From Candidatus Limosilactobacillus intestinigallinarum (GTDB lineage: Bacteria > Bacillota > Bacilli > Lactobacillales > Lactobacillaceae): 64,000 nucleotides of DNA. Every line of letters begins with the position of its first letter. The first letter of the stretch is position 1. The notes below the pieces were generated by a model, which worked only from the letters and a program-made list of their open reading frames with translations, ran no database searches and was not told the DNA's origin. Shown piece by piece: positions 1-64,000 of the stretch. The stretch covers positions 1-64,000 of the forward strand of contig DXAA01000017.1 of the NCBI GenBank assembly GCA_019117285.1. Reading direction: 5' to 3'. The translations under genes and the position numbers were made by a program.

Positions 1-52
1 AGGCCCTTTTACCATGGGCAGAAAACGTGCAACAGGTATGCCATAACTAGAG

Positions 53-100
53 GAAGGGCGTGAACCGCGCAAAAGTCAACGGCTCACGCCCTTCTATTCG
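53..100 (+). terminator. Rho-independent terminator of a gene upstream of the window
   Basis: A 15-bp stem (53-67 with 80-94, one G-T pair) closes a 12-nt loop and is followed by a T-rich stretch. No gene is visible in 1-144, so this most likely ends a transcript entering from the left. Confidence 0.7.
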
Positions 101-144
101 TTTTCAATACGTATCGTTATTGACTGCTTACGGAGGAGAGGACG

Positions 145-2373
145 ATGGGCCTTTTTAATCATCATGAACTGGAGATCGATCTAGACGGTCAGAAGGTAAG
201 CGTCAGTGAACTAGTGGACCGTTATAACAAACTGGGCAAGCAGCGGGAACAGGCCGGCCACACGATCGACCAGCTGCAGGATCAGGTCAAGTCCTTGCAG
301 GGGCAACTGGTCGCGGCCAATAATTCAACGGCCGACCTGCGCCAGCTCCAGCAGGAGATCACCAGCCTGGAGGACCGTCTCCAGGATCAGCTGGCGACCA
401 ACCAGCGCCTGCTCCAAGAACAGGATCGCCTTCACCAGCAGTTGAACAACCGCTCATCGGCAGCCGCCACGACCCTGACCGTCGATGGCCAGACTATGAC
501 GGCAAACGATGTCCAGGGGGTCATCGACCAGTGGCAGGCCGCCAGCAAACAGGTTCAGACCGCCAACGCCCAGCTGCAGGATCTGAAGGCCAAGAATGCT
601 GCACTGACGAAGGAAGCCCAGGCGGCGCAATCCCTGACCATCGGTGGTAAGCCGGTCACCATTGACGAGGTGATTGACCGTTACAACAAGCTCCTCGACC
701 AACTTCAACAGGCCCAGGACCAGGTCCGCCAGCTCCAAGATCAGACCTCGGCGCCAGCCACCCTGTCGGTCAATGGGGAGACAGTAACGGTGGCGGACGT
801 CCAGGACCTGATCAAGCAACGGCAGGCAGCGGACGGCCGGGTCAACCGTGCCCAGGCCCAACTGACCCAGCTGCGGGCCCAAAACACCAGCCTGAGCCGG
901 GAACTGGCCGCCACCAAGCAGGTCACGGTAAATGGCCAGACGATGTCAGTGGCCGAGCTGGTCCAACGTTATTACCGGCTCCTGCAGGCCCGGCCACACC
1001 GGTCGGCCACCACGACGCCGACCGCGGCCTCGTCCCGGACGGCCCAGCCAACCACCCCGGCGTCGTCGTTGCATTCACCATCGTCGCAGGCGGCCCTGAT
1101 CGACCGCTACTACCGGGCCGTCCAGGCGGTTCTCGGCGACTATCAGGACCAGATTGACCAGCTCCAGGCCCAACTGACGGACTGCTTGTCCGGCAACGGC
1201 CAGACGGAGTTCCTCAAGTTGGCGGAGCACAGCATGTCACCGAGCAGCTACCAGAAGATGTTTTTGGAGCGGAACCGGGATATGATCCGCTACGTTGAGA
1301 ACCACCAGCGTCAGGCAGACCTGGTGCGGCCGGACTACCAGGACAAGAACCAGAGTGACGAGCTACGGGGGGTCCGCTACTGGGGCAATTTCATCTACCT
1401 CTACCGGCGGGCAGTGGCCCAGCTCTTGGAACAGAACCACAACGTTCATCGGAACTTCCGGTACGCCTGCCACTATGCCAAGCCAACCGCTCTGCGGATC
1501 GGCGAGAGTAAGCCGTCCTATTTGTCCGACCAGAACGTCATGGACCTGCGGACGATCCATAGTGGGATCAAGGACGAGGCGGCCTGGAAGAAGGACATCA
1601 AGAAGTTCCGGGAGCAGGCCAACTTCACCCTCAAGGGGGCTCGTGGTGAACGCCTGGTCAGAAACATCGTCAAGTCTTACGAATACAACCGGGTCCTGTC
1701 CTCGCTCAACCTGCCCTATGACTACCACCGCGGTAAGGAGAACAGCAACCAGATCGACTGTATCGTGATCAACCAGAAGGGGATCTTCATCCTGGAGATC
1801 AAGAACTACACGGCCGACACGATCGGCATCGATCGGGAGGGCTTCATCGTAACCGAGCGGGGCGGCAAGTCCTACCGGGACAGCAAGATCGCCCGCCAGG
1901 GGCAGTACCACTACAACGCGGTCCTGAAGGCCCTGGAGGCCGACGAGATGGTCAAGCCCTACCTCAACTACCTTAAGCACCAGCTCCACGTCCTCTACGT
2001 TTCGACCAACCCCCACACCAAGATCAAGCCCCTCCTGCCGGGAGCCAACCGGAACTACCGCTTCCTGAGCCTGGACGGGTTGCGGCAGTATATCGATAGC
2101 ACCAACGGTAATCTACGGCCCGAGGTCATCCAGGCGGTGGTCGAGGCGATCGACAACCGCCAACAGGCCGAGAAGACCTACGACTACTTCTGCTTCCCGG
2201 CGGATCCGGCCAAGCGGGCTGAGGCGGCCTGGCGGCAGTATACGATTGTCCGCCAGCTGCTGGACCTCAAGCTCGATGACCTCGTGAAGCGGCAGGATCC
2301 CGATATCCTCCACGAGCTGGACGTGGCCGGGTTGAAGGCCTGTGACGGCTACGTGACCAGCAAGCCCCATTAG
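145..2373 (+). CDS. Coiled-coil protein with C-terminal NERD nuclease-related domain
   Basis: A 742-residue protein starting at ATG after GGAGGAG. The N-terminal half (about 1-345) is Gln/Leu-rich coiled coil interrupted by five short repeats of the form hydrophobic-TVNG-hydrophobic-helix, at about residues 9-30, 110-133, 163-184, 206-229 and 259-281, with a helix-only copy at 317-330. The C-terminal half contains a NERD domain (about 495-620): the GARGE start motif (E502), D538 in QIDCIVI and the E551-x-K553 pair fit the PD-(D/E)XK-like core. NERD domains occur in DNA-processing and plasmid or defence contexts; the substrate here is unknown. No signal peptide or membrane segment is seen. Monocistronic by position, followed by a tiny ORF. 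Confidence 0.85.
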   Translation: MGLFNHHELEIDLDGQKVSVSELVDRYNKLGKQREQAGHTIDQLQDQVKSLQGQLVAANNSTADLRQLQQEITSLEDRLQDQLATNQRLLQEQDRLHQQLNNRSSAAATTLTVDGQTMTANDVQGVIDQWQAASKQVQTANAQLQDLKAKNAALTKEAQAAQSLTIGGKPVTIDEVIDRYNKLLDQLQQAQDQVRQLQDQTSAPATLSVNGETVTVADVQDLIKQRQAADGRVNRAQAQLTQLRAQNTSLSRELAATKQVTVNGQTMSVAELVQRYYRLLQARPHRSATTTPTAASSRTAQPTTPASSLHSPSSQAALIDRYYRAVQAVLGDYQDQIDQLQAQLTDCLSGNGQTEFLKLAEHSMSPSSYQKMFLERNRDMIRYVENHQRQADLVRPDYQDKNQSDELRGVRYWGNFIYLYRRAVAQLLEQNHNVHRNFRYACHYAKPTALRIGESKPSYLSDQNVMDLRTIHSGIKDEAAWKKDIKKFREQANFTLKGARGERLVRNIVKSYEYNRVLSSLNLPYDYHRGKENSNQIDCIVINQKGIFILEIKNYTADTIGIDREGFIVTERGGKSYRDSKIARQGQYHYNAVLKALEADEMVKPYLNYLKHQLHVLYVSTNPHTKIKPLLPGANRNYRFLSLDGLRQYIDSTNGNLRPEVIQAVVEAIDNRQQAEKTYDYFCFPADPAKRAEAAWRQYTIVRQLLDLKLDDLVKRQDPDILHELDVAGLKACDGYVTSKPH

Positions 2374-2415
2374 GGTATATAATGGTTACCGGAAACTAAA
2401 ATAGGAAGTGCTTTT

Positions 2416-2523
2416 ATGGACAAGAAGAAGATCCTCCACCAGCTGTGGAACTTTTTACAACTGTGTATTGCGGCCCTGTTGCTGTATTACATCGTTAACT
2501 ACCTCGACATGTTGATTAAGTAA
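2416..2523 (+). CDS. 35-residue single-pass membrane miniprotein
   Basis: An ATG preceded by AGGAAG opens a 35-codon frame. It has a basic N-terminus (MDKKK), a central hydrophobic stretch of about 18 residues (LCIAALLLYYIVNYL) and ends in IK. It sits 42 nt after the NERD gene and is followed immediately by a terminator, so it may be the last gene of that transcript. Function unknown; the frame is short, so the call rests on the ribosome site, membrane-like composition and terminator position. Confidence 0.5.
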   Translation: MDKKKILHQLWNFLQLCIAALLLYYIVNYLDMLIK

Positions 2524-2553
2524 ACAAAAAGGACAGCCTCGCTGCCCTTTTTT
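2524..2553 (+). terminator. Rho-independent terminator
   Basis: AAAAAGG-a-CAGC / GCTG-c-CCTTTTT hairpin with a 3-nt loop and a T run, directly after the miniprotein stop codon. Confidence 0.75.
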
Positions 2554-2598
2554 AATAGTGTTGATTTGGTACTCATCCGAACAAAACAGCCTAGTTAG

Positions 2599-2607
2599 TG
2601 ATATAAT
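2599..2607 (+). promoter_or_regulatory. Extended -10 promoter of the cupin gene
   Basis: TG-A-TATAAT, 31 bp upstream of the cupin start codon. The same extended -10 form recurs at several promoters in this window. Confidence 0.5.
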
Positions 2608-2638
2608 GTTCATATTAATTTGAAGGAGGAACATCCAT

Positions 2639-3139
2639 ATGAACAAGGCCGACTACATCAACTACCTGCACCTCCAGCCCCATCCGGAAGGGGGCTGGTA
2701 CCGGCAGGTCTACCATAGTGCCGATACCTTCACCCCGGCCACGGTGGGGCAGGAGCGCTACTACTACACCTCGATTTATTTCCTACTGGACGCCAGCTCG
2801 CCGTCCCACTTTCACCGCCTCCAGCACGATGAGCTGTGGTACTACCACGCCAGTGACCCGATCACGATCTACACCCTGTATCCGAACGGTTCGGCTAACC
2901 GGGTGATCCTCGGTCCCCACCTGGATAAGGGGGAACAGCTCCAGTACCGGGTATCGGCCGGGGTCATCTTCGGCTCAGCGGTCAACGCGGCGGGCTTCAG
3001 CCTGGTCAGCTGTGCTGTGGCCCCAGGTTTTGACTACCACGACTTTGAGATCTTTGACCAGCAGACCCTGCTGGCCAAGTATCCGCAGCATCGCGCCGTG
3101 ATTGAAAAGCTCGCCTACCAGACGCTTCCCGATGAGTAA
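2639..3139 (+). CDS. DUF985-type cupin family protein
   Basis: A 166-residue soluble protein starting at ATG with the ribosome site AAGGAGG. The N-terminal L-x-PHPEGGWYR motif, the FLL..SPSHFHRLQHDELWYYH segment and the late GF-L-VSCAVAPGFDY-DFE segment are the signature of the DUF985/Cupin_5 family, a compact RmlC-like beta barrel. Family members bind small ligands or sugars, but no reaction is assured. Length is typical. It is a single gene with its own promoter and terminator. Confidence 0.85.
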   Translation: MNKADYINYLHLQPHPEGGWYRQVYHSADTFTPATVGQERYYYTSIYFLLDASSPSHFHRLQHDELWYYHASDPITIYTLYPNGSANRVILGPHLDKGEQLQYRVSAGVIFGSAVNAAGFSLVSCAVAPGFDYHDFEIFDQQTLLAKYPQHRAVIEKLAYQTLPDE

Positions 3140-3144
3140 GGTAA

Positions 3145-3181
3145 GGCCGCCATTCTCGTTCGTGAGGATGGCGGCTTTTAA
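3145..3181 (+). terminator. Rho-independent terminator
   Basis: AGCCGCCAT-type stem (arms 3146-3153 and 3168-3175) with a short loop and a T run, just after the cupin gene. Confidence 0.75.
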
Positions 3182-3194
3182 ATAGTTAATTTCT

Positions 3195-3208
3195 CGAACG
3201 TGTGTTTG
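3195..3208 (+). promoter_or_regulatory. LexA-type (SOS) box 1
   Basis: CGAAC-GTGT-GTTTG matches the Gram-positive LexA/DinR consensus CGAAC-N4-GTTCG at 9 of 10 defined positions and overlaps the candidate -35 (TTGAAA, 3206-3211). Confidence 0.65.
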
Positions 3209-3234
3209 AAAAATGCAGGAAAGTATGCTATCTT
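3206..3234 (+). promoter_or_regulatory. Candidate promoter of the three-gene cassette
   Basis: TTGAAA (3206-3211), 17-bp spacer, TATCTT (3229-3234). It is embraced by the two LexA-type boxes at 3195 and 3240. Confidence 0.5.
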
Positions 3235-3239
3235 TTATA

Positions 3240-3253
3240 TGAACATATGTTTG
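3240..3253 (+). promoter_or_regulatory. LexA-type (SOS) box 2
   Basis: TGAAC-ATAT-GTTTG lies just downstream of the -10, over the likely transcription start. Centre-to-centre distance to box 1 is 45 bp, about four helical turns. Confidence 0.65.
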
Positions 3254-3291
3254 TAGAGGATATCCTTAATACTAAATTTGGGGAGTTAAAA

Positions 3292-3864
3292 ATGAAAACA
3301 AAAGAACGGTTAACAGACGCACAGCTACAATCAGCATTTATCACTCTCAGCGGTGATTATATTCGTAATAGTGATTTTGAACGTGGAGTTTTTCAAGAAA
3401 ACCTGACACTAAACACATACGATGACAATGAAAGGGGCATTGTTGTCGGTGAGGCGAGGTTGGTGCTTGTTAATGGTGAGCAGACAGATTTTGAAGATGT
3501 AGCAGATAGCATAAGTGGCGACGTATGGTTTGTTGCCTCTAGGATGCTAAATCATTTTAACTTACCTCATGACAGTCGATTTGCAATTATCGATGATTTC
3601 TTTGTGTACGGCAAAAAGGTAACGGTTAAGACACGTGTGAAGTTGCTTGAGGAGCAAGTGCTGCCCTATCTATATGACCGCGGTATTGACAAAGTTGGTT
3701 TCCTTAATGCCAGCATTTGTTATACTGACAGTAAATTAGAGCAAGAAAACTTAGACAGCTTATTTGAATATGTGCTCCCAATGACTCGGGAAACGGTTAA
3801 GGGTGAACCGTGGAGTGAGGGTGTTAATGTCATTGACTTAGCTAAGGCGGAAATGTTTGACTAG
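3292..3864 (+). CDS. Unknown 190-residue protein, first gene of a LexA-boxed cassette
   Basis: I do not recognise this family. The start at 3292 (MKTKERL) is chosen because GGGAG lies 8 nt upstream; an in-frame codon at 3202 would lie inside the promoter. The product is acidic, soluble and mixed alpha/beta, without membrane segments. It has a GDVWFVASRML-NHFNLP segment and a FAIIDDFFVYGKKVTV beta-rich core. Base composition is clearly AT-rich compared with the flanking cupin gene, suggesting acquisition by transfer. Two more genes follow closely (gaps of 53 and 3 nt). LexA-type boxes on both sides of the promoter suggest induction after DNA damage. Confidence 0.75.
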   Translation: MKTKERLTDAQLQSAFITLSGDYIRNSDFERGVFQENLTLNTYDDNERGIVVGEARLVLVNGEQTDFEDVADSISGDVWFVASRMLNHFNLPHDSRFAIIDDFFVYGKKVTVKTRVKLLEEQVLPYLYDRGIDKVGFLNASICYTDSKLEQENLDSLFEYVLPMTRETVKGEPWSEGVNVIDLAKAEMFD

Positions 3865-3917
3865 TTGTTTTGATGATATACTTAAAATAAAGGTTATCAA
3901 TGATATGGGGTGTAAAA

Positions 3918-4310
3918 ATGCTTGTTGAAAAACTGCAGACGCTGTCATTAAGGGTTCAGGACGAGGGACAGTCGTTTGTTATCCTCGTTAAAAGGGATGC
4001 ACCGGTAAACGTCACTGTTCAATTTAGTGCTTTTAACATTAAACTTTCAGGTAAAGTATATCGTCTTAATTTTAAGATTTCTAATGAACATACAGAAACC
4101 GTATTTCAGAATACTTACAACCTTAACACGGAAAATTCCTCTTTTGTAACTAAGAATATTATTGATGGGTACGGTAGTTCAGGATATCAGTTTTCGTTTG
4201 AAACAGTGCTGAAAGCTGGGCAAACGTATAAAGCAACCCTTGGGCTCATAGATAATGATGATAATGAACTTAGCAAGGTTGAAGTATTCTTTAATACAAA
4301 GGGGGACTAG
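3918..4310 (+). CDS. Unknown 130-residue beta-sandwich-like protein, second cassette gene
   Basis: Start at 3918 (MLVEKLQ) is favoured by GGGG about 7 nt upstream; 3900 is an alternative ATG adding six residues. The sequence alternates short hydrophobic strands with polar turns (VTVQFSAFNIKLSGK, YRLNFKIS, YQFSFETVLKAGQTY, ATLGLIDNDDNEL), which reads as an Ig-like or C2-like beta sandwich. No signal peptide, cysteine or membrane segment is present, so it is probably cytoplasmic. AT-rich like the preceding gene; 3 nt separate it from the next start. Function not assigned. Confidence 0.7.
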   Translation: MLVEKLQTLSLRVQDEGQSFVILVKRDAPVNVTVQFSAFNIKLSGKVYRLNFKISNEHTETVFQNTYNLNTENSSFVTKNIIDGYGSSGYQFSFETVLKAGQTYKATLGLIDNDDNELSKVEVFFNTKGD

Positions 4311-4313
4311 AGA

Positions 4314-4673
4314 TTGGAAAAAGTAAGAAAAGATAATGTTAACGTTGCTAACCCAGTTCCGGTAACAGCTCAGAACATTGACGGCTCGATACCGGTTAAT
4401 GATCTCACGTCGAAGATAATCTACCTATTAGGGCAATCAGAGCGACACACTGAACAGCTGAGCACCATCAATAACACTACCCATGATCTCAAGCAACAGC
4501 TACAAAGTCTCCACAGTGAGGTTAACGATCATGACCAGCGCCTCAATGATCGAATCGACCGGGTCCTGGATAAGGTTGACACCAATTTTAAGTGGACCGT
4601 GGGAACACTGATCATGCCGATCATTACCATGGTGATCACGATTATTGTCAATCTCTTACTCACTCAAAAATAG
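4314..4673 (+). CDS. Tail-anchored coiled-coil membrane protein, third cassette gene
   Basis: Starts at TTG with a strong GGGGG ribosome site. Residues about 40-90 form a heptad-like helix (DLKQQLQSLHSEVNDHDQRL, DRIDRVLDKVDTNFKW). The last 25 residues are a single transmembrane anchor (GTLIMPIITMVITIIVNLLL). This coiled-coil-plus-tail-anchor layout resembles XhlA-type phage or PBSX membrane proteins, which are SOS-linked in Bacillus, but the similarity is architectural only. The first third is AT-rich and the rest approaches the chromosomal composition, as if the gene were a junction. It would place a partner, perhaps the two preceding proteins, at the membrane. Confidence 0.7.
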   Translation: MEKVRKDNVNVANPVPVTAQNIDGSIPVNDLTSKIIYLLGQSERHTEQLSTINNTTHDLKQQLQSLHSEVNDHDQRLNDRIDRVLDKVDTNFKWTVGTLIMPIITMVITIIVNLLLTQK

Positions 4674-4716
4674 AACCCTCAGTAACTAAGGCTGCATCTA
4701 AATTTCTGCCAAGGGG

Positions 4717-4745
4717 TTGACATCTCCCGCCGATGACGCTATGAT
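4717..4745 (+). promoter_or_regulatory. Promoter of the Met T-box operon
   Basis: TTGACA (4717-4722), exactly 17 bp, TATGAT (4740-4745): a near-consensus vegetative promoter about 45 bp after the cassette's last stop codon. Confidence 0.75.
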
Positions 4746-4751
4746 AATGAC

Positions 4752-5033
4752 AATTAAATTAGAGATTGATTAGAGAAGATGAGTAATCACTTATTTCCTG
4801 CCCAGAGAGTTACCATTGTGCTGCGAGGTAATCTGGAAGTGGGTGATGAAGATGGTCTTTGAATTCGCTGGGTGGTGAGCATGTCGCAAGCCAGCCACGG
4901 GTTAGCCCCCGTTATCACCGCTGCGGTTTGTTGGAACCGGTTGAGGGTACCGTGTCTTGGTACCGAATTAGGGTGGTAACACGTTCAAAGCGACGTCCCT
5001 AGAGGAGCATAATGCTCCCCTGGGGACGTTTTT
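4752..5033 (+). promoter_or_regulatory. T-box leader, probably methionine-specific
   Basis: A roughly 280-nt leader with the T-box sequence AGGGTGGTAACACG (4970-4983) and a terminator 4993-5033 (ACGTCCC / GGGGACGT, then T run) that overlaps the antiterminator. An AGTA element lies on the 5' side of the specifier loop at about 4780. Opposite it are ATG triplets (4846-4848, followed by A; also 4852-4854), so either reading gives a Met codon. The TGGT bulge would pair with ACCA, fitting a tRNA with discriminator A such as tRNA-Met. The downstream genes, a MetQ-like protein and methionine sulfoxide reductase, agree with a Met specifier. Confidence 0.8.
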
Positions 5034-5064
5034 CTTTTCTGATCACTAGAGGAGGAGAATCATC

Positions 5065-5916
5065 ATGAGAAGAAAGCGTCATTCAGGTTTGATCTGGTGG
5101 ATCATCATCGCCGTCATCGTCATCGGCGGCATCGCGGGCTTCGTCCATCAGCGCCTGGCTCAAACCAAGACGACTACGGTCCGGCTGGGCCTGGTTGGCA
5201 CCGACTCGCAACCGGTCTGGGACAACGTCAAGAAGCGCCTGGCCAAGCAGGGGATCAACATCAAGTATGTGACCTTCAACGACTACGTGCAGCCGGACGT
5301 CGCCCTGAAGGAGGGCAAGATCGACATGCACTCCTGCCTGACCCGCTACTACTTCGATTCGTATAACAAGAAGGAGCACGCCCACTTGACCTCGATCGGG
5401 AACACGGTCATCTCGCCGCTGGGTGTCTACTCCAACAAGTACAAGAGTATCAAGGACCTGCCGGATGGGGCAACGATCGCCATCCCCAACGAGCCGACGA
5501 CTCTGGGCCGGGGCCTGAACGTTCTCCAGTCCGCGGGCTTGATCAAGGTCAAGCCGGGATCAGGCATCAAGCCATCCCTGCAGGATATCACCGCCAACCC
5601 GAAGAACCTCAAGTTCAAGGAGGTTGACCCGGCAACGGCGGCCCGGGCCCTCGACTCGGTCGACGCTTCGATCATCAACGGGAACTACGCCGAGGCAGCC
5701 AAGCTGAACCCGAAGAAGGATTCGATCTACCTGGAGCCAATCAACAAGGCGGCCAAGCCGTACGTCAACATCATCGCCGTCCAGGATAAGGACAAGCATA
5801 ACAAGGTCTACCAAAAGGTCGTCAAGGCTTACCAGACCGAGGAGACGAAGCACGTCATCGACCAAACCTACAAGGGTTCCGAACAGGCAGCCTGGCCAAT
5901 CTACGGACGCAACTAA
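5065..5916 (+). CDS. MetQ/NlpA-family substrate-binding protein with membrane anchor
   Basis: A 283-residue protein. After a basic start (MRRKRH) and one membrane segment (about 9-28) it follows the NlpA/MetQ fold, with PLGVYSNKYKSIKDLPDGA, TIAIPNEPTTLGRGL, TANPKNLKFKEVD and ARALDSVDASIINGNYA all clear. MetQ proteins capture methionine for the MetNI ABC importer, but no metN or metI is in this window. Two oddities: no lipobox cysteine follows the hydrophobic segment, so the protein should be anchored by an uncleaved helix; and the usual ANYFQH ligand region reads MHSCLTRYYF, so the ligand may differ. Regulated by the T-box directly upstream. Confidence 0.85.
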   Translation: MRRKRHSGLIWWIIIAVIVIGGIAGFVHQRLAQTKTTTVRLGLVGTDSQPVWDNVKKRLAKQGINIKYVTFNDYVQPDVALKEGKIDMHSCLTRYYFDSYNKKEHAHLTSIGNTVISPLGVYSNKYKSIKDLPDGATIAIPNEPTTLGRGLNVLQSAGLIKVKPGSGIKPSLQDITANPKNLKFKEVDPATAARALDSVDASIINGNYAEAAKLNPKKDSIYLEPINKAAKPYVNIIAVQDKDKHNKVYQKVVKAYQTEETKHVIDQTYKGSEQAAWPIYGRN

Positions 5917-5934
5917 AGTAAGGAGGAATTTCAG

Positions 5935-6459
5935 ATGAGTTTTGATACAGCAATTTTTGCGGGTGGTTGTTTCTGGTGCATGGTCCAGCCCTTCGATACT
6001 TATCCTGGCATCGAGAAGGTGGAGTCCGGCTACACCGGCGGCCACGTGGCCAACCCAACCTATAAGCAGGTCAAGTCGGGGACGACCGGCCACACCGAGG
6101 CGGTCCGGATCACCTTCGACCCGGCCAAGATTTCCTACAAGGAGCTGGTCGAGATCTACTGGCACCAGACCGACCCGACGGACGCGATGGGCCAATTCCA
6201 GGACCGCGGCGACAACTACCGGCCGGTGATCTTCGTCAAGGACGCCGAGCAACGCCGGATTGCCGAGGCCTCCAAGCGCCACCTCCAGGAGAGCCAGCTC
6301 TTCGGCGACGCTAAGATTGTGACCCAGATCGAGGACGCCCAGCCCTTCTACCTGGCCGAGGACTACCACCAGGACTTCTATAAGAAGCATCCAGAGCGCT
6401 ACGCCGCCCAGGAGGCCGGGGGCCGCGAACAGTTCAAGCAGGAACACTGGGGCGAATAA
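5935..6459 (+). CDS. msrA: Peptide methionine-(S)-sulfoxide reductase
   Basis: A 174-residue MsrA. The active-site motif GGCFWC (nucleophilic Cys12), [28 protein letters not shown] and the [13 protein letters not shown] segment are all conserved. It reduces the S-epimer of oxidised methionine in proteins and free methionine, using thioredoxin. It starts 18 nt after the MetQ-like gene with AAGGAGG, so both genes share the Met T-box leader. That links uptake and repair of methionine to uncharged tRNA-Met. Confidence 0.95.
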
Positions 6460-6514
6460 GTACTCGTTGCCCTATATAGATATCAAAAGCATCTTCGCTC
6501 CCGGTATCAAAAAT

Positions 6515-6567
6515 TGTGAAACACCCCCATGATTGGACAAAGCAATCCAACCATGGGGGTTCACTTT
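6515..6567 (+). terminator. Terminator after msrA, possibly bidirectional
   Basis: Long imperfect hairpin GTGAA..CCCCCATG-x-TTGG / CCAA-CCATGGGGG-TTCAC. It lies between msrA (plus) and the convergent MerR gene (minus). Confidence 0.7.
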
Positions 6568-6613
6568 ATGACTTCAAATTACGTTACATTCTTTTTGCTC
6601 AGGAAGAGATCTG

Positions 6614-7360
6614 TTATTTATAGGGAATCCATACTTTAACTAATCGCTTGCCATTGACTATTCCTAAATGAAGAACATAAATTCTGTTGCCTTTTGCCTT
6701 ATCGAGAAGCAATGCTGTATCTTTTTCATTGAATACTAATGAATTTGCAATTAATAAGTTTATTGTCCAGGCTGAACAGGATTTGATAGTAGTCATATGG
6801 TTAATATTAAACGAAGCAGGCAATAGCTCCTTAAAGAAGGCAGTTCCTCCGATATAGGAAGACGAATCATTTAGTCTTTCAGAAAACATAAAGTCACATA
6901 GAGAAAATTCGTTTGTGTTCATATCATTGAAATTTTGGTACTGTGCATTCTTAGGAAATTTTTCCCGTGTTTTATAAGCTGGGTCAAGATAAAGACTGGG
7001 CATTTGACACCGTTGAAAGTTGTTTAATGGTTCATTAAGATAAGAAATTAAAATTTGATTATGAGTTAACAGTGATTCGTAAAAATCACGCTTTGTTTTA
7101 TAATATTGACTTTTATCCTGCATCATGGTTTGTAAATCGCCTAGGTTGTTTATATCAGCAATTCTTTTAATATCTTTGATACTATAATCAAATGCTCTTA
7201 AGCGCCGTAGTTCAGCAAGCATAAAAACGTCCCAATCATGGTAATAGCGATAATTATTTTTCCCAATAATTGGAGATAAAAGGCCAACTTGTTCATAGTA
7301 GCGAAGAGTTTCTTTCTTTACATTGAAAAAATGAGTAAGATCTTTGGCTGTATAACGCAT
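6614..7360 (-). CDS. MerR-family transcriptional regulator
   Basis: A 248-residue protein with an N-terminal winged helix typical of MerR (YTAKDLTHFFNVKKETLRYYEQVGLL, then NNYRYYHDWDVFMLAELRRLR) and a coupling helix to about residue 110. The C-terminal domain (about 130-248) has no obvious metal cysteines, so it probably senses an organic ligand. AT-rich and divergent from an SDR oxidoreductase; the shared 70-bp region holds a classic long-spacer MerR promoter. It probably controls itself and the SDR gene. Confidence 0.85.
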   Translation of the reverse strand: MRYTAKDLTHFFNVKKETLRYYEQVGLLSPIIGKNNYRYYHDWDVFMLAELRRLRAFDYSIKDIKRIADINNLGDLQTMMQDKSQYYKTKRDFYESLLTHNQILISYLNEPLNNFQRCQMPSLYLDPAYKTREKFPKNAQYQNFNDMNTNEFSLCDFMFSERLNDSSSYIGGTAFFKELLPASFNINHMTTIKSCSAWTINLLIANSLVFNEKDTALLLDKAKGNRIYVLHLGIVNGKRLVKVWIPYK

Positions 7361-7378
7361 AAAAACTCCTTTCTCCTC

Positions 7379-7409
7379 TTGACTGCGTAGTTACTACACA
7401 GTTTATAGT
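7379..7409 (+). promoter_or_regulatory. MerR-type promoter/operator for the SDR gene
   Basis: TTGACT (7379-7384) and TATAGT (7404-7409) are separated by 19 bp. The spacer is a dyad (ACTGCGTAGT-T-ACTACACAGT, 7382-7402). An over-long spacer with a centred dyad is the hallmark of promoters that MerR proteins activate by DNA distortion. Confidence 0.8.
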
Positions 7410-7430
7410 CAAAATATGGAGGCGATATAA

Positions 7431-8183
7431 ATGAATAAAGTAGCTTTAGTAACAGGTGGTTTAAGTGGCATCGGTAAAGGAACTGTTTTTGAATTGGCAA
7501 AGCGTGGTTATCAAATAGTGATCTTCGATATTAGTGATGATAAGGCTGAAGATGTTATTAATCAAGCTATGCAAAACGGTGCAAAAGATTGTGTTTATAA
7601 ACACACTAACCTTTTCTCGTCTGAAGAAATCGCAGAGAGTTTTGATTTTATTGAAGAACACTTTGGAAAACTCGACTGCGCCTTTAATAATGCAGGCTTT
7701 GGTATCTTAAATAAGCCTTTTGGCGATGTCACTGAAGACGAGATGGACAAGCTTTGGGGAATTGACGTCAAAGCGTATATGTTGTGCATGAAGCATGAGA
7801 TTAAGATGATGCAAGAGAATGACTTTGGACGTATTGTTAATAACGCGTCTGGTGCTGGGCTAGTGAGTGTGAAAGGAGGGGCACTTTATGCTGCTGTTAA
7901 GCACGCGGTTGTTGGTGTAACCAAGGGTGCCGCCTTGGACTACGCAACAACAAATATTACCATCAATGCCATAGCACCAGGAACGATAGCGACAGAGCTT
8001 ATTATGCAATATAAAGATAAGCCGTTCTTTAAAGACTGGCTAAAAAGCAATCCGGCTGGTCGATTAGGTAAGCCAAGTGAAATAGGTCGTGTTGTAGCCT
8101 TCCTATTTGAAAAAGATTCGTCTTTTATTAATGGTGTTATTTTGCCAGTTGATAGTGGATACTGTGCGGGTAATTTTAAGTAA
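7431..8183 (+). CDS. Short-chain dehydrogenase/reductase
   Basis: A 250-residue classical SDR: TGGLSGIGKG nucleotide-binding loop near the N-terminus, NNAG in the central sheet, NNASG serine region and YAAVK catalytic Tyr-Lys. The C-terminal PVDSGYCAGNF end is typical of SDRs of 250 residues. The acidic residue in VIFDISDD at the end of strand 2 suggests NAD preference. Substrate unknown. AT-rich and paired with the divergent MerR gene, so the pair looks like a small transferred, ligand-induced module. Confidence 0.9.
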   Translation: MNKVALVTGGLSGIGKGTVFELAKRGYQIVIFDISDDKAEDVINQAMQNGAKDCVYKHTNLFSSEEIAESFDFIEEHFGKLDCAFNNAGFGILNKPFGDVTEDEMDKLWGIDVKAYMLCMKHEIKMMQENDFGRIVNNASGAGLVSVKGGALYAAVKHAVVGVTKGAALDYATTNITINAIAPGTIATELIMQYKDKPFFKDWLKSNPAGRLGKPSEIGRVVAFLFEKDSSFINGVILPVDSGYCAGNFK

Positions 8184-8312
8184 AGACCGATTAAAGATAC
8201 TATTTTTGGTGCTTATGAAGTAATGTGACGAGAGGTCGTAGGTGGAAGGAATTTCTTAGTTCACATAAGTCAGTATAAAAATTGACATTGAAATAGCTTC
8301 CTAAGCTGAATT

Positions 8313-8345
8313 GGAGGGGGTACCTTAAAGGGTACTCCTTTTATT
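8313..8345 (+). terminator. Terminator after the SDR gene
   Basis: GGGGTACC-ttaaag-GGTACTCC hairpin followed by CTTTTATTTA. The rest of 8184-8455 holds no gene that I can see apart from the inverted repeat at 8379-8433. Confidence 0.65.
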
Positions 8346-8378
8346 TATTAAGGATTTATACCTTTGCTCCCATATAAA

Positions 8379-8433
8379 ATGTCCTCCAAGTATCAAATGA
8401 ACTTTCCATTTCATCTGTATACTTAGAGGACAT
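8379..8433. repeat. Imperfect inverted repeat
   Basis: ATGTCCTC-x-AAGTAT and TATACTT-x-GAGGACAT arms enclose an inner ATGAA/TTTCAT pairing. It lies just beyond the 3' end of the minus-strand YfhO-like gene and could help terminate it, although there is no clear T run on that strand. A small mobile-element remnant is the alternative. Confidence 0.45.
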
Positions 8434-8455
8434 CATTACTAATACAGGGATTTGC

Positions 8456-11341
8456 TTACTTACGGCGCTTGACGACCAGGGTGACCGCGACGGCCAGGCC
8501 AGTCCAGATCAGGCCGGCCAGGGAGACCAAGGCCCCGGTGCGCAGGCCCGGCGTCTGGTAGGTGAAGACGACCCGGTGGGTGCCAGCCGGCAGGCGGACG
8601 CCGAGGAAGGCCTGGTTGGTGCGGACGGTCTTGACACGGTGGCCGTTGACCGTTACCCGCCAACCACTGGAGTAGGGGATCGAGGAGGTCAGGACCCCGG
8701 TGCGCGGCGTCGTGATCCGCCCGCTGACCCGGTTCCGGCTGAACTTCAGGTCAGTCAGGGCATGACGCTGGATGGCCCGGACCTCCCGGGTGTAGCGACC
8801 GTCGAGTTTCTCGGCGACTACCCGGTACTTGAGCTCGTAGGTCCCCAGCTTCGACGGCTTGAAGGTCAGCTTCTGCGGCAGGTTGCCGGAATAGTAGCCG
8901 ATGTTGAGGGTGCCGTTGGTGACGTGCTTGAAGAGGGAGAGGACGTTCTGCTTGGCCTGGACGACACTGGCGGTGCCAAAGCGGCTGGAGTAGTTCAGCT
9001 GGAAGGAGATGTCCGGCGACCCGTTCAGGACGTGGTAGCGCCAGTAGCGGTACTTATTGAAGCGCTGGTTGAAGACGCTGCCTGGGTTGTTGGCCATTGC
9101 GGCCCGGTGCTGCATGTCGTAGTGGATCTGTTCCTTCATGGTGAAGGGGGTGTACTTGATCTTGCTGAACTCGATGTGGAGCTCGCTGCCCCGGACCCGC
9201 TGGCGGAAGGCCTTGCTCTGCATCTGCGGGAACTGGAGCTGGTACTTCTCGTCACTGTCGACGTACTTGAGGTGAGCGGGGTTGATCTTATTGAAGCGGT
9301 TAGAGACCAGGACGCTCTTGAGCGGGATGACGGTTGAATGAAGCTGAGCTGGCCGCATCCCGGTCGTCTTCCCGTGGACGACAACCCCGCTGGCCAGGGC
9401 CCGTTCCCGTTCGGTCGGCGACAGTTTCTGATAGCGGGACTGGCTGATGTAGCGGTCCTGCCAGTAGAGCAGTGGGAAGGCGTTCTTGGTCCGGTAGCGC
9501 TCGGTCTGGATTGGGATCAGCTGGTCCTTGCTGGTGGCCGAGCTGGGCTGGCCGACGTCGTAGTTGATGATCGGCTGGCTGGTCTGGTCGAGAAAGTAGC
9601 CAGCCGGCAGCTTAGTGGCGTTGGCGCTGTTGCTCTGGACGAAGAGGTAGCGGACGCCGAAGAAGTTGTTCATCACGGTCCGGTCATCGGCCTGGCGGAT
9701 CGGGATGTTGGCCTGGTACTGGTTGTTCTGCAGGTCGGTGTTGAACTGGCCGAGGTACTTGTTCTGCAGGGAGTAGTAGGAGTCGATGTTGTGCAGGCCC
9801 GAGGTCAGGTCATTGTCGAGGGTCGGCCCCGCGATGATCTGGTTCTGACTGATTGTCGAGACCCGGTAGGCTGGGGTCCGGCTCAGTCCCTGGTCGAGCC
9901 CACCGTAGCGGTTGGCGGTGATCGCCTGGTACTCACCCCGCGACAGCATCTTGTCGGTGAAGTCCCCCTTGTAGGGAAAGGCGGCGTAGATGGCGTTGAA
10001 ACCGGCGTTGAGCAGGACGATTGCCAATAGCCAGCGGTCCGGGAAGCGGGTCTTATGGAAGTTGATCAGCCAGAGGGCCATCAGGGAGACGATCAGGAAG
10101 AGGACTGGCATGAAGATGTCGTCGTTGTTGGCGAAGTAGAAGGTGGCGACCAGGATCGCCAGGTAGATGACCGTCGCCACGTTGAGGATCCAGAGGGTGT
10201 GGCGGGTAAACTGCGGGGCGTTTTGCGCCAGGATGCAGACCGCCATCGCAATCGGCAGGTAGATCAGAAGGGTCCAGCGGTTGGAGGCCGACATCATCCC
10301 GTTGAAGAAGGCCCCGACCGCCGGGATCAGGAGCATCACTAAGGAGAGACCCAGGCTAATCGTCAGTAGGGGGTACTGACGGGGCCGGGAGTAGATGTAG
10401 ACCAGGGCTAAAAAGCCAATCGAGACCACCCCGAGAGCCGTCCAGTACATGAAGTACCACTGGCCCCCGTTGATCAGCTGCTTGGGCAGGAAGAGGTAGT
10501 AATAGAGGGGGTAGACCTTGAGCCCGTTAGCAAACTGGGCCCCGGTCCGGGTCGAGTTGGTGACGGCCAGGATCTCGGGCACCAAGAGGACCGCCGACAG
10601 GAGAAGGCTGGTGACGGTGGCGAAGGCCAGCTTGCCCAGGGTCTTCAGGTAGTCCAGGTTAGTCCGGTAGTGGGTGGCCACCCGGAGGACCAGGTAGGCC
10701 AGGGCCCCGATGCCGAGGACGAAGGCCAGGTAGTAGTTGCTGACCAGCATCCAGGTGAAGGCCCCGGTCAGCGGCCAGGCCGATCCGCCTTGCAGGACCC
10801 GTTCCAGCTGGACGACGATTAGTGGGAAGAGGATGAAGGGGGTCGTGAAGAAGGGCTGGGCGACCGCGGCGTAGAGGAGGAAGGCGTTGACCGTGTAGGC
10901 GACCGTCCCGATCAGGATCACCTGGTGGCGGAAGTTGAAGTGCTGGGCGAAGTAGACGAAGGCCAGGCCGACGCAGTACATTCGGACCATCCCGATCACC
11001 TGGTAGGCCAGGGTCATCTTGGCGGCCGGGAAGAGGAGGGCCAGGTAGGCGAAGACATCGCCAATTGTATAGTAGGAGTAGACCGAAAAGGTATCGGTCC
11101 CCAGCCCCATCTGCCAGGACCAGAACGTCAATTTGCCGGGGTGATGGATAAACTCGATCAAAGCCGCCCGGTATTTGACCAGGAGGGGCAGGTGCTGGTT
11201 GAGGGCGTCCTTGCTGAGGATGAAGGTGTGCCCGGTCACCAGGTAGGTGCCGAAGATGCAGGCCGCCAGAAAGATGAACATGACGGTGTATTCCAGATAG
11301 AGTTTGCGCAGGCCGTGCCGGCGGGTGAAAGAAAAGTCCAT
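8456..11341 (-). CDS. YfhO-family polytopic membrane protein
   Basis: A 961-residue protein with about a dozen hydrophobic segments in the first half (residues 20-460) and a final one near 935-955. The sequence after the first helices (SKDALNQHLPLLVKYRAALIEF, FWSWQMGLGTDTFSVYSYYTIGDVF) is diagnostic for the YfhO family of large GT-C-like membrane proteins. These act on undecaprenyl- or lipid-linked sugars in cell-envelope or teichoic-acid glycosylation in Gram-positives. A large extracytoplasmic region (about 470-920) ends in a beta-rich domain (GWRVTVNGHRVKT). RBS GAGGAG precedes the ATG. Sugar donor and target unknown. Confidence 0.85.
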   Translation of the reverse strand: MDFSFTRRHGLRKLYLEYTVMFIFLAACIFGTYLVTGHTFILSKDALNQHLPLLVKYRAALIEFIHHPGKLTFWSWQMGLGTDTFSVYSYYTIGDVFAYLALLFPAAKMTLAYQVIGMVRMYCVGLAFVYFAQHFNFRHQVILIGTVAYTVNAFLLYAAVAQPFFTTPFILFPLIVVQLERVLQGGSAWPLTGAFTWMLVSNYYLAFVLGIGALAYLVLRVATHYRTNLDYLKTLGKLAFATVTSLLLSAVLLVPEILAVTNSTRTGAQFANGLKVYPLYYYLFLPKQLINGGQWYFMYWTALGVVSIGFLALVYIYSRPRQYPLLTISLGLSLVMLLIPAVGAFFNGMMSASNRWTLLIYLPIAMAVCILAQNAPQFTRHTLWILNVATVIYLAILVATFYFANNDDIFMPVLFLIVSLMALWLINFHKTRFPDRWLLAIVLLNAGFNAIYAAFPYKGDFTDKMLSRGEYQAITANRYGGLDQGLSRTPAYRVSTISQNQIIAGPTLDNDLTSGLHNIDSYYSLQNKYLGQFNTDLQNNQYQANIPIRQADDRTVMNNFFGVRYLFVQSNSANATKLPAGYFLDQTSQPIINYDVGQPSSATSKDQLIPIQTERYRTKNAFPLLYWQDRYISQSRYQKLSPTERERALASGVVVHGKTTGMRPAQLHSTVIPLKSVLVSNRFNKINPAHLKYVDSDEKYQLQFPQMQSKAFRQRVRGSELHIEFSKIKYTPFTMKEQIHYDMQHRAAMANNPGSVFNQRFNKYRYWRYHVLNGSPDISFQLNYSSRFGTASVVQAKQNVLSLFKHVTNGTLNIGYYSGNLPQKLTFKPSKLGTYELKYRVVAEKLDGRYTREVRAIQRHALTDLKFSRNRVSGRITTPRTGVLTSSIPYSSGWRVTVNGHRVKTVRTNQAFLGVRLPAGTHRVVFTYQTPGLRTGALVSLAGLIWTGLAVAVTLVVKRRK

Positions 11342-11376
11342 GATTACTCCTCGTTGTAGAAAATGAAACTATAAAT

Positions 11377-11410
11377 AATAGCAAGATATGCTATATCATA
11401 TCTTGCTATT
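11377..11410 (-). terminator. Perfect 14-bp hairpin terminating the first duplicated membrane gene
   Basis: AATAGCAAGATATG, 6-nt loop, exact complement. It lies 9 nt beyond the stop codon of the minus-strand gene at 11420. It is the sequence that differs at the left edge of the tandem duplication. Confidence 0.6.
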
Positions 11411-11419
11411 TAGCAATAT

Positions 11420-13075
11420 TTAAGTCAAGTAGACCAATGCTGATATTAAGAGAACAACGTATATCAACGCAATTACCATCAACCAGGTGTAGATAGTGGG
11501 GTTATGGAACATGACCGTAATCACGTCCGAGCGACTGAGATGGTGTTGGTGGATAGCAAGGTATAAACCATCGATGGTGTACGGGACCTTTTTGCCATTT
11601 ACCCTTACTTGGTAGTTGAGGCTCTTGTATCCTAGCATCGGTAATATTACTTTGCCGGTCGTGGATGTAAGAGATCCCTTTGGTGTGATGTTGACCCCAT
11701 TGTTAATCGCAACTTTCTTGATAGGAACCTGTTTCTTCTCGCTCTTAATTGTGGGGCTTAACACAATTTCCCGTCCCTTTTTAGATAAGTAGACCCCATT
11801 CTTAAGAGAGGATGGAACACCATATGGATAATAGTCATAGTACATAAGCTGATTTATATATTGTTCTTCTTTATTATAATTACCCGCAACTAAGGTAACT
11901 TTCTCATATGTACCATCATTAAATGGAATATTAAACTTATGGTTTCTATATGTAGATAGGACAGCACAGAATAAAACAACGAATATAGATAAAAGGCATA
12001 ATATCTTATAGTTACGCCTAATATTTTTTCCTTGAGTTTGACTTATAAAGATAGCGGCAATAATGAGTAGGACTGGTGGAAACCTGAGATTAGCATTCTG
12101 AAGACTATTAACTAGTGGTACATGATTAAACAATTTCCATGGAAAATAATGTGTAGTAAGAAGGCAAACATATAGTGCCAATAATGTTAATGGAGATACA
12201 AGTGCGCTTTTGATGTTCTCTTTATGATATGCCAAAAATGAAATTATTATTGTAAAGAGGGGAATACAAGTACTTTTGAATAGTTCTAGAATACTTGCCC
12301 CTTGTATATTCCCCTGGGAGGCAGGCATTGTAACTTTAAATGAGGTAATTGAAAGATAGCGGTAGATAATTGGCAAAATAGCAAGAATACTAATTATCAT
12401 TGCCATAAAGACATTGGCAATTGCGTAAATGCTTGTGTTCTTAGTGATTAGTAGGTAGACAAAGATACCGGCCATAATAAATGCTAGAACAATAATACTC
12501 AGGAAATGGGAATATAAGATTAAAATAACGACTAATGCAAATTTTAATGCAAGCCTAATGTCAAATTTCTTTGAAGCAAGAATATCAAAAGTCGTAAAGG
12601 CTATTGGTAGCCCAAAGATCAGAATGATACTTGTTCCAGGTTGGAATTCTGTATTTCTGAATATTACTGAAAAAGTATAAATAATACTAGTGTATAGGGA
12701 AATATCCGAAGGAACGTGCCGATGGGCTAGACAAATATATGTAACGATGAACGTTAACACCGCTATTAGTATTTGGATAGCCACAACCTGGTGGAATGGT
12801 GACAGCGACATGGTTAGTAAGACAAATGGGTATAGTGAAATATCTGGGTACATGCCGTTAACGGCTTGCCCAATTCCAAAAAATGATTGAAAATTCAACC
12901 AGTTGGGGAATTCCAAATGTTGAAAAGCGTATCGGATTTCATATACTCTACCGATATGAAAAAAGGTATCGTAGTATAATCGAGAATTATATAGAAGAAG
13001 AAAACAATAACTAATTAAACTAATAAGAAGAAATATTTCTACTATTCTTTTTATCCATAACCGATGTTTTGTCAT
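11420..13075 (-). CDS. Large membrane protein, PTPS-related/GT-C-like, duplicate copy 1
   Basis: A 551-residue polytopic protein with an N-terminal helix, an extracytoplasmic motif DTFFHIGRVYEIRYAF and about ten further helices. It ends with a small beta domain (LNYQVRVNGKKVPYTI) and a last membrane helix. The layout and motif fit the membrane proteins annotated as 6-pyruvoyl-tetrahydropterin synthase-related, which look like YfhO/GT-C glycosyltransferases; true enzymatic activity is unproven. AT-rich. About 85% alike to the neighbouring copy at 13622, most strongly over the C-terminal 120 residues and the N-terminal 90. GAGGAG precedes the ATG. Confidence 0.75.
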   Translation of the reverse strand: MTKHRLWIKRIVEIFLLISLISYCFLLLYNSRLYYDTFFHIGRVYEIRYAFQHLEFPNWLNFQSFFGIGQAVNGMYPDISLYPFVLLTMSLSPFHQVVAIQILIAVLTFIVTYICLAHRHVPSDISLYTSIIYTFSVIFRNTEFQPGTSIILIFGLPIAFTTFDILASKKFDIRLALKFALVVILILYSHFLSIIVLAFIMAGIFVYLLITKNTSIYAIANVFMAMIISILAILPIIYRYLSITSFKVTMPASQGNIQGASILELFKSTCIPLFTIIISFLAYHKENIKSALVSPLTLLALYVCLLTTHYFPWKLFNHVPLVNSLQNANLRFPPVLLIIAAIFISQTQGKNIRRNYKILCLLSIFVVLFCAVLSTYRNHKFNIPFNDGTYEKVTLVAGNYNKEEQYINQLMYYDYYPYGVPSSLKNGVYLSKKGREIVLSPTIKSEKKQVPIKKVAINNGVNITPKGSLTSTTGKVILPMLGYKSLNYQVRVNGKKVPYTIDGLYLAIHQHHLSRSDVITVMFHNPTIYTWLMVIALIYVVLLISALVYLT

Positions 13076-13621
13076 TTAAGTAACTCCTCTATTAAATCTG
13101 CTCAAAACTCCTTAAGAATAGCAACTATTACACTACTTGTCTAGGGACGCTTTAGCAATGCCTTTATCTCATCATTGTAACTGATAACCCACAGACGTAG
13201 CTGAGAAATATTCCTAATTTGATAGTACTAAAGGATCTCTAAGCTTTTACTGCTGTCATCTTTATTGATAACGAATATTGTCGATTATGCTTGGAATTGA
13301 TTATGCCAGCTAGTTCAGCTAACAGGAATTGCTTAATCTATTTGCTCATATTAGCTAGTTTACGCCATGATAATCAGAATAAACGGTTAAATCACATGAT
13401 AGTTACGAAGTAATTTGAGTTTCTCTATCGTAGAATAACTTGCAATATAAAATACCCCCTAGGATTCACACTTCTATTATTTTAAAGTGTCGACCCTAAG
13501 GGATATTGTATGTCGTCTAATTTCTTAAAAAATTAGATAATCCAAAAAGCTTCATTCAGAATTTTCGCCAAATCTTGATTTTGATTAAAGAGCTTTTGAC
13601 GCAGTCCCCATTTAGAAATAT
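13076..13621. other. Gene-free spacer between duplicate genes, with remnant of the channel gene end
   Basis: No open gene. Bases 13076-13172 repeat the sequence upstream of the second copy (15281-15380), including the last codons of the potassium-channel gene. From about 13175 to 13610 the sequence is AT-rich and unrelated, with a weak hairpin near 13455-13503. It reads as decayed sequence between the two duplication units. Confidence 0.6.
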
Positions 13622-15280
13622 TTAAGTCAAGTAGACCAATACTGATATTAAGAGGACAACGTATATTAACGCAATTACCATCAACCAGGTGTAGATAGTG
13701 GGGTTATGGAACATAACCGTAATTACGTCCGAACGACTGAGATGGTGTTGATGGATAGCAAGGTATAAACCATCGATTGTGTACGGGACCTTTTTACCAT
13801 TTACCCTTATCTGGTAGTTGAGGCTCTTGTATCCCAGCATCGGTAACGTTATTTTTCCGGTCCTGGATGTAAGAGATTCCTTTGGCGTGATGTTAACCCC
13901 ATTGTTAATTGCAACTTTCTTGATAGGAACCTGGGCTTTTCCGCTCTTAATTGTGGGATTCAGTACCATCTTTCGTCCCTTTTCAGATAAAATATAAGTC
14001 CTTTTAAAAGAGGATGGAACGCCAGATGGATAATAGTCATAGTACATAAGTTGGTTTATGTGCTGTTCATTTTTATTATAGTTGCCCGTAACTAAAGTAA
14101 TTTTCTTATAAGTATCATCGTTTAGTGGTGGAAGAGTAACTGCGTGAATTCGATGGATGAGTAGGAAGACAGAAAAAGAAATCATAAATACAGCTAGTAT
14201 ACTCAATACCTTATAAGTACGTTGAATGTCTTTCTCTTGAGTTTGGCTGATAAAGATAGCAGTGATAATAAGTAAAACTATCGGGAACCTAAAGTTAGCA
14301 TTCTGAAGGCAATTAACTAACGGCACATGATTGAATAATTTCCATGGGAAATAGTGAGTAGACAGGAAGCAGGTATATAGTGCTAATAACACTAGCGGAG
14401 AATGAAGGGCGCTTTTGATATTTTCTTTATTATATGTTAGCAGTGAAACTATTATTATAAAAAAAGCAATGAAGTGGTTTTTGATTAATTGTGGAATACT
14501 TACACCTTGGATATTTCCATAGAGGTATGGCATTGTGATTTTAGATCCGTTAATTAAAAGGTAACGGTAGATAATTGGTGAGATGGCAAGAATACTAATT
14601 ATCATTGCTATAAAGACATTCACAACCGCGTAAATACTTGTGTTCTTAGTAATCAACAGGTATATAAAGATACCCACCATCATAAATGCCAGAACAATAA
14701 TGCTCAGAAAATGAGAATATAAGATCAAAATAACGACTAACGCAAATTTTAATGTGAGCCGAATGTCAAACTTCTTTGAAGCAAGAATATCAAAGGTTGT
14801 AAAGGCTATTGGTAATCCAAAAATCAGGATAATATTTGTCCCAGGTTTAAATTCTACACGTGTGGCTAAAGAAGCAAACGTATAGATAATACTAGTATAC
14901 AAAGAGATATCGGTAGGGACGCGTCGATGAGTAAGACAAATATATGTAATAATAACAGTTAGTACAGCAATCAAGACTTGGACAGCTATAACCTGGTGGA
15001 ATGGTGATAGTGGCATGGTTAGTAAGACAAATGGATACATAGAAATATCTGGGTACATACCATTAACAGCCTGCCCAATTCCAAAAAATGATTGAAAGTT
15101 TAACCAATTGGGAAATTCAAAATGCTGAAAGGCATATCGAATTTCGTATATTCTACCGATATGAAAAAAGGTATCGGTGCGTAATTGAGAACTAAACAAA
15201 ATAATAAGATAATAGCTAATTAACCCTAGAATAAGGAATAGCTCTACTACCCTCTTTACCCATAACCGATGTTTTGTCAT
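13622..15280 (-). CDS. Large membrane protein, PTPS-related/GT-C-like, duplicate copy 2
   Basis: A 552-residue paralogue of the gene at 11420, with the same DTFFHIGRIYEIRYAF motif, helix layout and C-terminal QIRVNGKKVPYTI beta domain plus terminal helix. The middle of the protein (residues about 125-160 and 250-430) has diverged most, as expected if the two copies see different substrates or evolve under conversion at the ends. Upstream GAGGAG and start context are the same as in copy 1. It probably works with the YfhO-like protein in envelope glycan modification; this is inference from family and position. Confidence 0.75.
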   Translation of the reverse strand: MTKHRLWVKRVVELFLILGLISYYLIILFSSQLRTDTFFHIGRIYEIRYAFQHFEFPNWLNFQSFFGIGQAVNGMYPDISMYPFVLLTMPLSPFHQVIAVQVLIAVLTVIITYICLTHRRVPTDISLYTSIIYTFASLATRVEFKPGTNIILIFGLPIAFTTFDILASKKFDIRLTLKFALVVILILYSHFLSIIVLAFMMVGIFIYLLITKNTSIYAVVNVFIAMIISILAISPIIYRYLLINGSKITMPYLYGNIQGVSIPQLIKNHFIAFFIIIVSLLTYNKENIKSALHSPLVLLALYTCFLSTHYFPWKLFNHVPLVNCLQNANFRFPIVLLIITAIFISQTQEKDIQRTYKVLSILAVFMISFSVFLLIHRIHAVTLPPLNDDTYKKITLVTGNYNKNEQHINQLMYYDYYPSGVPSSFKRTYILSEKGRKMVLNPTIKSGKAQVPIKKVAINNGVNITPKESLTSRTGKITLPMLGYKSLNYQIRVNGKKVPYTIDGLYLAIHQHHLSRSDVITVMFHNPTIYTWLMVIALIYVVLLISVLVYLT

Positions 15281-15338
15281 TTAAAATAACTCCTCTATCA
15301 AATTTGCTCAAAATTACTTAAGAGTAGCAACCATTATA

Positions 15339-16085
15339 TTACTTGTCCAGGGGATGCTTATCCTTTAGTAATGCTTTAATCTCGTTTAATTCGCTTTCCA
15401 GTTTATCGTTTTGCGCTTTCAGTTCCCGTAGTTGTTGGCTGACCTTGGCCTCGTCCTCCTTGGCGAAGAACTCGGTGATTGTCCCGGTTAGCATCCCGAT
15501 GAATCCGATCCCCAGCAGCATCAGAATGATGGCGGCGCCCCGGCCGATTGCGGTCTTGGGGATGACGTCCCCGTAGCCGATCGTCGTGGCGGTGGTGATG
15601 GCCCACCAGAGGGCGGTCTGGTAGGAGACCTTCTCGGAGATGCAGAACATCGCGGCGGTCACCATGATCACGGCGATACTGATGTAGAGGTAGTAGACCA
15701 GTTCGTTACGTTTGAAGAAGTTGGCCAATCGGCCGGTGAAGCCAACCAGGCGGAGGATCCGGAAGAGTTTGAGCAGGCGGAAGGTCTCGCCGATCTGGGC
15801 GATCCGGAAGAAGAAAAAGAGCGAGCTGGCCGGGATGATCGAGAGCAGGTCGAAGATGTGGTGCTTAAAGAACTTCTTCTTGTCGTCGGCCAGGTACAAG
15901 CGGGTGAAGTAGTCGATGGCAAAGATCAGCCAAATCCCGTTGTCGATCAGGTTGTAGGGGTAGGCATCGATGTTGATCTCCTTGGCATAGTAGGCCAGCA
16001 GCATGATGATCGAGATGATCGCGAGGATGGCGATGATGACTTGGTAAATAATATAAGTAAGTTTGTGTTGCACGATTTGCGCCAC
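15339..16085 (-). CDS. Voltage-gated-type potassium channel with cytoplasmic coiled coil
   Basis: A six-helix ion-transport domain: helices over the first 130 residues, an Arg-rich S4-like stretch (RLLKLFRILRLVGFTGR), then the pore loop TTATTIGYGDVIP with the potassium selectivity filter GYGD. The C-terminal 45 residues are a charged coiled coil (QQLRELKAQNDKLESELNEI) that may drive tetramer assembly. The start is uncertain. A longer frame begins at 16157 but would include a TATACT promoter-like sequence, so I prefer the GTG at 16085 with GGAA upstream. Its final codons are duplicated at about 13130-13172. Confidence 0.85.
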   Translation of the reverse strand: MAQIVQHKLTYIIYQVIIAILAIISIIMLLAYYAKEINIDAYPYNLIDNGIWLIFAIDYFTRLYLADDKKKFFKHHIFDLLSIIPASSLFFFFRIAQIGETFRLLKLFRILRLVGFTGRLANFFKRNELVYYLYISIAVIMVTAAMFCISEKVSYQTALWWAITTATTIGYGDVIPKTAIGRGAAIILMLLGIGFIGMLTGTITEFFAKEDEAKVSQQLRELKAQNDKLESELNEIKALLKDKHPLDK

Positions 16086-16149
16086 TTTTCCGCAGTTAAA
16101 TTTAGTTTCTGTAACAATAATAGTATAATTAGGGTGAATACAGTAGCCG

Positions 16150-16257
16150 ATTTTCAAACTTTGCGCCGGAAATTCCGGCCCGGCAAGCCGGTTATAGAAA
16201 ACCGGCGCGGTGCGGGCATGTCATACGGCCGCCCCGCGTACGGTAAGATTTGAAAAC
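16150..16257. other. Nested GC-rich hairpin structure between divergent genes
   Basis: TTTTCAAA and TTTGAAAA close a region with two strong internal hairpins: GCGCCGG..CCGGCGC, which itself contains CCGGAAATTCCGG, and GCGGGC..GCCCCGC. It lies between the channel gene (minus) and the gene at 16314 (plus). I cannot tell whether it acts as RNA or DNA, or in which direction. Confidence 0.35.
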
Positions 16258-16261
16258 AAAT

Positions 16262-16290
16262 GACGGCTGGGAGATAAGCTCCCAGTCGTA
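16262..16290 (+). other. Hairpin in the leader of the 16314 gene
   Basis: ACGGCTGGGAG-ataa-GCTCCCAGTCGT forms an 11-bp stem that ends about 24 nt before the start codon. It has no T run, so it is more likely a leader structure than a terminator. Confidence 0.4.
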
Positions 16291-16313
16291 ATAATAAAGA
16301 GATGGGGAACAAG

Positions 16314-16826
16314 ATGCTTAACAAGAGTGACTTACAGTTAATTGAATCCGAACTGATCGCCATGGAGGAACCCTACCTGACGACCTTAGCCAACGACATT
16401 CACGCCAACCCGGCGGAGCTGCTGGCGGTCCATGCCGGCCAGACCTTTGTGACCAGCCTCAGTCTGAGTGTCCTCCAGCGGATCAACGCCTACTTCCAGG
16501 ACTTTCCGCCCTTTAACAGCGCCACCGGGGAGGTCATCGACGACCTCAACCAGCTGCGGCTGAGCTGTGACTACCGCCACGTCCGCGACCTCCTCCAGCA
16601 GGAGATCATGGAGTACAACTTCTACCACGACACCGACCTGGACGCATATAGTCCGATCTGGATCGAGCGCGACAGCCAGACCGCGCCGGGTGAGGGTTAC
16701 CGGGCGATCGTCAACTTCTACCTGCCGGCCCTCGGTGGGGTGCCGCAGTCGGAGACGACCCTGTACGAGAGCCTGGTCGGCGACGTGATGACCGAGATGG
16801 CGATCATGGGCTGGCAGTTTGATTAG
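16314..16826 (+). CDS. Unknown conserved-looking 170-residue protein
   Basis: I do not recognise this family. Start at 16314 (MLNKSDLQL) is favoured by GGGGA 5 nt upstream; ATG at 16302 adds four residues but lacks a good site. The product is acidic and soluble with no cysteine-rich or membrane segments. The first 80 residues look helical and the C-terminal half alternates strands and helices (GYRAIVNFYLPALGGV). Composition matches the chromosome. A further unknown gene follows 26 nt later, so they probably form a small operon. Confidence 0.7.
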   Translation: MLNKSDLQLIESELIAMEEPYLTTLANDIHANPAELLAVHAGQTFVTSLSLSVLQRINAYFQDFPPFNSATGEVIDDLNQLRLSCDYRHVRDLLQQEIMEYNFYHDTDLDAYSPIWIERDSQTAPGEGYRAIVNFYLPALGGVPQSETTLYESLVGDVMTEMAIMGWQFD

Positions 16827-16852
16827 GAAAATTAGATTGGGGGATGATCAAC

Positions 16853-17122
16853 ATGAATAAGACGTTTATGACTGGTTATTATCAGGGGGTCATCGAGGTG
16901 GCCCCGGCATCGCTGTCCGCCGCCAAGGTCGACGAGCTGGCGGTGACGATGACCATCCAGCACCTTCGTCACGCCGGGGAGGCCGTCACCACGATTCATG
17001 ACTTCCTGGTCGACGACCTCCACGCCGACGCCCGCCTGGTCAACCGCTACATCAACTGTGATGCCGACCAGCTGGAGACCGCCCAGGCAAAGATCCTGGC
17101 GGGGGCCTTTACCGAAAAATAG
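16853..17122 (+). CDS. Unknown 89-residue protein
   Basis: Start at 16853 is chosen because GGGGG sits 9 nt upstream; an ATG at 16844 touches the ribosome site itself. The product is small and soluble (MNKTFMTGYYQGVIEV..) with a DDLHADARLVNRYINCDADQL helix. No family recognised. It follows the preceding gene by 26 nt and has the same GC-rich composition. Confidence 0.65.
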   Translation: MNKTFMTGYYQGVIEVAPASLSAAKVDELAVTMTIQHLRHAGEAVTTIHDFLVDDLHADARLVNRYINCDADQLETAQAKILAGAFTEK

Positions 17123-17154
17123 GACGTTGAATGTTTATTGGAAATGTGATTTCT

Positions 17155-17183
17155 TTGAATAGGCACAGACGTTAGGCTATAAT
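17155..17183 (+). promoter_or_regulatory. Promoter of the MazEF-like pair
   Basis: TTGAAT (17155-17160), 17 bp, TATAAT (17178-17183), about 45 bp before the antitoxin start. Such pairs are usually self-repressed by the antitoxin at this position. Confidence 0.7.
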
Positions 17184-17227
17184 ATAAAGTAAGAAGTAAG
17201 ATGTAAGACAATGAGGGAGGGATCGTT

Positions 17228-17494
17228 ATGGATAATGCCGTAACCGGTAAGGTATCACAAAAGGGACAAATTGTTATTCCGGCAGCCATTCGAAAAGCAT
17301 TAGGTCTGCAAAAGGGAACGGAGGTTTCATTCGAGGTTAAGAATGATGAAATTCGGATAAAGAAATTACCGACGGCGCTCGATTGGGCTGATCTCGTCAA
17401 GCAAATTCCCGTTGAGGATATCGAAATTGATGAGCATGGTCACTATGATCCCAAAGCGCATCCAGACTTTCACGATTGGATGGTCAATGGCTAA
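17228..17494 (+). CDS. SpoVT-AbrB-type (MazE-like) antitoxin
   Basis: An 88-residue protein with an AbrB-type swapped-hairpin DNA-binding domain (GKVSQKGQIVIPAAIRKALGLQKGTEVSFEV) followed by an acidic tail (IPVEDIEIDEHGHYDPK) suited to binding a toxin. The stop overlaps the downstream toxin start in TAATG, giving translational coupling. AT-richer than neighbours. Confidence 0.9.
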   Translation: MDNAVTGKVSQKGQIVIPAAIRKALGLQKGTEVSFEVKNDEIRIKKLPTALDWADLVKQIPVEDIEIDEHGHYDPKAHPDFHDWMVNG

Positions 17495-17829
17495 TGAAAC
17501 CAATGGACATCTATATTGCCAGTGTGCCGTTTGATGAAGGAACGGACGATAAGGTACGACCAGCCTTGGTAATTGAAGTCGCAAGTGAGAAGGTAATTGT
17601 CTTTAAAGTCACCAGTCAATATAAGCGAAAATCAGCACAGATTAAACGATTGTACTACCCGATTAAGGAGTGGCAAGCGGCAGGACTTCGAAAAAAATCT
17701 TATGTTGATACCCATAAATTGTATCGGCTGCCAAAAAAATTAATTTTTAGCCACCAACCAATCGGAAAACTGACGGATGCTGATCGCTTAGGATTATTTG
17801 AGTTTATTAATCAATTGAGGAACGGATAA
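17494..17829 (+). CDS. PemK/MazF-like toxin
   Basis: A 111-residue protein starting at ATG inside the antitoxin stop. The IYIASVPFDEGTDDKVRPALVIE opening with the RPALV element, the FKVTSQY strand and the YPIKEW loop fit the MazF/PemK-like fold of mRNA interferases. The paired AbrB-type antitoxin gene supports a type II toxin-antitoxin unit. Target sequence unknown. It appears intact, unlike the two other MazF-like loci in this window (26.2 and 46.5 kb). Confidence 0.8.
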   Translation: MKPMDIYIASVPFDEGTDDKVRPALVIEVASEKVIVFKVTSQYKRKSAQIKRLYYPIKEWQAAGLRKKSYVDTHKLYRLPKKLIFSHQPIGKLTDADRLGLFEFINQLRNG

Positions 17830-17916
17830 TGATGGTTCCTATTTGGAGCATGGTCTGTTAGCTGTTACGTCAATGGGGATAGCTATTGGCAGTGAGAACG
17901 CAGCAGAAATTTAACC

Positions 17917-17956
17917 AGCCGCTTAATCTTCTTAAAGATCGAGCGGCTTTCTCTTT
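17917..17956 (+). terminator. Terminator after the toxin gene
   Basis: AGCCGCT / AGCGGCT arms with CTTCTTAAAGATCG between, followed by TTTCTCTTT. Confidence 0.65.
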
Positions 17957-18040
17957 ATCTAATCTTTTTTTAATCTTTTCTTAATTAAAGAGATCTGTTA
18001 CAATAGGGAATTGTAATATAAAGAAAAGGATGTGATTAGG

Positions 18041-19381
18041 ATGGAGAAACCACAAACGACAACTGAGGAGCTCAACCGTTCCTTAGGCCTGTGGTCAGCA
18101 TTATCAATCGTCATTGGAACGATCATCGGTTCCGGAATCTTCTTCAAGCAAGCTTCAGTATTGGATAGTGCGGGTTCCTCCAGCCTCGCATTGCTTGCCT
18201 GGGTCATCGGTGGGGTCATCACCCTGACCTCGGGGCTGACCGTCGCCGAGATCGGGTCCCAGATGCCATACACCGGGGGCCTCTACGTCTACATTGAAAA
18301 CATCTACGGCCGCCTGCTGGGCTTTCTGTCCGGCTGGATGCAGGCGATCGTCTACGGCCCGGCGATCATCGCGGCCGTGGCCGGTTTCATGAGTATCCTG
18401 ATGACGGAACTCTTCGGCCTGTCGGCGGCCTGGCGGGTCCCGCTGGCGGTGGTGACCATCCTGGCGATCGGGGGGATGAACCTCCTCGATAACCGGGTCG
18501 GTGCCGGCTTTGCGATCCTGACGACGGCCGGGAAGCTGATCCCGATCGCGGCGATCATCATCTTTGGCCTCTTCTTCGGCCATGAGGACGCGATCGGTCA
18601 GACGGTCAGCCAGGTTCAACAGTCCAGCGGGAACTTCGGGGTGGCCGTCCTGGCGACCCTGTTCGGTTACGACGGCTGGATTTTGATCGCCAACCTCGGT
18701 GGGGAGATGAAGAATCCCCAGAAACTCCTGCCCAAGGCGATCATCATCGGGATCACCGCGGTCCTGGTGATCTACACCCTGATTACCTTCGGGGTCTTCC
18801 GTTTCCTGCCGGCCGCCAAGATCCACCAGCTCGGTGAGGGGGCCACGGGTTACCTGGCCACCGCGGCCTTCGGGAAGGTCGGCGGCCGCCTGCTGTCAAT
18901 CGGGATCATCATCTCAATGATGGGGACGATCAACGGGAAGATCATGACCTTCCCACGGATCGTCTACGCGATGGCCAAGCGCCGTGACCTGCCGTTCTCC
19001 CGTTACCTGGCCTACGTTACCCCGAAGGCCAAGGAGCCGGTGGTGGCGATCGGTTTTATCATTGCCCTGGCTACGGTCATGATGTGCTTCTTTGACCCCG
19101 ACCACCTGTCCGACCTCTGCGTCTTCACGGTCTACTGCTTCTACACGCTGGCTTTCTTCGGGGTCTTCATCCTGCGCCGGCGCAACAAGGGTAAGGAGCG
19201 GCCGTTCTCAACCCCGCTCTACCCGTGGATTCCGCTGATCTCAATTGCCGGGGGCCTCTTCGTCCTGGTCAGTGAGATCTTCAACGATCCGTGGGGGGTG
19301 GTCCTCTTCGTTGGGATCACTGTCGTTGGTCTGCCCGTCCTCTGGGTGGTCAAGGAAATGGATAAACACCGTCAGATGTGA
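18041..19381 (+). CDS. APC-superfamily amino acid permease
   Basis: A 446-residue transporter with twelve predicted helices. The first helix has the APC unwound-site motif IGSGIFF after GLWSALSIVIGTI, and helix 6 has LFGYDGWILIANLGGEMKNPQK, both typical of the LAT-like branch such as the SteT serine/threonine exchanger. It probably exchanges neutral amino acids across the cell membrane. Start at 18041 is chosen from AAAGGA upstream; a GTG at 18032 lies too close to it. Single gene with its own terminator. Confidence 0.9.
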   Translation: MEKPQTTTEELNRSLGLWSALSIVIGTIIGSGIFFKQASVLDSAGSSSLALLAWVIGGVITLTSGLTVAEIGSQMPYTGGLYVYIENIYGRLLGFLSGWMQAIVYGPAIIAAVAGFMSILMTELFGLSAAWRVPLAVVTILAIGGMNLLDNRVGAGFAILTTAGKLIPIAAIIIFGLFFGHEDAIGQTVSQVQQSSGNFGVAVLATLFGYDGWILIANLGGEMKNPQKLLPKAIIIGITAVLVIYTLITFGVFRFLPAAKIHQLGEGATGYLATAAFGKVGGRLLSIGIIISMMGTINGKIMTFPRIVYAMAKRRDLPFSRYLAYVTPKAKEPVVAIGFIIALATVMMCFFDPDHLSDLCVFTVYCFYTLAFFGVFILRRRNKGKERPFSTPLYPWIPLISIAGGLFVLVSEIFNDPWGVVLFVGITVVGLPVLWVVKEMDKHRQM

Positions 19382-19396
19382 AAGTGAATAGAAATG

Positions 19397-19427
19397 AGTC
19401 CTGCTTGATCGAGCGGGACTTTTTTGT
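19397..19427 (+). terminator. Terminator of the permease gene
   Basis: AGTCC-x-GCT / AGC-x-GGACT stem followed by TTTTTTG. Confidence 0.75.
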
Positions 19428-19655
19428 TGGAAAAGAAAAAGCTAATCGCAAGTCACGACTAGCTGGCAAAATCAATTTCCGGAACGCAAGGGGACAAGAG
19501 CTGGGACCTCTTGTCCTTTTGTATTTCCAGGATAACATACTAACGCCGTGGAGTCGACGCCATTAGCTGCTCGTCGGCCGGTAATACGGCAAAACGATCC
19601 CCAACTGCCTGAAAACGTTATTTTAATTTACGCGCGGGCCAACTATAATAGGGAG

Positions 19656-19816
19656 GTAGTCCTGCTCGGCAATTCGCAATAAAAAGGGGTGGCACCAGCC
19701 TGGTCGGTACCGCCCGCTCATGGGATATGAGACAAATAAGGAAGGGAACCATCAATGATGGCCCCTCCCGGTAGAAGTATGTTGGCGAAAGCAATTGCAG
19801 AATTGCCTTCAGGACT
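19656..19816 (+). ncRNA. Candidate structured small RNA (6S-like closing stem)
   Basis: A long imperfect terminal stem pairs 19658-19680 with 19794-19816 as three helices of 7, 7 and 5 bp (AGTCCTG/CAGGACT, GGCAATT/AATTGCC, GCAAT/ATTGC). Inside are three hairpins: GGTGGCACC..GGTACCGCC, CTCAT-gggat-ATGAG, and GGGA-CCATC..GATGG..TCCC. A TATAAT at 19644-19649 sits where a -10 would be, and an AT-rich inverted repeat follows (TATTATAA..TTATAATA). No frame with a ribosome site is present. The long closing stem recalls 6S RNA, but three inner hairpins are not the usual single arm. The rest of 19428-19891 shows nothing else. Confidence 0.45.
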
Positions 19817-19891
19817 ATTATAACAAAATTTTTATAATAAGTTAGTATTATGCAATAATTCTTTTTATCAGATGGGAAAGAGGTCCAAATA

Positions 19892-20140
19892 ATGCGACAG
19901 AAGGTTTCAATCGGGTTAGCCATCCTGGGGCTGGCAATCATCGTCTATGCCCTGACCCTGGACGGGCAAAATCGGCTGGCGACGGTCACCTTGGGGGTCA
20001 TCGTGGCCTGCGGTGGGGGCGTGATGGTCCTCGCCAGTGGCCGCTACTTCCAGGGCCACCGGGCAATGAGCTGGTTGATCACGGCCCTGTTCGTCCTGGT
20101 CATCATCGGCTACCTGCTGAAGATGACGGTGCTGGGCTAG
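19892..20140 (+). CDS. Small membrane protein, two to three helices
   Basis: An 82-residue protein, mostly hydrophobic: helices at about 6-24, 32-50 and 60-80, with a basic RQK start. Upstream AAAGAGG supports the start. Function unknown. It ends 4 nt inside the convergent HAD hydrolase gene, so the two stop codons overlap in antisense. Confidence 0.65.
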   Translation: MRQKVSIGLAILGLAIIVYALTLDGQNRLATVTLGVIVACGGGVMVLASGRYFQGHRAMSWLITALFVLVIIGYLLKMTVLG

Positions 20141-20949
20141 ACGGATAACTTGAAGTAGTCCTGGAGGTACTTGGCCAGGCCATTGTGATCGTTGTCGACG
20201 GGGGTAACGTCGTCGGCAACTTTTTTGATGGCCGGGATGGCGTTTTGCATGGCGACCCCGCGACCGGCGGCGTCGAGCATCTCCAGGTCGTTGTGTTCAT
20301 CCCCGAAGGCAATGATGTTGGACTGGGCGATATTGTACTGTTTGGCGATGTAGTACATCCCCGATTCCTTGTGGGTGCCGCGGTGGATTAGTTCCAGGAT
20401 GTGGTATTGACCACCCCAGACCCGGGGCTCCACGTAGTCGCCGTACTTCTCGTTGACCGCCTTGATGATCTCCTGCTCGTGGTCGGGCTGGTATTCGATC
20501 GTCATCGCAATCGGGTTACCGTCGAGGTTGCCGGCCGTCAGCAATTGGTTTTTGGCCAACCGGTTGGGCAGGAACTCGGGCAGGTGGTTGCTGGCGTGGT
20601 TGGCCCAGACGTGGAGCTTGTTTTCGACCGTGATCGTGTCGATGCCGAGCTTTTCGTGCTGGGCGAGCAGGTCGAGGGCCAGCTCCTGGGTCAGCTCGAC
20701 GTCATATTCCTTATCCCAGTGCTCGTGGGGGATGTGGGCCAGTGCCCCGTTGAAGTTGACCATCGGCGTCTTGATGCCGATCTGGTCGTAGATCCGCCGG
20801 GCGATCCGGTAGGGGCGGCCGGTGATGATGCTGACGATGTGGCCGGCCTGGGCCGCGGCACGCAGGGTTTTAATCGTCTCCGCCGTCAATTGGGACTGGT
20901 TGTTCAAAGTGGTTCCATCGAGGTCGATGGCAATTAAATGTTGGTTCAC
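20137..20949 (-). CDS. Cof-type HAD-IIB phosphatase
   Basis: A 270-residue HAD-superfamily hydrolase: catalytic motif DLDGTTLNN (D9, D11), motif II SIITGRPY, and motif IV FGDEHNDLEML. The central cap (about 85-185) is of the IIB type found in Cof/YidA-like sugar-phosphate and flavin phosphatases. Substrate not deducible. Cytoplasmic. Confidence 0.9.
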   Translation of the reverse strand: MNQHLIAIDLDGTTLNNQSQLTAETIKTLRAAAQAGHIVSIITGRPYRIARRIYDQIGIKTPMVNFNGALAHIPHEHWDKEYDVELTQELALDLLAQHEKLGIDTITVENKLHVWANHASNHLPEFLPNRLAKNQLLTAGNLDGNPIAMTIEYQPDHEQEIIKAVNEKYGDYVEPRVWGGQYHILELIHRGTHKESGMYYIAKQYNIAQSNIIAFGDEHNDLEMLDAAGRGVAMQNAIPAIKKVADDVTPVDNDHNGLAKYLQDYFKLSV

Positions 20950-21097
20950 AGTTTAGTTCACTTCCTAGAAACAATTTTAATGTAACATTATACGCGACTG
21001 GACCCGAAAAGTTAACTGATTTGTCACAATCCCCGGCCCAGCCGGTTCAGCTTGCCGGCAAAATACGGTACAATAGGAGGCAGCAAAAGGAGGAAAC

Positions 21098-22471
21098 GTG
21101 TTGAATTTACCTGAGGAATTCATTGAGAAGTATCGGCGCCTGCTGGGGGATGCGGCCCCAGCCTTTTTGGCGTCCTTTGACCAACCCAGCCAGGGGGGCT
21201 TCCGGGTTAACCCGCTGAAGGCGACCCCAACGGCCACCGTCGACCAGGCGACGGGGAAGGTCCCCTACGTGCCGACCGGCTACTACGGGACGGTCGACGG
21301 TAAGTCCCTCGACCACGTCGCCGGGGCGATCTACAGCCAGGAGCCGTCCGCCATGTACGTCGGCGAGGTCGTCGCTCCCCAACCTGGCGAGCGGGTCCTC
21401 GACCTCTGTGCGGCCCCCGGCGGCAAGACGACCCACCTGGTGGCCAAGATGAAGGACACCGGCCTGCTGGTGGCCAACGAGATCTTCCGCAAGCGGGCCA
21501 AGGTCCTGGCCGAGAACCTGGAACGGTGGGGGACCAGGAGCACGGTGGTCATGAACGAGAGCCCCGCCGAATTAGAGGACCAGTTTCCCCACTTCTTTGA
21601 CCGGATCCTAGTCGACGCCCCCTGCTCGGGTGAGGGGATGTTTCGTAAGGAGCCGGCTGGAATCGAATACTGGAAGCCCGACTACCCGGCCGAGTGTGCC
21701 AATCGTCAGCGCAAGATCCTGGCCTCGGCCATGAAGATGCTCAAGCCGGGCGGGATCCTGGTCTACTCGACCTGCACCTTCGCCCCCGAGGAGGACGAAC
21801 AGAACCTGGCCTGGCTACTGAAGACCTACCCGGACTTGCGGACGGTGCCGATCAAGAAGTACCCGGGGATGGATGCCGGCCGGCCAGACTGGGCGGATAA
21901 CAACCCGGCCCTGGCTGATGCGGTTCGCCTCTTTCCCCACCACATCCAGGGGGAGGGGCACTTCATCGCCAAGCTGCAAAACGGCGATCCGCAACCGGCC
22001 CCAGCCCCGACCAAACGCCGCCGCAAGAAGAAGCGCCGCCAGCAGCGCTCCGGCTTGGACAAGGCTGCCCAGGCCGAATTTGCGGCCGTCCGCGACGCCC
22101 TCTTCCCGGACTACCAGCCCGGTCGCCTGCTGACCTTTGGTGACCAGCTCTACGCCCTGCCGGCGGGGATGCCGGCCGACCTGGACGGGATGACCATCCT
22201 GCGGCCCGGCCTCCACCTGGGGACGCTCAAGAAGCGCCGCTTTGAGCCGGCCCTCGCCTGGGCCCTGGCCAGCGACCCGGCGACCTGTCCGGCGACCTTG
22301 ACCCTGGATCATGACCAGTGGCGCCAGTATGTTCACGGTGACGTGGTGAAGGTTGACCAGGCGCGGCCCAATGGCTGGTACCTGCTGACCTGTGATGGTT
22401 TCGCCGCTGGCTTTGGCAAGCTGGTCGGGACCACGGTCAAGAACTTCTATCCGAAGGGATTACGTTTTTAG
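21098..22471 (+). CDS. RsmF/NSUN-family rRNA m5C methyltransferase
   Basis: A 457-residue protein that methylates cytosine in rRNA with S-adenosylmethionine. Seen: SAM-binding DLCAAPGGKTTHL, the PC motif in VDAPCSGEGMFRKEP, and the catalytic TC motif in VYSTCTFAPEEDE. A PUA-like RNA-binding tail follows (about 320-457) after a basic linker (KRRRKKKRRQQR). The GTG start has the full AGGAGG site. It is related to YebU/RsmF of enterobacteria and the YtzE-type LAB enzymes; the exact base is not deducible. Confidence 0.88.
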   Translation: MLNLPEEFIEKYRRLLGDAAPAFLASFDQPSQGGFRVNPLKATPTATVDQATGKVPYVPTGYYGTVDGKSLDHVAGAIYSQEPSAMYVGEVVAPQPGERVLDLCAAPGGKTTHLVAKMKDTGLLVANEIFRKRAKVLAENLERWGTRSTVVMNESPAELEDQFPHFFDRILVDAPCSGEGMFRKEPAGIEYWKPDYPAECANRQRKILASAMKMLKPGGILVYSTCTFAPEEDEQNLAWLLKTYPDLRTVPIKKYPGMDAGRPDWADNNPALADAVRLFPHHIQGEGHFIAKLQNGDPQPAPAPTKRRRKKKRRQQRSGLDKAAQAEFAAVRDALFPDYQPGRLLTFGDQLYALPAGMPADLDGMTILRPGLHLGTLKKRRFEPALAWALASDPATCPATLTLDHDQWRQYVHGDVVKVDQARPNGWYLLTCDGFAAGFGKLVGTTVKNFYPKGLRF

Positions 22472-22483
22472 GGGGGATTGTAT

Positions 22484-23350
22484 ATGAAAGAGAAAAATGC
22501 GTTTCACGTTAACGGCTACCTGGGCCTGTTGATCGCGATCATCGGCGCCCTGGCCGGGTGTTGGCTGGTCGTCCGCGGCTACCAGGCCGGCCGGATGGGG
22601 GTCATTGTCACCGGGGGAATCATCCTGGCGATCGTGATCATCTTCAGTACCTCGCTGACGATCATCCAACCCAACGAGGCCAAGGTGTTGACCTTCTTTG
22701 GGAACTACATCGGCACGATCCGCGACGCCGGCCTGTTCATGACGGTGCCCTTTACCGACAAACAACGAGTTTCCCTGCGGGTCTGCAACTTCAACAGCCA
22801 GATCCTCAAGGTCAACGACTCCAAGGGGAACCCGGTCGAGATCGCCGCGGTGATCGTCTACAAGGTGGTCGACACCGCCAAGGCCCTCTTCTCGGTCGAT
22901 GACTACGAGCAATTCGTCCAGATTCAGAGTGAGTCGGCCGTCCGTCACGTGGCCAGCGAGTATCCGTACGATACCTTCGAGGACGACTCGGCTTTGACAT
23001 TGCGGAGCAACCCGACCGAGGTCTCGGACCGGCTGACCGCCGAGCTCCAGGACCGGTTGAACGTCGCCGGGGTCAAGATCATTGAGACCCGGCTGACCCA
23101 CCTGGCCTACGCTACCGAGATCGCCAGCGCGATGCTGCAGAAACAGCAGTCGGCGGCCATCCTCTCGGCCCGCAAGATCATCGTCGAGGGGGCGGTCTCG
23201 ATCACCGAGGACGCCATCGACCGCCTGGCCAAGGAGGCCAAGCTTGACCTGACCGATGAGCAGCGCCTCCAGATCATCAATAACATCATGGTGGCCATCA
23301 TCTCCGAGCGGGGGACCCAGCCGGTCATCAACACCGGGACCCAGCAATAG
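22484..23350 (+). CDS. SPFH-domain (stomatin/prohibitin-like) membrane protein
   Basis: A 288-residue protein with two N-terminal membrane helices (about 10-32 and 38-58) and an SPFH domain. Recognised from IIQPNEAKVLTFFGNYIGTIRDAGLF, NDSKGNPVEIAAVIVYKVVDTAKALF, and a charged helix ALLQKQQSAAILSARKIIVEGAV-like tail. SPFH proteins organise membrane microdomains and protease access; the specific role is unknown. Start at the ATG 22484 follows GGGGGG with good spacing. It lies 12 nt after the methyltransferase gene and 18 nt before lytS, so these may be co-transcribed. Confidence 0.88.
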   Translation: MKEKNAFHVNGYLGLLIAIIGALAGCWLVVRGYQAGRMGVIVTGGIILAIVIIFSTSLTIIQPNEAKVLTFFGNYIGTIRDAGLFMTVPFTDKQRVSLRVCNFNSQILKVNDSKGNPVEIAAVIVYKVVDTAKALFSVDDYEQFVQIQSESAVRHVASEYPYDTFEDDSALTLRSNPTEVSDRLTAELQDRLNVAGVKIIETRLTHLAYATEIASAMLQKQQSAAILSARKIIVEGAVSITEDAIDRLAKEAKLDLTDEQRLQIINNIMVAIISERGTQPVINTGTQQ

Positions 23351-23368
23351 GATCAGTGGGGGATTGCC

Positions 23369-25120
23369 ATGTTTTACCTAACCATCCTGATGATCGAGCG
23401 GGTCGGCTTCGTCATCATCCTGGCCTTCCTGCTGGTCAACGTTCCGGCCTTCCGGCGCCTGATGTCCTCGGACCGTTGGATCGACAAGGTCCAGCTGACG
23501 ATCATCTTCGCCATCTTCGCGATTCTGGCCAACAGTACCGGGATCGAGATTGACCCGGCCAACCAACTCCACGACAAGGTCTTTCTGACCGCCATCTCCA
23601 AGGACTACTCGATTGTCAACGCCCGGATCCTGGCCGTTTCGGTTGCCGGGATCATCGGCGGCCCCTGGGTCGGTGGGGCGGTCGGCCTGATCGCCGGTCT
23701 CCACCGGGTCGTGCTCGGGAATATGGCGGCCCAGGCCTGGTTCTATGTGCCCAGCTCGGTCCTAATTGGGCTTTTGTCCGGTTACCTCTACAACGACCGG
23801 CGGAACCCTTTTGCGGTGATGAGTCCCTGGCACGGTTTCCTGGTCGGCCTGCTGATGGAAAGTATCCAGATGATCTTTATCTTCCTATTTAGTCCGACCG
23901 GTTGGACCCTGGTGCACTACATCGCCCTGCCGATGATCCTGGTCAACTCGATCGGGACCTCGGTTTTCCTGTCGATCATCGGTATGTTCCGGCGGCAGGA
24001 GGAGGAGACCCGGGCGATGCAGACTCACTCGGTCCTTGAGCTGACCAAGGAGACCCTGCCCTACCTGCGCAACGGGCTGAATATGCAGTCTGCCCGCCAG
24101 GTGGTCAAGGCCATCCAGCGCCACACCAATTTCGACGCCGTCAGTCTCACCGACCGCCAGACCATCCTGGCCCACGTCGGCGCGGGGAGTGACCACCACA
24201 TCCCCGGTAAGATGATGCTGACCCACCTCTCTGAGACCGTTGTCGCCAGCGGCAAGGTCCACATCGCCCATAATCGCGACGAGATCGGCTGCTCTCACCG
24301 TGATTGTCCCCTGGAGGCGGCGATCGTGGTCCCGTTGCGGATCCGCGACCGGGTTGTCGGCACGCTGAAGATGTATTACACGGCCGCCTGGCGCCTGACC
24401 CCGGTGGAGATCCAGCTGGCCGAGGGGCTTGGTGAGATCTTTGCCAACCAGATCGCCCTCGGGCAGGCCGAAATGCAGGCCAAATTGGTCCGGGACGCCG
24501 AGATCAAGTCCCTCCAGGCCCAGGTCAACCCGCACTTCTTCTTCAACGCCATCAATACGATCAGCGCGATGATGCGGCGGGACAGTGAAAAGGCCCGCCA
24601 GCTCCTCCTCCAGCTGAGCACCTACTTCCGGGCCAACCTGATCGGGGCGCGGTCGACCCAGGTCACCCTGGCTCAGGAACGGGAGCACGTTAATGCCTAC
24701 CTGACCCTCGAGCAGACCCGTTTCCCGGACCGCTTCAAGGTCAATTTCAATAATACGGTGGGGGATGACGTCCTCCTGCCGCCGTTCACGATCCAGGTGT
24801 TGGTTGAGAATGCCCTCAAGCATGCCTTTGGTCACCGGATGCACGGCAACGTCGTCAATATTGACCTGCAGGCGGTGGGGGACCGCCTGCAGATCAAGGT
24901 CGCCGACAACGGGGAGGGGATCGCCCCGGATGTACTCGGCAAACTCGGGCATGAACCGGTCCACTCCAGCCACGGGACCGGGACCGCCCTGCAGAATCTC
25001 AACCAACGCTTAGTCGGCCTTTACGATAAGCGGAGTCAGCTGAACTTCGCCACCAGTAAGGCCGGCACCACGGTTACTATTTCAATTCCGCTAGTCACGA
25101 AAGGGGAATCTAAATCATGA
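23369..25120 (+). CDS. lytS: LytS-type sensor histidine kinase
   Basis: A 583-residue kinase with a 5TMR-LYT membrane sensor (about 1-195), a GAF domain (about 225-360) and a HisKA-type LytS kinase. The phosphorylated His389 lies in QVNPHFFFNAINTISAMMR; the ATP-binding N box (ENALKHAF) and G box (DNGEGI) are intact. LytS/BtsS-type kinases respond to extracellular pyruvate or membrane state. The gene overlaps lytR by 4 nt (ATGA). The regulon most likely includes lrgAB about 1.5 kb downstream. Confidence 0.93.
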   Translation: MFYLTILMIERVGFVIILAFLLVNVPAFRRLMSSDRWIDKVQLTIIFAIFAILANSTGIEIDPANQLHDKVFLTAISKDYSIVNARILAVSVAGIIGGPWVGGAVGLIAGLHRVVLGNMAAQAWFYVPSSVLIGLLSGYLYNDRRNPFAVMSPWHGFLVGLLMESIQMIFIFLFSPTGWTLVHYIALPMILVNSIGTSVFLSIIGMFRRQEEETRAMQTHSVLELTKETLPYLRNGLNMQSARQVVKAIQRHTNFDAVSLTDRQTILAHVGAGSDHHIPGKMMLTHLSETVVASGKVHIAHNRDEIGCSHRDCPLEAAIVVPLRIRDRVVGTLKMYYTAAWRLTPVEIQLAEGLGEIFANQIALGQAEMQAKLVRDAEIKSLQAQVNPHFFFNAINTISAMMRRDSEKARQLLLQLSTYFRANLIGARSTQVTLAQEREHVNAYLTLEQTRFPDRFKVNFNNTVGDDVLLPPFTIQVLVENALKHAFGHRMHGNVVNIDLQAVGDRLQIKVADNGEGIAPDVLGKLGHEPVHSSHGTGTALQNLNQRLVGLYDKRSQLNFATSKAGTTVTISIPLVTKGESKS

Positions 25121-25851
25121 AGGTGTTAATTGTTGATGATGAGCCGCTCGCCCGGGACGAGCTGCACTACCTGGTCGACCAGAATCCGCAGGTGACGGAG
25201 ATCTACGAGGCCGACGGGGTGGTCAGCGCCCAGCAGGTGGTGGACCAGGAACATCCCGACCTGATGTTTCTCGATATTCAGTTGACCGACGGGAGCGGGA
25301 TGGCCCTGGCCGAGAGCCTGAAGAGCCGCCCCGACCATCCCTACATCGTCTTCGCCACCGCTTATGACCAGTACGCCCTCGATGCCTTTGAGGCCGATGC
25401 CGTCGACTACCTGCTCAAGCCCTTCTCCCAGCAGCGGGTTGACGACGCCATCAAGCGGGTCGCCAAGTTGACGGCCCCCAAGCAGCCGGCCGTGCCGGAT
25501 ACCAACGGCCAGCAGACCAACCCCCGCCTGTCGCTGACCATCGACGAGCGAACGATTGTCCTGCAGAAGGACACCATCCTCTACATCCAGACCCAGGACG
25601 GGGAGACCGCGGTCTGGGCCAAGGGTGGCCACCGGGTGGTCAGCAAGCAACCGCTGACCGGTCTGCTCAAGCAGCTGGACCCGACCCAGTTCATCCGGGT
25701 CCACCGGAGCTTCGCCGTCAACCTCAACATGGTCAGCGAGCTGGAGCCCAGCTTCAATCATACCTACGAGCTGACCCTAAAAGACGGCAGCAAGGTCCCG
25801 GTCAGCCGGTCCTACGTTGCCACCGTCAAGCAGGCCCTGGGGATGCAATAA
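25117..25851 (+). CDS. lytR: LytR/LytT-type response regulator (LytTR DNA-binding)
   Basis: A 244-residue regulator: receiver domain with acidic VDDE pocket, phosphoacceptor D53 (DLMFLDIQLTDG) and conserved Lys in YLLKPFSQ; then a LytTR DNA-binding domain (about 140-244) with FIRVHRSFAVNL and SKVPVSRSYV. Coupled to lytS by a 4-nt overlap. It is expected to activate lrgAB. Confidence 0.93.
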   Translation: MKVLIVDDEPLARDELHYLVDQNPQVTEIYEADGVVSAQQVVDQEHPDLMFLDIQLTDGSGMALAESLKSRPDHPYIVFATAYDQYALDAFEADAVDYLLKPFSQQRVDDAIKRVAKLTAPKQPAVPDTNGQQTNPRLSLTIDERTIVLQKDTILYIQTQDGETAVWAKGGHRVVSKQPLTGLLKQLDPTQFIRVHRSFAVNLNMVSELEPSFNHTYELTLKDGSKVPVSRSYVATVKQALGMQ

Positions 25852-25863
25852 TTTCATTATTAG

Positions 25864-25897
25864 AAAAGGAACCGTTGTGCGCAGCGGTTCCTTTTTA
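25864..25897 (+). terminator. Terminator after lytR
   Basis: AAAAGGAACCG / CGGTTCCTTTTT strong stem with T run. Confidence 0.8.
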
Positions 25898-25975
25898 GTA
25901 GTTACCGTCAACTAGTCATGGCAAGGTTATATTGTGGTTTATAATTGATAAATGTATACGAAGGAGGCTGGTGAA

Positions 25976-26218
25976 ATGACTGTTAAATTAAGAAAGGTTG
26001 GCAACTCAAATACATTAACGGTTCCTTCAGGCATTAAAATTGTTGGTAGTGAGTACACCGTAAAAAATGTTGGCACAACCATTGTTTTCACTCCAGTGGC
26101 AAAAAGGGAAAATATCTTCTCAACTAAAGATTGGAAAGAATATGATTATCGAAAGGATGTGGAAAAGGACGCGACGCTACAACCGGTTAAGCCAGTGGGA
26201 CGGGAATGGCAATTGTAA
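25976..26218 (+). CDS. AbrB/MazE-like antitoxin, apparently orphaned
   Basis: An 80-residue protein with MTVKLRKVGNSNTLTVPSGIKI, the AbrB-type hairpin seen in MazE/PemI antitoxins, and an acidic/basic tail. Start at 25976 with AAGGAGG (an ATG at 25952 lacks a site). AT-rich. The toxin that should follow is represented only by its last 30 or so codons. Confidence 0.75.
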   Translation: MTVKLRKVGNSNTLTVPSGIKIVGSEYTVKNVGTTIVFTPVAKRENIFSTKDWKEYDYRKDVEKDATLQPVKPVGREWQL

Positions 26219-26323
26219 AACTTTGATTTCAAGGCCAGAAACGGCGTAATCGTAAATCATATCTCCGCGAAAATGCTAAAAGAATTGCAACTTTATGTGA
26301 ACGACATGGTTGGTAGTGAATAA
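26219..26323 (+). pseudogene. C-terminal stump of a MazF/PemK toxin
   Basis: Directly after the antitoxin stop, in the same frame, the sequence reads NFDFKARNGVIVNHISAK and ends KMLKELQLYVNDMVGSE-stop. The RNGVIVNHIS and LQLYVNDMV pattern matches the last strand and helix of MazF-family toxins. There is no start codon or RBS, so the toxin has lost its N-terminal three quarters by deletion. Confidence 0.6.
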
Positions 26324-26341
26324 CTTCCTAAACATATAGGA

Positions 26342-26380
26342 GAAGCGTGCTGTGAAATAACTTTCATGGCACGCTTCTTT
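26342..26380 (+). terminator. Terminator after the toxin stump
   Basis: GAAGCGTGC / GCACGCTTC stem with an 18-nt loop, followed by TTTTG. Confidence 0.7.
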
Positions 26381-26582
26381 TGTCAGTAGGCCGTGGTGTC
26401 AACAAAGTAAACGCTATTTTGGCGTTAGGAGATCATTTGTTTAACTTAACCGAACTTGTGGGCACCTGAGCAAAAACGAGGGCATCTCGTCCGGGGAGGA
26501 GGGCATCTCAGCCCCAATTTGGGTTGTTTCAGTGTGAAAACCCGCACAAAGTTAAATATTGCGTTAAGATTACAACTGTAAA

Positions 26583-26602
26583 GATATTGCAATGGCAATA
26601 TC
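26583..26602 (+). promoter_or_regulatory. Palindromic operator candidate upstream of lrgA
   Basis: A perfect 8-bp dyad GATATTGC-aatg-GCAATATC, 41 bp before the lrgA start. It is not a LexA, cre or Rex consensus. A LytTR-like half-site (ACAGTTGT on the minus strand, about 26570-26580) lies just upstream. Bases 26381-26570 hold no gene. Confidence 0.4.
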
Positions 26603-26643
26603 GAGCAATTATTTTTATTTATTTCTGTGGGAGGGAATATATT

Positions 26644-27051
26644 ATGGACAAGAAGGATAAAAAGCCAGAAGCTTCCAACATTTATGTTCAAATGGGAATC
26701 TTCGCTGCTATTCTGTTTGTTTCTCAATTGATCTCTGATCTTTTTCCAAAGAGCTTCGTTGTGCCAACCCCACTGATTGGTATGGTTTTGCTCTACATCC
26801 TGTTGGCTTGCCACATCGTTAAGCTGCACCAGGTTGAAAAGTTCGGTACGTTCATGATCGGTCTTATTGCATTCCTGTTCGTTCCATCAGGTATCCAATT
26901 GGCCGCTCACTTGGACATCATGCGTCGTGAAGGTATCCAAGATGTATGTGTAATCATCATCTCCACGATCATTCTGTTGGTCGTAATTGCCTACGTTGGT
27001 GCCTTGGTTATGAGCATTCACCACAAGATCACTGGTAACAAGAAGGACTAG
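26644..27051 (+). CDS. lrgA: LrgA/CidA-family membrane protein
   Basis: A 135-residue protein with four helices after a basic start (MDKKDKKPEAS). The VPTPLIGMVLLYILL segment and the FVPSGIQL motif are family hallmarks. LrgA and LrgB together form a holin-like membrane complex; in Bacillus the PftAB homologues carry pyruvate. The start is chosen at ATG 26644 with GGGAGG. Codon choice favours GTT/GCT, unlike the GC-rich neighbours, suggesting high expression. Confidence 0.93.
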   Translation: MDKKDKKPEASNIYVQMGIFAAILFVSQLISDLFPKSFVVPTPLIGMVLLYILLACHIVKLHQVEKFGTFMIGLIAFLFVPSGIQLAAHLDIMRREGIQDVCVIIISTIILLVVIAYVGALVMSIHHKITGNKKD

Positions 27052-27066
27052 GGGGCGCAATAAATT

Positions 27067-27807
27067 ATGTCAGCTACAATTGCAACAAATCTAGCATTAC
27101 CATTCACTGGTATTTTCATTTCATTGATCGTTTATCTTATTGGTATGTGGTTAACCAAGATTAGTAACGGTTTCTTCCTCTTCAACCCACTGCTGGTTGG
27201 GATGGTTCTCGGGATCGTTGTTCTGGCCATCTGGGCTAAGAGCACCGGCTCCACGACCGCTGCTGTTTACACGAAGTACTACCTGCCAGGTGGTAACATT
27301 ATCTTCTGGTTCCTGAACCCTGCTACCATGGCCTTCGCCATTCCAGTTTACAAGGTTAACGCAACCTTCAAGAAGTACTGGTTCGATATCATCGTTATCT
27401 GCTTCGTCGGTGGTTTCATTTCCCTGTTCCTGATTCAATTGGTATCTAAGCTCTTCGGTCTGTCCGCTGCTTCTACTGCTTCCATGCTGCCACAAGCTGC
27501 TACGACTGCCGTTGCTATGCCGATCGCTGCTGGTGTTCACGGTGTTCCTGCCGTTACCGCGATGGCATGTATCTTAAACGCCGTTGTTATCTACGCCTTG
27601 GCTGAATTCCTGATCAAGATCCTGCGGCTCAACAAGATTTCTGCCGTTGCTACTGGTTTAGGTTTAGGTTCTGCTGGGCACACGGTTGGTTCAGTTAAGG
27701 CCCTTTCCCTTGGTGAAGTTCAAGGTGCGATGGCCGGTGTCTCTGTTCTGATCATTTCTCTGGCAATGGACATCCTGGTTCCTATTTACGCAAATCTGTT
27801 CATGTAA
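27067..27807 (+). CDS. lrgB: LrgB-family membrane protein
   Basis: A 246-residue protein with seven or more helices. The family motifs FLNPATMAFAIPVYK, LLPQAATTAVAMPIA-like segment and SAGHTVGSVKAL are present. Partner of LrgA, 15 nt downstream of it, with the same codon bias. Probably part of a pyruvate/lactate-related transporter controlled by LytSR. Confidence 0.93.
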   Translation: MSATIATNLALPFTGIFISLIVYLIGMWLTKISNGFFLFNPLLVGMVLGIVVLAIWAKSTGSTTAAVYTKYYLPGGNIIFWFLNPATMAFAIPVYKVNATFKKYWFDIIVICFVGGFISLFLIQLVSKLFGLSAASTASMLPQAATTAVAMPIAAGVHGVPAVTAMACILNAVVIYALAEFLIKILRLNKISAVATGLGLGSAGHTVGSVKALSLGEVQGAMAGVSVLIISLAMDILVPIYANLFM

Positions 27808-27825
27808 TCTGCTGACGGAGGATAA

Positions 27826-28800
<975 letters not shown>

Positions 28801-28806
28801 TTAAGA

Positions 28807-28843
28807 AAACTCGTTAGTGGATTTTCCACTAGCGAGTTTTTTT
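28807..28843 (+). terminator. Terminator of lrgAB-ldh
   Basis: AAACTCG-x-TAGTGG / CCACTA-x-CGAGTTT stem with a T7 run. Confidence 0.85.
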
Positions 28844-28902
28844 GGTGTTGCAACTCTTCCGTAGGAATATAATGTCTTCTAAAGAGGACGAGGTGATTGT
28901 TC

Positions 28903-29103
28903 ATGAGTAGCAAGGTGGATAATCTTGATTCAGCAGCCAAGGGAACCGCAGAAGGCGTTAGCCAAAGGTCGTATCGTAACACGGCAACCGGGATAGCTTC
29001 AAGGCAGGTGGCTGATTTGGCTTTAAGAGCGGTATCCAAGGTGGTGCCTGTGCATGAACTGAGGACCGATGAAGATGTTGAGAAATTCTTCGATGAAGAC
29101 TAA
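28903..29103 (+). CDS. Unknown 66-residue protein
   Basis: Starts MSSKVDNLDSAAKG after GAGGTGATT. Small, soluble, with an acidic C-terminus (DEDVEKFFDED). A TATAAT at about 28867 may be its -10. I recognise no family. The gene is bracketed by two terminators, which supports an independent transcript. Confidence 0.5.
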   Translation: MSSKVDNLDSAAKGTAEGVSQRSYRNTATGIASRQVADLALRAVSKVVPVHELRTDEDVEKFFDED

Positions 29104-29188
29104 TAGATAATCTTTGCTTTCTATTAGCTAATAATCAGCGAGAAAATATTCCTTAAGAGAATGGTGCTTCTTGCTCATATTCAAAAAG

Positions 29189-29222
29189 AGACGCTAGCGA
29201 GCAATGCTTCACTAGCGTCTTC
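29189..29222. terminator. Bidirectional terminator
   Basis: AGACGCTAG / CTAGCGTCT perfect arms between the plus-strand small gene and the minus-strand fni gene. Confidence 0.7.
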
Positions 29223-29236
29223 TTGCGTTAAATCGG

Positions 29237-30271
29237 TTAAAGTAGCCCCCGTTGCTGGGCGTATTGGTAGAGCGGACCGGTCAGGACAAAGTCGACCCGG
29301 CTGAGGTCGGCGAAGCGTTGGGCACCAACCAGGGTTAGCAGGCGGGGGAGTTCGGTCTGCCAATCAGTCAGGACCTGATCGAGGGCTGGTGCCCCGGCCC
29401 GGATCAAGAGATTGAGGAAGTAGCCGGCCACCCCGACCGCCCGGGCACCGAGGACCCCGGCCTTGATGACGTCGAGTGGGCAGGTGATCCCCCCCGAGGC
29501 GATGATGGTGGCATGACTACCGCGGGCTTCGAGCAGGGCCTCCGGGGTGGTCTGGCCCCAGTCATCGAGGTCGGCCATGTCGAGTTGGTGGTTGCGCCGG
29601 TTTTCGATCATGGCGAAGTTGGTCCCGCCCCGGCCGCTGACGTTGATCAGCTTGACCCCGGCCTCCTGCAGGCGGGTGATGGTGGTCCGACTCATCCCAA
29701 AGCCGACCTCCTTGACGATCACCGGCACGTCCAGGCCGGCAACCAGGCGGGCAATGTTATCCAGCCAGTAGAATTGGCGGTCGCCCTCGGGCATCACCAG
29801 TTCCTGGGCGGCATTTAGGTGGAGCTCCAGGGCGTCGGCGTCCAGGAGGTCAACGGCCGCCTGGGCCTTGTCCAGGCTAGCGTCAGCCCCCAGGTTGGCG
29901 ATCACGATCCCGTCCGGATTTTCCTCCCGAACCACGGTGAAGGACGGGCGGGCGGCCGGTTCCTTGAGGGCGACACTGAGCGAGCCGGTGGCCATCGCCA
30001 GGTGGTGCTTGCGGGCTAGTCGTGCCAGGGCCCGGTTAATCTTGGCCGCCTGCTTACTGCCGCCGGTCATCGCCTCCAGGTAGAAGGGCCATTCCAATTT
30101 AAGACCCGCCGCCAGCAGGACGGTGGGGTCCACCGCATCGACGGCCGTCTCCGGCAGGGCGTCGTGGATCAGCCGGACCTGGTCGAAGTAGTGCTGGGCG
30201 TGGGCCCGCGCATAGGACGCGGTGGCCAGTGAAAGGTGCTCATCCTTACGATGGGCTTGTTGTGACTCCAT
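29237..30271 (-). CDS. fni: Type 2 isopentenyl-diphosphate delta-isomerase
   Basis: A 344-residue FMN/NADPH-dependent isomerase that interconverts IPP and DMAPP. Seen: RKDEHLSLA at the N-terminus, MTGGSKQAAKINRALA, ATGSLSVALKEP, and NVSGRGGTNFAMIE with IASGGI for the FMN phosphate. Start at 30271 is set by GGAGGG upstream; the frame is open for 15 more codons without a site. Last gene of the mevalonate operon. Confidence 0.95.
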   Translation of the reverse strand: MESQQAHRKDEHLSLATASYARAHAQHYFDQVRLIHDALPETAVDAVDPTVLLAAGLKLEWPFYLEAMTGGSKQAAKINRALARLARKHHLAMATGSLSVALKEPAARPSFTVVREENPDGIVIANLGADASLDKAQAAVDLLDADALELHLNAAQELVMPEGDRQFYWLDNIARLVAGLDVPVIVKEVGFGMSRTTITRLQEAGVKLINVSGRGGTNFAMIENRRNHQLDMADLDDWGQTTPEALLEARGSHATIIASGGITCPLDVIKAGVLGARAVGVAGYFLNLLIRAGAPALDQVLTDWQTELPRLLTLVGAQRFADLSRVDFVLTGPLYQYAQQRGLL

Positions 30272-30332
30272 AGTTTTCCCTCCAATTAAAAGGGCCGTGG
30301 CAAACTGAATTGTCACCGCCCTTTGAGTTTTA

Positions 30333-31445
30333 CTAAATTAGTGGCAGGTGTTCCCGTACCGTGTACTTGACGTCATCGATGAAGTGGACGGACAGGGGTA
30401 ACTGTTCGATCTTCTCCTTGGTCCAGGACTTGAGGACGGCCTTGAAGTCGGCGTTGCGGTCGATAGCCACGATTCCGCAGTCACCACCACCGGCGCCGGA
30501 CGTCTTGGCGGCCCCGCCGAAGCGCTCCGCAATCTGGCAGAGACGGTTGAGAACCGGGGTCTCGATGTCGACGCCGGAGTTGGCACCGAGCTGCTTCAGC
30601 AGGTGGCGGTTGAAGCGGATCTCTTGCTTGATGGTGTCGAGGTCCTGGCGGTGGAAGCCCTCCACCATCCGCTGGATGCAGGCCTTGCTGTCCTCAAGGA
30701 AGCGGTGGTAGTCATCCTGCCGACGGGCCTTGAAGAGGGAGATCTTGTCAACCAGCTGGGAGGTCGAGGCCGGCTTCCCGGTCCAGCCAATCAGCAGCTC
30801 CAAATTCTCCGGGGCCTGGAGGGATTCAATCTTGAGGTCCGGCCAGGGGAGGTCGATCAGGGTCTTCAAGTCAAGGTACTTGCGCTGCTGGGCCAGCCAC
30901 TGCCGGTCAAAGGAGTGGTAGGAGATCCACCCCCCGTAGACCGAGGCCGCCACGTCACCCAGCGAACCGTTGCCCTGGACCTCAAAGTGGGCAATCGCCG
31001 CTAGCTTGAAGATCTCGTCCTTGGTCACGGGCAGGTGGTAGTAGTGGCACAGCGCCTTGACGGTCGCCACGGTGACGGCCGCCGAGGACCCCAGCCCATA
31101 CTTGCGGCCGTTGGCACTGTCCAGTTGGCTGTCAATCTGCATGTCGTAGATCCGCAGGTCGCGTTCGAAGCTGCGGGCGTATTCCTCCGTGATCCGGATG
31201 GCGGACAGGATGTAGGAGAAGGGGTTGTCACGCTTGTCGACCACCAGTCGATCGCCCATCCGTCGCCAGTTCAGCTGGTCGTTGGTGTATTGCTGGCTGA
31301 TGATCTGACCAACCTCACGGGCACTGTCCTTGATCGTGCAGGTGACGAACTGGTCCAGGGCCACCAGGATGGCCGGGTAGCCGTTCTCGACCACCGCATA
31401 CTCACCAGCAATGTACAACTTCCCAGGTGCTTTTTCAGTAATCAA
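30333..31445 (-). CDS. mvaK2: Phosphomevalonate kinase
   Basis: A 370-residue GHMP kinase: N-terminal KAPGKLYIAGEYAVV, ATP loop YGLGSSAAVTVAT, and C-terminal KTSGAGGGDCGIV. Converts phosphomevalonate to the diphosphate. TTG start preceded by GGGGAC. Third gene of the operon, 27 nt after mvaD. Confidence 0.93.
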   Translation of the reverse strand: MITEKAPGKLYIAGEYAVVENGYPAILVALDQFVTCTIKDSAREVGQIISQQYTNDQLNWRRMGDRLVVDKRDNPFSYILSAIRITEEYARSFERDLRIYDMQIDSQLDSANGRKYGLGSSAAVTVATVKALCHYYHLPVTKDEIFKLAAIAHFEVQGNGSLGDVAASVYGGWISYHSFDRQWLAQQRKYLDLKTLIDLPWPDLKIESLQAPENLELLIGWTGKPASTSQLVDKISLFKARRQDDYHRFLEDSKACIQRMVEGFHRQDLDTIKQEIRFNRHLLKQLGANSGVDIETPVLNRLCQIAERFGGAAKTSGAGGGDCGIVAIDRNADFKAVLKSWTKEKIEQLPLSVHFIDDVKYTVREHLPLI

Positions 31446-31471
31446 AGTGTAATTGTCCCCCTATTAAGTAA

Positions 31472-32449
31472 TCAGTTATTTTCATCCCAAATTTCGATTC
31501 CCGGCCCGGCCGGTGAAACCACCAGGCGGTCGCGGTCAAAGGTCTGCGCCAGCCCATCCACGATCTGGTCACGGTCGTGCCGGTCGTAGATGACCTTGAC
31601 GTTAGGCCCCGCGTCCATGGTGAAGTAGCAGCTGAGCCCTTGTTCACGAAGGGCCCGGACGGCGGTAATGGCGGTCAGGGTCTCACTATTGAAGTAGGTA
31701 TAGCCCGGGTCCGCCGAAAGGGTCAGGGCGTGCATCCGCAGGGCGTTCTCCTCGGCGATGTGGCCGATGGCGGGAATGTCGCGGGCGGCGATGGCGGCCT
31801 TCATGGTAGCCATGTCGTGGGCGACGACGTCCTTCCAGCTGTCGTAGTAGGGCGAGCTGATCACGCTGGACTGCATCCCATAGCGGCTGGAAATCTTCTT
31901 GCGGGCGGTGTTGACCATGATCGCCAGCATCTCCAGGCCAAAGTCGAGCTTTTCCATGATCGGCTCGGCATAGGAAGTTGCATCATCGTGCCCGCGGTGC
32001 CACTCGACCAGACCCCCGTAGATGGAGCGGGTGGCCGAACCAGACCCCCGGCGGGCCAGGCGTGACAGGTCGCGCCGGGAGAGGTGCAGGCCGGCTGCCC
32101 GGCTCGCCGCCCCGGCCAGGGCCGCGAAGGCGGAGGCCGATGAGGCCAGCCCCGCCGCGGTCGGCACGTGATTATGGGAGTTAACCCGGGCAAAGTCGTG
32201 GCGCCCGCTCAGCTGCCGGACGATATCCAGGAAGCGGGTGATCCGATTGGTCCCATCACCGGTGACGGCCTGGTCGTTGATCGTGACCTGGTCGGCGGTC
32301 AGGGTCGGGTCGAAGACAACCTGGGTGGTCGTGTAGAACTCGCTTAAGGTCATCGAGAGACTGTCCGTCTGCGGGATGATCAGGTCCTGGTCCTTCTTAC
32401 CCCAGTACTTGACCAGGGCGATGTTGGTATGTGCTTTGGCGGTCGCCAT
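31472..32449 (-). CDS. mvaD: Diphosphomevalonate decarboxylase
   Basis: A 325-residue enzyme giving IPP by ATP-dependent decarboxylation. Seen: TAKAHTNIALVKYWGKKD, GLASSASAFAALAGA, SGSATRSIYGG, and MDAGPNVKVI. Its ATG overlaps the last base of the mvk stop codon, so the two are coupled. Confidence 0.95.
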   Translation of the reverse strand: MATAKAHTNIALVKYWGKKDQDLIIPQTDSLSMTLSEFYTTTQVVFDPTLTADQVTINDQAVTGDGTNRITRFLDIVRQLSGRHDFARVNSHNHVPTAAGLASSASAFAALAGAASRAAGLHLSRRDLSRLARRGSGSATRSIYGGLVEWHRGHDDATSYAEPIMEKLDFGLEMLAIMVNTARKKISSRYGMQSSVISSPYYDSWKDVVAHDMATMKAAIAARDIPAIGHIAEENALRMHALTLSADPGYTYFNSETLTAITAVRALREQGLSCYFTMDAGPNVKVIYDRHDRDQIVDGLAQTFDRDRLVVSPAGPGIEIWDENN

Positions 32450-33399
32450 TAGTCTTCACCTCGTGTTGTGTCTAGCGGTTGAATCCAGGTCTGCACCGCG
32501 CCGTTGTCCTTCAGGATGGCGGCGAGCTTGCGGGCCCCCAGGGCGGTCCGGGTGATGGCAAACATGCAGCCCCCCCGGCCGCCACCGGTCAGCTTGGCCC
32601 CCAGGGCGCCGTGGTGGTTGGCTACGGCAATCAGGTGGTCGAGCTGGTCGTCACTGACCCCCAGGGCGGCCAGGTCTTGCTGGGCAGCGTTTAACGTTGT
32701 ACCCAGTTTGAAAGCCTCCCCCGCGGCCAGAAATTGACGACTGGCGACGACCAGCTGGCCAAGGTGGTCAATGTGGGCCTGGGCTCGATCGTGATCGGCC
32801 TTGAGCAGGTCCTGGACGGCCATGATGGCTTCCTTGGTGGCCCCCTTGACCCCGGTGTCGGCGATCACCATCGTCGCCTGGAGATTCATCGGAATGGGCG
32901 TGCCCGCCTGGCCCTTGACGTAGTAGAGCGGCGTCTTGGCACTGACGGTCGCCGCGTCCAGCCCAGACGGACTCCGGTGGGTAATCTGCTCCTCAACGTC
33001 CGCCAGGGCCAGGAGCCGGTCGCGGCTGAGCGGCCGGTCGTAGTAAGCGAAGAAGGCGCGGACAATCGCCACCGCGGTCGCGGCCGAGGATCCCATCCCA
33101 CGTTCGGCCGGCAGTTGGCTGTCGATGGTCAGCTGCCAGTGGTCATCCTGACCAGTGAAACGTTCTACTAGGGTAGCAATCAGCTCCCGGACCCCCTGCA
33201 TGACGGGGGACAGGTCGTGCCAGTCACCGGTGAAGTAACGGCTGTTCACCATTTGCCCCTGGTCGGTCGAATTCAGGGTGGCGGTCAGCTGAACCGAGGG
33301 GAGGGGCAGGGCGATGGCCGGTTGCCCGTACACAACGCTGTGCTCCCCCATTAAAATGATTTTCGCGTGGCTCCTACCAATCCCTTGTTCTTTCACCAT
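32449..33399 (-). CDS. mvk: Mevalonate kinase
   Basis: A 316-residue GHMP kinase with SHAKIILMGEHSVVYGQPAI, ATP loop ERGMGSSAATAVA, SGLDAAT and KLTGGGRGGCMF. First gene of the mvk-mvaD-mvaK2-fni operon, which feeds undecaprenyl carrier synthesis. No 3-hydroxy-3-methylglutaryl genes are in the window. Confidence 0.95.
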   Translation of the reverse strand: MVKEQGIGRSHAKIILMGEHSVVYGQPAIALPLPSVQLTATLNSTDQGQMVNSRYFTGDWHDLSPVMQGVRELIATLVERFTGQDDHWQLTIDSQLPAERGMGSSAATAVAIVRAFFAYYDRPLSRDRLLALADVEEQITHRSPSGLDAATVSAKTPLYYVKGQAGTPIPMNLQATMVIADTGVKGATKEAIMAVQDLLKADHDRAQAHIDHLGQLVVASRQFLAAGEAFKLGTTLNAAQQDLAALGVSDDQLDHLIAVANHHGALGAKLTGGGRGGCMFAITRTALGARKLAAILKDNGAVQTWIQPLDTTRGED

Positions 33400-33590
33400 C
33401 GTAACCTACTTTCTTGACAAAAATTCCATTCTTCATCATAACTTAAAATTGATTATTAGAAAAGGGGCGGCCCCGACTTGTTACTAAATCTAAATATTTG
33501 ACCCGGATTTCGGTGCCGGTAGGGGACGGGCAAAGACAAACGATTGGCAGATGGTGTATCATATAGGAAGTAAATTATTGAAGAGATTCG

Positions 33591-36464
33591 GTGATAATTG
33601 TGAAGAAACAGAAAACAGCGCGCCGCAGCAAGCGTAACAAGCAGGCGCCAATATACGCCGTGGTCGACCTGGAGACGACCGGGACCAACGTGAACCACGG
33701 CGATCGGATCATCCAGATCGGCTGCGTGCTGGTCCAAGATGGCCAGATCATCAATCAATTTGAAACCAAGGTCAACCCGCGGGAGAAGATCCCGCACACG
33801 ATCGTCCAGCTGACCGGGATCCGCAACCAAGACGTGCGGCGGGCCCCGCTCTTTGAGGACGTCGCCGGCACGATCTACAGTTTACTGTCGGGGACGATCT
33901 TCGTGGCCCACAACGTCAACTTCGATTTTCCGTTCCTGAACGCAGAACTGGAGCGGGCGGGCTACCCCCAGCTGCCGATTCCGGCGATCGACACGGTGAC
34001 AATGAGTCAGATCCTGTTGCCGACCGCCCAGAGCTTCCGGCTGCGGGACCTGACCAGCAGCCTGGCGATTGAGCACGACCACCCGCACAGCGCGGTTTCC
34101 GATGCCGAGGCGACCGCCCAGCTGCTGATCGACTTGCTCGACCGCCTGCACCACCTGCCGACCCTAACGTTGGGGAAAATCGTCGACTTGAAGCTGGCCC
34201 TGCCCCAGCAGACCAGTGCCGTCTTTGAACACGAACTGGAGCACCGGGTCGACCACCCGCTGCCGCTGGCCGACGACCTCTACGTCAGCCACGGCCTGGT
34301 CCTCCACAAGCAGCGGCCGCTGACCGTTGACAAGACGACCACGGCGCCGCGCTATCCGTCGACCAAGCGGGGGAAGGCCAAGCTTTACGGCGACCACTTG
34401 ACGGTCCGGCCGGTCCAGTCCAAGATGATGAACAGCATCTACAATAACTATACCCACGACGAACCCAAGAACATGATCGTCGAGGCGGGGACCGGGAGCG
34501 GGAAGACCCTGGGCTACCTCCTGCCGCTGAGCTACGTGGCCCATCCCGACAAGCGGATCATCGTCAGCACCGCCACCAACCTCCTCCAGCAGCAGATCGC
34601 CCAGCAGGCGGTCCGCCAACTGAACACGGTCCTGCCGTTTAAGATGAACGCAGTGGTCGTCAAGGGGAATGACCACTACCTGGACCTGGCCAAGTTTGCT
34701 CACTCCCTGAGTGTGATCGAGGAGTCCAAGCTGGTTCAGCTCCTCAAGGCCCGAATCCTGGTCTGGCTGACGGAGACGACCAGCGGGGACCTGGACGAGC
34801 TCAACCTGACCACCCAGCAGTCACCGTACTTCACCGAGATCCGCCACCACGGGGTCAAGAGCCTCAATCCGGCCAGTGAACTCTACCACGACGACTTCCT
34901 CGTCCGCCGCGACCAGCGCCTCAAGCAGGCCAACATCGTGATCACCAACCACGCCTACCTGGTGGCCCACGCCCAGGAACTGGGGGATGGCACCCGGCGG
35001 CCCTACCTGGTGGTCGACGAGGCCCAGCACCTCAGCGACAGCATCCTGCGACGGTCCCGGCGGAGCTTCGACTTCCCCCACCTGCGGACGGCCATCCACG
35101 TCCTGGCCGGTCTGGTCAGCAACGGGGGTGAGCGCAACCTGACCGACATCTTCGCCGATCACGCCCTGGCCGGTTACAACGTCGAGCTCCTGCGCGGCGA
35201 CCTGGCCAACATTGAGGCGGCCCTCAACCGCTTCCAGCAGGCCCTCTACCGGCAGTTCGTCCAGCAGGCGACCGCCGGCGGGGAGAACGAGCTGATCGAG
35301 CAGGAACTGGATAACGCTCAGCTCGCCCGGCTTCTTGACGTCGGGGGGCCGGTGATGATGGACCTGGAGCAGGCCCTGGGCAGCGTCCAGCTGCACTTCT
35401 CCGCCCTCCAGCACATCTTCACCCAGCAGGCCGACCGCTGGCTGCCCAGCGACCGCTACCTGATGAGTCAGTTCCAAAGCCAGATGGCCAAGCTGACCGC
35501 CGCCGATGCCACCTTGAACAAGTACAACGAGACCCTGCGCCAGCGGGGGGATTCGGCGGCCTTCTGGCTCACCATTCGCCAGTCCAGCGAGTACAGCGCG
35601 ATGCGGCTGACCGGGGGCCTGTTGGCGGCCAGCCACTACCTGACCGAAAACGTCTACCCGTACTTCGCCCAGCCGCTGTTCGTCGGCGCGACCCTCTTCT
35701 CGTCGAGCCGGTCCCACTACCTCTACCAGCAGCTGGACCTCGACCGGCAGTCGACCCTGGCCAAGCGCTTCGCCTCGCCGTTTGACTACCAGCAACACGC
35801 CCGGCTCCTGGTGGCTACCGACGCACCGGTGCCGAACCGGCAGAACAACGCTGAATACGTCCGCTACCTGTCCAAGACCATCTACCGGCTGACCAAGCAG
35901 ACCAACTGCCAGACGATGATCCTCTTCAACTCCCTGGTGATGATCGAGCAGGTTTACAGCCAGCTCCGCGAGACCGACCTTTTCGACCAGCGGGACATCC
36001 TGGCCCAGGGGATCACCGGGGGCCGGGAGAAGCTACTCAAGCAGTTCGCCAACGGCAAGAATGCGGTCCTGCTCGGGGCCGCCAGCTTCTGGGAGGGAGT
36101 CGACCTACCGAAGACCGCCCTGGAGCTGTTGATCATCACCCGGCTGCCGTTTGACGCCCCGGATGAGGTCATGACCCGGGCCTACCACGACCTCCTCAAA
36201 CGCCAGGGACGGAACCCCTTCTACAGTGCCGCCCTGCCCAAGGCGACGATGCGCCTGCGTCAGGGGGTTGGCCGCCTGATCCGGACCGCCGACGACTACG
36301 GGGTCGCGGCGATCCTCGATTCCCGCCTCCACAGCCGGCGTTACGGGGCCACGATTTTGAAGAGCTTCCCCAAGGACCTGCCGATCAAGGAATTGCCGAC
36401 GGACCAGCTGGTGGAAGTCGCAAATAATTTCATAAAAAAGAATCATCGCCGCCCCGAAAAGTAA
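33591..36464 (+). CDS. dinG: DinG-family helicase with N-terminal DEDDh exonuclease
   Basis: A 957-residue protein. Residues about 18-185 are a DnaQ-like exonuclease (VVDLETTGTN, AHNVNFDFPFLNAEL, HSAVSDAEATAQLL). The rest is an XPD/DinG helicase: Walker A EAGTGSGKTLGYLLP, Walker B VVDEAQHL (DEAQ rather than DEAH), FWEGVDLPKTAL and RQGVGRLIRT. No iron-sulphur cysteine cluster is visible, as in other Gram-positive exonuclease-DinG fusions. Start GTG at 33591 (33600 possible). First gene ahead of ypmB-like and dnaD, the classic Bacillus order. Confidence 0.93.
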   Translation: MIIVKKQKTARRSKRNKQAPIYAVVDLETTGTNVNHGDRIIQIGCVLVQDGQIINQFETKVNPREKIPHTIVQLTGIRNQDVRRAPLFEDVAGTIYSLLSGTIFVAHNVNFDFPFLNAELERAGYPQLPIPAIDTVTMSQILLPTAQSFRLRDLTSSLAIEHDHPHSAVSDAEATAQLLIDLLDRLHHLPTLTLGKIVDLKLALPQQTSAVFEHELEHRVDHPLPLADDLYVSHGLVLHKQRPLTVDKTTTAPRYPSTKRGKAKLYGDHLTVRPVQSKMMNSIYNNYTHDEPKNMIVEAGTGSGKTLGYLLPLSYVAHPDKRIIVSTATNLLQQQIAQQAVRQLNTVLPFKMNAVVVKGNDHYLDLAKFAHSLSVIEESKLVQLLKARILVWLTETTSGDLDELNLTTQQSPYFTEIRHHGVKSLNPASELYHDDFLVRRDQRLKQANIVITNHAYLVAHAQELGDGTRRPYLVVDEAQHLSDSILRRSRRSFDFPHLRTAIHVLAGLVSNGGERNLTDIFADHALAGYNVELLRGDLANIEAALNRFQQALYRQFVQQATAGGENELIEQELDNAQLARLLDVGGPVMMDLEQALGSVQLHFSALQHIFTQQADRWLPSDRYLMSQFQSQMAKLTAADATLNKYNETLRQRGDSAAFWLTIRQSSEYSAMRLTGGLLAASHYLTENVYPYFAQPLFVGATLFSSSRSHYLYQQLDLDRQSTLAKRFASPFDYQQHARLLVATDAPVPNRQNNAEYVRYLSKTIYRLTKQTNCQTMILFNSLVMIEQVYSQLRETDLFDQRDILAQGITGGREKLLKQFANGKNAVLLGAASFWEGVDLPKTALELLIITRLPFDAPDEVMTRAYHDLLKRQGRNPFYSAALPKATMRLRQGVGRLIRTADDYGVAAILDSRLHSRRYGATILKSFPKDLPIKELPTDQLVEVANNFIKKNHRRPEK

Positions 36465-36500
36465 ATTTTCTGCTATAATCAAAAAGATTAACGTGATTGT

Positions 36501-36517
36501 TGACGAATCGTTCGTCA
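36501..36517 (+). promoter_or_regulatory. Perfect inverted repeat upstream of the ypmB-like gene
   Basis: TGACGAA-tcg-TTCGTCA, 23 bp before the start codon, between dinG and the ypmB-like gene. Could be an operator; not a LexA site because the GAAC/GTTC arms are missing. Confidence 0.35.
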
Positions 36518-36539
36518 GACGTAAGAAGGGAATAATTAC

Positions 36540-37058
36540 ATGCAAAGTCGTCGCGAAGTGCAGCGGGAGCAGAGTCGAGGTTCGGCGCTGCGCACGATTC
36601 GAAATATACTACTTACGATCCTGGTAGTGCTGCTGCTGGGCTGGAGTGTCTACGCGGTTGCCAACCAACCCCGGGTCGCCGCCCGTCGGCAGACGATCTC
36701 CCTGGCTGAGAAGTACGCCCACCTGCACAGTCCGGGTCGCTTCTACATCTTTAACCGGGAGAGCACCTACTACACGGTGGCCGGTAAAAACCAGGCTAAC
36801 CAACCGATCCTGGTGATCGTTCCCCAGCACGGGGGCAACATCCGGGTGGTTAAACAGAGTACGGGCGTCAGCGAGCAGCAGGTACGGACACTGGTCACCT
36901 CAACCCGGCACCCGGCCCAGATCCTGAAGGTCGCCCCCGGGGTTTTCAACAACAAGGTGGTGTGGGAGGTTACCTACCGCAACCACAAGGGGAGCCTGTG
37001 CTACGACCTGATTAACTTCAAGAATGGTCGCTACATTCAAAATATCAATAACCTGTAA
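36540..37058 (+). CDS. YpmB-like (DUF5590) membrane-anchored protein
   Basis: A 172-residue protein with a basic N-terminus, one membrane helix (about 22-44) and an extracytoplasmic PepSY-like region (residues 55-172: FYIFNRESTYYTVAG, WEVTYRNHKGSLCYDLINF). Its place between dinG and dnaD matches ypmB of Bacillus. Function in that family is not well defined. Confidence 0.8.
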   Translation: MQSRREVQREQSRGSALRTIRNILLTILVVLLLGWSVYAVANQPRVAARRQTISLAEKYAHLHSPGRFYIFNRESTYYTVAGKNQANQPILVIVPQHGGNIRVVKQSTGVSEQQVRTLVTSTRHPAQILKVAPGVFNNKVVWEVTYRNHKGSLCYDLINFKNGRYIQNINNL

Positions 37059-37125
37059 TTTTAAGCAAGAGGAGTTGTAACCGCGGTTATGATTCCTCTC
37101 TTAGTTTGTCATGAAGGGAACGGTG

Positions 37126-37845
37126 ATGATTGTGACAGAAGAAACACCACTGCAGCGCTACATCCGGGCGGGGCAGACGACGATCAGCAACCTGCTGATT
37201 CACCACTACAAGCAGATCGGCCTGTCGACGGCCCAGCTGGTCCTGTACCTGCAGTTCAAGTCCTACCAGGACCGGGGGACGATGAATCCGGACGTCCGGG
37301 TGATTGCCAAGAACCTCGGCACGACCGAGACCCAGGTCTTCAACCAGCTCCACCAGATGATGACCAACCACCTGGTCAAGCAGGGGATGCGCCAGCTGCC
37401 CGACGGTAAGGAGGACGCCATCTATGACTTCACCCCATTGCTCAACAAGCTGGCCCTCCTGGAGGATCAGTCGACCACGGCGGACCAGGAGGCGGCCAAC
37501 CAGAACGACCGGCAACAGACCTTCGCCACCCTGGAGAGCGAGTTTGGACGGCCACTATCGTCGATGGAGCTGCAGATCGTCAACGACTGGCTGGATAAGG
37601 ACGATTACTCCCCGGTCATGATTAAGCTGGCCCTTCGCCAGGCGGTGCTGAATAGCGCCCTCAACCTCCAGTACATGGAGCGAATCCTGCAGAGCTGGGC
37701 CCACCAGGGGCTGCGGACTGAACACGACATCAACGAACACGAGCGCCAGTTCGAGAACCGGCGGACGGGTCAGGCTACCGACCGGCAGGGGAGTCAGCCT
37801 CACCCGGCCGGGCCCAAGATCCCGATCTACAAACTCGGCGAATAA
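37126..37845 (+). CDS. dnaD: Primosome protein DnaD
   Basis: A 239-residue DnaD: N-terminal winged helix (LLIHHYKQIGLSTAQLVLYL, VIAKNLGTTETQVFNQL) and C-terminal DnaD-like domain (about 120-205: FGRPLSSMELQIVNDWL, LQYMERILQSW). It loads the helicase with DnaA/DnaB/DnaI at oriC and at restart. It ends GPKIPIYKLGE, the tail corresponding to the IPxY partner or DNA-contact peptide; the same tail occurs in the protein at 48141. Start at 37126 is set by AAGGGA 6 nt upstream. Confidence 0.93.
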   Translation: MIVTEETPLQRYIRAGQTTISNLLIHHYKQIGLSTAQLVLYLQFKSYQDRGTMNPDVRVIAKNLGTTETQVFNQLHQMMTNHLVKQGMRQLPDGKEDAIYDFTPLLNKLALLEDQSTTADQEAANQNDRQQTFATLESEFGRPLSSMELQIVNDWLDKDDYSPVMIKLALRQAVLNSALNLQYMERILQSWAHQGLRTEHDINEHERQFENRRTGQATDRQGSQPHPAGPKIPIYKLGE

Positions 37846-37863
37846 CAGAAAGGAATGAATGAA

Positions 37864-38799
37864 ATGCAAAACGCGTCACACCAAGTCATGAAGGGGATCG
37901 GGATTGCCGCTTTGGCCTCGACCATGTGGGGGGTCTCCGGAACGACCCTCCAGCTGATCTCCCAGAATCTGGCCATCCCGGCCACCTGGATGCTCTCCGT
38001 CCGCACCCTGGTCACCGGGGTCATCCTGTTGGTGGTCAGTGCCTTCATGTATGGCAAGCGGATCTTTAACGTCTTTACCAGCCGGGGTTCGACCATCTCG
38101 GTGGTCACCTATGCCATCTTCGGCCTGATGGCTAACCTCTTGACCTTCTACTACGCCATTCAGCGGGGGAACGCCTCGGCGGCCACGATTCTGCAGTACC
38201 TGTCGCCGCTGTTCATCGTGCTCGGTGGGGTCGTCTTCCTGCACCGCCGGCCGTTCCGCAGTGACATTCTCGCCTTCATCATCGCCCTGTTGGGGGTCGT
38301 GTTGAGCATCACCCGGGGCAACATCACCAAGCTGGCGATTCCGTTTGACTCCCTGTTGTGGGGGATCGGCTCCGGGATCACGGCGGCCTTCTACGTGGTC
38401 TTGCCCCAAAAGGCGGCCGAAAAGAACCCGCCGATCGTCGTCCTCGGCTGGGGGACGATGATTGCCGGGATCCTCTTCAACCTTTACCGGCCGTTCTGGG
38501 TCAACCCACCGCAAATTTCCACGACCCTGGTGGCTTCGGTCGGCACCGTGGTCCTGTTTGGGACGATCTTGCCGTTCGGACTGCTGATGGAGGCCACCAA
38601 GTTCGCCCCGTCGGACGTGGTCAGCATCATGGATGCCCTCCAGCCGATCGTCACCTCAATTCTGAGTGTGATCTTCTTCCACCTGGTCCTCAACTGGGTC
38701 GAGATCCTGGGAATCATCCTGGTCATCCTGGCCATCTACATCCTGCAGGAGGGCCGCCGCCGGAAGCTCAAGGGCATCGAAGAAACTATGCATTATTAA
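37864..38799 (+). CDS. EamA (DMT-superfamily) transporter
   Basis: A 311-residue protein with ten helices as two EamA repeats (about 10-145 and 158-300); the second has EATKFAPSDVVSIMDALQPIVT, typical of the fold. Likely metabolite exporter or importer; substrate unknown. Start at 37864 is preferred because AGAAAGGA precedes it with 9-nt spacing; ATG at 37855 touches that site. Confidence 0.88.
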   Translation: MQNASHQVMKGIGIAALASTMWGVSGTTLQLISQNLAIPATWMLSVRTLVTGVILLVVSAFMYGKRIFNVFTSRGSTISVVTYAIFGLMANLLTFYYAIQRGNASAATILQYLSPLFIVLGGVVFLHRRPFRSDILAFIIALLGVVLSITRGNITKLAIPFDSLLWGIGSGITAAFYVVLPQKAAEKNPPIVVLGWGTMIAGILFNLYRPFWVNPPQISTTLVASVGTVVLFGTILPFGLLMEATKFAPSDVVSIMDALQPIVTSILSVIFFHLVLNWVEILGIILVILAIYILQEGRRRKLKGIEETMHY

Positions 38800-38804
38800 A
38801 GAAC

Positions 38805-38845
38805 AAGGGACCGCGACATGGCTGCTGCGGTCCCTTATTTTAGTT
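38805..38845 (+). terminator. Terminator of the EamA gene
   Basis: AAGGGACCGC / GCGGTCCCTT perfect arms followed by ATTTTAGTTTT. Confidence 0.8.
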
Positions 38846-38856
38846 TTAAACCAAGA

Positions 38857-38890
38857 AAGCACTGCGTTTCGAATTTGAGACGCAGTGCTT
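38857..38890 (-). terminator. Terminator of pbp1A
   Basis: AAGCACTGCGTTTC / GAGACGCAGTGCTT arms; on the minus strand the stem is followed by TTTCTTGG, fitting the 3' end of the pbp1A transcript. Confidence 0.65.
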
Positions 38891-38908
38891 TTGCTTGCGA
38901 TGATAATC

Positions 38909-41209
38909 CTATTGACCGCTATTGGCCGGTTGCGCCGGGGCCGATGAAGCCGCGGAACTCGATGAGGAAGCTGCCGGTGCCGACGAGCTGCTTGCGGCAG
39001 AGGAGGCCGCTGATGATGAGGCACTGGTCGTGGAAGACTCGCCGCTGGCATGGCGGCTGCCACTCTCACTGCTGGAGGCACTGCTGCCGCTCTCGCTCCG
39101 GCTGGAACCGGAGGAAGCAGACGTGGAGCTGCTACTGGTGTCTTCACCGCTGTCGTCGTCAATGTCATCGGCGGCGTACTCGAGGGCCCACTTGGAGTCC
39201 TTGATGACTAGCTGGCGCTTGCCATTGACCCGGACGGCCTCGACCGTGTCGGGCATCGACCAGTTGCTAGCGTGGTTCTGACTGTCGAGGTATGACATCA
39301 GATCCTTGTAAAGCAGGATGGCGGACTGGGTACCAGAATCACTGAGGCCTGGTGACTGCATCGGGTGGTCATACCCGGTCCAGACGGCGATCGAGTAGTT
39401 CTTGGTGTAACCAGCCATCCACGAATCCATGGCGCCGGAGTGACCACTGCCAGATGGGTAGTTGGTCGTCCCGGTCTTCCCGGCCTGGTTAACGCCATCG
39501 AGCTTGGCTGAGCTGGCACTCCCTTGTTCAGAGGCGTTGAAGACGCCCTTGAGCATGTCGGTGATCATGTAGGCTGTGGCCCGGCTCATGGCCCGCTTAC
39601 CGTGCGGGTTGAACTGCTTGACGTTGCCATCCTGGGTGGTGATGGAACTGATGTAGTAAGGCTTGTAGTAGGTCCCCCCGTTAGCAAAGGCCGCGTAGGC
39701 TGCGGAGACCTGGAGTGGTGAGATGTAGAGGGCGATCCCACTCTGCAGGGTGTATGGATCCTTCTGGGAGATCCCCAGCCCGTTGACAAAGTCGGTGGCC
39801 CGCTTGATGCCGACCTGCTGGAGGGTCCGGATGGCCGGGACGTTCCGTGATTGGACGAGGGCGGCCCGCATCGTCATTGAACCCTTGTACTTGTTATCAA
39901 AGTCCCGCAGAACCTTGTTGGTACCTGGGTAGACGAAGCGCGTATCCTGAACCTGCTTGAAGGTTGGCCATTGCAGGTATTCGATGGCCGGACCGTAGTC
40001 CATCAGCGGCTTGGCCGTCGAACCAGAACTCCGGTTGGTCTGGACGGCCCGGTTCAGACCGTAGACGACGTTACCGGTGTGGCGACCACCGAGCATGGCC
40101 ACGATCTGCCCATTATGGGGATCGGTGACGGCGACCCCGGTCTGCATGTTGTTGCCCTGGAAGGAGACGGTGTTGTTCGCAGCGTCGTAGAGGTGTTCCT
40201 GGGCGTCGAGGTCGAGGTTGGTGTGGACCCGCAGACCGTCGCTGTACGGGTTATAACCGCGGGCTTCCAGGTCGGCCAGCACCTGCTTGACGTAGGCGTC
40301 GACGACCTTTTCCTTGACCCCAGTCCCGTTGCCAGAGGTGTTCCCGTGGTCGGGATCCAGACCGGCAGTGATGCTTTCACTGGCCGCCTGGTTGGCCTGG
40401 GCCTGGGAGATGTACTTGCTACGGACCATGGCATTTAAGACCTCGTTTCGCCGTTGGGTGGCGTACTTGGTGTTGTTAGCCAGGGGGTTATAGTAGGATG
40501 GCGACTGCGGCATCCCGGCGAGCAGGGCCGTCTGGGAGAGGTCCAGCTGGTCGAGGTCCTTACCGAAGTAATACTGGGACGCGGTCTGCATCCCGTAGAC
40601 CCCGTTCCCCATGTAGACCTTGTTGATGTAGAAGTCGAGGATCTGGTTCTTACTGAAGTGCCGTTCGACGTTGATGGCCAGCCAGGCTTCCTGGGCCTTG
40701 CGCTTGAAGGTCCGGTCTGAGGCGGCCGTCGAGAAGACCGACAGCTTGACCAGCTGCTGGGTCAGGGTACTTCCCCCCTGCATCCCGGCGGAACGGCCAA
40801 AGATGTTGGCGGTAGCGGCCCCCATGATCCGAATCGGGTCGACCCCGTGGTGCTTGTAGAAGCGCCGGTCCTCGATGGCAACCACCGCGTGCTTGAGGTT
40901 GTCCGGCACCTGGTTGCTCTTGGCAACCTCACGCTTCTGGGCCCCCAGCCGGGAGATGATCCGGTTCTGGTCGTCGTAGATCGTGGTGGTGCTCTGCCCG
41001 GCTAGCTCGCTGCGGCTGATCCGCGGGGCGCTCGAGGCGTAGTAGAAGAAGAGGGCGGTTCCCGCCACGAACAGCAGGACGATGATCCCGAGAATCCAGA
41101 GGAGGATTCGTTTGACGAGCCCCTTGTGGCGTGGTTCATCGTCGTAGTCATAGTCGTCGTAGTCAGACCGGTGGCGGTCACTGCGACGCGGTTGATCATT
41201 ACTTGTCAT
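38909..41209 (-). CDS. pbp1A: Class A penicillin-binding protein 1A
   Basis: A 766-residue bifunctional peptidoglycan synthase. A charged cytoplasmic start rich in D/Y (about 1-28) precedes one membrane helix (33-54), then a glycosyltransferase domain (AIEDRRFYKHHG, GGSTLTQQLVKL) and a transpeptidase domain with SxxK (SGSTAKP), SRN and KTGTT motifs. The last 85 or so residues are a low-complexity Ser/Ala tail. It overlaps recU by 11 bp, the usual recU-pbp1 arrangement in Firmicutes that couples wall growth with chromosome segregation. Confidence 0.95.
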   Translation of the reverse strand: MTSNDQPRRSDRHRSDYDDYDYDDEPRHKGLVKRILLWILGIIVLLFVAGTALFFYYASSAPRISRSELAGQSTTTIYDDQNRIISRLGAQKREVAKSNQVPDNLKHAVVAIEDRRFYKHHGVDPIRIMGAATANIFGRSAGMQGGSTLTQQLVKLSVFSTAASDRTFKRKAQEAWLAINVERHFSKNQILDFYINKVYMGNGVYGMQTASQYYFGKDLDQLDLSQTALLAGMPQSPSYYNPLANNTKYATQRRNEVLNAMVRSKYISQAQANQAASESITAGLDPDHGNTSGNGTGVKEKVVDAYVKQVLADLEARGYNPYSDGLRVHTNLDLDAQEHLYDAANNTVSFQGNNMQTGVAVTDPHNGQIVAMLGGRHTGNVVYGLNRAVQTNRSSGSTAKPLMDYGPAIEYLQWPTFKQVQDTRFVYPGTNKVLRDFDNKYKGSMTMRAALVQSRNVPAIRTLQQVGIKRATDFVNGLGISQKDPYTLQSGIALYISPLQVSAAYAAFANGGTYYKPYYISSITTQDGNVKQFNPHGKRAMSRATAYMITDMLKGVFNASEQGSASSAKLDGVNQAGKTGTTNYPSGSGHSGAMDSWMAGYTKNYSIAVWTGYDHPMQSPGLSDSGTQSAILLYKDLMSYLDSQNHASNWSMPDTVEAVRVNGKRQLVIKDSKWALEYAADDIDDDSGEDTSSSSTSASSGSSRSESGSSASSSESGSRHASGESSTTSASSSAASSAASSSSAPAASSSSSAASSAPAQPANSGQ

Positions 41210-41843
41210 GATAGACTCCTTTGTGTTCGGCAGCGATGATCTGGTCGACTGCCTTTAAATATGGTAGACGGGGATTGAGCTGGTATTCAATCTGGAACCC
41301 CCAGCGTTGAATATCAGGCAACGTGATCGATTTGCGGCCACCTTGATCCTGCTCGTCCCAATAATGGAATAGAATAGTTGCTGGTAATAGGTAGACGAGG
41401 TCCAGGTCGGTAAACTTGATGAAGGCAAAACAAATCCCGCCTTGGTTGACACACTCCCGCATATGGTTGATCTGGTGGGGATGAAAGTTCTTCAGGGGGA
41501 AGGAGCGGCGGTTGCGCGTCTCCTTGGCATCGAAGTCGATGTAGCGTCCCTTGTAGATGCCGTTGTAGTCGGTCGTCGACGGGCGGCGGAAGTAGGCCTC
41601 CCGGATCACGGCCGCGCTCCGCTTCGGGTAATCGACCTTGACCAACTGGATTGGGGTTGGTTTCTTGTGGATCACCGCGATGTGGCGGGCCAGGTAGTAC
41701 TGGTTGCTGTGGTTGATCTCATCCTCGAGCGACATCCCCCGCTTGGCGTAGATTGACCGGTGGGGGGTCGGTAGGTCACGGTTGGCATGGTATGCCTGCC
41801 GCGGGCGTTGGCCATTGGGATAGTGAATCGTCATTTTTTGCAT
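41199..41843 (-). CDS. recU: Holliday junction resolvase RecU
   Basis: A 214-residue resolvase: IHYPNGQ near the start, RGMSLEDEINHSNQYY, the nuclease core DYNGIYKGRYIDFDAKETRN (D, E and K of the PD-(D/E)XK site) and HPHQINHM. Start at ATG 41843 just after GGAGAGTG; ATG 41834 aligns better with Bacillus RecU and is possible. First gene of recU-pbp1A. Confidence 0.93.
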   Translation of the reverse strand: MQKMTIHYPNGQRPRQAYHANRDLPTPHRSIYAKRGMSLEDEINHSNQYYLARHIAVIHKKPTPIQLVKVDYPKRSAAVIREAYFRRPSTTDYNGIYKGRYIDFDAKETRNRRSFPLKNFHPHQINHMRECVNQGGICFAFIKFTDLDLVYLLPATILFHYWDEQDQGGRKSITLPDIQRWGFQIEYQLNPRLPYLKAVDQIIAAEHKGVYHDK

Positions 41844-41921
41844 CACTCTCCTAACTAGCCTTATATTATACCAGAATGTCGGTTAAAATAATGATACAGA
41901 AATGTTACGGAGGTGGGTTTC

Positions 41922-42494
41922 GTGCGCCGTTTATGGGTAACCGGCTATCGCAGCTATGAATTGAACGTGTTTAAAGATGACGATCCCAAGGTCCAGGTCA
42001 TCAAGCAGGTCCTGACCGACAACCTCAAGAACTACCTGGAGGAGGATGAGGAAGAGTGCTGGCTGATCACGGGGCCTCAGATGGGGGTCGAGCGCTGGGC
42101 CCTGGAATGCGGCCTGGCACTCAAGGATGATTACCCCCAGGTCCGGCTGGCCCTGATGGAGCCGTACACAGCATTTGACCAGCGCTGGAACGAGGCAAAC
42201 CAGGAGAAGCTGGCGGTGATCAAGGGCAAGGTTGACTTCACGGCCCCGGTCACCGACCACCCCTACCAGTCGCCCCAGCAGTTGCGGACCTACCAGCGCT
42301 TCATGCTGACCCACACGGACGCCATGCTGATGGTCTACGATCCCGAATATGAAGGTAAGCCCCAGTATGACTACCGCCGGGCCCGGCAGTACCAGGAGCA
42401 GGGGGACTACCCGATCACGTTGATCGACTTTGACGAGCTCCAGGAGGCGGCGGTGGAGTGGCAGGAAGCACAACGCGATAAAAATCAGGAATGA
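41922..42494 (+). CDS. ypsA: DUF1273 (YpsA) family protein
   Basis: A 190-residue SLOG/Rossmann-like protein. LWVTGYRSYELNVF, ITGPQMGVERWALE, LALMEPYTAFDQRWNE and YRRARQY identify YpsA, which is linked to cell division in Bacillus and Staphylococcus; biochemical activity unknown. GTG start at 41922 lies 8 nt from GGAGG. Divergent from recU and directly upstream of gpsB. Confidence 0.93.
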   Translation: MRRLWVTGYRSYELNVFKDDDPKVQVIKQVLTDNLKNYLEEDEEECWLITGPQMGVERWALECGLALKDDYPQVRLALMEPYTAFDQRWNEANQEKLAVIKGKVDFTAPVTDHPYQSPQQLRTYQRFMLTHTDAMLMVYDPEYEGKPQYDYRRARQYQEQGDYPITLIDFDELQEAAVEWQEAQRDKNQE

Positions 42495-42568
42495 CCCCTT
42501 GAATTTATGAAGAGATTTGGTAAAATGATTATTGTGTCACGGATAGCTAAATAATTGAGGTGTTTGAG

Positions 42569-42934
42569 TTGGATAACATAAAGTTTACGCCGCAAGATAT
42601 CTTGCATAAGCAGTTTAAGGAAAAAAACATTGGGAAGGGCTACGACGAAGCAGATGTTGACGCCTTTCTGGATGATGTTATCAAGGACTACGACACTTAC
42701 AACAAGGAGCTTGACCGCTTAAACAGTGAAAACGAACGCCTGCGCGCCAAGGTTGACGAGTTGAACCGCCAGGTCGAGGTGGGGTCGACGATGAGTGCCC
42801 ACACCAACAACCAGCAGCCGGTTTCCAACGCCACCAACATGGACATCCTGAAGCGTTTGTCCAACCTGGAGCGGCGGGTCTTCGGTTCTCAGATCAATGA
42901 GGGCCAGGGTCAAGACGACTCCCACCTGCTATAG
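42569..42934 (+). CDS. gpsB: Cell-division coordinator GpsB
   Basis: A 121-residue DivIVA-like protein. [19 protein letters not shown] and [18 protein letters not shown] form the membrane-binding N-terminal part; a coiled coil (about 35-70) and a C-terminal trimerisation helix ([14 protein letters not shown]) follow. It moves PBP1 between the septum and side wall, so its closeness to pbp1A is functional. TTG start at 42569 with TTGAGG. Confidence 0.93.
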
Positions 42935-42958
42935 GATACGTTATTAAAACTGAATATT

Positions 42959-43344
42959 TTGCAAGCTTTGGGTAATTGAGCACAGCAATTGTTGTGTTAG
43001 GAAGGTCCATGCTCGCACAGGCTGCGATGCCTGTAGTGTTTGTGCTCGCTGAAAAAATAAGGCGGGGCACCGATTCTTCGGTGACGGCGGAAAAAACGGC
43101 TAAGGTTTTCTATGCCCGAGTATTCCTGAAAAGTGCCACAGTGACGATACAGGTCGGGAAACCGTCCTGGTGGAACGCGGTAAACCCCTCAAGCGGTAAA
43201 CCCAAACTACGGTAGGGGAGCTTTGGATAACGAATTGAAGTGATTCCAGGGGAGAGCTTTTGCTCTGAGATAGATGATTACCTCGGGGCCATCATTACCT
43301 GGTGGTGGTCCTACGACAAAACATGGCCTACAGATGCTTGCAAA
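42959..43344 (+). ncRNA. rnpB: RNase P RNA, type B
   Basis: About 385 nt. Conserved blocks: AGGAAGGTCCATGCTCGCAC near the 5' end, GTGCCACAGTGACGA, GTGGAACGCGGTAAACCCCT, AAACCCAAACTACGGTAGGGGAGC and the 3' end AAAACATGGCCTACAGA. Ends pair through TTGCAAGC (42959-42966) and GCTTGCAA (43336-43343). Position after gpsB is conserved in Firmicutes. It removes the 5' leader from tRNA precursors. Confidence 0.95.
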
Positions 43345-43349
43345 CAGGT

Positions 43350-43374
43350 GCCCGGATTCGTCCGGGTTTTTTTA
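43350..43374 (+). terminator. Terminator of rnpB
   Basis: CCCGG-attcg-TCCGGG stem followed by TTTTTTT. Confidence 0.85.
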
Positions 43375-43439
43375 TTTTAAAAATTGGCGCGGGTATATAA
43401 TGAACTTATCCGTAAACAATGACAAAGGAGTGGATTTGA

Positions 43440-44258
43440 ATGCAAACAGTCCGTTTGAACAATGACGTGGTCATGCCGATGGTCGGCTACGGGACCTACC
43501 AGATCCCGATTGCTTCGACCCGGGATAACGTCCTCCAGGCCCTGCGTACCGGCTACCGCCTGATCGACACGGCCCAGTACTATGGCAACGAGGGTGGGGT
43601 CGGTGAGGCCCTGACCGAGAGTGGCCTGGCCCGCGACCAGGTCTTCGTGACGACCAAGGTCCAGACCAGTGGTTATGCCGAGACCAAGCGGGGCCTGGAT
43701 GAATCGCTGAACCGGTTCAACCATGACTACTTCGACCTGGTCCTGATCCACTGGCCGACCGGCAACGACCTGGAGACCTACCGAGCATTGGAGGAGGCCT
43801 ACCAGGACGGCAAGGTGCGGGCGATCGGCCTGAGCAACTTCAACGCCGCCCAGGTTCAGACGATCATCGATAACTCGACGGTCGTCCCGATGGTTGACCA
43901 GATTGAGACCCACCTGCGCTGGCAGCAGAAGCGGATGCACGCCTTCCTGGCCAGCCGGGGGATCATCCACGAGTCCTACGCCCCGCTGGGTGAGGGACAG
44001 CCGGGCTTCATGGACGCCCCGGAGCTGGTCAAGATCGCCGCTAAGTACCACCGGACCCCGGCCCAGGTGGTCCTGCGCTTCCTTAACCAGGAGGGGATCG
44101 TGGTGATTCCAAAGACCCTGAACCCGACCCACATGGCCCAGAACCTGGACCTCTTCAGCTTTGAACTGGACAGCGCCGACCTGCGCATCCTGGAGGGCCT
44201 CGACCGCAAGCAGGCCCTCGACGGCTGGCCGGAAGCGATGCACGAGGATCAGTATTAA
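43440..44258 (+). CDS. Aldo/keto reductase
   Basis: A 272-residue NADPH-dependent reductase: VGYGTYQIP, the catalytic tetrad region IDTAQYYGNE (Asp, Tyr), TTKVQTSG (Lys), LVLIHWP (His), and cofactor binding VVIPKTLNPTHMAQN. It reduces carbonyl compounds; substrate unclear. RBS AAAGGAG. Stand-alone gene. Confidence 0.93.
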   Translation: MQTVRLNNDVVMPMVGYGTYQIPIASTRDNVLQALRTGYRLIDTAQYYGNEGGVGEALTESGLARDQVFVTTKVQTSGYAETKRGLDESLNRFNHDYFDLVLIHWPTGNDLETYRALEEAYQDGKVRAIGLSNFNAAQVQTIIDNSTVVPMVDQIETHLRWQQKRMHAFLASRGIIHESYAPLGEGQPGFMDAPELVKIAAKYHRTPAQVVLRFLNQEGIVVIPKTLNPTHMAQNLDLFSFELDSADLRILEGLDRKQALDGWPEAMHEDQY

Positions 44259-44349
44259 ATTTAGCAAGCGGGAACGTGATGTTTGGTCATGGGCCCGCTT
44301 TTCTTATGGTAGAATACTGGTAGCACTACGAAGCAAAGGAGAAATCAAC

Positions 44350-45483
44350 GTGGAAAAGTATCAATTGATCGCAACGGCGGCGGCCGGCATCGAGGCCCTG
44401 GTCGGCAAGGAACTGCGCCGGCTGGGCTATGACACCCGGGTGGAGAACGGCCGGGTCCGCTACCAGGGGGACATGAAGGACATTTTGAGGACCAATCTCT
44501 GGTTGCGGACCGCAGACCGGGTCAAGATCGTGGTCGGGGAGTTCGACGCTCGCAGCTTTGAGGAGCTGTTCGACCGGACCAACGACCTGCCCTGGGAGGA
44601 TTTCCTGCCGGTCGACGCCCAGTTCCCGGTCGAGGGGAAGAGCCACCACTCCCAGCTGCATAACGTGCCCAGCGTCCAGGCAATCGTGAAGAAGGCAATC
44701 GTCCAACGGCTGAGTCACTACTACCACCGGCGGACCCGCCTGCCGGAAACCGGGGCCCTGTACCCACTGGAGGTCGCCATCAACAAGGACCACGTTTTAC
44801 TGACCCTCGACACCACTGGGGAGGGCCTCTTCAAGCGGGGCTACCGGAAGAACAAGGGGGGCGCACCGCTCAAGGAGAACATGGCGGCGGCCCTGGTGAT
44901 GCTGGCCCACTGGTTCCCGGACAACCCGTTTGTCGACCCGGTCTGCGGGTCGGGGACGATCCCGATCGAGGCCGCCCTGTACGGGCACAACATCGCACCG
45001 GGGATCAACCGCTCCTTCATCTGTGAGCAGTGGGTCAACCTGACTCCAGATGGCTTGTCCGACGAGGTCCGCGACGAGGCGGATGCAGAAGCGGACTACG
45101 ACGTCGAACTGGAGATCCACGGCTACGACATCGACCAGAACATGATCGACATCGCCGACGAGAACTGCCGGGCGGCGGGGCTGACCCACGACATCACCTT
45201 CAAGCAGCTGGCGGTCAAGGACTGGCACACCGACGAGATCAACGGGGTCATCGTCGCTAACCCACCGTACGGGGAGCGTTTGTCCGACCATGCGGCAGTC
45301 CACGAGCTCTACCGGCAGATGGGGGACCTCTACCGGCCGCTCACTACCTGGAGCAAGTACATCCTGACGGCCGACATGGAGTTCGAGAAGTACTACGGCG
45401 CGCCGGCCACCAAGCGGCGCAAGCTCTACAACGGGGCGCTGCGGACCGACCTCTTCCAGTACTGGGGCAAAAAGAAGCGGTAG
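44350..45483 (+). CDS. rlmL: RlmL/YpsC-type 23S rRNA (guanine-N2) methyltransferase
   Basis: A 377-residue protein with an N-terminal ferredoxin-like/THUMP region (about 1-160: ATAAAGIEALVGKELRRLGY) and a Rossmann methyltransferase (DPVCGSGTIPIEAAL for SAM, NPPYGERL catalytic). Start GTG at 44350 with AAAGGAG; an upstream open stretch of the same frame overlaps the reductase gene and is not coding. YpsC sits next to gpsB/rnpB in Bacillus as well. Confidence 0.92.
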   Translation: MEKYQLIATAAAGIEALVGKELRRLGYDTRVENGRVRYQGDMKDILRTNLWLRTADRVKIVVGEFDARSFEELFDRTNDLPWEDFLPVDAQFPVEGKSHHSQLHNVPSVQAIVKKAIVQRLSHYYHRRTRLPETGALYPLEVAINKDHVLLTLDTTGEGLFKRGYRKNKGGAPLKENMAAALVMLAHWFPDNPFVDPVCGSGTIPIEAALYGHNIAPGINRSFICEQWVNLTPDGLSDEVRDEADAEADYDVELEIHGYDIDQNMIDIADENCRAAGLTHDITFKQLAVKDWHTDEINGVIVANPPYGERLSDHAAVHELYRQMGDLYRPLTTWSKYILTADMEFEKYYGAPATKRRKLYNGALRTDLFQYWGKKKR

Positions 45484-45597
45484 GCTCGCCGAACCGCGCC
45501 ATATCAGCCCTGACCGGGTGTCTGGATGCTGTGAAACGCTAAAAGGGGCAAATAGGGGGCTTTTTGCTTCAATATACAAGCTAAAAATCGTGTCATC
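45484..45597. other. Gene-free border between rlmL and the island
   Basis: About 115 bp with no gene. Composition shifts from GC-rich to AT-rich here, so the left junction of the decayed island lies in or near this stretch. No clean attachment repeat could be identified by eye. Confidence 0.4.
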
Positions 45598-46380
45598 TTA
45601 CTTTGATTTTGCATTTCGGGTTACATGCGAGTAGATGTCGCGAGTCGTCTCGGCATCGCCGTGGTCAACCCGGTTTTGAATACTGTAAAGTGGGCCCCCA
45701 AGCTCAGCTAGTTTGCTGACATGAGTATGTCGGAGAATGTGAGTTATCAGTGGCTTATTGATTCCGAGCTTTTTCTTATTAGTCCTTAAACGCCTATTTA
45801 AAGTTGTAAATAAAAAAATGATTATCTATCATGAATAAAAAGTGATTGGGATCTTTATTATCGCCCCAGCGGTGGTAAATCCCAATCGCTTTTTTGATGA
45901 GAAAACATTTCTGAAACAGTCATCGTTTTTGAGAGTTGACTGTTTGTAATATTGGTCAACATTGAGACCGGTCCAGAGTGTCGTTTACTTGTGCATTGTC
46001 CTTGCCATCTTCTTTGAAAACATCCTTTGCTTTCAAGCCAAGTATCTCACGGATATGCTTTCCTGTGAGGTATTGCCATTCGAAGATAGCGCCTTGCTGC
46101 TTATCTTTCTGGTAAACATAAGCTAGGGCCTTTTCTAATTCATTCTGTTCCCAAAACTTAGGTCGTTGTACTCATCTTTCCTCCAACTGACAGGGGTAAA
46201 ACGTGAATCGGAAGTTTGGATGTGGTTTTACTTACCTGGGCATCAAGATCGACATACTTTTTAATGTGTTTTTATTAACGACGTACGTTTGCCAAGTAGT
46301 TGGCTTTGCCTGGGCCTAAATTTACTTCTGCCTGTCAAAAGGCCCTTGTAGTGTTCCATAAAACGGTAGTTTCCACTTCT
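45598..46380 (-). pseudogene. Decayed tyrosine-recombinase phage integrase
   Basis: On the minus strand the C-terminal piece (45598-45810) reads LGINKPLITHILRHTHVSK, then VDHGDAETTRDIYSHVT and a stop: the HxLRHTH box and catalytic Tyr of phage integrases. A second piece (45967-46163) reads KFWEQNELEKAL and GAIFEWQYLTGKHIREILGL, the start of the catalytic domain. The 50-60 residues between them are replaced by 150 bp containing a terminator-like hairpin, and upstream there are further stops. No intact integrase remains. Confidence 0.8.
45838..45896. terminator. Terminator-like hairpin inside the integrase pseudogene
   Basis: AAAAAG-x-GATTGGGAT / ATCCCAATC-x-CTTTTTT arms with a 26-nt loop. It lies in the segment that replaced the middle of the integrase. 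Confidence 0.5.
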
Positions 46381-46427
46381 TTTCTATCCATCTTTTGAAA
46401 CGTATGTTCCTTTGCAAATAAATAAAA

Positions 46428-46457
46428 AGCACCATTAGCTGTACAACTAATGGTGCT
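46428..46457. terminator. Hairpin between integrase and toxin remnants
   Basis: AGCACCATTAG / CTAATGGTGCT perfect arms with an 8-nt loop; on the minus strand it is followed by TTTTTATT, so it may end the toxin transcript. Confidence 0.65.
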
Positions 46458-46544
46458 AAGGGCTCAAGGCCCACGTAAAAATTAATTTAAGGAGTCTTGC
46501 TCCCAGTAACTCTATTTTTACATATTCGTAGGGATTAGTCAACT

Positions 46545-47220
46545 TTACTTATTCAAAAACAACTGCATTAGTTTATGACTAATGAGTGCCATCTGTTGGC
46601 TAGACAATCGTATTCTTCCAGAGGGATCGTATTTATTAATACGCTCAATTCTTAATTTGCTTATAGTAGTTATGTCACTTAACCTTACATAGGAATTTTT
46701 GTCATAGGCTTTATAAGTATCAAGAACTCGCATTAAATCATTAAAGTCTTTTCGAAGGTCTTTATACTCTTTATCTGTTAACGTTCCATTTTTAAGCGCC
46801 TGCTCGGCTTCCTCGATACGTTTTTTTAGTAGATTCATTTGTACCTTAAGTAAACCTACCGTTTGGCTAAAAACTTCGTGACCGAGTGAAAAGCGATTAC
46901 TCCTTTGCTTAGAAGTAAGAGGAAGGACAGTTAAAGTTTTCTTATTTGGTGAATCTCTTTTATCTAGGACAATTGCAAAATGAATATTGCTAAATTCACT
47001 TCCTAGATTTGTGCCAAAATTTACTCGAATAACGGTTCCGCGTCGATAATAATAATATCTTCTAGGTAAGTGATTATCAGCCTCTTTTTTTATAATAATA
47101 GGAAGTGTTATCTAACCAGTTTGGCAAGAACCTAAATTTTTGGTTAAAGTGATGTACTTCTGGTTCAGAAATGCTTTTAAATATACTTGCTGATCTATCT
47201 ATACGTTCATTTTTATCCAT
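46545..47220 (-). pseudogene. PemK/MazF-family toxin, frameshifted in an A7 tract
   Basis: ATG at 47220 (GGAAGCG upstream) opens MDKNERIDRSASIFKSIS and continues to a TGA just after a run of seven A (minus strand; T7 at 47085-47091). Reading resumes in another frame as RRGTVIRVNFGTNLGSEFSN, HFAIVLDKRD and TLTVLPLTSKQ, which is the MazF/PemK fold, and runs to a stop at 46545. Removing one A joins both parts into about 225 codons with a helical C-terminal extension. This long form is common next to integrases in lactobacillar phages. Either inactive, variable by slippage, or a sequencing error. Confidence 0.75.
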
Positions 47221-47247
47221 TTAATCGCTTCCTTTCTACAGAGAGAA

Positions 47248-47670
47248 TTATTTATATGAATCAGTGAGAACAAATATCATATTTTTACCAATTAACGATT
47301 TTGAGAAGAACTTATTTGCCTGTGTTTTTTCAAGAGTTTGACGCGGCCCAACGGATCCCTTAATGGTTACTGAATCGCCAACGGCTAAACGTTTATGATG
47401 CTTGTTGCCTTGTAGAACAGTAAAATAATAGTCTTTGCTTTGGGGTGTATTTGTAAATACGATTCTTTCGTGATGGTGTTTGTCATAACTGATTCCTTGA
47501 ACATAAAAATTCTTCATAGTTACATATTGATCTAAGTCACTATCACTATATTGGCTCATATTATTGACATCATATTTAGAAGCAATATTAGGGTAGTCAT
47601 CTGCAGAGACCGCACCCGCAGAAAAGAACATCCCCAACATAATACCTAGCAGAATTAATTTCTTCTTCAT
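47248..47670 (-). CDS. Small secreted protein of the island
   Basis: A 140-residue protein with a signal peptide: MKKKLILLG, hydrophobic core, then SAGAVSADDYP with likely cleavage after VSA. The mature part has a strand-rich region (YYFTVLQGNKHHKRLAVGDSVTIKGSVG) that looks OB-fold-like. Start at 47670 with GGGAG. AT-rich. Secreted proteins of this layout often lie beside phage integrases in lactobacilli; function unknown. Confidence 0.7.
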   Translation of the reverse strand: MKKKLILLGIMLGMFFSAGAVSADDYPNIASKYDVNNMSQYSDSDLDQYVTMKNFYVQGISYDKHHHERIVFTNTPQSKDYYFTVLQGNKHHKRLAVGDSVTIKGSVGPRQTLEKTQANKFFSKSLIGKNMIFVLTDSYK

Positions 47671-48140
47671 TTCAATTACTCCCAAATAGCTTTTAACGTC
47701 GATCACGTTTGGACGTAAGTTGTTAATAGCTTTTCTGGAAAATGCCATATTTGTTTTTTAAGCAAAAAAGAACTTATCTGGGGGCGCCTATATAGTTATT
47801 ATCTCAATGAGCTATAGAATATATGATCACTATTTTAGTGAAAGCCATGTCAATTATAACAGAAATAAAACGACAAAATGATGTTGTAGTGATGACTAAA
47901 AGGACTGAACGGGATGAAAAAGCAATTGCCAAGGTGAATGCTAAGTTAGAAAGTAACATTTGCTTTGGCAATTTTGGGTGATTTAAGTATCTATTTTTAT
48001 TCTGGACTTGCACAACATTTACTTCTCTTTCGCCCGCGCACGTTTACATCGCCACCGTGCCAACCGTATTTAAGAGTGGGGTAGTCCGTCGCTTTACGCG
48101 GCCGCGCCCAACTATTGGAGATCACACGGAGGAAATAAAC
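47671..48140. other. Gene-free right part of the island
   Basis: About 470 bp, AT-rich up to about 48000 then GC-rich. A loose inverted repeat (AATTGCCAA at about 47932, TTGGCAATT at about 47972) may be a terminator. A 29-codon frame (47893-47982) lacks a ribosome site. The right junction of the island probably lies at 48000-48060. Confidence 0.4.
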
Positions 48141-48911
48141 ATGGCACAACGCAGAATGTTCAGTCAACGGGTGGTAGAGACCGACCGCTTCCTCGACATG
48201 GCACTGACCGCCCAGACCCTGTACTTTCACCTGGGGATGTACGCCGACGATGACGGCTTTGTCGGCAACCCCAAGTCGGTTCGGCGGATGATCGGGGCCA
48301 GTGAGGACGACCTCAAGGCCCTGGTTGAGAAGGGCTACCTGATTGTCTTTGAAGATGGGGTGGTCGCCATCCGGGATTGGCTGGTGTCCAACTACGTCAA
48401 GAAGGACCGCTACACGCCAACCATCTACACGGCAGACCGCCAGCTCCTGGTTGTCGACCGCAACCGGCGTTACCAACTGGCGAGTGAAGTCACCCCCGAA
48501 ACCACTGTGGAACCAGAATGGATCCAAAATGGTTCCAAAATGGATCCACAGGATAGGTCAGGTCAGGAGAGGTTAGGTCAGAGTGAGGATCAGGATAGTT
48601 TAAATCAGACTACTGCTCCTGCCGAAACCAAACTCAAAGGCCTCCACGTCGCACTCAACCCCACCCAGCGCCAGCTCCTGAGCGACTACATCCGGGACCT
48701 GTCAGCACCGGTGGTCGATTTTGCCATCGACTCGATGGCCCGCCACGCCGAACAGCCGCGCTTCGCCTACCTGGACCGGATCCTCAACCGCTACCGGCAG
48801 AGCGGAATTTGTACCCGCCAGGCGGCCCAGGCAGACGATGACCGCTATCACGGCAAGCAGGCCCCGACCAGGCCAGGGCCGATCATCCCCATCTACCAGC
48901 TGGGGGAGTGA
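48141..48911 (+). CDS. DnaD-like replication protein of phage type
   Basis: A 256-residue protein. The N-terminal domain (MAQRRMFSQRVVETDRFLDM, LYFHLGMYADDDGFVGNPKSVRRMIG) is the winged helix of phage replisome organisers. A polar linker (about 118-160) is followed by a DnaD-like helical domain. It ends IIPIYQLGE, as the chromosomal DnaD ends KIPIYKLGE. Composition is chromosomal, not AT-rich, so it is either an old phage relic or a domesticated paralogue. Start at 48141 with GGAGG. Confidence 0.8.
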   Translation: MAQRRMFSQRVVETDRFLDMALTAQTLYFHLGMYADDDGFVGNPKSVRRMIGASEDDLKALVEKGYLIVFEDGVVAIRDWLVSNYVKKDRYTPTIYTADRQLLVVDRNRRYQLASEVTPETTVEPEWIQNGSKMDPQDRSGQERLGQSEDQDSLNQTTAPAETKLKGLHVALNPTQRQLLSDYIRDLSAPVVDFAIDSMARHAEQPRFAYLDRILNRYRQSGICTRQAAQADDDRYHGKQAPTRPGPIIPIYQLGE

Positions 48912-48914
48912 GGG

Positions 48915-49259
48915 TCACCGGCACATGAGCAGGCGGTTCAGCAGGTAAAAGACGACGCTGTAGGCCGCCCCGACCAGCCCGCAGACCAGCTCCCAGGTCC
49001 AGTCGAGACTGAATTTTCTCACGACCAACCCCAGGATCAGCATCCCCAGGGTGAAGACGACCAGGGCGAGCAGGAAACGGGGGTGCCTGAGGTAGACCAG
49101 CTTCAAGAACAGGCACTGCAGAACATCCAGCGCCAGGATCAGGGCGATGATCTTCCAGAAGCCGGCCGGCAACTCTTGATCGGCGCCCAGTCGAAAGACG
49201 ATAGTCCAACCAATTGCAAACAGCCCAAAGTTAAGGGCGATGATTAGCTTGTTTGACAT
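48915..49259 (-). CDS. Four-helix membrane protein
   Basis: A 114-residue hydrophobic protein with helices at about 5-22, 33-53, 60-80 and 88-110. No family recognised. GC-rich. Divergent from the LexA-boxed gene at 49369 and convergent with the DnaD-like gene, whose stop is 3 nt away. RBS GGAGG is visible upstream on the minus strand. Confidence 0.65.
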   Translation of the reverse strand: MSNKLIIALNFGLFAIGWTIVFRLGADQELPAGFWKIIALILALDVLQCLFLKLVYLRHPRFLLALVVFTLGMLILGLVVRKFSLDWTWELVCGLVGAAYSVVFYLLNRLLMCR

Positions 49260-49298
49260 TTCAAAACCTCCATACCCGTATTATCGCATATTTAGTGG

Positions 49299-49328
49299 TT
49301 GCTATTGCGAACGTATGTTTGATATAAT
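49299..49328 (+). promoter_or_regulatory. SOS promoter with LexA-type box
   Basis: CGAAC-GTAT-GTTTG at 49308-49321 sits between a -35 candidate TTGCTA (49299-49304) and an extended -10 TGA-TATAAT (49323-49328). Bound LexA would block the polymerase directly. Confidence 0.75.
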
Positions 49329-49368
49329 GTAAGCGGCAACAAGTAGACACGAGAGGTGGGGGACGTTT

Positions 49369-51024
49369 ATGGCACGTGGAATCAAGATGAAGACCTTTGT
49401 GACTAAGAAGATGGCCAAGGCCCAGCAAGATGAGGCTACCCAGCACGCCCAAAAGATCAGGGAACACAAACGGGCACTGATTGCCAGGCACCAAGCAAAC
49501 CAGCCGCAGTCGAAAGCGACGACCAAAGTAACGTCACATGATGGTGACAGCCACGAGACGCAGAAGCTCCGTCAGCAAATCAGCCGGCTGGAACGGGAAG
49601 GGCAACAGGCGCAGGCGGCCAGCCAACGCCGAATCAAACAGCTGGTGCGCCGCTATCGAAAGCTAAAGCAGGATAACCGCGACTTGCGCCAGGCAACCGA
49701 ACGAAGGGCTGCGGTATTAGAGGAACAACAGCGGCAGAATGACCGGGCGGCCACGGCCCTGATGAAGGAGTACGTCGCCCTGGCCGGGTGGCAACGGATC
49801 TTCGCCGACCTGGAAATTGACCCCTTCGCGGGGGAAAGCGCTCAGGCACAGTTGAATCGGCAGGCCCAGGAGCTGCAGACGGCACAAGTGGTGATGTTTC
49901 ATCTGCTGGCCCTGGCCTGGCAGCGGGCGGCAGCCAACCAGCAACGGGCCCACCAGTATGACCGACTGAGGAGCCAATATGATCGTCTCCAGGCCCGGTT
50001 TGACCACCTGCAGAAGAGCTATCAGACCCAATCTGATGAACTCCATCAGCTGAAACAGCGGGTACAACGGGAAGAACACGACATGGAAGCTGCTAAACGG
50101 CGGATGCGTGACCGCTACTTGAACGGCCGCCGGTTGGACAATGCCTTTCACATCCTGTTTGACCACCTGGACGTGGCCACCGTTCAGCGATACGGCCCGC
50201 TCGTTCCCCTGCTGGAGAAGATGAGGGCCACGTTTGCCACTGCCACCCGGCGCAATGACCGCCATCCCTTTGTCTATGGGTACTTTATCCAGCAAAACGG
50301 TCGGCCATACATTGGCGATCGTGCGGGGCACCACCTGCGGCCCCTCACGCTGACTAAGGACAATCACGACCTACAACCGGGGATGGCGATCAAGGCCCAG
50401 CGCGTTGACCGATATCATTATTATGTCGCCGCCACGATGCCGTGGGTCAATGACCTCTTCCGCTACCTGGACGATCACGGGGCCTTCCAGCCCAACCGGC
50501 TGGTGCCGACCACCGGGACGGTCAAGCTGAGTACCTTGCTCAGCGATGGCCCCAGCAACACCGCCGGCAAGCCTAAGGAGCGGGTAGTGATGGGGCGGCT
50601 GGTGGCGGTTGCCAGCCGGACCTTCGTTGCGGGCCCCAAGGCGGTGAACGACCAGCCCATCCCGGCCCCCGGAAAGCGGGCTGCCATGGAGCGGGTAACC
50701 ATCGTCAACCCGGACAAGATTGCCTGGCTATACGCGCAACGCCTCCTGTTGATCGGCAACCAGAAGATCGCACCACTGGTCGTTCAACTGCGGAAGTATG
50801 TTGATCTGACGGTGATGGATGCCTACGAGGACTCGTTGGGCCTGATCTTCACGAAGATTGCGGCGGCTGACTACGTCTTCGTTCTTCTGGGTTCGGTCCC
50901 CCATGCGCTGACGGATTACCTGAAGGCCCATCCGGAATATGCCAGCAAGGTCCAGTACTTCTACCGGGCGGATGCCAACGAGGCGGTCCGCCGGCTCAAC
51001 TACCTGTATATGAATCGTGGTTGA
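49369..51024 (+). CDS. LexA-boxed coiled-coil protein with DUF2325-like C-terminal domain
   Basis: A 551-residue protein. Residues about 60-255 are long Gln/Arg-rich coiled coil, split near 130-165 by a non-coil patch. A middle domain (about 260-400) contains HPFVYGYFIQQNGRPYIGDR. The last 95 residues (LLLIGNQKIAPLVVQLRKYV, AADYVFVLLGSVPHAL, VQYFYRADANEAVRRL) resemble DUF2325, a Rossmann-like domain whose members usually detect or hold a nucleotide-like ligand. The promoter carries a LexA-type box, so it should be induced by DNA damage. Function unknown; the coil suggests a scaffold. Confidence 0.8.
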   Translation: MARGIKMKTFVTKKMAKAQQDEATQHAQKIREHKRALIARHQANQPQSKATTKVTSHDGDSHETQKLRQQISRLEREGQQAQAASQRRIKQLVRRYRKLKQDNRDLRQATERRAAVLEEQQRQNDRAATALMKEYVALAGWQRIFADLEIDPFAGESAQAQLNRQAQELQTAQVVMFHLLALAWQRAAANQQRAHQYDRLRSQYDRLQARFDHLQKSYQTQSDELHQLKQRVQREEHDMEAAKRRMRDRYLNGRRLDNAFHILFDHLDVATVQRYGPLVPLLEKMRATFATATRRNDRHPFVYGYFIQQNGRPYIGDRAGHHLRPLTLTKDNHDLQPGMAIKAQRVDRYHYYVAATMPWVNDLFRYLDDHGAFQPNRLVPTTGTVKLSTLLSDGPSNTAGKPKERVVMGRLVAVASRTFVAGPKAVNDQPIPAPGKRAAMERVTIVNPDKIAWLYAQRLLLIGNQKIAPLVVQLRKYVDLTVMDAYEDSLGLIFTKIAAADYVFVLLGSVPHALTDYLKAHPEYASKVQYFYRADANEAVRRLNYLYMNRG

Positions 51025-51090
51025 GGATCGTCATGATATAATCAGACCGGATAATCTACTGCTGGATTGATAGAAAGAAGGCGAGTAAGC

Positions 51091-52224
51091 ATGCTAGATA
51101 TCTTGGACTATATGGAGCAAAAACTGGTTCGAAATGCGGACTTTTGGCAATTTGCCGATGAACATCTCCAATCACCGACGACCTTCAGGGGTGTTTCCTT
51201 CATCTCGTCGATCAAATTCATCGAACGGTACCTCTTACCCCGTTACCAGTCAGTAACTCTGGTTCTCGGCCTGAGTGACAACGGTACTGCTTCCATTGGG
51301 CAGCGCTTGACGCAGCTGACCGAGCGAAACGAGTTTGTCAAATACGGCTACGAGCACCGGGACAGTGAATTCACCAAGCGGCTCTTGGATGGGACACTGA
51401 AGTTATACTTCACGAAGAAGGAACTAATTCACACCAAACTATACCTGATCACCAATGATCGTGACTATGTCTCGTTTGCCGGCTCAATGAACCTTACCGA
51501 AGCGGCGCTCCATCATAACCTGGAGCAACTGGATAGCGACTATGGTCAGCAGACGGCCCCACTCTACCAGTGTCATCAGCAGATGTTTGAAGACAACCTC
51601 GCTCACGCCGCCACCTACCTGGATGCCAAGAAGATGGCCGGCTTTATCAAGGCGACAAACGAGGAACAGCTCCAGATCAATGTCTACACCGACGCGGTTG
51701 ATATGCTGGCCAACAAGGATCAGGCGGGCAAGGACGTGGTGGTTCTCCCCGCCGAAGAGATCAAGCAGTACAAGGATAACTACCGCTCTGACGAGAAACT
51801 GCAGAAGCTCTCGGCCCAAGAAAAGCTAAGTGTGGCCCAGACGGTGAAGCTGTTCGGGGATGCGGGATATAAGAAGCGCCAGCTCGATAACGTCGGTAAG
51901 GAACTCTACAATTTGACCCAGGTTGTCAAGCATGTCTCCCGCGATGATGGACCATCAGGAAAAATCGAACACGAGGAGGACCTCTACCCCAAGCCGGTGC
52001 TCTTCTACAATAGTGGTCAATTATTTGAAGCGCCACGGGTGGGGGATAACGTTAAATCGACACTGATCGAGTCGCATCTCGCCGGGGATGATCTGAAAGA
52101 GCAGTTGCAGCTATTTAGCGACATTGCCCACGAGTACGACAACTATAAGGAGGTCGGCGAAGGCTGGCAGGCCTGTGACTTCATATTAAAGTGGGCAAGG
52201 AAACACGTTCTTTTAAGGACGTGA
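51091..52224 (+). CDS. Phospholipase D-like (HKD) domain protein
   Basis: A 377-residue protein. A single HKD half-site is seen at HTKLYLITNDRDYVSFAGSMN (H, K, then GSxN). PLD-family nucleases work as dimers, so one motif can suffice. The N-terminal part (SIKFIERYLLPRYQSV) fits the first strand-helix unit of PLD proteins found with helicases and restriction-like systems. A helical C-terminal part (about 190-377) is unknown. Start at 51091 with AAGGCGAG. A TGATATAAT at about 51035 gives it a separate promoter. Confidence 0.78.
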   Translation: MLDILDYMEQKLVRNADFWQFADEHLQSPTTFRGVSFISSIKFIERYLLPRYQSVTLVLGLSDNGTASIGQRLTQLTERNEFVKYGYEHRDSEFTKRLLDGTLKLYFTKKELIHTKLYLITNDRDYVSFAGSMNLTEAALHHNLEQLDSDYGQQTAPLYQCHQQMFEDNLAHAATYLDAKKMAGFIKATNEEQLQINVYTDAVDMLANKDQAGKDVVVLPAEEIKQYKDNYRSDEKLQKLSAQEKLSVAQTVKLFGDAGYKKRQLDNVGKELYNLTQVVKHVSRDDGPSGKIEHEEDLYPKPVLFYNSGQLFEAPRVGDNVKSTLIESHLAGDDLKEQLQLFSDIAHEYDNYKEVGEGWQACDFILKWARKHVLLRT

Positions 52225-52252
52225 TGAATTGTCTATTTTTTTAGCTTTGCGT

Positions 52253-52279
52253 CGAACGTATGTTTAAAAATGATATAAT
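52253..52279 (+). promoter_or_regulatory. SOS promoter with LexA-type box upstream of tnpB
   Basis: CGAAC-GTAT-GTTTA (52253-52266) followed by extended -10 TGA-TATAAT (52274-52279). Box and -10 are nearly the same as at 49308. The first gene downstream is the transposon's tnpB; the likely original target is the gene at 53647. Confidence 0.65.
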
Positions 52280-52350
52280 ATACTTAACAAAAGGATTAGC
52301 ATTAGGACATTAATTAGCTTTGTTGACTGACTGTTAATGAAGGAATAGTG

Positions 52351-53520
52351 GTGAAAATGGCGCAGATTATAAAGGGTATCAAACTTCGTCTATATCCCAA
52401 TGCTCAGCAAAGGGAACAGTTGTGGCAAATGTTTGGTAACAATCGCTTTGTTTGGAACCAGATGTTGGCGATGGCAAAGGAACGTTATCAAAACAACCCC
52501 AGCAGTCACTTCGTCAATGAATACGGTATGAATTATTTACTGAAAGTTTTGAAGCAAGAGTATCCTTTCTTACGGGAAAGTGATGCCACTAGTCTTCAGG
52601 TGGTTGACCATAATCTTGCTCAAGCGTTTAAGATGCTCTTTAGGCACCAGGGTGGTTATCCACGTTTCAAATCACGTCGTTCCACCCGGCAAGCTTATAC
52701 GGGACGGTCAATTTGCCGGGTACTTGCTAAGCGGCGAGTGAGGTTGCCTAAGCTGGGCAGCATTCGGACCAGTAAAACAGCACTATTGGCTAATGGCAAA
52801 ATCAAGTGCTATACGGTTTGCCTCGAGCCCACTGGCCGTTATTATCTGTCATTACAAGTGGCAGTTGCGGCTCCCAAGCATTTAAGTAAGACGGGGAAAA
52901 CGGTCGGGATTGATGTGGGGATCACCGATCTAGCCATTAGTTCTGATGGGATTAAGTACGGCACCTTTAACGCTAGATGGGCTGAGAAACAAGCAACAAA
53001 GTGGCAAAGTAAGTATGCCAAACGGAAATATCAAGCGATGGTTGCCATTCGTCAATGGAACCATAACCACAAAACTGTGAAGAAAGAACTAAGCGATTAC
53101 CGGAATTGGCAACGAGCCCGACAACAAAAAGCCCGCTACCAAGCCAAGATAGCGAACCAACGAAAAGATTATTTGCATAAATTAACGACGTCCTTAGTTA
53201 AGCAATACGACGTAATTGTTATTGAAGATTTGAAAACCAAGAATCTCCGGGAAAATCATTGCTTAGCTAAAGCCATTGCAAATGCCAGTTGGTATCAATT
53301 CCGGACCATGTTGGCATATAAATGTGCCTGGTATGGTAAACGTTTGGTGGTAGTTAAACCAAACTATACTAGCCAAATTTGCAGTCATTGTGGTTACCAT
53401 AGCGGACCAAAACCGTTACAAATTCGTGAATGGACGTGTCCAAGTTGTGGTACCCACCACGACCGGGATATTAATGCGGCAGTTAATATCCTGCATCAAG
53501 GATTGAAAGCCGTGGGCTAG
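52351..53520 (+). CDS. tnpB: RNA-guided nuclease TnpB (IS200/IS605 OrfB)
   Basis: A 389-residue TnpB with an intact nuclease: RuvC Asp in [13 protein letters not shown] (about 188), Glu in VIEDLKTKN (about 292), last Asp in [12 protein letters not shown] (about 373), and a zinc ribbon CSHCG..CPSCG between them. The N-terminal [22 protein letters not shown] is the usual opening. TnpB cuts DNA using an omega RNA from the right end and helps keep the element in place. Start is one of the closely spaced GTG/GTG/ATG codons at 52348, 52351 and 52357. Confidence 0.92.
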
Positions 53521-53639
53521 GGACTAGCCATGGTAAAAGAGTGGTGTTCTGTAAGTTGGGTATCCTGAATACAGGTGTAACATCCTAAATACTACTCCAT
53601 GTTCCCAGAAGCTCGGTCATTAATGGCCGAGTAGTTCAC
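53500..53639 (+). ncRNA. Candidate omega RNA (right-end guide RNA)
   Basis: TnpB guide RNAs overlap the 3' end of tnpB and end at the element's right border. The region has the terminal hairpin 53612-53631 and a conserved-looking TTCAC end; the guide would then begin at about 53640. Its 5' end cannot be seen. Confidence 0.5.
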
Positions 53640-53646
53640 CTTCACC

Positions 53647-54414
53647 ATGAACCGGCGGGAGGGGGACAGCAAGTCCCAATTCTCCCTCAAGCCGGAGATC
53701 ATGCGCCGGCTGTGGTACCTGAGTTTTGAATCGACCTTTGCCGGGGATGTCGAGGAGCGGGAGGCCAAGCTGAATAACCTGCTCAGTCGGGCCAATGACC
53801 AGCTCTACCGTTACTGTCAGGTTGAACTTGCCAGGTTCTTTGCCGATGTCTCACCAGCCACCGAGCAGGCAATCGAGCGGGACTTCCTGTACCCGATCAA
53901 GTTTGTCCTGAAACAGGCGATGGAGCAATTCGGGATGTTTGATCAGGTTGAAGGTTATTTCAAGGATAATTATGATTACTCCCTGTTTGTCGGCCGTAAC
54001 GATTGGACAATGCTGATCAACCAGGCCGAGGTCGGGACGGACATCATGTTCGTCAAGCAGGACGGGCGGCTGAAGGCCCAGATCAATAAGCAGCTCTTCA
54101 ACAAGGTCTCCGACAACACGGCCCGGAACAGTGGGTCGATGCTGATGGATCGCTATTTCCAGTACCTGCCCCGGAAGTATCACATCAGTTATCAACACAC
54201 CAGTACCGGCTTTATCGTCGACGTTCAAAACTTTGACCGGTGGCTGGATAGCGATGCCCTGCAGCAGCGTTATGACAGTAGTAAGACCGCCCAGGATGCC
54301 CGCAAGGTCGATACCGATGCCAAGATGAGTGAGGCGATCGCTCGGCTCACGGCCATGCAGGAAAAACAGAACCAGCATCATCACCTGTTCGGCTGGTTAC
54401 ACCGGAATAAGTAG
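53647..54414 (+). CDS. Unknown 255-residue protein, possibly 5'-truncated by the TnpB element
   Basis: A frame from ATG 53647, 7 nt after the element's presumed end, with no ribosome site upstream. The product (MNRREGDSKSQFSLKPEIM, LYPIKFVLKQAMEQFGMFDQVEGYFKD) is soluble and mainly helical at first, then mixed, with a His-rich end (NQHHHLFGWLHRNK). GC-rich, like the chromosome. No family recognised. The LexA-type promoter on the far side of the element may have been its own; if so, the true start codon was separated or lost. Confidence 0.65.
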   Translation: MNRREGDSKSQFSLKPEIMRRLWYLSFESTFAGDVEEREAKLNNLLSRANDQLYRYCQVELARFFADVSPATEQAIERDFLYPIKFVLKQAMEQFGMFDQVEGYFKDNYDYSLFVGRNDWTMLINQAEVGTDIMFVKQDGRLKAQINKQLFNKVSDNTARNSGSMLMDRYFQYLPRKYHISYQHTSTGFIVDVQNFDRWLDSDALQQRYDSSKTAQDARKVDTDAKMSEAIARLTAMQEKQNQHHHLFGWLHRNK

Positions 54415-54421
54415 CAAAATC

Positions 54422-54450
54422 GGCTAAGATCCATCATCCGGATCCTAGCC
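54422..54450. terminator. Hairpin between convergent genes
   Basis: GGCTA-a-GATCC / GGATC-c-TAGCC arms; lies between the gene at 53647 (plus) and RNase HI (minus). Confidence 0.55.
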
Positions 54451-54559
54451 TATTCAGGTACTTCGATGTAAAAAGCGCCGCCCAAAATGATATAATACAA
54501 ACGGCAATCAAAGATTTGACGTCAAAAGCAACCCTTGCCGTATTATCTAAGTGACGGGC

Positions 54560-54949
54560 CTATTCGAGAGTGCGCAGCGCCTGGTTGGCCAGGTGGTGGG
54601 CCCCGTGATTCTGCTGGTCGGGGATCCACTGGGTGACTACGGTCGTGAACTGGCCGATCAGCTGGTTGAGTGCGGCCAGCTCACTCTGGTAATGTTTTGT
54701 ATAATTTTTCCCGATGGCGTCACTGAGGACCCGGCTGTCGGTGTAGAATAGCACTGTTTGCTGGGGGCCGAAGCGATCCAGCAGGGATTGAAAGCCAAAC
54801 CGGGCGGCGGCGAATTCGCCGTGGTGGTTATCGGCGCACGCCATAGTGGCGGTCAGCTGGTACTGCTGGTGGTTGGCAATGATGAGGGCGCCGAGCCCGG
54901 TGGGACCGGGACTACCCTTGCTGGCGGCGTCAGTGTACAGTTTTAACAT
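54560..54949 (-). CDS. RNase HI-like protein
   Basis: A 129-residue RNase H fold: LYTDAASKGSPGPTGLG (first Asp), NHHGEFAAARFG (Glu) and FYTDSRVLSDAIG (third acidic). The fourth acidic position, usually Asp in the ADxLA motif, reads HHLA here (NHGAHHLANQAL), so the metal site is changed. It removes RNA from RNA-DNA hybrids if active. RBS GAGG. Divergent from ebsA. Confidence 0.82.
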   Translation of the reverse strand: MLKLYTDAASKGSPGPTGLGALIIANHQQYQLTATMACADNHHGEFAAARFGFQSLLDRFGPQQTVLFYTDSRVLSDAIGKNYTKHYQSELAALNQLIGQFTTVVTQWIPDQQNHGAHHLANQALRTLE

Positions 54950-54986
54950 TAATAATTACCTCACTTTGAAAGGAAGAGTCTATCTT

Positions 54987-55394
54987 ATGGAGGAAGAGAC
55001 CCGATATTTTTATCAGCCAGACCTGACCGGCACGATCATCAGCTGGTGCTGGACATTCCTGCTGTTTTTGGCTGGCCTGATCGTCTGGCTGGAGATCACC
55101 CATTTTCAGTGGGTGACGGCCCTGTTCTTTGCGGCCTTTGCCATTTTAACATTTTTGGAGATCAAGCGGCGGACGGTGGTGATCACGCCGACTAAGCTGG
55201 TCTTCAGCCGCCTGCTCCAGCGGGACTACCTGATGATCCCGCTGGCCGACATTCGCCAGCCGCGCTTCACCAAGCACACGGTGACGATGACGGTCAACGG
55301 TGAGGTCCTCAACTTCACCTTCAGTCAGAAGGCCATCAAGCGCCTGCAACTGGCCCTGAACAACCAACTGGAGGGGACCAACCGTGACCATTAG
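54987..55394 (+). CDS. ebsA: EbsA-family membrane protein
   Basis: A 135-residue protein with two helices (about 18-60) and a C-terminal PH-like beta domain (VVITPTKLVFSRLLQRDYLMIPLADI). Start at 54987 (MEEETRYFYQPDLTG) with AAAGGAAG; earlier in-frame codons overlap the RNase HI gene. EbsA occurs upstream of lspA in lactobacilli and enterococci. It overlaps lspA by 11 bp. Confidence 0.82.
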   Translation: MEEETRYFYQPDLTGTIISWCWTFLLFLAGLIVWLEITHFQWVTALFFAAFAILTFLEIKRRTVVITPTKLVFSRLLQRDYLMIPLADIRQPRFTKHTVTMTVNGEVLNFTFSQKAIKRLQLALNNQLEGTNRDH

Positions 55395-55830
55395 CATTAG
55401 CCTGTTGCTCGTCGTGGCCCTGGTAATCATCGACCAGCTGGTAAAACACTGGGTGGCGACTACGATCACCGTGGGGACCAGCCACGTGGTCATCCCCGGG
55501 CTGCTGGCGCTGACTGACCTTCGCAACCACGGGGCGGCCTGGAGTATCCTCCAGGGCCAGCAGTGGTTCTTCGCCGTCGTCTCGGTGGTGGCAATCGCCG
55601 TGGTCGGCTACCTGATGTTTCGCTGGCGTCACCAGCCGGGCCTGATGATTGGCCTGGCCCTGATCCTGGCCGGGACCATCGGCAACTTCATCGACCGCCT
55701 GGCTCAGGGCTACGTGGTTGACATGTTCGAACTACTCTTCATCAATTTCCCGGTGTTCAACGTTGCGGACGCCTGCCTGACCATCGGGGTGTTGATCTTG
55801 ATTATTGCAATTCTACGGGAGGATGATTGA
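55384..55830 (+). CDS. lspA: Lipoprotein signal peptidase
   Basis: A 148-residue aspartic protease with four helices. It cleaves signal peptides of prolipoproteins after diacylglyceryl transfer. Catalytic Asp in GNFIDRLAQGYVVDMFEL and FNVADACLTIG; also LTDLRNHGAAWSIL. GTG start inside ebsA. Followed 3 nt later by rluD. Confidence 0.95.
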   Translation: MTISISLLLVVALVIIDQLVKHWVATTITVGTSHVVIPGLLALTDLRNHGAAWSILQGQQWFFAVVSVVAIAVVGYLMFRWRHQPGLMIGLALILAGTIGNFIDRLAQGYVVDMFELLFINFPVFNVADACLTIGVLILIIAILREDD

Positions 55831-55833
55831 CGG

Positions 55834-56745
55834 ATGGATGAACCAGTACGCCTGGTGATTGACAACAACCTGACGGGGCGGATCGACAAACAGCTCGGCC
55901 ACCACTTCAGTCAATACTCGCGCTCCCAGCTCCAGCGTTGGATTGAGGACGGCCACGTCCAGGTCAACGGCCAGACCGTCAAACCCAAGTATAAGCTGGC
56001 GGCGGGGGACGTGGTTACCATCACCCCCGAGCAGCCGAAGAAGATCGACCTGGTACCGGAGAATATCCCTCTCGACATCGTTTACGAGGACGACGACGTG
56101 ATCGTGGTCAACAAGCCCCAGGGGATGGTTGTCCACCCGGCACCGGGGCATCCCGACCACACCCTGGTCAACGCCCTCCTCTATCACTCGCCGCTGTCGA
56201 CGATCAACGGTGAGTTCCGGCCCGGGATCGTCCACCGGATCGACAAGGACACCTCGGGCCTCTTGATGGTGGCCAAGAACGACATGGCCCATCGGTCGCT
56301 GGCCGCCCAGCTCAAGGCCAAGACCAACGAGCGGGAGTACGTGGCCCTGGTCCACGGGGTGATCAAGGAGGACCGGGGGACGATCGACGCGCCGCTGGGC
56401 CGGTCGCCCAAGGACCGCAAGAAGCAGGCGGTCGTCGCTGGTGGCCGGCACGCGGTCACCCACTTCAAGGTCCTCAGGCGCTACCGCCACTATACCCTGG
56501 TGTCCTGCCGCCTGGAGACCGGGCGAACCCACCAGATCCGGGTCCACATGAAGTACATCGGCCACCCGCTGGCCGGCGATCCCCTCTACGGGCCGCGTAA
56601 GACCCTGCCGGGCAAGGGCCAGTACCTGCATGCCCGCTTGCTGGGCTTCAAGCACCCGCGGACCGGGGAGCAGTTGACCTTCACGGCCCCGCTCCCACCG
56701 TATTTCCAGCAGATGCTAGACAAACTCGATAAGACCGATAAGTAA
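55834..56745 (+). CDS. rluD: RluD-family 23S rRNA pseudouridine synthase
   Basis: A 303-residue protein: S4 RNA-binding domain (about 14-75: SRSQLQRWIEDGHVQVNG), catalytic HRIDKDTSGLLMVAK with the Asp nucleophile, and RTHQIRVHMKYIGHPLAGD. lspA-rluD followed by pyrimidine genes is the Bacillus order; here the pyrimidine operon is reduced to the carA-carB remnant downstream. Confidence 0.95.
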   Translation: MDEPVRLVIDNNLTGRIDKQLGHHFSQYSRSQLQRWIEDGHVQVNGQTVKPKYKLAAGDVVTITPEQPKKIDLVPENIPLDIVYEDDDVIVVNKPQGMVVHPAPGHPDHTLVNALLYHSPLSTINGEFRPGIVHRIDKDTSGLLMVAKNDMAHRSLAAQLKAKTNEREYVALVHGVIKEDRGTIDAPLGRSPKDRKKQAVVAGGRHAVTHFKVLRRYRHYTLVSCRLETGRTHQIRVHMKYIGHPLAGDPLYGPRKTLPGKGQYLHARLLGFKHPRTGEQLTFTAPLPPYFQQMLDKLDKTDK

Positions 56746-56812
56746 TTCCTTGAAATTGTGCCCGGGTACGGCATAATAGGACATGAGAACGTAATTAAGG
56801 GTGAGTGATAAA

Positions 56813-57895
56813 GTGACAGCACGCTACCTAATATTTGAAGATGGCACGATTTTCGCCGGCGAGGGCTTCGGGGCCCCCGCGGTAACCTTTGGCGAGGTGG
56901 TTTTCAACACCAGCATGACCGGTTACCAGGAGATCATCACCAACCAGATCTACAATAACCAGATCGTGGTGTTTTCCCAGCCGAACATCGGCAGCTACGG
57001 CATCCAGCGCAACATCTATGAGACAATTGTCCCGACGATCAAGGGGGTCGTCGTGCGTTCGCTGGCCAACGTGGGCGCCAACAACTCCCGCCAGCAGACC
57101 CTCGACCGCTACCTCAAGCAGATGAACATCCCCGGGATCACCAACATCGACACCCGGGCGGTGATCCACAAACTGCGGGACGCCGGCAAGCCACTGAAGG
57201 GGAGCATCGTGCCCGTGCCGGACGACCACGCCTTCGACCAGCTTCACGCCACGGTCCTGACCAACCAGCAGGTCGCCCAGGTGGCCACCCCCAAGCCCTA
57301 CCCGAATCCGGGCGTTGGAATGAGCGTGGTCGTCGTTGACTTCGGGTTGAAGAACGGGGTTCTGCGGGAGCTCAGTCGGCGCAAATGCAACGTCACGGTC
57401 CTGCCCTACACTGCCACGGCCGAGGAGATTCTCCGCCTGGATCCGGATGGGGTGGTCCTGTCCAGCGGTCCCGGGGACCCGAACAGTATCAAGCGGTCGG
57501 TCCTGGAGATGATCCAGCAGATCCAGACCAAGGTGCCGCTGTTTGCGATCGGCCTTGGTCACGAGTTATTTGCGATCGCCAACGGGGCGACGGTCCAGCG
57601 GGACCCGGTCGAACACCACGGGATGAACCACCCGCTCAAGGAGGTCATCACCGACCACATCGTCTACGCCAACCAGGGGGGCGGTTACCGGATCGACCCG
57701 AATACCGTCGACCGGTCCCAGCTGTTCATCACCTACGTTGACCTGATCGACGACAGTATCCAGGGCCTCCGCCACCGCCACTACCCGGCTTTCTCAGTCC
57801 AGTTCTTCCCGGATGGGGCGCCGGGTCCGGACGAGACGGACGGCCTGTTTGACGAATTCCTCGACATCATGAAGCGGAAGGAGGCGCGGCACTGA
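56813..57895 (+). CDS. CarA-like protein without glutaminase active site
   Basis: A 360-residue homologue of carbamoyl-phosphate synthase small subunit. The N-terminal half is well kept (YLIFEDGTIFAGEGFG, GEVVFNTSMTGYQEI, IPGITNIDTRAV). The glutamine amidotransferase half keeps VVVVDFGLKNGVLREL and SSGPGDPNS but not the catalytic residues. The nucleophile Cys is Gly247 (FAIGLGHEL for GICLGHQ) and HPE of the triad is FPD (Phe332, Asp334). The SQNHGY element is NQGGGY. It cannot release ammonia from glutamine. GTG start at 56813 is preferred over 56801 by RBS spacing. Its stop overlaps the carB-like start (TGATG). Confidence 0.9.
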   Translation: MTARYLIFEDGTIFAGEGFGAPAVTFGEVVFNTSMTGYQEIITNQIYNNQIVVFSQPNIGSYGIQRNIYETIVPTIKGVVVRSLANVGANNSRQQTLDRYLKQMNIPGITNIDTRAVIHKLRDAGKPLKGSIVPVPDDHAFDQLHATVLTNQQVAQVATPKPYPNPGVGMSVVVVDFGLKNGVLRELSRRKCNVTVLPYTATAEEILRLDPDGVVLSSGPGDPNSIKRSVLEMIQQIQTKVPLFAIGLGHELFAIANGATVQRDPVEHHGMNHPLKEVITDHIVYANQGGGYRIDPNTVDRSQLFITYVDLIDDSIQGLRHRHYPAFSVQFFPDGAPGPDETDGLFDEFLDIMKRKEARH

Positions 57896-60414
57896 TGACG
57901 AAACAAACCATCAAATCGGTTCTGGTGATCGGGGCCGGGGCCAACGACGTCCAGCACGGTGACGAGCTGGACGCGGCGACCTTCCAGATCACCACGGCCT
58001 TCAAGAAGCTCGGCATCAAGACCATCCTGGCCGACGACAACCCGTTCTCGGTCAGCCTGGAGAACCGGTCGGCGGTCGACCACGCCTGCATCGGGCCGCT
58101 GAACGTTGAGCACCTGGTGCAGCTGATTGAACGCTACCACCCGCACGCCATCCTGCCGACGGTCGGCAACCAGCACGCCTTCGAGCTGACCCAGGAACTC
58201 CTCGAGAAGGGAATCATTCAGAAGCGTGACATCCAGCTGCTCGGGGTTCCCGAGGCGACGGTGCGCCAGGTGAACAACCCGGTCCTGCTCAGTCGGACCC
58301 TCCACAAGATGGACGCGCCGATGAAGTCGGTGGTCACCGTCAGTAACTACCAGGACGCCCTGGAGGAGGCCCAGAAGTTGGGCTACCCGGTGATCATCCG
58401 CTCCGTTTTGCCGAAGAGCAACAGTACCCGGCGGATCGTCCACGACCAGCGGGAACTGGCGACGGCGGTCCAGAGCTGCCTCAGCCAGTCGCGGGCCGAA
58501 CAGGTCCTGGTTCAACAGAGTCTGGCCGGTTATAAGGAAATTGAGGTGATGGTCCAGCGGGACGCCTCGGGGACGATGATGATGCTCTCGATGGTCGAGG
58601 ACATGGACCCGATCGGCATTCACGCCGGGGACTCGGTGGCCTTCAACCCGCCACAGACCTTGCTGGACCGGCAGATTCAAGACATGCGGGACACCGCCTT
58701 TGCGATCACCCGGAAGCTGCGGATTGTCGGCATCAACCACGTCCAGTTCGCCCTGGACCCGGACAACGACAAGTTCTACGTCATCAAGAACAGTCCCTAC
58801 TTCGACCGGATGACCTCCTTTGTCGCCCAGTCGACTGGTTATCCGATCGCGGCGGTCTGCGCCCAGCTTTACGCCGGCAAACTTCTCCGTGACATTGACC
58901 TGGGGGATAACTACGTCCACCACGCCGCCCTGGTCGAGCCGACGATGGACCACATCGCGGCCCGGGTCCCGGTCTGGGGCTTTACCGAGATTCCCGAGGC
59001 CAGCCGCCTGCTGGGGACGGAGAAGAAGTCAGTTGGGACCGTCTTTGGGGTCGGTCGGAGCACGATCGAGGCCCTCTTCAAGGCGATCGAGTCCCGTTAC
59101 CGGGAGCCGGCCGACTTTCACCTGGCCGCCCAGCAGAAGCTGAGTGATGACGAGCTGATCGTCAAACTGGTCCACCCCGAGGCCGGCCGCCTCTTCGTCC
59201 TGATTGAGGCGATGAACCGCGGCTACTCCGTCGATGAGCTGGCGGAGATGACCAAGATCGACCCCTTCTACTTCGACCAGATCAACAAGATGCGCCTCCT
59301 GATTAAGGAGGTCGTCGACAACCCGGGCAAGGAGCCGGTCTTGATTCGGGCCAAGAGCTACGGGCTGAGCAATCAGCTGATCGCCCGTCTCTGGAAGACA
59401 ACCCCGAGTCGGATCTACCAGATGCTGGTTGACCACCAGATCACCAGCAAGTACAAGGAGATCGAACCGTCCGCCGGCGAGTTCGACCAGCACACCAATA
59501 GTTTCTACTCGGCCCTGGAGGATGAGAACGAGGGGACCAAGACGGCCCAGCCCAGTGCCATGATCATCGGCACCGGGGGCTTGCGACTCGGCCTCAGCAA
59601 TTCGGGAGACTACTTCGTGGCGGCGATGATGCGTCAGCTGCGCCACGAGGGCTACCACACGGTGATCGTCGACACCAACCCGAGCTCGGTGGCTCTGGTC
59701 CGGGAGCTGAGCGACAAGCGCTACCTGGAGCCGCCGACGCCGGAGAACGTCCTCCAGCTCCTCAAAGTCGAACAGCCCCAACTCCTGTTCGTGCCGGCCT
59801 CCTACACCCAGCTGTTGGCCGGGCTGAAGGCGATCGACCTGCAGTGCCGGTTGATCGTCCTGCCCGATGACCGCCTGCCGAAGTTCGACAGCCGGGCTGG
59901 CAAGCTGGTCGCCTTCAACTACATCTTCGACGGCGACTACGCCTACCCACTGGGGACGACGACCAACCTGCTCTCCCCAGAGCAGCTGAACTACCAGTCG
60001 ACGGCGATCCGCTACCCGGCGGAGGTGCCGGACTATGCCTTCCAGTCGCTGAGTGACCAGGCCAGCAAGACCGTCATGGACCAGAATGATCCGGGATTGT
60101 ACCAGGTCATCTTCGTCAAGGCGGGGGATGAGTACCGGCAGATCGGGGTTCAGCCGCTGCCGCTGACCGAGGTCGCCTTCCTGTCGAAGGTCCTCCAGGT
60201 CAGCCTGCCGGGGGTCTTCACCCAGCTGCTGACCGGGAGCCTGGCCAGCGAGACGGTGATCGATTCCCTGAAGCAGACCAGCGACCCCGGCGTGGTGACC
60301 TACCGGGCGACCTTCCCGTTCAAGGCCCTCCACGTCCAGAACGGCTTACCAGCCGTCAACAAGATCATCGGGGCGCGGATGCAATTCTTGACGCCACCGT
60401 TGCAAAATGAATAG
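57895..60414 (+). CDS. CarB-like protein, shortened and without ATP-grasp metal ligands
   Basis: An 839-residue relative of the carbamoyl-phosphate synthase large subunit (usually about 1,060). The first half aligns throughout (SVLVIGAGANDVQHGDELDAA, MVEDMDPIGIHAGDS, HVQFALDPDNDKFYVIKN). The Gly-rich ATP loop is replaced (RSVLPKSNSTRRIV), and the EVNPR metal motif reads KNSPY (Lys298, Ser300). A second pre-ATP-grasp unit (about 555-650) and a relict second ATP-grasp C-lobe (IGVQPLPLTEVAFLSK) follow. Most of the second ATP-grasp and all of the MGS-like regulatory domain are missing. The frame is intact over 2.5 kb, so it is not simply a pseudogene. Confidence 0.85.
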   Translation: MTKQTIKSVLVIGAGANDVQHGDELDAATFQITTAFKKLGIKTILADDNPFSVSLENRSAVDHACIGPLNVEHLVQLIERYHPHAILPTVGNQHAFELTQELLEKGIIQKRDIQLLGVPEATVRQVNNPVLLSRTLHKMDAPMKSVVTVSNYQDALEEAQKLGYPVIIRSVLPKSNSTRRIVHDQRELATAVQSCLSQSRAEQVLVQQSLAGYKEIEVMVQRDASGTMMMLSMVEDMDPIGIHAGDSVAFNPPQTLLDRQIQDMRDTAFAITRKLRIVGINHVQFALDPDNDKFYVIKNSPYFDRMTSFVAQSTGYPIAAVCAQLYAGKLLRDIDLGDNYVHHAALVEPTMDHIAARVPVWGFTEIPEASRLLGTEKKSVGTVFGVGRSTIEALFKAIESRYREPADFHLAAQQKLSDDELIVKLVHPEAGRLFVLIEAMNRGYSVDELAEMTKIDPFYFDQINKMRLLIKEVVDNPGKEPVLIRAKSYGLSNQLIARLWKTTPSRIYQMLVDHQITSKYKEIEPSAGEFDQHTNSFYSALEDENEGTKTAQPSAMIIGTGGLRLGLSNSGDYFVAAMMRQLRHEGYHTVIVDTNPSSVALVRELSDKRYLEPPTPENVLQLLKVEQPQLLFVPASYTQLLAGLKAIDLQCRLIVLPDDRLPKFDSRAGKLVAFNYIFDGDYAYPLGTTTNLLSPEQLNYQSTAIRYPAEVPDYAFQSLSDQASKTVMDQNDPGLYQVIFVKAGDEYRQIGVQPLPLTEVAFLSKVLQVSLPGVFTQLLTGSLASETVIDSLKQTSDPGVVTYRATFPFKALHVQNGLPAVNKIIGARMQFLTPPLQNE

Positions 60415-60420
60415 AATAGA

Positions 60421-60447
60421 AAGCATTCCAGTACGGGATGCTTTTTT
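60421..60447 (+). terminator. Terminator after the carAB-like pair
   Basis: AAGCATTCC / GGGATGCTT arms with a 5-nt loop, then TTTTTT. Confidence 0.8.
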
Positions 60448-60465
60448 GATTTGGGAGGGAAAATA

Positions 60466-61308
60466 ATGGTACGGATTGCCATCAGCAGTGATAATCACCT
60501 GGACGTCAACCAGGTCGACCCGGCCGCGGCCCTGACGCTGCAGGCCACCTACCTACGTGATCATGGGGTGCAGTACTACTTCTACGGTGGGGACCTCTTT
60601 AACGACTTCAGCCGGACCCGGCGCTACATGGCCGCGCTGCGGGACCGACTGGCTGCCACCACCCGGGTCTACTACATCGCTGGTAACCATGACCTCCTCC
60701 AACACGCCCCCTACGGCCTGGTCGAGGGGATGCCCGATCCGGGTTACCTCCACAATCGCTATGTCGACCTGCCGGGAACCGCTTGGCGGGTGGTCGGCAA
60801 CAACGGTTGGTACGACTACTCCTTTTCGACCTACCGGGACGATCCGGCGGCGGTCCGCCAGTGGAAACGGGTCTACTGGCTGGACAGCGAGATCGACCAG
60901 CCCGGCGACGACCAGGAGCGCATGACCACCGTCCTCGACCAGGTAAAATCCCAGTTGACGCTGTCCCGGCAGGCGGACAAACGGGTGCTCTTCCTGACCC
61001 ATTTTGCCCCTCGGCACGAACTCCTGGCCCCGCACCCGGCCGCCATCCACACCGCCCGGCAGGAGCGTTTCTACCAGATGATCAACGCCATGATGGGCAG
61101 TGATCGCCTCGGCGACCTCCTGGAGGGAGTCGGCAACGTCAAGGAGGTTTTCTACGGGCACCTCCACGGCCACCATCCAGCCCTGACTCGCCATGGGGTC
61201 ACCTACCTGAACCAGGCGGTCGGCGTCCGTAACAAACGGATCGACGAGTGGCAGGCCGCCGATTTCGCCGCCCAGTGGCAAGCCCGCCTGCGGATCATCG
61301 ATCTATAA
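60466..61308 (+). CDS. Calcineurin-like metallophosphoesterase
   Basis: A 280-residue cytoplasmic enzyme with all metal motifs: SSDNHLD, GGDLFND, AGNHDLL, THFAPRH and GHLHGH. The layout matches phosphoesterases of lactobacilli related to YkuE/YfcE-type proteins; substrate unknown. ATG at 60466 with GGGAGGG. Confidence 0.88.
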   Translation: MVRIAISSDNHLDVNQVDPAAALTLQATYLRDHGVQYYFYGGDLFNDFSRTRRYMAALRDRLAATTRVYYIAGNHDLLQHAPYGLVEGMPDPGYLHNRYVDLPGTAWRVVGNNGWYDYSFSTYRDDPAAVRQWKRVYWLDSEIDQPGDDQERMTTVLDQVKSQLTLSRQADKRVLFLTHFAPRHELLAPHPAAIHTARQERFYQMINAMMGSDRLGDLLEGVGNVKEVFYGHLHGHHPALTRHGVTYLNQAVGVRNKRIDEWQAADFAAQWQARLRIIDL

Positions 61309-61360
61309 GCCTGATTTCGCGGTATAATGGGGCCGAGAATGTTTGGGAGGGGATCGTATT

Positions 61361-62422
61361 TTGAATAAGCAACGAATGGGAATCCTATTGGCCACGGGGG
61401 TCATCGCTCTGACCCTGGCCGGCTGTGGGAACCAGACCAGCAGCCAGCAGAGGAGCAGCAGTTCTTCTACCAGCCTGATCGCCAAGAAGTCCAGCACCAA
61501 GGTCAGTGCGGCGGGGATGTCGCCCCAGCAGGCGGTTAGTCTGGTTACGGCCTACGCCGGTAACCGCTACGGTGGGCAGTGGGCCCGGGTGGCCAAGCAG
61601 GCCCAAAAGTCCCAGTTAAGGGTCAACCTCTACCCGACCAGCCGTTACCAGCTCAGTGACAACGGCCAGGGGATGGCCTATGCGGTGACCGCCAATGGCC
61701 AGGAAACCGGCCTGGTCTACACGCTTACCAAGGATGATGCGGTGGTCCTCTACCGCGATGCCAAGACCGGGCAGCCGGCCAAGAAGCTGGCGACGGTCAC
61801 CAAGCCAGCGATGGCCCGCTACATCAACCGGCACGGCCAGGGGGACCTGGTCAATCAGCTGGCCCGGGGTGCCCAAGTGGTCGACAAGAGCGGGACCACC
61901 AGCGCAACCAGCGGCAGCGCGGCCAGTGCCGGGAGCACCACCCATGGCGATAGCGCCACCGGCAAGTACGGCAACAAGGGGCCGTTTGCGGTACCGGCTG
62001 ACATGCAGGGGACCTGGTACTCGGATGATGACGATGACGAGTCGACGATGACCATTGATGGCCACAGCATGACCATCGACGGTGATCCCGTCAAGCTCTA
62101 TCACCAGGATCCCCAGTTTGCCCAGGACAATGTCCACCCCAGTGACGACCAGGTTCAGGCTACTAAAGAGTGGGGCCGGACCCAACTGCTCCACAACGAT
62201 GACGGTACCTGGTTAAACGTTCAGGGCTGGTTCCAGGGGGCCGGCGATGGCGAATCCTACATGACCAAGACCGAGACCATCGACGGCAAGCCGGTCAAGG
62301 TGCTGGTGGTCGCCGGCGGGGCCGGGCCATGGGTCGAGGCCGTCTACTACCCGACCAAGTCCCTGGCCCAACAGCAGGCGGACCAGAAGTACGACGACCT
62401 GCACTACGAGGATGATAACTAA
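61361..62422 (+). CDS. Surface lipoprotein
   Basis: A 353-residue lipoprotein. TTG start at 61361 with GGGAGGGG; signal peptide ends in the lipobox LAGC. A Ser/Gln-rich linker follows, then a domain (about 50-175: MSPQQAVSLVTAYAGNRYGG, LYPTSRYQLSDNGQGMAYAV, RYINRHGQGDLVNQLA) like lipoproteins common in Limosilactobacillus. A second, Asp-rich domain (about 200-353) may bind cations. Processed by LspA encoded about 6 kb upstream. Exact role unknown. Confidence 0.8.
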   Translation: MNKQRMGILLATGVIALTLAGCGNQTSSQQRSSSSSTSLIAKKSSTKVSAAGMSPQQAVSLVTAYAGNRYGGQWARVAKQAQKSQLRVNLYPTSRYQLSDNGQGMAYAVTANGQETGLVYTLTKDDAVVLYRDAKTGQPAKKLATVTKPAMARYINRHGQGDLVNQLARGAQVVDKSGTTSATSGSAASAGSTTHGDSATGKYGNKGPFAVPADMQGTWYSDDDDDESTMTIDGHSMTIDGDPVKLYHQDPQFAQDNVHPSDDQVQATKEWGRTQLLHNDDGTWLNVQGWFQGAGDGESYMTKTETIDGKPVKVLVVAGGAGPWVEAVYYPTKSLAQQQADQKYDDLHYEDDN

Positions 62423-62436
62423 GGAGGATACTGACC

Positions 62437-62541
62437 ATGCGAAATCCATTGCAAAGAAACCAAAAGTCGACGATCGTGGCCCTGGTGACCGGGGCCCTCA
62501 TCTGGCCACTCTGCCTTTACCTGAAGAGCCGCCGGAAGTAG
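62437..62541 (+). CDS. 34-residue membrane miniprotein
   Basis: ATG after GGAGGATACTGACC opens a frame with a polar start (MRNPLQRNQKST), one hydrophobic helix (IVALVTGALIWPLCLYL) and a basic end (KSRRK). It follows the lipoprotein gene by 14 nt. Function unknown; supported by the strong ribosome site. Confidence 0.55.
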   Translation: MRNPLQRNQKSTIVALVTGALIWPLCLYLKSRRK

Positions 62542-62639
62542 TCGGTGGGTGAGTACAAATTAGTTTAAATTTTTTTCAAAAAGTCCTTGCCATTTAACGG
62601 GAATCTTGCTATCATTATTTCTGTTGTCAAGGACGACAT

Positions 62640-62711
62640 GCGGAAGTAGTTCAGTGGTAGAACATCACCTTGCCATGGTGGGGGTCGCGGGTTCGAATCC
62701 CGTCTTCCGCT
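62640..62711 (+). tRNA. tRNA-Gly (anticodon GCC)
   Basis: Acceptor GCGGAAG / CTTCCGC, discriminator T, anticodon loop TTGCCAT, T-arm GGGTTCGAATCCC. No encoded CCA. Confidence 0.95.
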
Positions 62712-62721
62712 TAACCATGAT

Positions 62722-62793
62722 GACCCGTTAGTCAAGTGGTTAAGACACCAGCCTTTCACGCTGGTATCGTGGGTTCAAATCCCGCACGGGTCA
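62722..62793 (+). tRNA. tRNA-Glu (anticodon TTC)
   Basis: Acceptor GACCCGT / ACGGGTC, anticodon stem CCAGC / GCTGG with loop CTTTCAC, T-arm GGGTTCAAATCCC. No encoded CCA. Confidence 0.93.
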
Positions 62794-62800
62794 CTCTTTT

Positions 62801-62873
62801 GGGGAATTAGCTCAGCTGGGAGAGCACCTGCTTTGCAAGCAGGAGGTCATCGGTTCGATTCCGTTATTCTCCA
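62801..62873 (+). tRNA. tRNA-Ala (anticodon TGC)
   Basis: Acceptor GGGGAAT / ATTCTCC, anticodon stem CCTGC / GCAGG with loop TTTGCAA, discriminator A. Confidence 0.95.
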
Positions 62874-62905
62874 TTGGCAATTATTATTGCCGAACTGAAT
62901 ATGTT

Positions 62906-62981
62906 GGCGGTATTGGTGAAGTTTGGTTAACACACCGGTTTGTGGGTCCGGCACGCGTGGGTTCAAATCCCACATACCGCC
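62906..62981 (+). tRNA. tRNA-His (anticodon GTG)
   Basis: Eight-bp acceptor GGCGGTAT / ATACCGCC with the extra G-1 opposite C73, the tRNA-His identity pair; anticodon loop TTGTGGG. Confidence 0.93.
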
Positions 62982-62988
62982 CTCTGTT

Positions 62989-63026
62989 AAAACAGGGATA
63001 GACGTTTTGTCTATCCCTGTTTTTTC
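62989..63026 (+). terminator. Terminator of the tRNA cluster
   Basis: AACAGGGATAGAC / GTCTATCCCTGTT perfect arms followed by TTTTC, right after tRNA-His. Confidence 0.88.
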
Positions 63027-63099
63027 ATGTGATTAGAGAAATCCTGCGTATATATTATAATAAGGGAAACGTTATCGTCTGAGAAGGGGAGGAAACACC

Positions 63100-64000
63100 A
63101 TGCGCTTTTTGCATACCGCCGATTGGCACATCGGCAAGAGTCTGAACGGCTTTGACCTGCTGGATGACCAGCAGGCCGTCTTTGAACAGATCGAGGGAAT
63201 CGCCAAAAAGAAGGCGGTCGACGCGGTGGTGATCGCCGGCGACCTCTACGACCGCAGTATCCCCAGTGAGGCGGCGGTCCGCCAGCTCAACGCCGAACTG
63301 GCCCAACTGAATCTGACCGACCACTTTCCGGTCCTGGCGATCAGTGGAAACCACGACTCGGCCACCCGCTTGGGGACGGGGGCCAACTGGTTCGCTCAGA
63401 CCGGCCTCTACCTCAATACCCGGTTGGACAGTGCCTTTGAACCGGTGACGATCGGCGACACCGAGTTCTTCCTCCTGCCATTCTTTGGCATCCAGGCGGT
63501 CCGCAACCACTTCGGCGACGATTCGATCCGCGACGTCAACACGGCGATGGCCCGGATCGTTGCGGCAATGCAGGAGCGCTTCACCCCGGGCAAGCACCAT
63601 GTCCTGGTGGCCCACTTCTTCGCGGCCGGGAGCCAGCGGACGGCGGACTCGGAGACCCTGATCGAGGTTGGGGGGCTGAGCGCGGTCGCCACGACCACCC
63701 TGGCCCCCTTTGACTACGTTGCCTTGGGCCACCTCCACAACCGCAACGCCCTCCACGATGACCGGGTCCGTTACAGCGGGTCGCCGATGAAGTTTTCGGT
63801 CTCCGAAGCCGACCAGGAGAAGGGGGTCTGGATCGTTGACACCGACCCCTTCAAGGCAGAATGGGTCCCACTGGCCCCGGCTCATGACATCCACCGGCTG
63901 ACCGGGTCCTTCGCCGACCTGGTCGCCAACCGCGAGCAGCACCCCCGGGATGACTTCTATGACATCGAGCTGACCGACCACGAGCGAATCCCGGACGTCC
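63100..64000 (+). CDS. sbcD: Exonuclease SbcD (MRE11-type), cut by the window end
   Basis: ATG at 63100 with GGGGAGG opens a frame that stays open to the window edge (300 codons). Phosphoesterase motifs are in order: LHTADWHIGKSLNG, VIAGDLYDR, ISGNHDSATRL, LGHLHNRNAL, then YSGSPMKFSVSEA typical of SbcD. It forms, with SbcC, a nuclease that opens hairpins and processes DNA ends; sbcC is expected just beyond the window. Confidence 0.93.
   Translation, partial: MRFLHTADWHIGKSLNGFDLLDDQQAVFEQIEGIAKKKAVDAVVIAGDLYDRSIPSEAAVRQLNAELAQLNLTDHFPVLAISGNHDSATRLGTGANWFAQTGLYLNTRLDSAFEPVTIGDTEFFLLPFFGIQAVRNHFGDDSIRDVNTAMARIVAAMQERFTPGKHHVLVAHFFAAGSQRTADSETLIEVGGLSAVATTTLAPFDYVALGHLHNRNALHDDRVRYSGSPMKFSVSEADQEKGVWIVDTDPFKAEWVPLAPAHDIHRLTGSFADLVANREQHPRDDFYDIELTDHERIPDV

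Follow-up and report, generated by a model that had tools for sequence, protein, structure and literature searches.

A conserved carbamoyl-phosphate synthase pseudoenzyme pair at the old pyr-operon site of Lactobacillaceae, usually next to pyrR

In this study, we found that a CarA-like and a CarB-like gene kept by most lactobacilli, here called carA* and carB*, form a conserved pseudoenzyme in which the catalytic residues have been lost while purifying selection continues. Both pyrimidine and arginine synthesis start with carbamoyl-phosphate synthase (CPSase), and the features of the pair suggest the conversion of a metabolic enzyme into a regulatory protein complex. We give an even chance to the reading that CarA*-CarB* is a non-catalytic complex from an old pyr operon that serves as a regulatory partner of PyrR. 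The pair was seen in the window, i.e., the whole analysed stretch of 64,000 nucleotides from a Limosilactobacillus MAG, where it lies downstream of lspA-rluD (Table 1). The carB* frame is uninterrupted and its ATG overlaps the stop codon of carA*; the window ORFs agree in this with an earlier note on the same DNA, which had described the position after lspA-rluD and a 2.5-kb frame kept open and coupled to a CarA-like gene.

Table 1. Features of the carA*-carB* locus in the window
Feature	Position	Strand	Remarks
lspA	55384..55830	+	ORF; upstream anchor of the carA*-carB* locus
rluD, pseudouridine synthase	55834..56745	+	ORF; anchor immediately 5' of carA*
carA*, CarA-like small subunit	56801..57895	+	glutaminase dead (C269 to G, H353 lost); TIGR01368 345.6 bits
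carA* start, GTG	56801		alternative in-frame GTG at 56813
GGC codon, Gly251 of CarA*	57551..57553	+	catalytic Cys269 of E. coli CarA
carB*, shortened CarB-like large subunit	57895..60414	+	839 aa; both ATP-grasp sites dead, no allosteric domain
AAG codon, Lys298 of carB*	58786..58788	+	metal-binding Glu299 of CarB (KNSPY motif)
Second-synthetase relict in carB*	59797..60411	+	TIGR01369 alignment ends near residue 633
VQPLP motif of the carB* relict	about 60148-60162	+	by eye, opposite E. coli EVNPR

The CarB* of the window scored 491.9 bits against TIGR01369, below the equivalog cut-off of 1027 bits for the CPSase large subunit, and was aligned only up to position 635 of 1052, so that it lacks the C-terminal regulatory domain and the greater part of the second synthetase. 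In the first site, E299 has become K298 (VIKNSPY against VIEMNPR), N301 is Ser, R303 is Tyr and N283 is His, and both R129 and the Gly loop are lost; R169, E215, H243, Q285 and R306 are retained. None of a further 18 tabulated residues (17 second-site positions and E604) is retained, E841, N843 and R845 being gone. These results bear out what the earlier note had read from the letters, namely KNSPY for EVNPR in the first site, VQPLP in the relict second one, a vanished Gly-rich loop and a missing C-terminal regulatory domain. The CarA* of the window passed the TIGR01368 cut-off of 307.35 bits despite the lost catalytic Cys, and this cut-off is thus no test of catalysis. The dead glutaminase, with G251 for C269 and a replaced H353, is absent from the earlier note. 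An AlphaFold2 model of CarB*, built from an alignment of 16 rows (the window and 15 Limosilactobacillus/Lactobacillus sp. rows), had a mean pLDDT of 58.8 with long stretches below 50, and only its global match to CPS was used.

Related losses are seen throughout the family. Gly stands at C269 in all 88 short-pair CarA rows and three of the 32 full-length pairs; of 15 further loci, 13 have it as well, among them g14 and G405 (g22; frames broken). In the main short clade (86 rows), E299 is Lys in 78 and Arg in eight, N283 is His in 79, R129 is retained in a single row and the Gly loop is mostly lost; R/K169 is kept in 86, E215 in 83, H243 in 82, Q285 in 76 and R306 in 67. All of these residue counts exclude L005 (duplicate), L040 (partial) and L075 and L179 (G009, broken frames), and the 86-row tables additionally exclude L156 and L157, which are divergent 802-aa forms retaining E299.

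CarB* was matched in all 50 Limosilactobacillus (g1) genomes, with long frames in 48 of them, the two exceptions being one genome with broken frames (G009) and one cut by a contig end. Dead pairs were found in 30 of the sampled genus codes of the family. This family-wide spread had escaped the earlier note, which had proposed a search of other Lactobacillaceae and an analysis of purifying selection, and had named a pair limited to one genome with a dN/dS near 1 as an outcome that would speak against its reading. Of 29 comparisons, 16 had a defined dS and gave a dN/dS of carB* between 0.014 and 0.098 (median 0.036), the other 13 being saturated; the seven comparisons with dS below 1 gave 0.021-0.098. 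Neither restriction to a single genome nor near-neutral evolution was thus borne out. Recurrent related losses in the family combined with dN/dS far below 1 argue for more than chance. In the CarB tree, the 47 dead rows used form one clade (SH-aLRT 96), three of them long-branched; the CarA tree sets five of the 47 apart, but a single clade is still compatible with the AU test (p = 0.21). The order-wide search, in which at most two candidates were scored per genome, so that a divergent short form beyond the family would escape it, had 19 genomes of family f4 among the matches listed (best E about 1e-80 to 1e-96).

The dead pair is placed between lspA-rluD and, often, rqcH. An RluD cluster accompanies 87 of the 88 pair loci (22 of 23 genus codes) and an lspA cluster 72 of them, and carA* and carB* are never more than 20 nt apart (86 of 86 loci). 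In g11, g12 and g30, the lspA-rluD site is occupied by a pyr operon that is intact and whose CarAB is canonical; this is also the normal place of the pyr operon in Bacillus. These operons share the upstream lspA-rluD flank with the pair, start with PyrR as the first gene and are followed by a rqcH/FbpA homologue in g11 and g12, whereas the pair locus is devoid of pyrB, pyrC and the rest and its CarAB is dead. The old site in these three genera and the observed selection support one part of the proposal of the earlier note, a pseudoenzyme pair left from the pyr operon and kept. As to its putative re-use, three features favour regulation linked to PyrR over the free-standing sensor that the note had considered: the glutaminase is dead, the pair is spread over the family, and PyrR is its neighbour.

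In most genera other than that of the window, pyrR lies between rluD and carA*. Outside g1 and g3, PyrR was found immediately upstream of carA* in 47 of 47 short-pair loci, at a spacing of 2-126 nt; the earlier note had missed this neighbour. There is no pyrR at the pair site in the window, g1 and g3, and in the g37 locus L162 the dead pair follows rluD with no pyrR in between; the PyrR search of the genomes gave no strong PyrR anywhere in two other g37 genomes, G281 and G334. Because g1, g3 and g37 (L162) keep the pair without an adjacent pyrR, the gene order at the old operon can be inertia. In g1, PyrR is encoded elsewhere in 48 of the 50 genomes (partial in one), near purA in eight of the ten loci looked at, and the PyrR tree is too weak for dating this relocation. 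In all three g9 loci, the adjacent PyrR has ILITKVVSKGW or similar against ILVDDVLYTGR, its PRPP loop being lost, and retains DRGHRELPI, which we take to be the RNA-binding face; this combination argues that catalysis is dispensable. PyrR, CarA* and CarB* of g9 all decay catalytically yet stay one operon.

PyrR-box sequences (the box being CCTTTAAnTTAGTCCnGnGAGGCTAGnAAGG) were present upstream of pyrR in the g10, g14, g21, g22 and g35 loci and, more weakly, in g38. At most pair loci, those of the window and its genus included, the 1.4 kb preceding carA* had no PyrR box; with a scoring matrix built from 21 sites of this analysis, none of 86 scored above 15. A PyrR element was also absent from the Rfam results for window positions 50000-64000 and for nine loci, one of which was the intact pyr operon L158; since the result was negative even there, Rfam is uninformative for PyrR elements here.

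Outside g1, 21 of 77 genomes keep the pair with no CarB above the TIGR01369 and no PyrB above the TIGR00670 cut-off, and PyrR stands just upstream of the pair on the same strand in every one of the 21. In g1, the pair is likewise found in G002, G024, G039 and the incomplete G000, all of which lack both CarB and PyrB. That the pair persists where PyrB is missing speaks against a function in de novo synthesis alone.

The course of events that would lead to a PyrR partner may be sketched as follows. The pair would descend from the CarAB of an ancestral pyr operon at lspA-rluD. Early in Lactobacillaceae, the loss of glutamine hydrolysis was probably followed by that of the synthetase sites and, for most genera, of the allosteric domain; meanwhile, a working pyr operon would have been retained elsewhere, or de novo synthesis lost. 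CarA*-CarB* would have been kept as a non-catalytic heteromeric complex; in most genera, its genes form one cluster with pyrR. It may bind a ligand in the remodelled former bicarbonate/ATP site (basic K/R299, His283 and His243 in the main clade) and/or PyrR itself, and would presumably tune how PyrR acts on RNA leaders in front of pyrimidine genes; the PyrR of Limosilactobacillus is encoded away from the pair site. A more specific version, a three-protein RNA-control unit in which the dead synthase feeds a metabolic signal to PyrR and which would explain the inorganic-carbon response of PyrR2, is tentative and in our estimate rather unlikely. Candidate signals would be bicarbonate, carbamoyl phosphate, glutamine or a nucleotide, and the g9 PyrR, which has no PRPP loop, would receive its entire input through the dead synthase.

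A conserved pseudoenzyme complex unrelated to PyrR, e.g., a scaffold or sensor in another pathway with a merely historical neighbourhood, is possible, though we doubt it. The pair sites without pyrR in g1, g3 and g37 (L162), with g1 under purifying selection, fit such a role, as does the persistence of the pair in the 21 non-g1 genomes and the g1 genomes without CarB and PyrB. However, these 21 all have PyrR directly upstream, 48 of the 50 g1 genomes keep one, and the joint catalytic decay of all three g9 proteins within one operon speaks against independence. It is improbable that the pair modulates canonical CPSase directly, e.g., by dead subunits mixing with CarA or CarB. Sequence kinship and an interface by homology would allow it, and CarB exceeds the TIGR01369 cut-off in 54 of the 77 genomes outside g1 and is full-length in 30 of the 50 g1 genomes; however, the pair is kept without such a CarB in 22 of the 77 (in a 23rd, G287, CarB is split in two frames) and in 19 of the 50, of which 13 are at least 90% complete and six less than 90%. 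G068 has a CarB fragment. A role as a subunit of canonical CPSase was rejected, since the pair is retained where this enzyme is absent.

We attach similarly small weight to another reaction, such as that of a ligase or ATPase, at the remodelled first site. Five of its residues are mostly retained, and the first site of the full-length CarB L161 is intact except for N283 to D, but Glu299 is basic in all 86 main-clade rows, R129 and the Gly loop have mostly disappeared, Cys269 is Gly, and the g9 CarB* forms are reduced to about 660 aa. That the genes are decaying pseudogenes is barely credible, even though catalytic residues are lost, dN is higher in the C-terminal than in the N-terminal part of carB* in 28 of 29 comparisons, and the pair spans several frames in G009 (g1) and G405 (g22). 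This reading was rejected on the dN/dS range given above and does not hold across the family: frames are open in 48 of the 50 g1 genomes, and residue positions were switched and then fixed.

Full-text searches of open literature gave no description of a dead CPSase pair; the available parts of PMC8869380, PMC10609543, PMC6022934, PMC11445297 and PMC9963975 contain nothing on it. For L. reuteri, the accessible text of PMC11445297 gives a 'carbamoyl-phosphate synthase large chain' and leaves unspecified which copy is meant. Where a genome has only the dead pair, annotation may assign it a carbamoyl-phosphate synthesis that it lacks, a likely error because CarA* exceeds a curated CPSase cut-off and 19 of the 50 g1 genomes have no full-length CarB. 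A dead CPSase usually tied to PyrR also makes an old question testable, namely how lactobacilli link the CO2/bicarbonate supply to pyrimidine gene control.

Among known systems, the PyrR2 of L. plantarum is close at hand; it controls the pyr operon by inorganic carbon according to the part available of PMC3582564, which cites Arsene-Ploetze 2006. In this context, the accessible sections of PMC3582564 and PMC7911632 do not mention a dead CPSase pair. PyrR2 (lp_1782) is separate from the PyrR of the pyr operon, and the PyrR at the rluD site adjoins the pair in most genera; lp_1782 would be the PyrR at this site, and the pair could account for the response to inorganic carbon with which PyrR2 is credited. 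Limosilactobacillus differs from the PyrR2 system in having no PyrR at the pair site. The best sequence and fold match of the pair is E. coli CarA-CarB (PDB 1c30/1bxr), with which it shares the domain order up to CarB residue ~633 and the two-gene operon. In contrast to the E. coli enzyme, the pair has Gly in place of the glutaminase Cys, both ATP-grasp sites are dead, the second half is truncated and the allosteric domain is absent. Human CPS1, the ammonia-dependent CPS I, has a glutaminase domain without the Cys and has kept both synthetase sites; it resembles the pair in retaining a dead glutaminase, whereas the synthetase sites of the pair are dead as well.

Residue comparison with E. coli CarAB (row L186) agreed with the earlier note, which held that the CarB homologue of the window (CarB*) had lost both ATP-grasp sites and the Gly-rich loop. 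In the first synthetase site, E299 was replaced by K, N301 by S, R303 by Y and N283 by H, R129 was lost and the Gly loop was absent; none of the tabulated residues was retained in the second site. The CPSase model match of this large subunit was restricted to the first ~633 residues and was far under the curated cut-off. The small subunit (CarA*) scored above its own cut-off, and it has Gly in place of Cys269 and has lost His353, which the earlier note did not mention. The source genome is a Limosilactobacillus MAG with a completeness of 66.9%, and the CarB* of L. pontis is 90% identical to that of the window. Elsewhere in the window, a 390-aa ORF with a zinc-finger motif looked by eye like a TnpB-type transposon nuclease, and four clustered tRNA genes (Rfam) precede an SbcD-like ORF.

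Coordinates of the features in the window and in the compared loci (L numbers)
Feature	Location	Strand	Remark
CarA-like ORF	window 56801-57895	+	3' of lspA and rluD
CarB-like ORF	window 57895-60414	+	start overlaps stop of CarA-like ORF
TnpB-like ORF	window 52348-53520
Four-tRNA cluster	window 62640-62981
SbcD-like ORF	window 63100
g9 PyrR paralogues	L213:6585-7058, L214:6031-6510, L215:6606-7076		PRPP loop and hairpin absent, DRGHRELPI kept
PyrR-box-like sequence	L198:6683		5' of relocated PyrR
Full-length CarB paralogue (g21)	L161:4906-8067		beside C-to-G CarA
THF riboswitch matches	L112:2003-2103, L123:2681-2778		Rfam RF01831

The earlier note had proposed a search for the pair in other genomes and a test for purifying selection, and both gave positive results. 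The CarB* query matched all 50 Limosilactobacillus (g1) genomes searched, and in a family search of 397 genomes (40 genus codes) the C-terminal 274 residues of CarB* gave hits suggesting that many further Lactobacillaceae genera have truncated forms. In 48 of the 50, the open frame was 817-882 aa with the match reaching residue 818 or further, the exceptions being G015 (cut by a contig end) and G009 (several frames); one stop was counted within the matched range in five of the 48 (G007, G011, G029, G030 and G035), where the open frames were 817-845 aa. CarA* was present in 49/50. On contig C4 of G009 (L075, L179), the dead and the canonical CarB are both spread over several frames, suggesting an assembly error. 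For carB*, the median Nei-Gojobori dN/dS was 0.036 and the highest value 0.098 in the 16 of 29 comparisons with a defined dS (the other 13 were saturated); the seven with dS <1 gave 0.021-0.098. The dN was higher from residue 553 onward than in residues 1-400 in 28/29 comparisons.

All 88 short pairs sampled (23 genus codes) had Gly at Cys269, as did three of the 32 full-length pairs (L161 of g21, L162 of g37 and L164 of g10). The synthetase sites of these three were degraded, for L161 the second site alone, and Cys was retained in the remaining 29. In the main clade (86 rows of short pairs), several catalytic positions were switched and then fixed: C269 to G (86), E299 to K/R (86), Q273 to E (83), N283 to H (79) and H353 to F (72), with E215 (83), H243 (82) and Q285 (76) mostly kept. 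The divergent 790-802-aa forms (g4, g8, g35) kept E299 and lost N283, Q285, N301 and the Gly loop. Twenty genomes had no family-search match; the PyrR region was fetched for 15 of them, and 13 had a C-to-G CarA, accompanied by a short CarB in 11 (789-800 aa in g35, g4 and g8; 659-665 aa in g9), a full-length dead CarB of 1064 aa in g14 (G099) and broken frames in g22 (G405). In G206 and G373, CarAB was not found within the fetched stretch. With these loci added, dead pairs span 30 genus codes. An order-level search (395 genomes) gave at least 38 matches spanning the truncated C-terminus, and among the matches listed all were in the window's family; since at most two candidates per genome were scored, divergent forms may also exist outside it.

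RluD lies 5' of the pair in 87/88 loci (22/23 genus codes, the exception being g28) and an RqcH/FbpA homologue lies 3' in 48 of the 88. A pyr operon that includes canonical CarAB occupies this position in g11, g12 and g30, in keeping with the earlier proposal that the pair is a remnant of that operon. All 47 dead rows used in the CarB tree formed one clade (SH-aLRT 96), in which the full-length forms branch first; the CarA tree did not recover a single dead-pair clade, and the AU test does not reject one (p = 0.21). The most parsimonious scenario is a single origin with stepwise decay of an old pyr-operon CarAB. In g10, g14 and g21, PyrR is separated from the full-length dead pair by an ORF of 427-457 aa, which on visual inspection in g10 and g21 resembled a permease. 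In the g14 locus (L204, G099), which shares the layout of g10 and g21, the pair follows rluD, pyrR and a 427-aa ORF; its CarA reads IGLGFA and its 1064-aa CarB has E299 replaced by K. The g21 CarB (L161) has a first site intact except for N283 to D and a dead second site, and may be a bicarbonate-dependent ATPase intermediate. The two loci with THF riboswitch matches both have fhs 5' of lspA.

PyrR lies immediately 5' of carA* (2-126 nt) in 47/47 short-pair loci outside g1 (37 loci) and g3 (4 loci), and is absent from the pair site in g37 (L162). It is located elsewhere in 48/50 g1 genomes (one partial), with a PurA-like ORF (named by eye) within four ORFs in 8/10 loci inspected, and beside PyrB in 6/6 g3 genomes; no PyrR was found in G000 and G021, both incomplete g1 genomes. 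The three g9 PyrR paralogues lack both the PRPP loop and a hairpin and retain DRGHRELPI and GKNVPT, the putative RNA-binding face. Their gene overlaps a dead CarA gene, followed by a CarB-like gene of ~660 aa, a putative trio of pseudoenzymes. A PyrR box derived from 21 sites, mostly pyr-operon leaders, was found 5' of pyrR in the dead-pair loci L164 (g10), L204 (g14), L161 (g21), L212 (g22) and L201 (g35), and in a weaker form in g38 (L130, L131, L142); most pair loci, among them those of Limosilactobacillus, yielded none. The box-like sequence before one relocated g1 PyrR (L198) suggests that the latter may be autoregulated.

Among the 77 dead-pair genomes outside g1, 54 had CarB and 55 had PyrB above the cut-off; 21 had neither and retained the pair, with PyrR directly 5' of it in all 21. 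Full-length CarB was missing from 19/50 g1 genomes (completeness of 90% or more in 13 of the 19), four of which (G000, G002, G024, G039) also had no PyrB above the cut-off. Because the pair is retained in such genomes, it cannot be limited to acting on the canonical CPSase or to de novo synthesis. This retention makes it less likely that the pair is simply an inorganic-carbon sensor of the biosynthetic operon, and favours a role surviving in cells predicted to need pyrimidines, e.g., PyrR-dependent control of uptake or salvage. We favour, at about even odds, a non-catalytic CarA*-CarB* complex, the formation of which is suggested by the retained homology and the gene overlap, and which would assist regulation by PyrR.

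A family-wide dead CPSase pair that is usually encoded with PyrR appears to be undescribed as far as our searches reached, as no description was found in the open full-text literature (subscription journals were largely outside). Pseudoenzymes and PyrR attenuation are already known: in the standard mechanism, according to PMC6296669, RNA binding is promoted by UMP and opposed by PRPP. Inorganic-carbon control of the pyr operon is credited, in PMC3582564, to L. plantarum PyrR2, the gene of which is lp_1782 in a table of PMC7911632.
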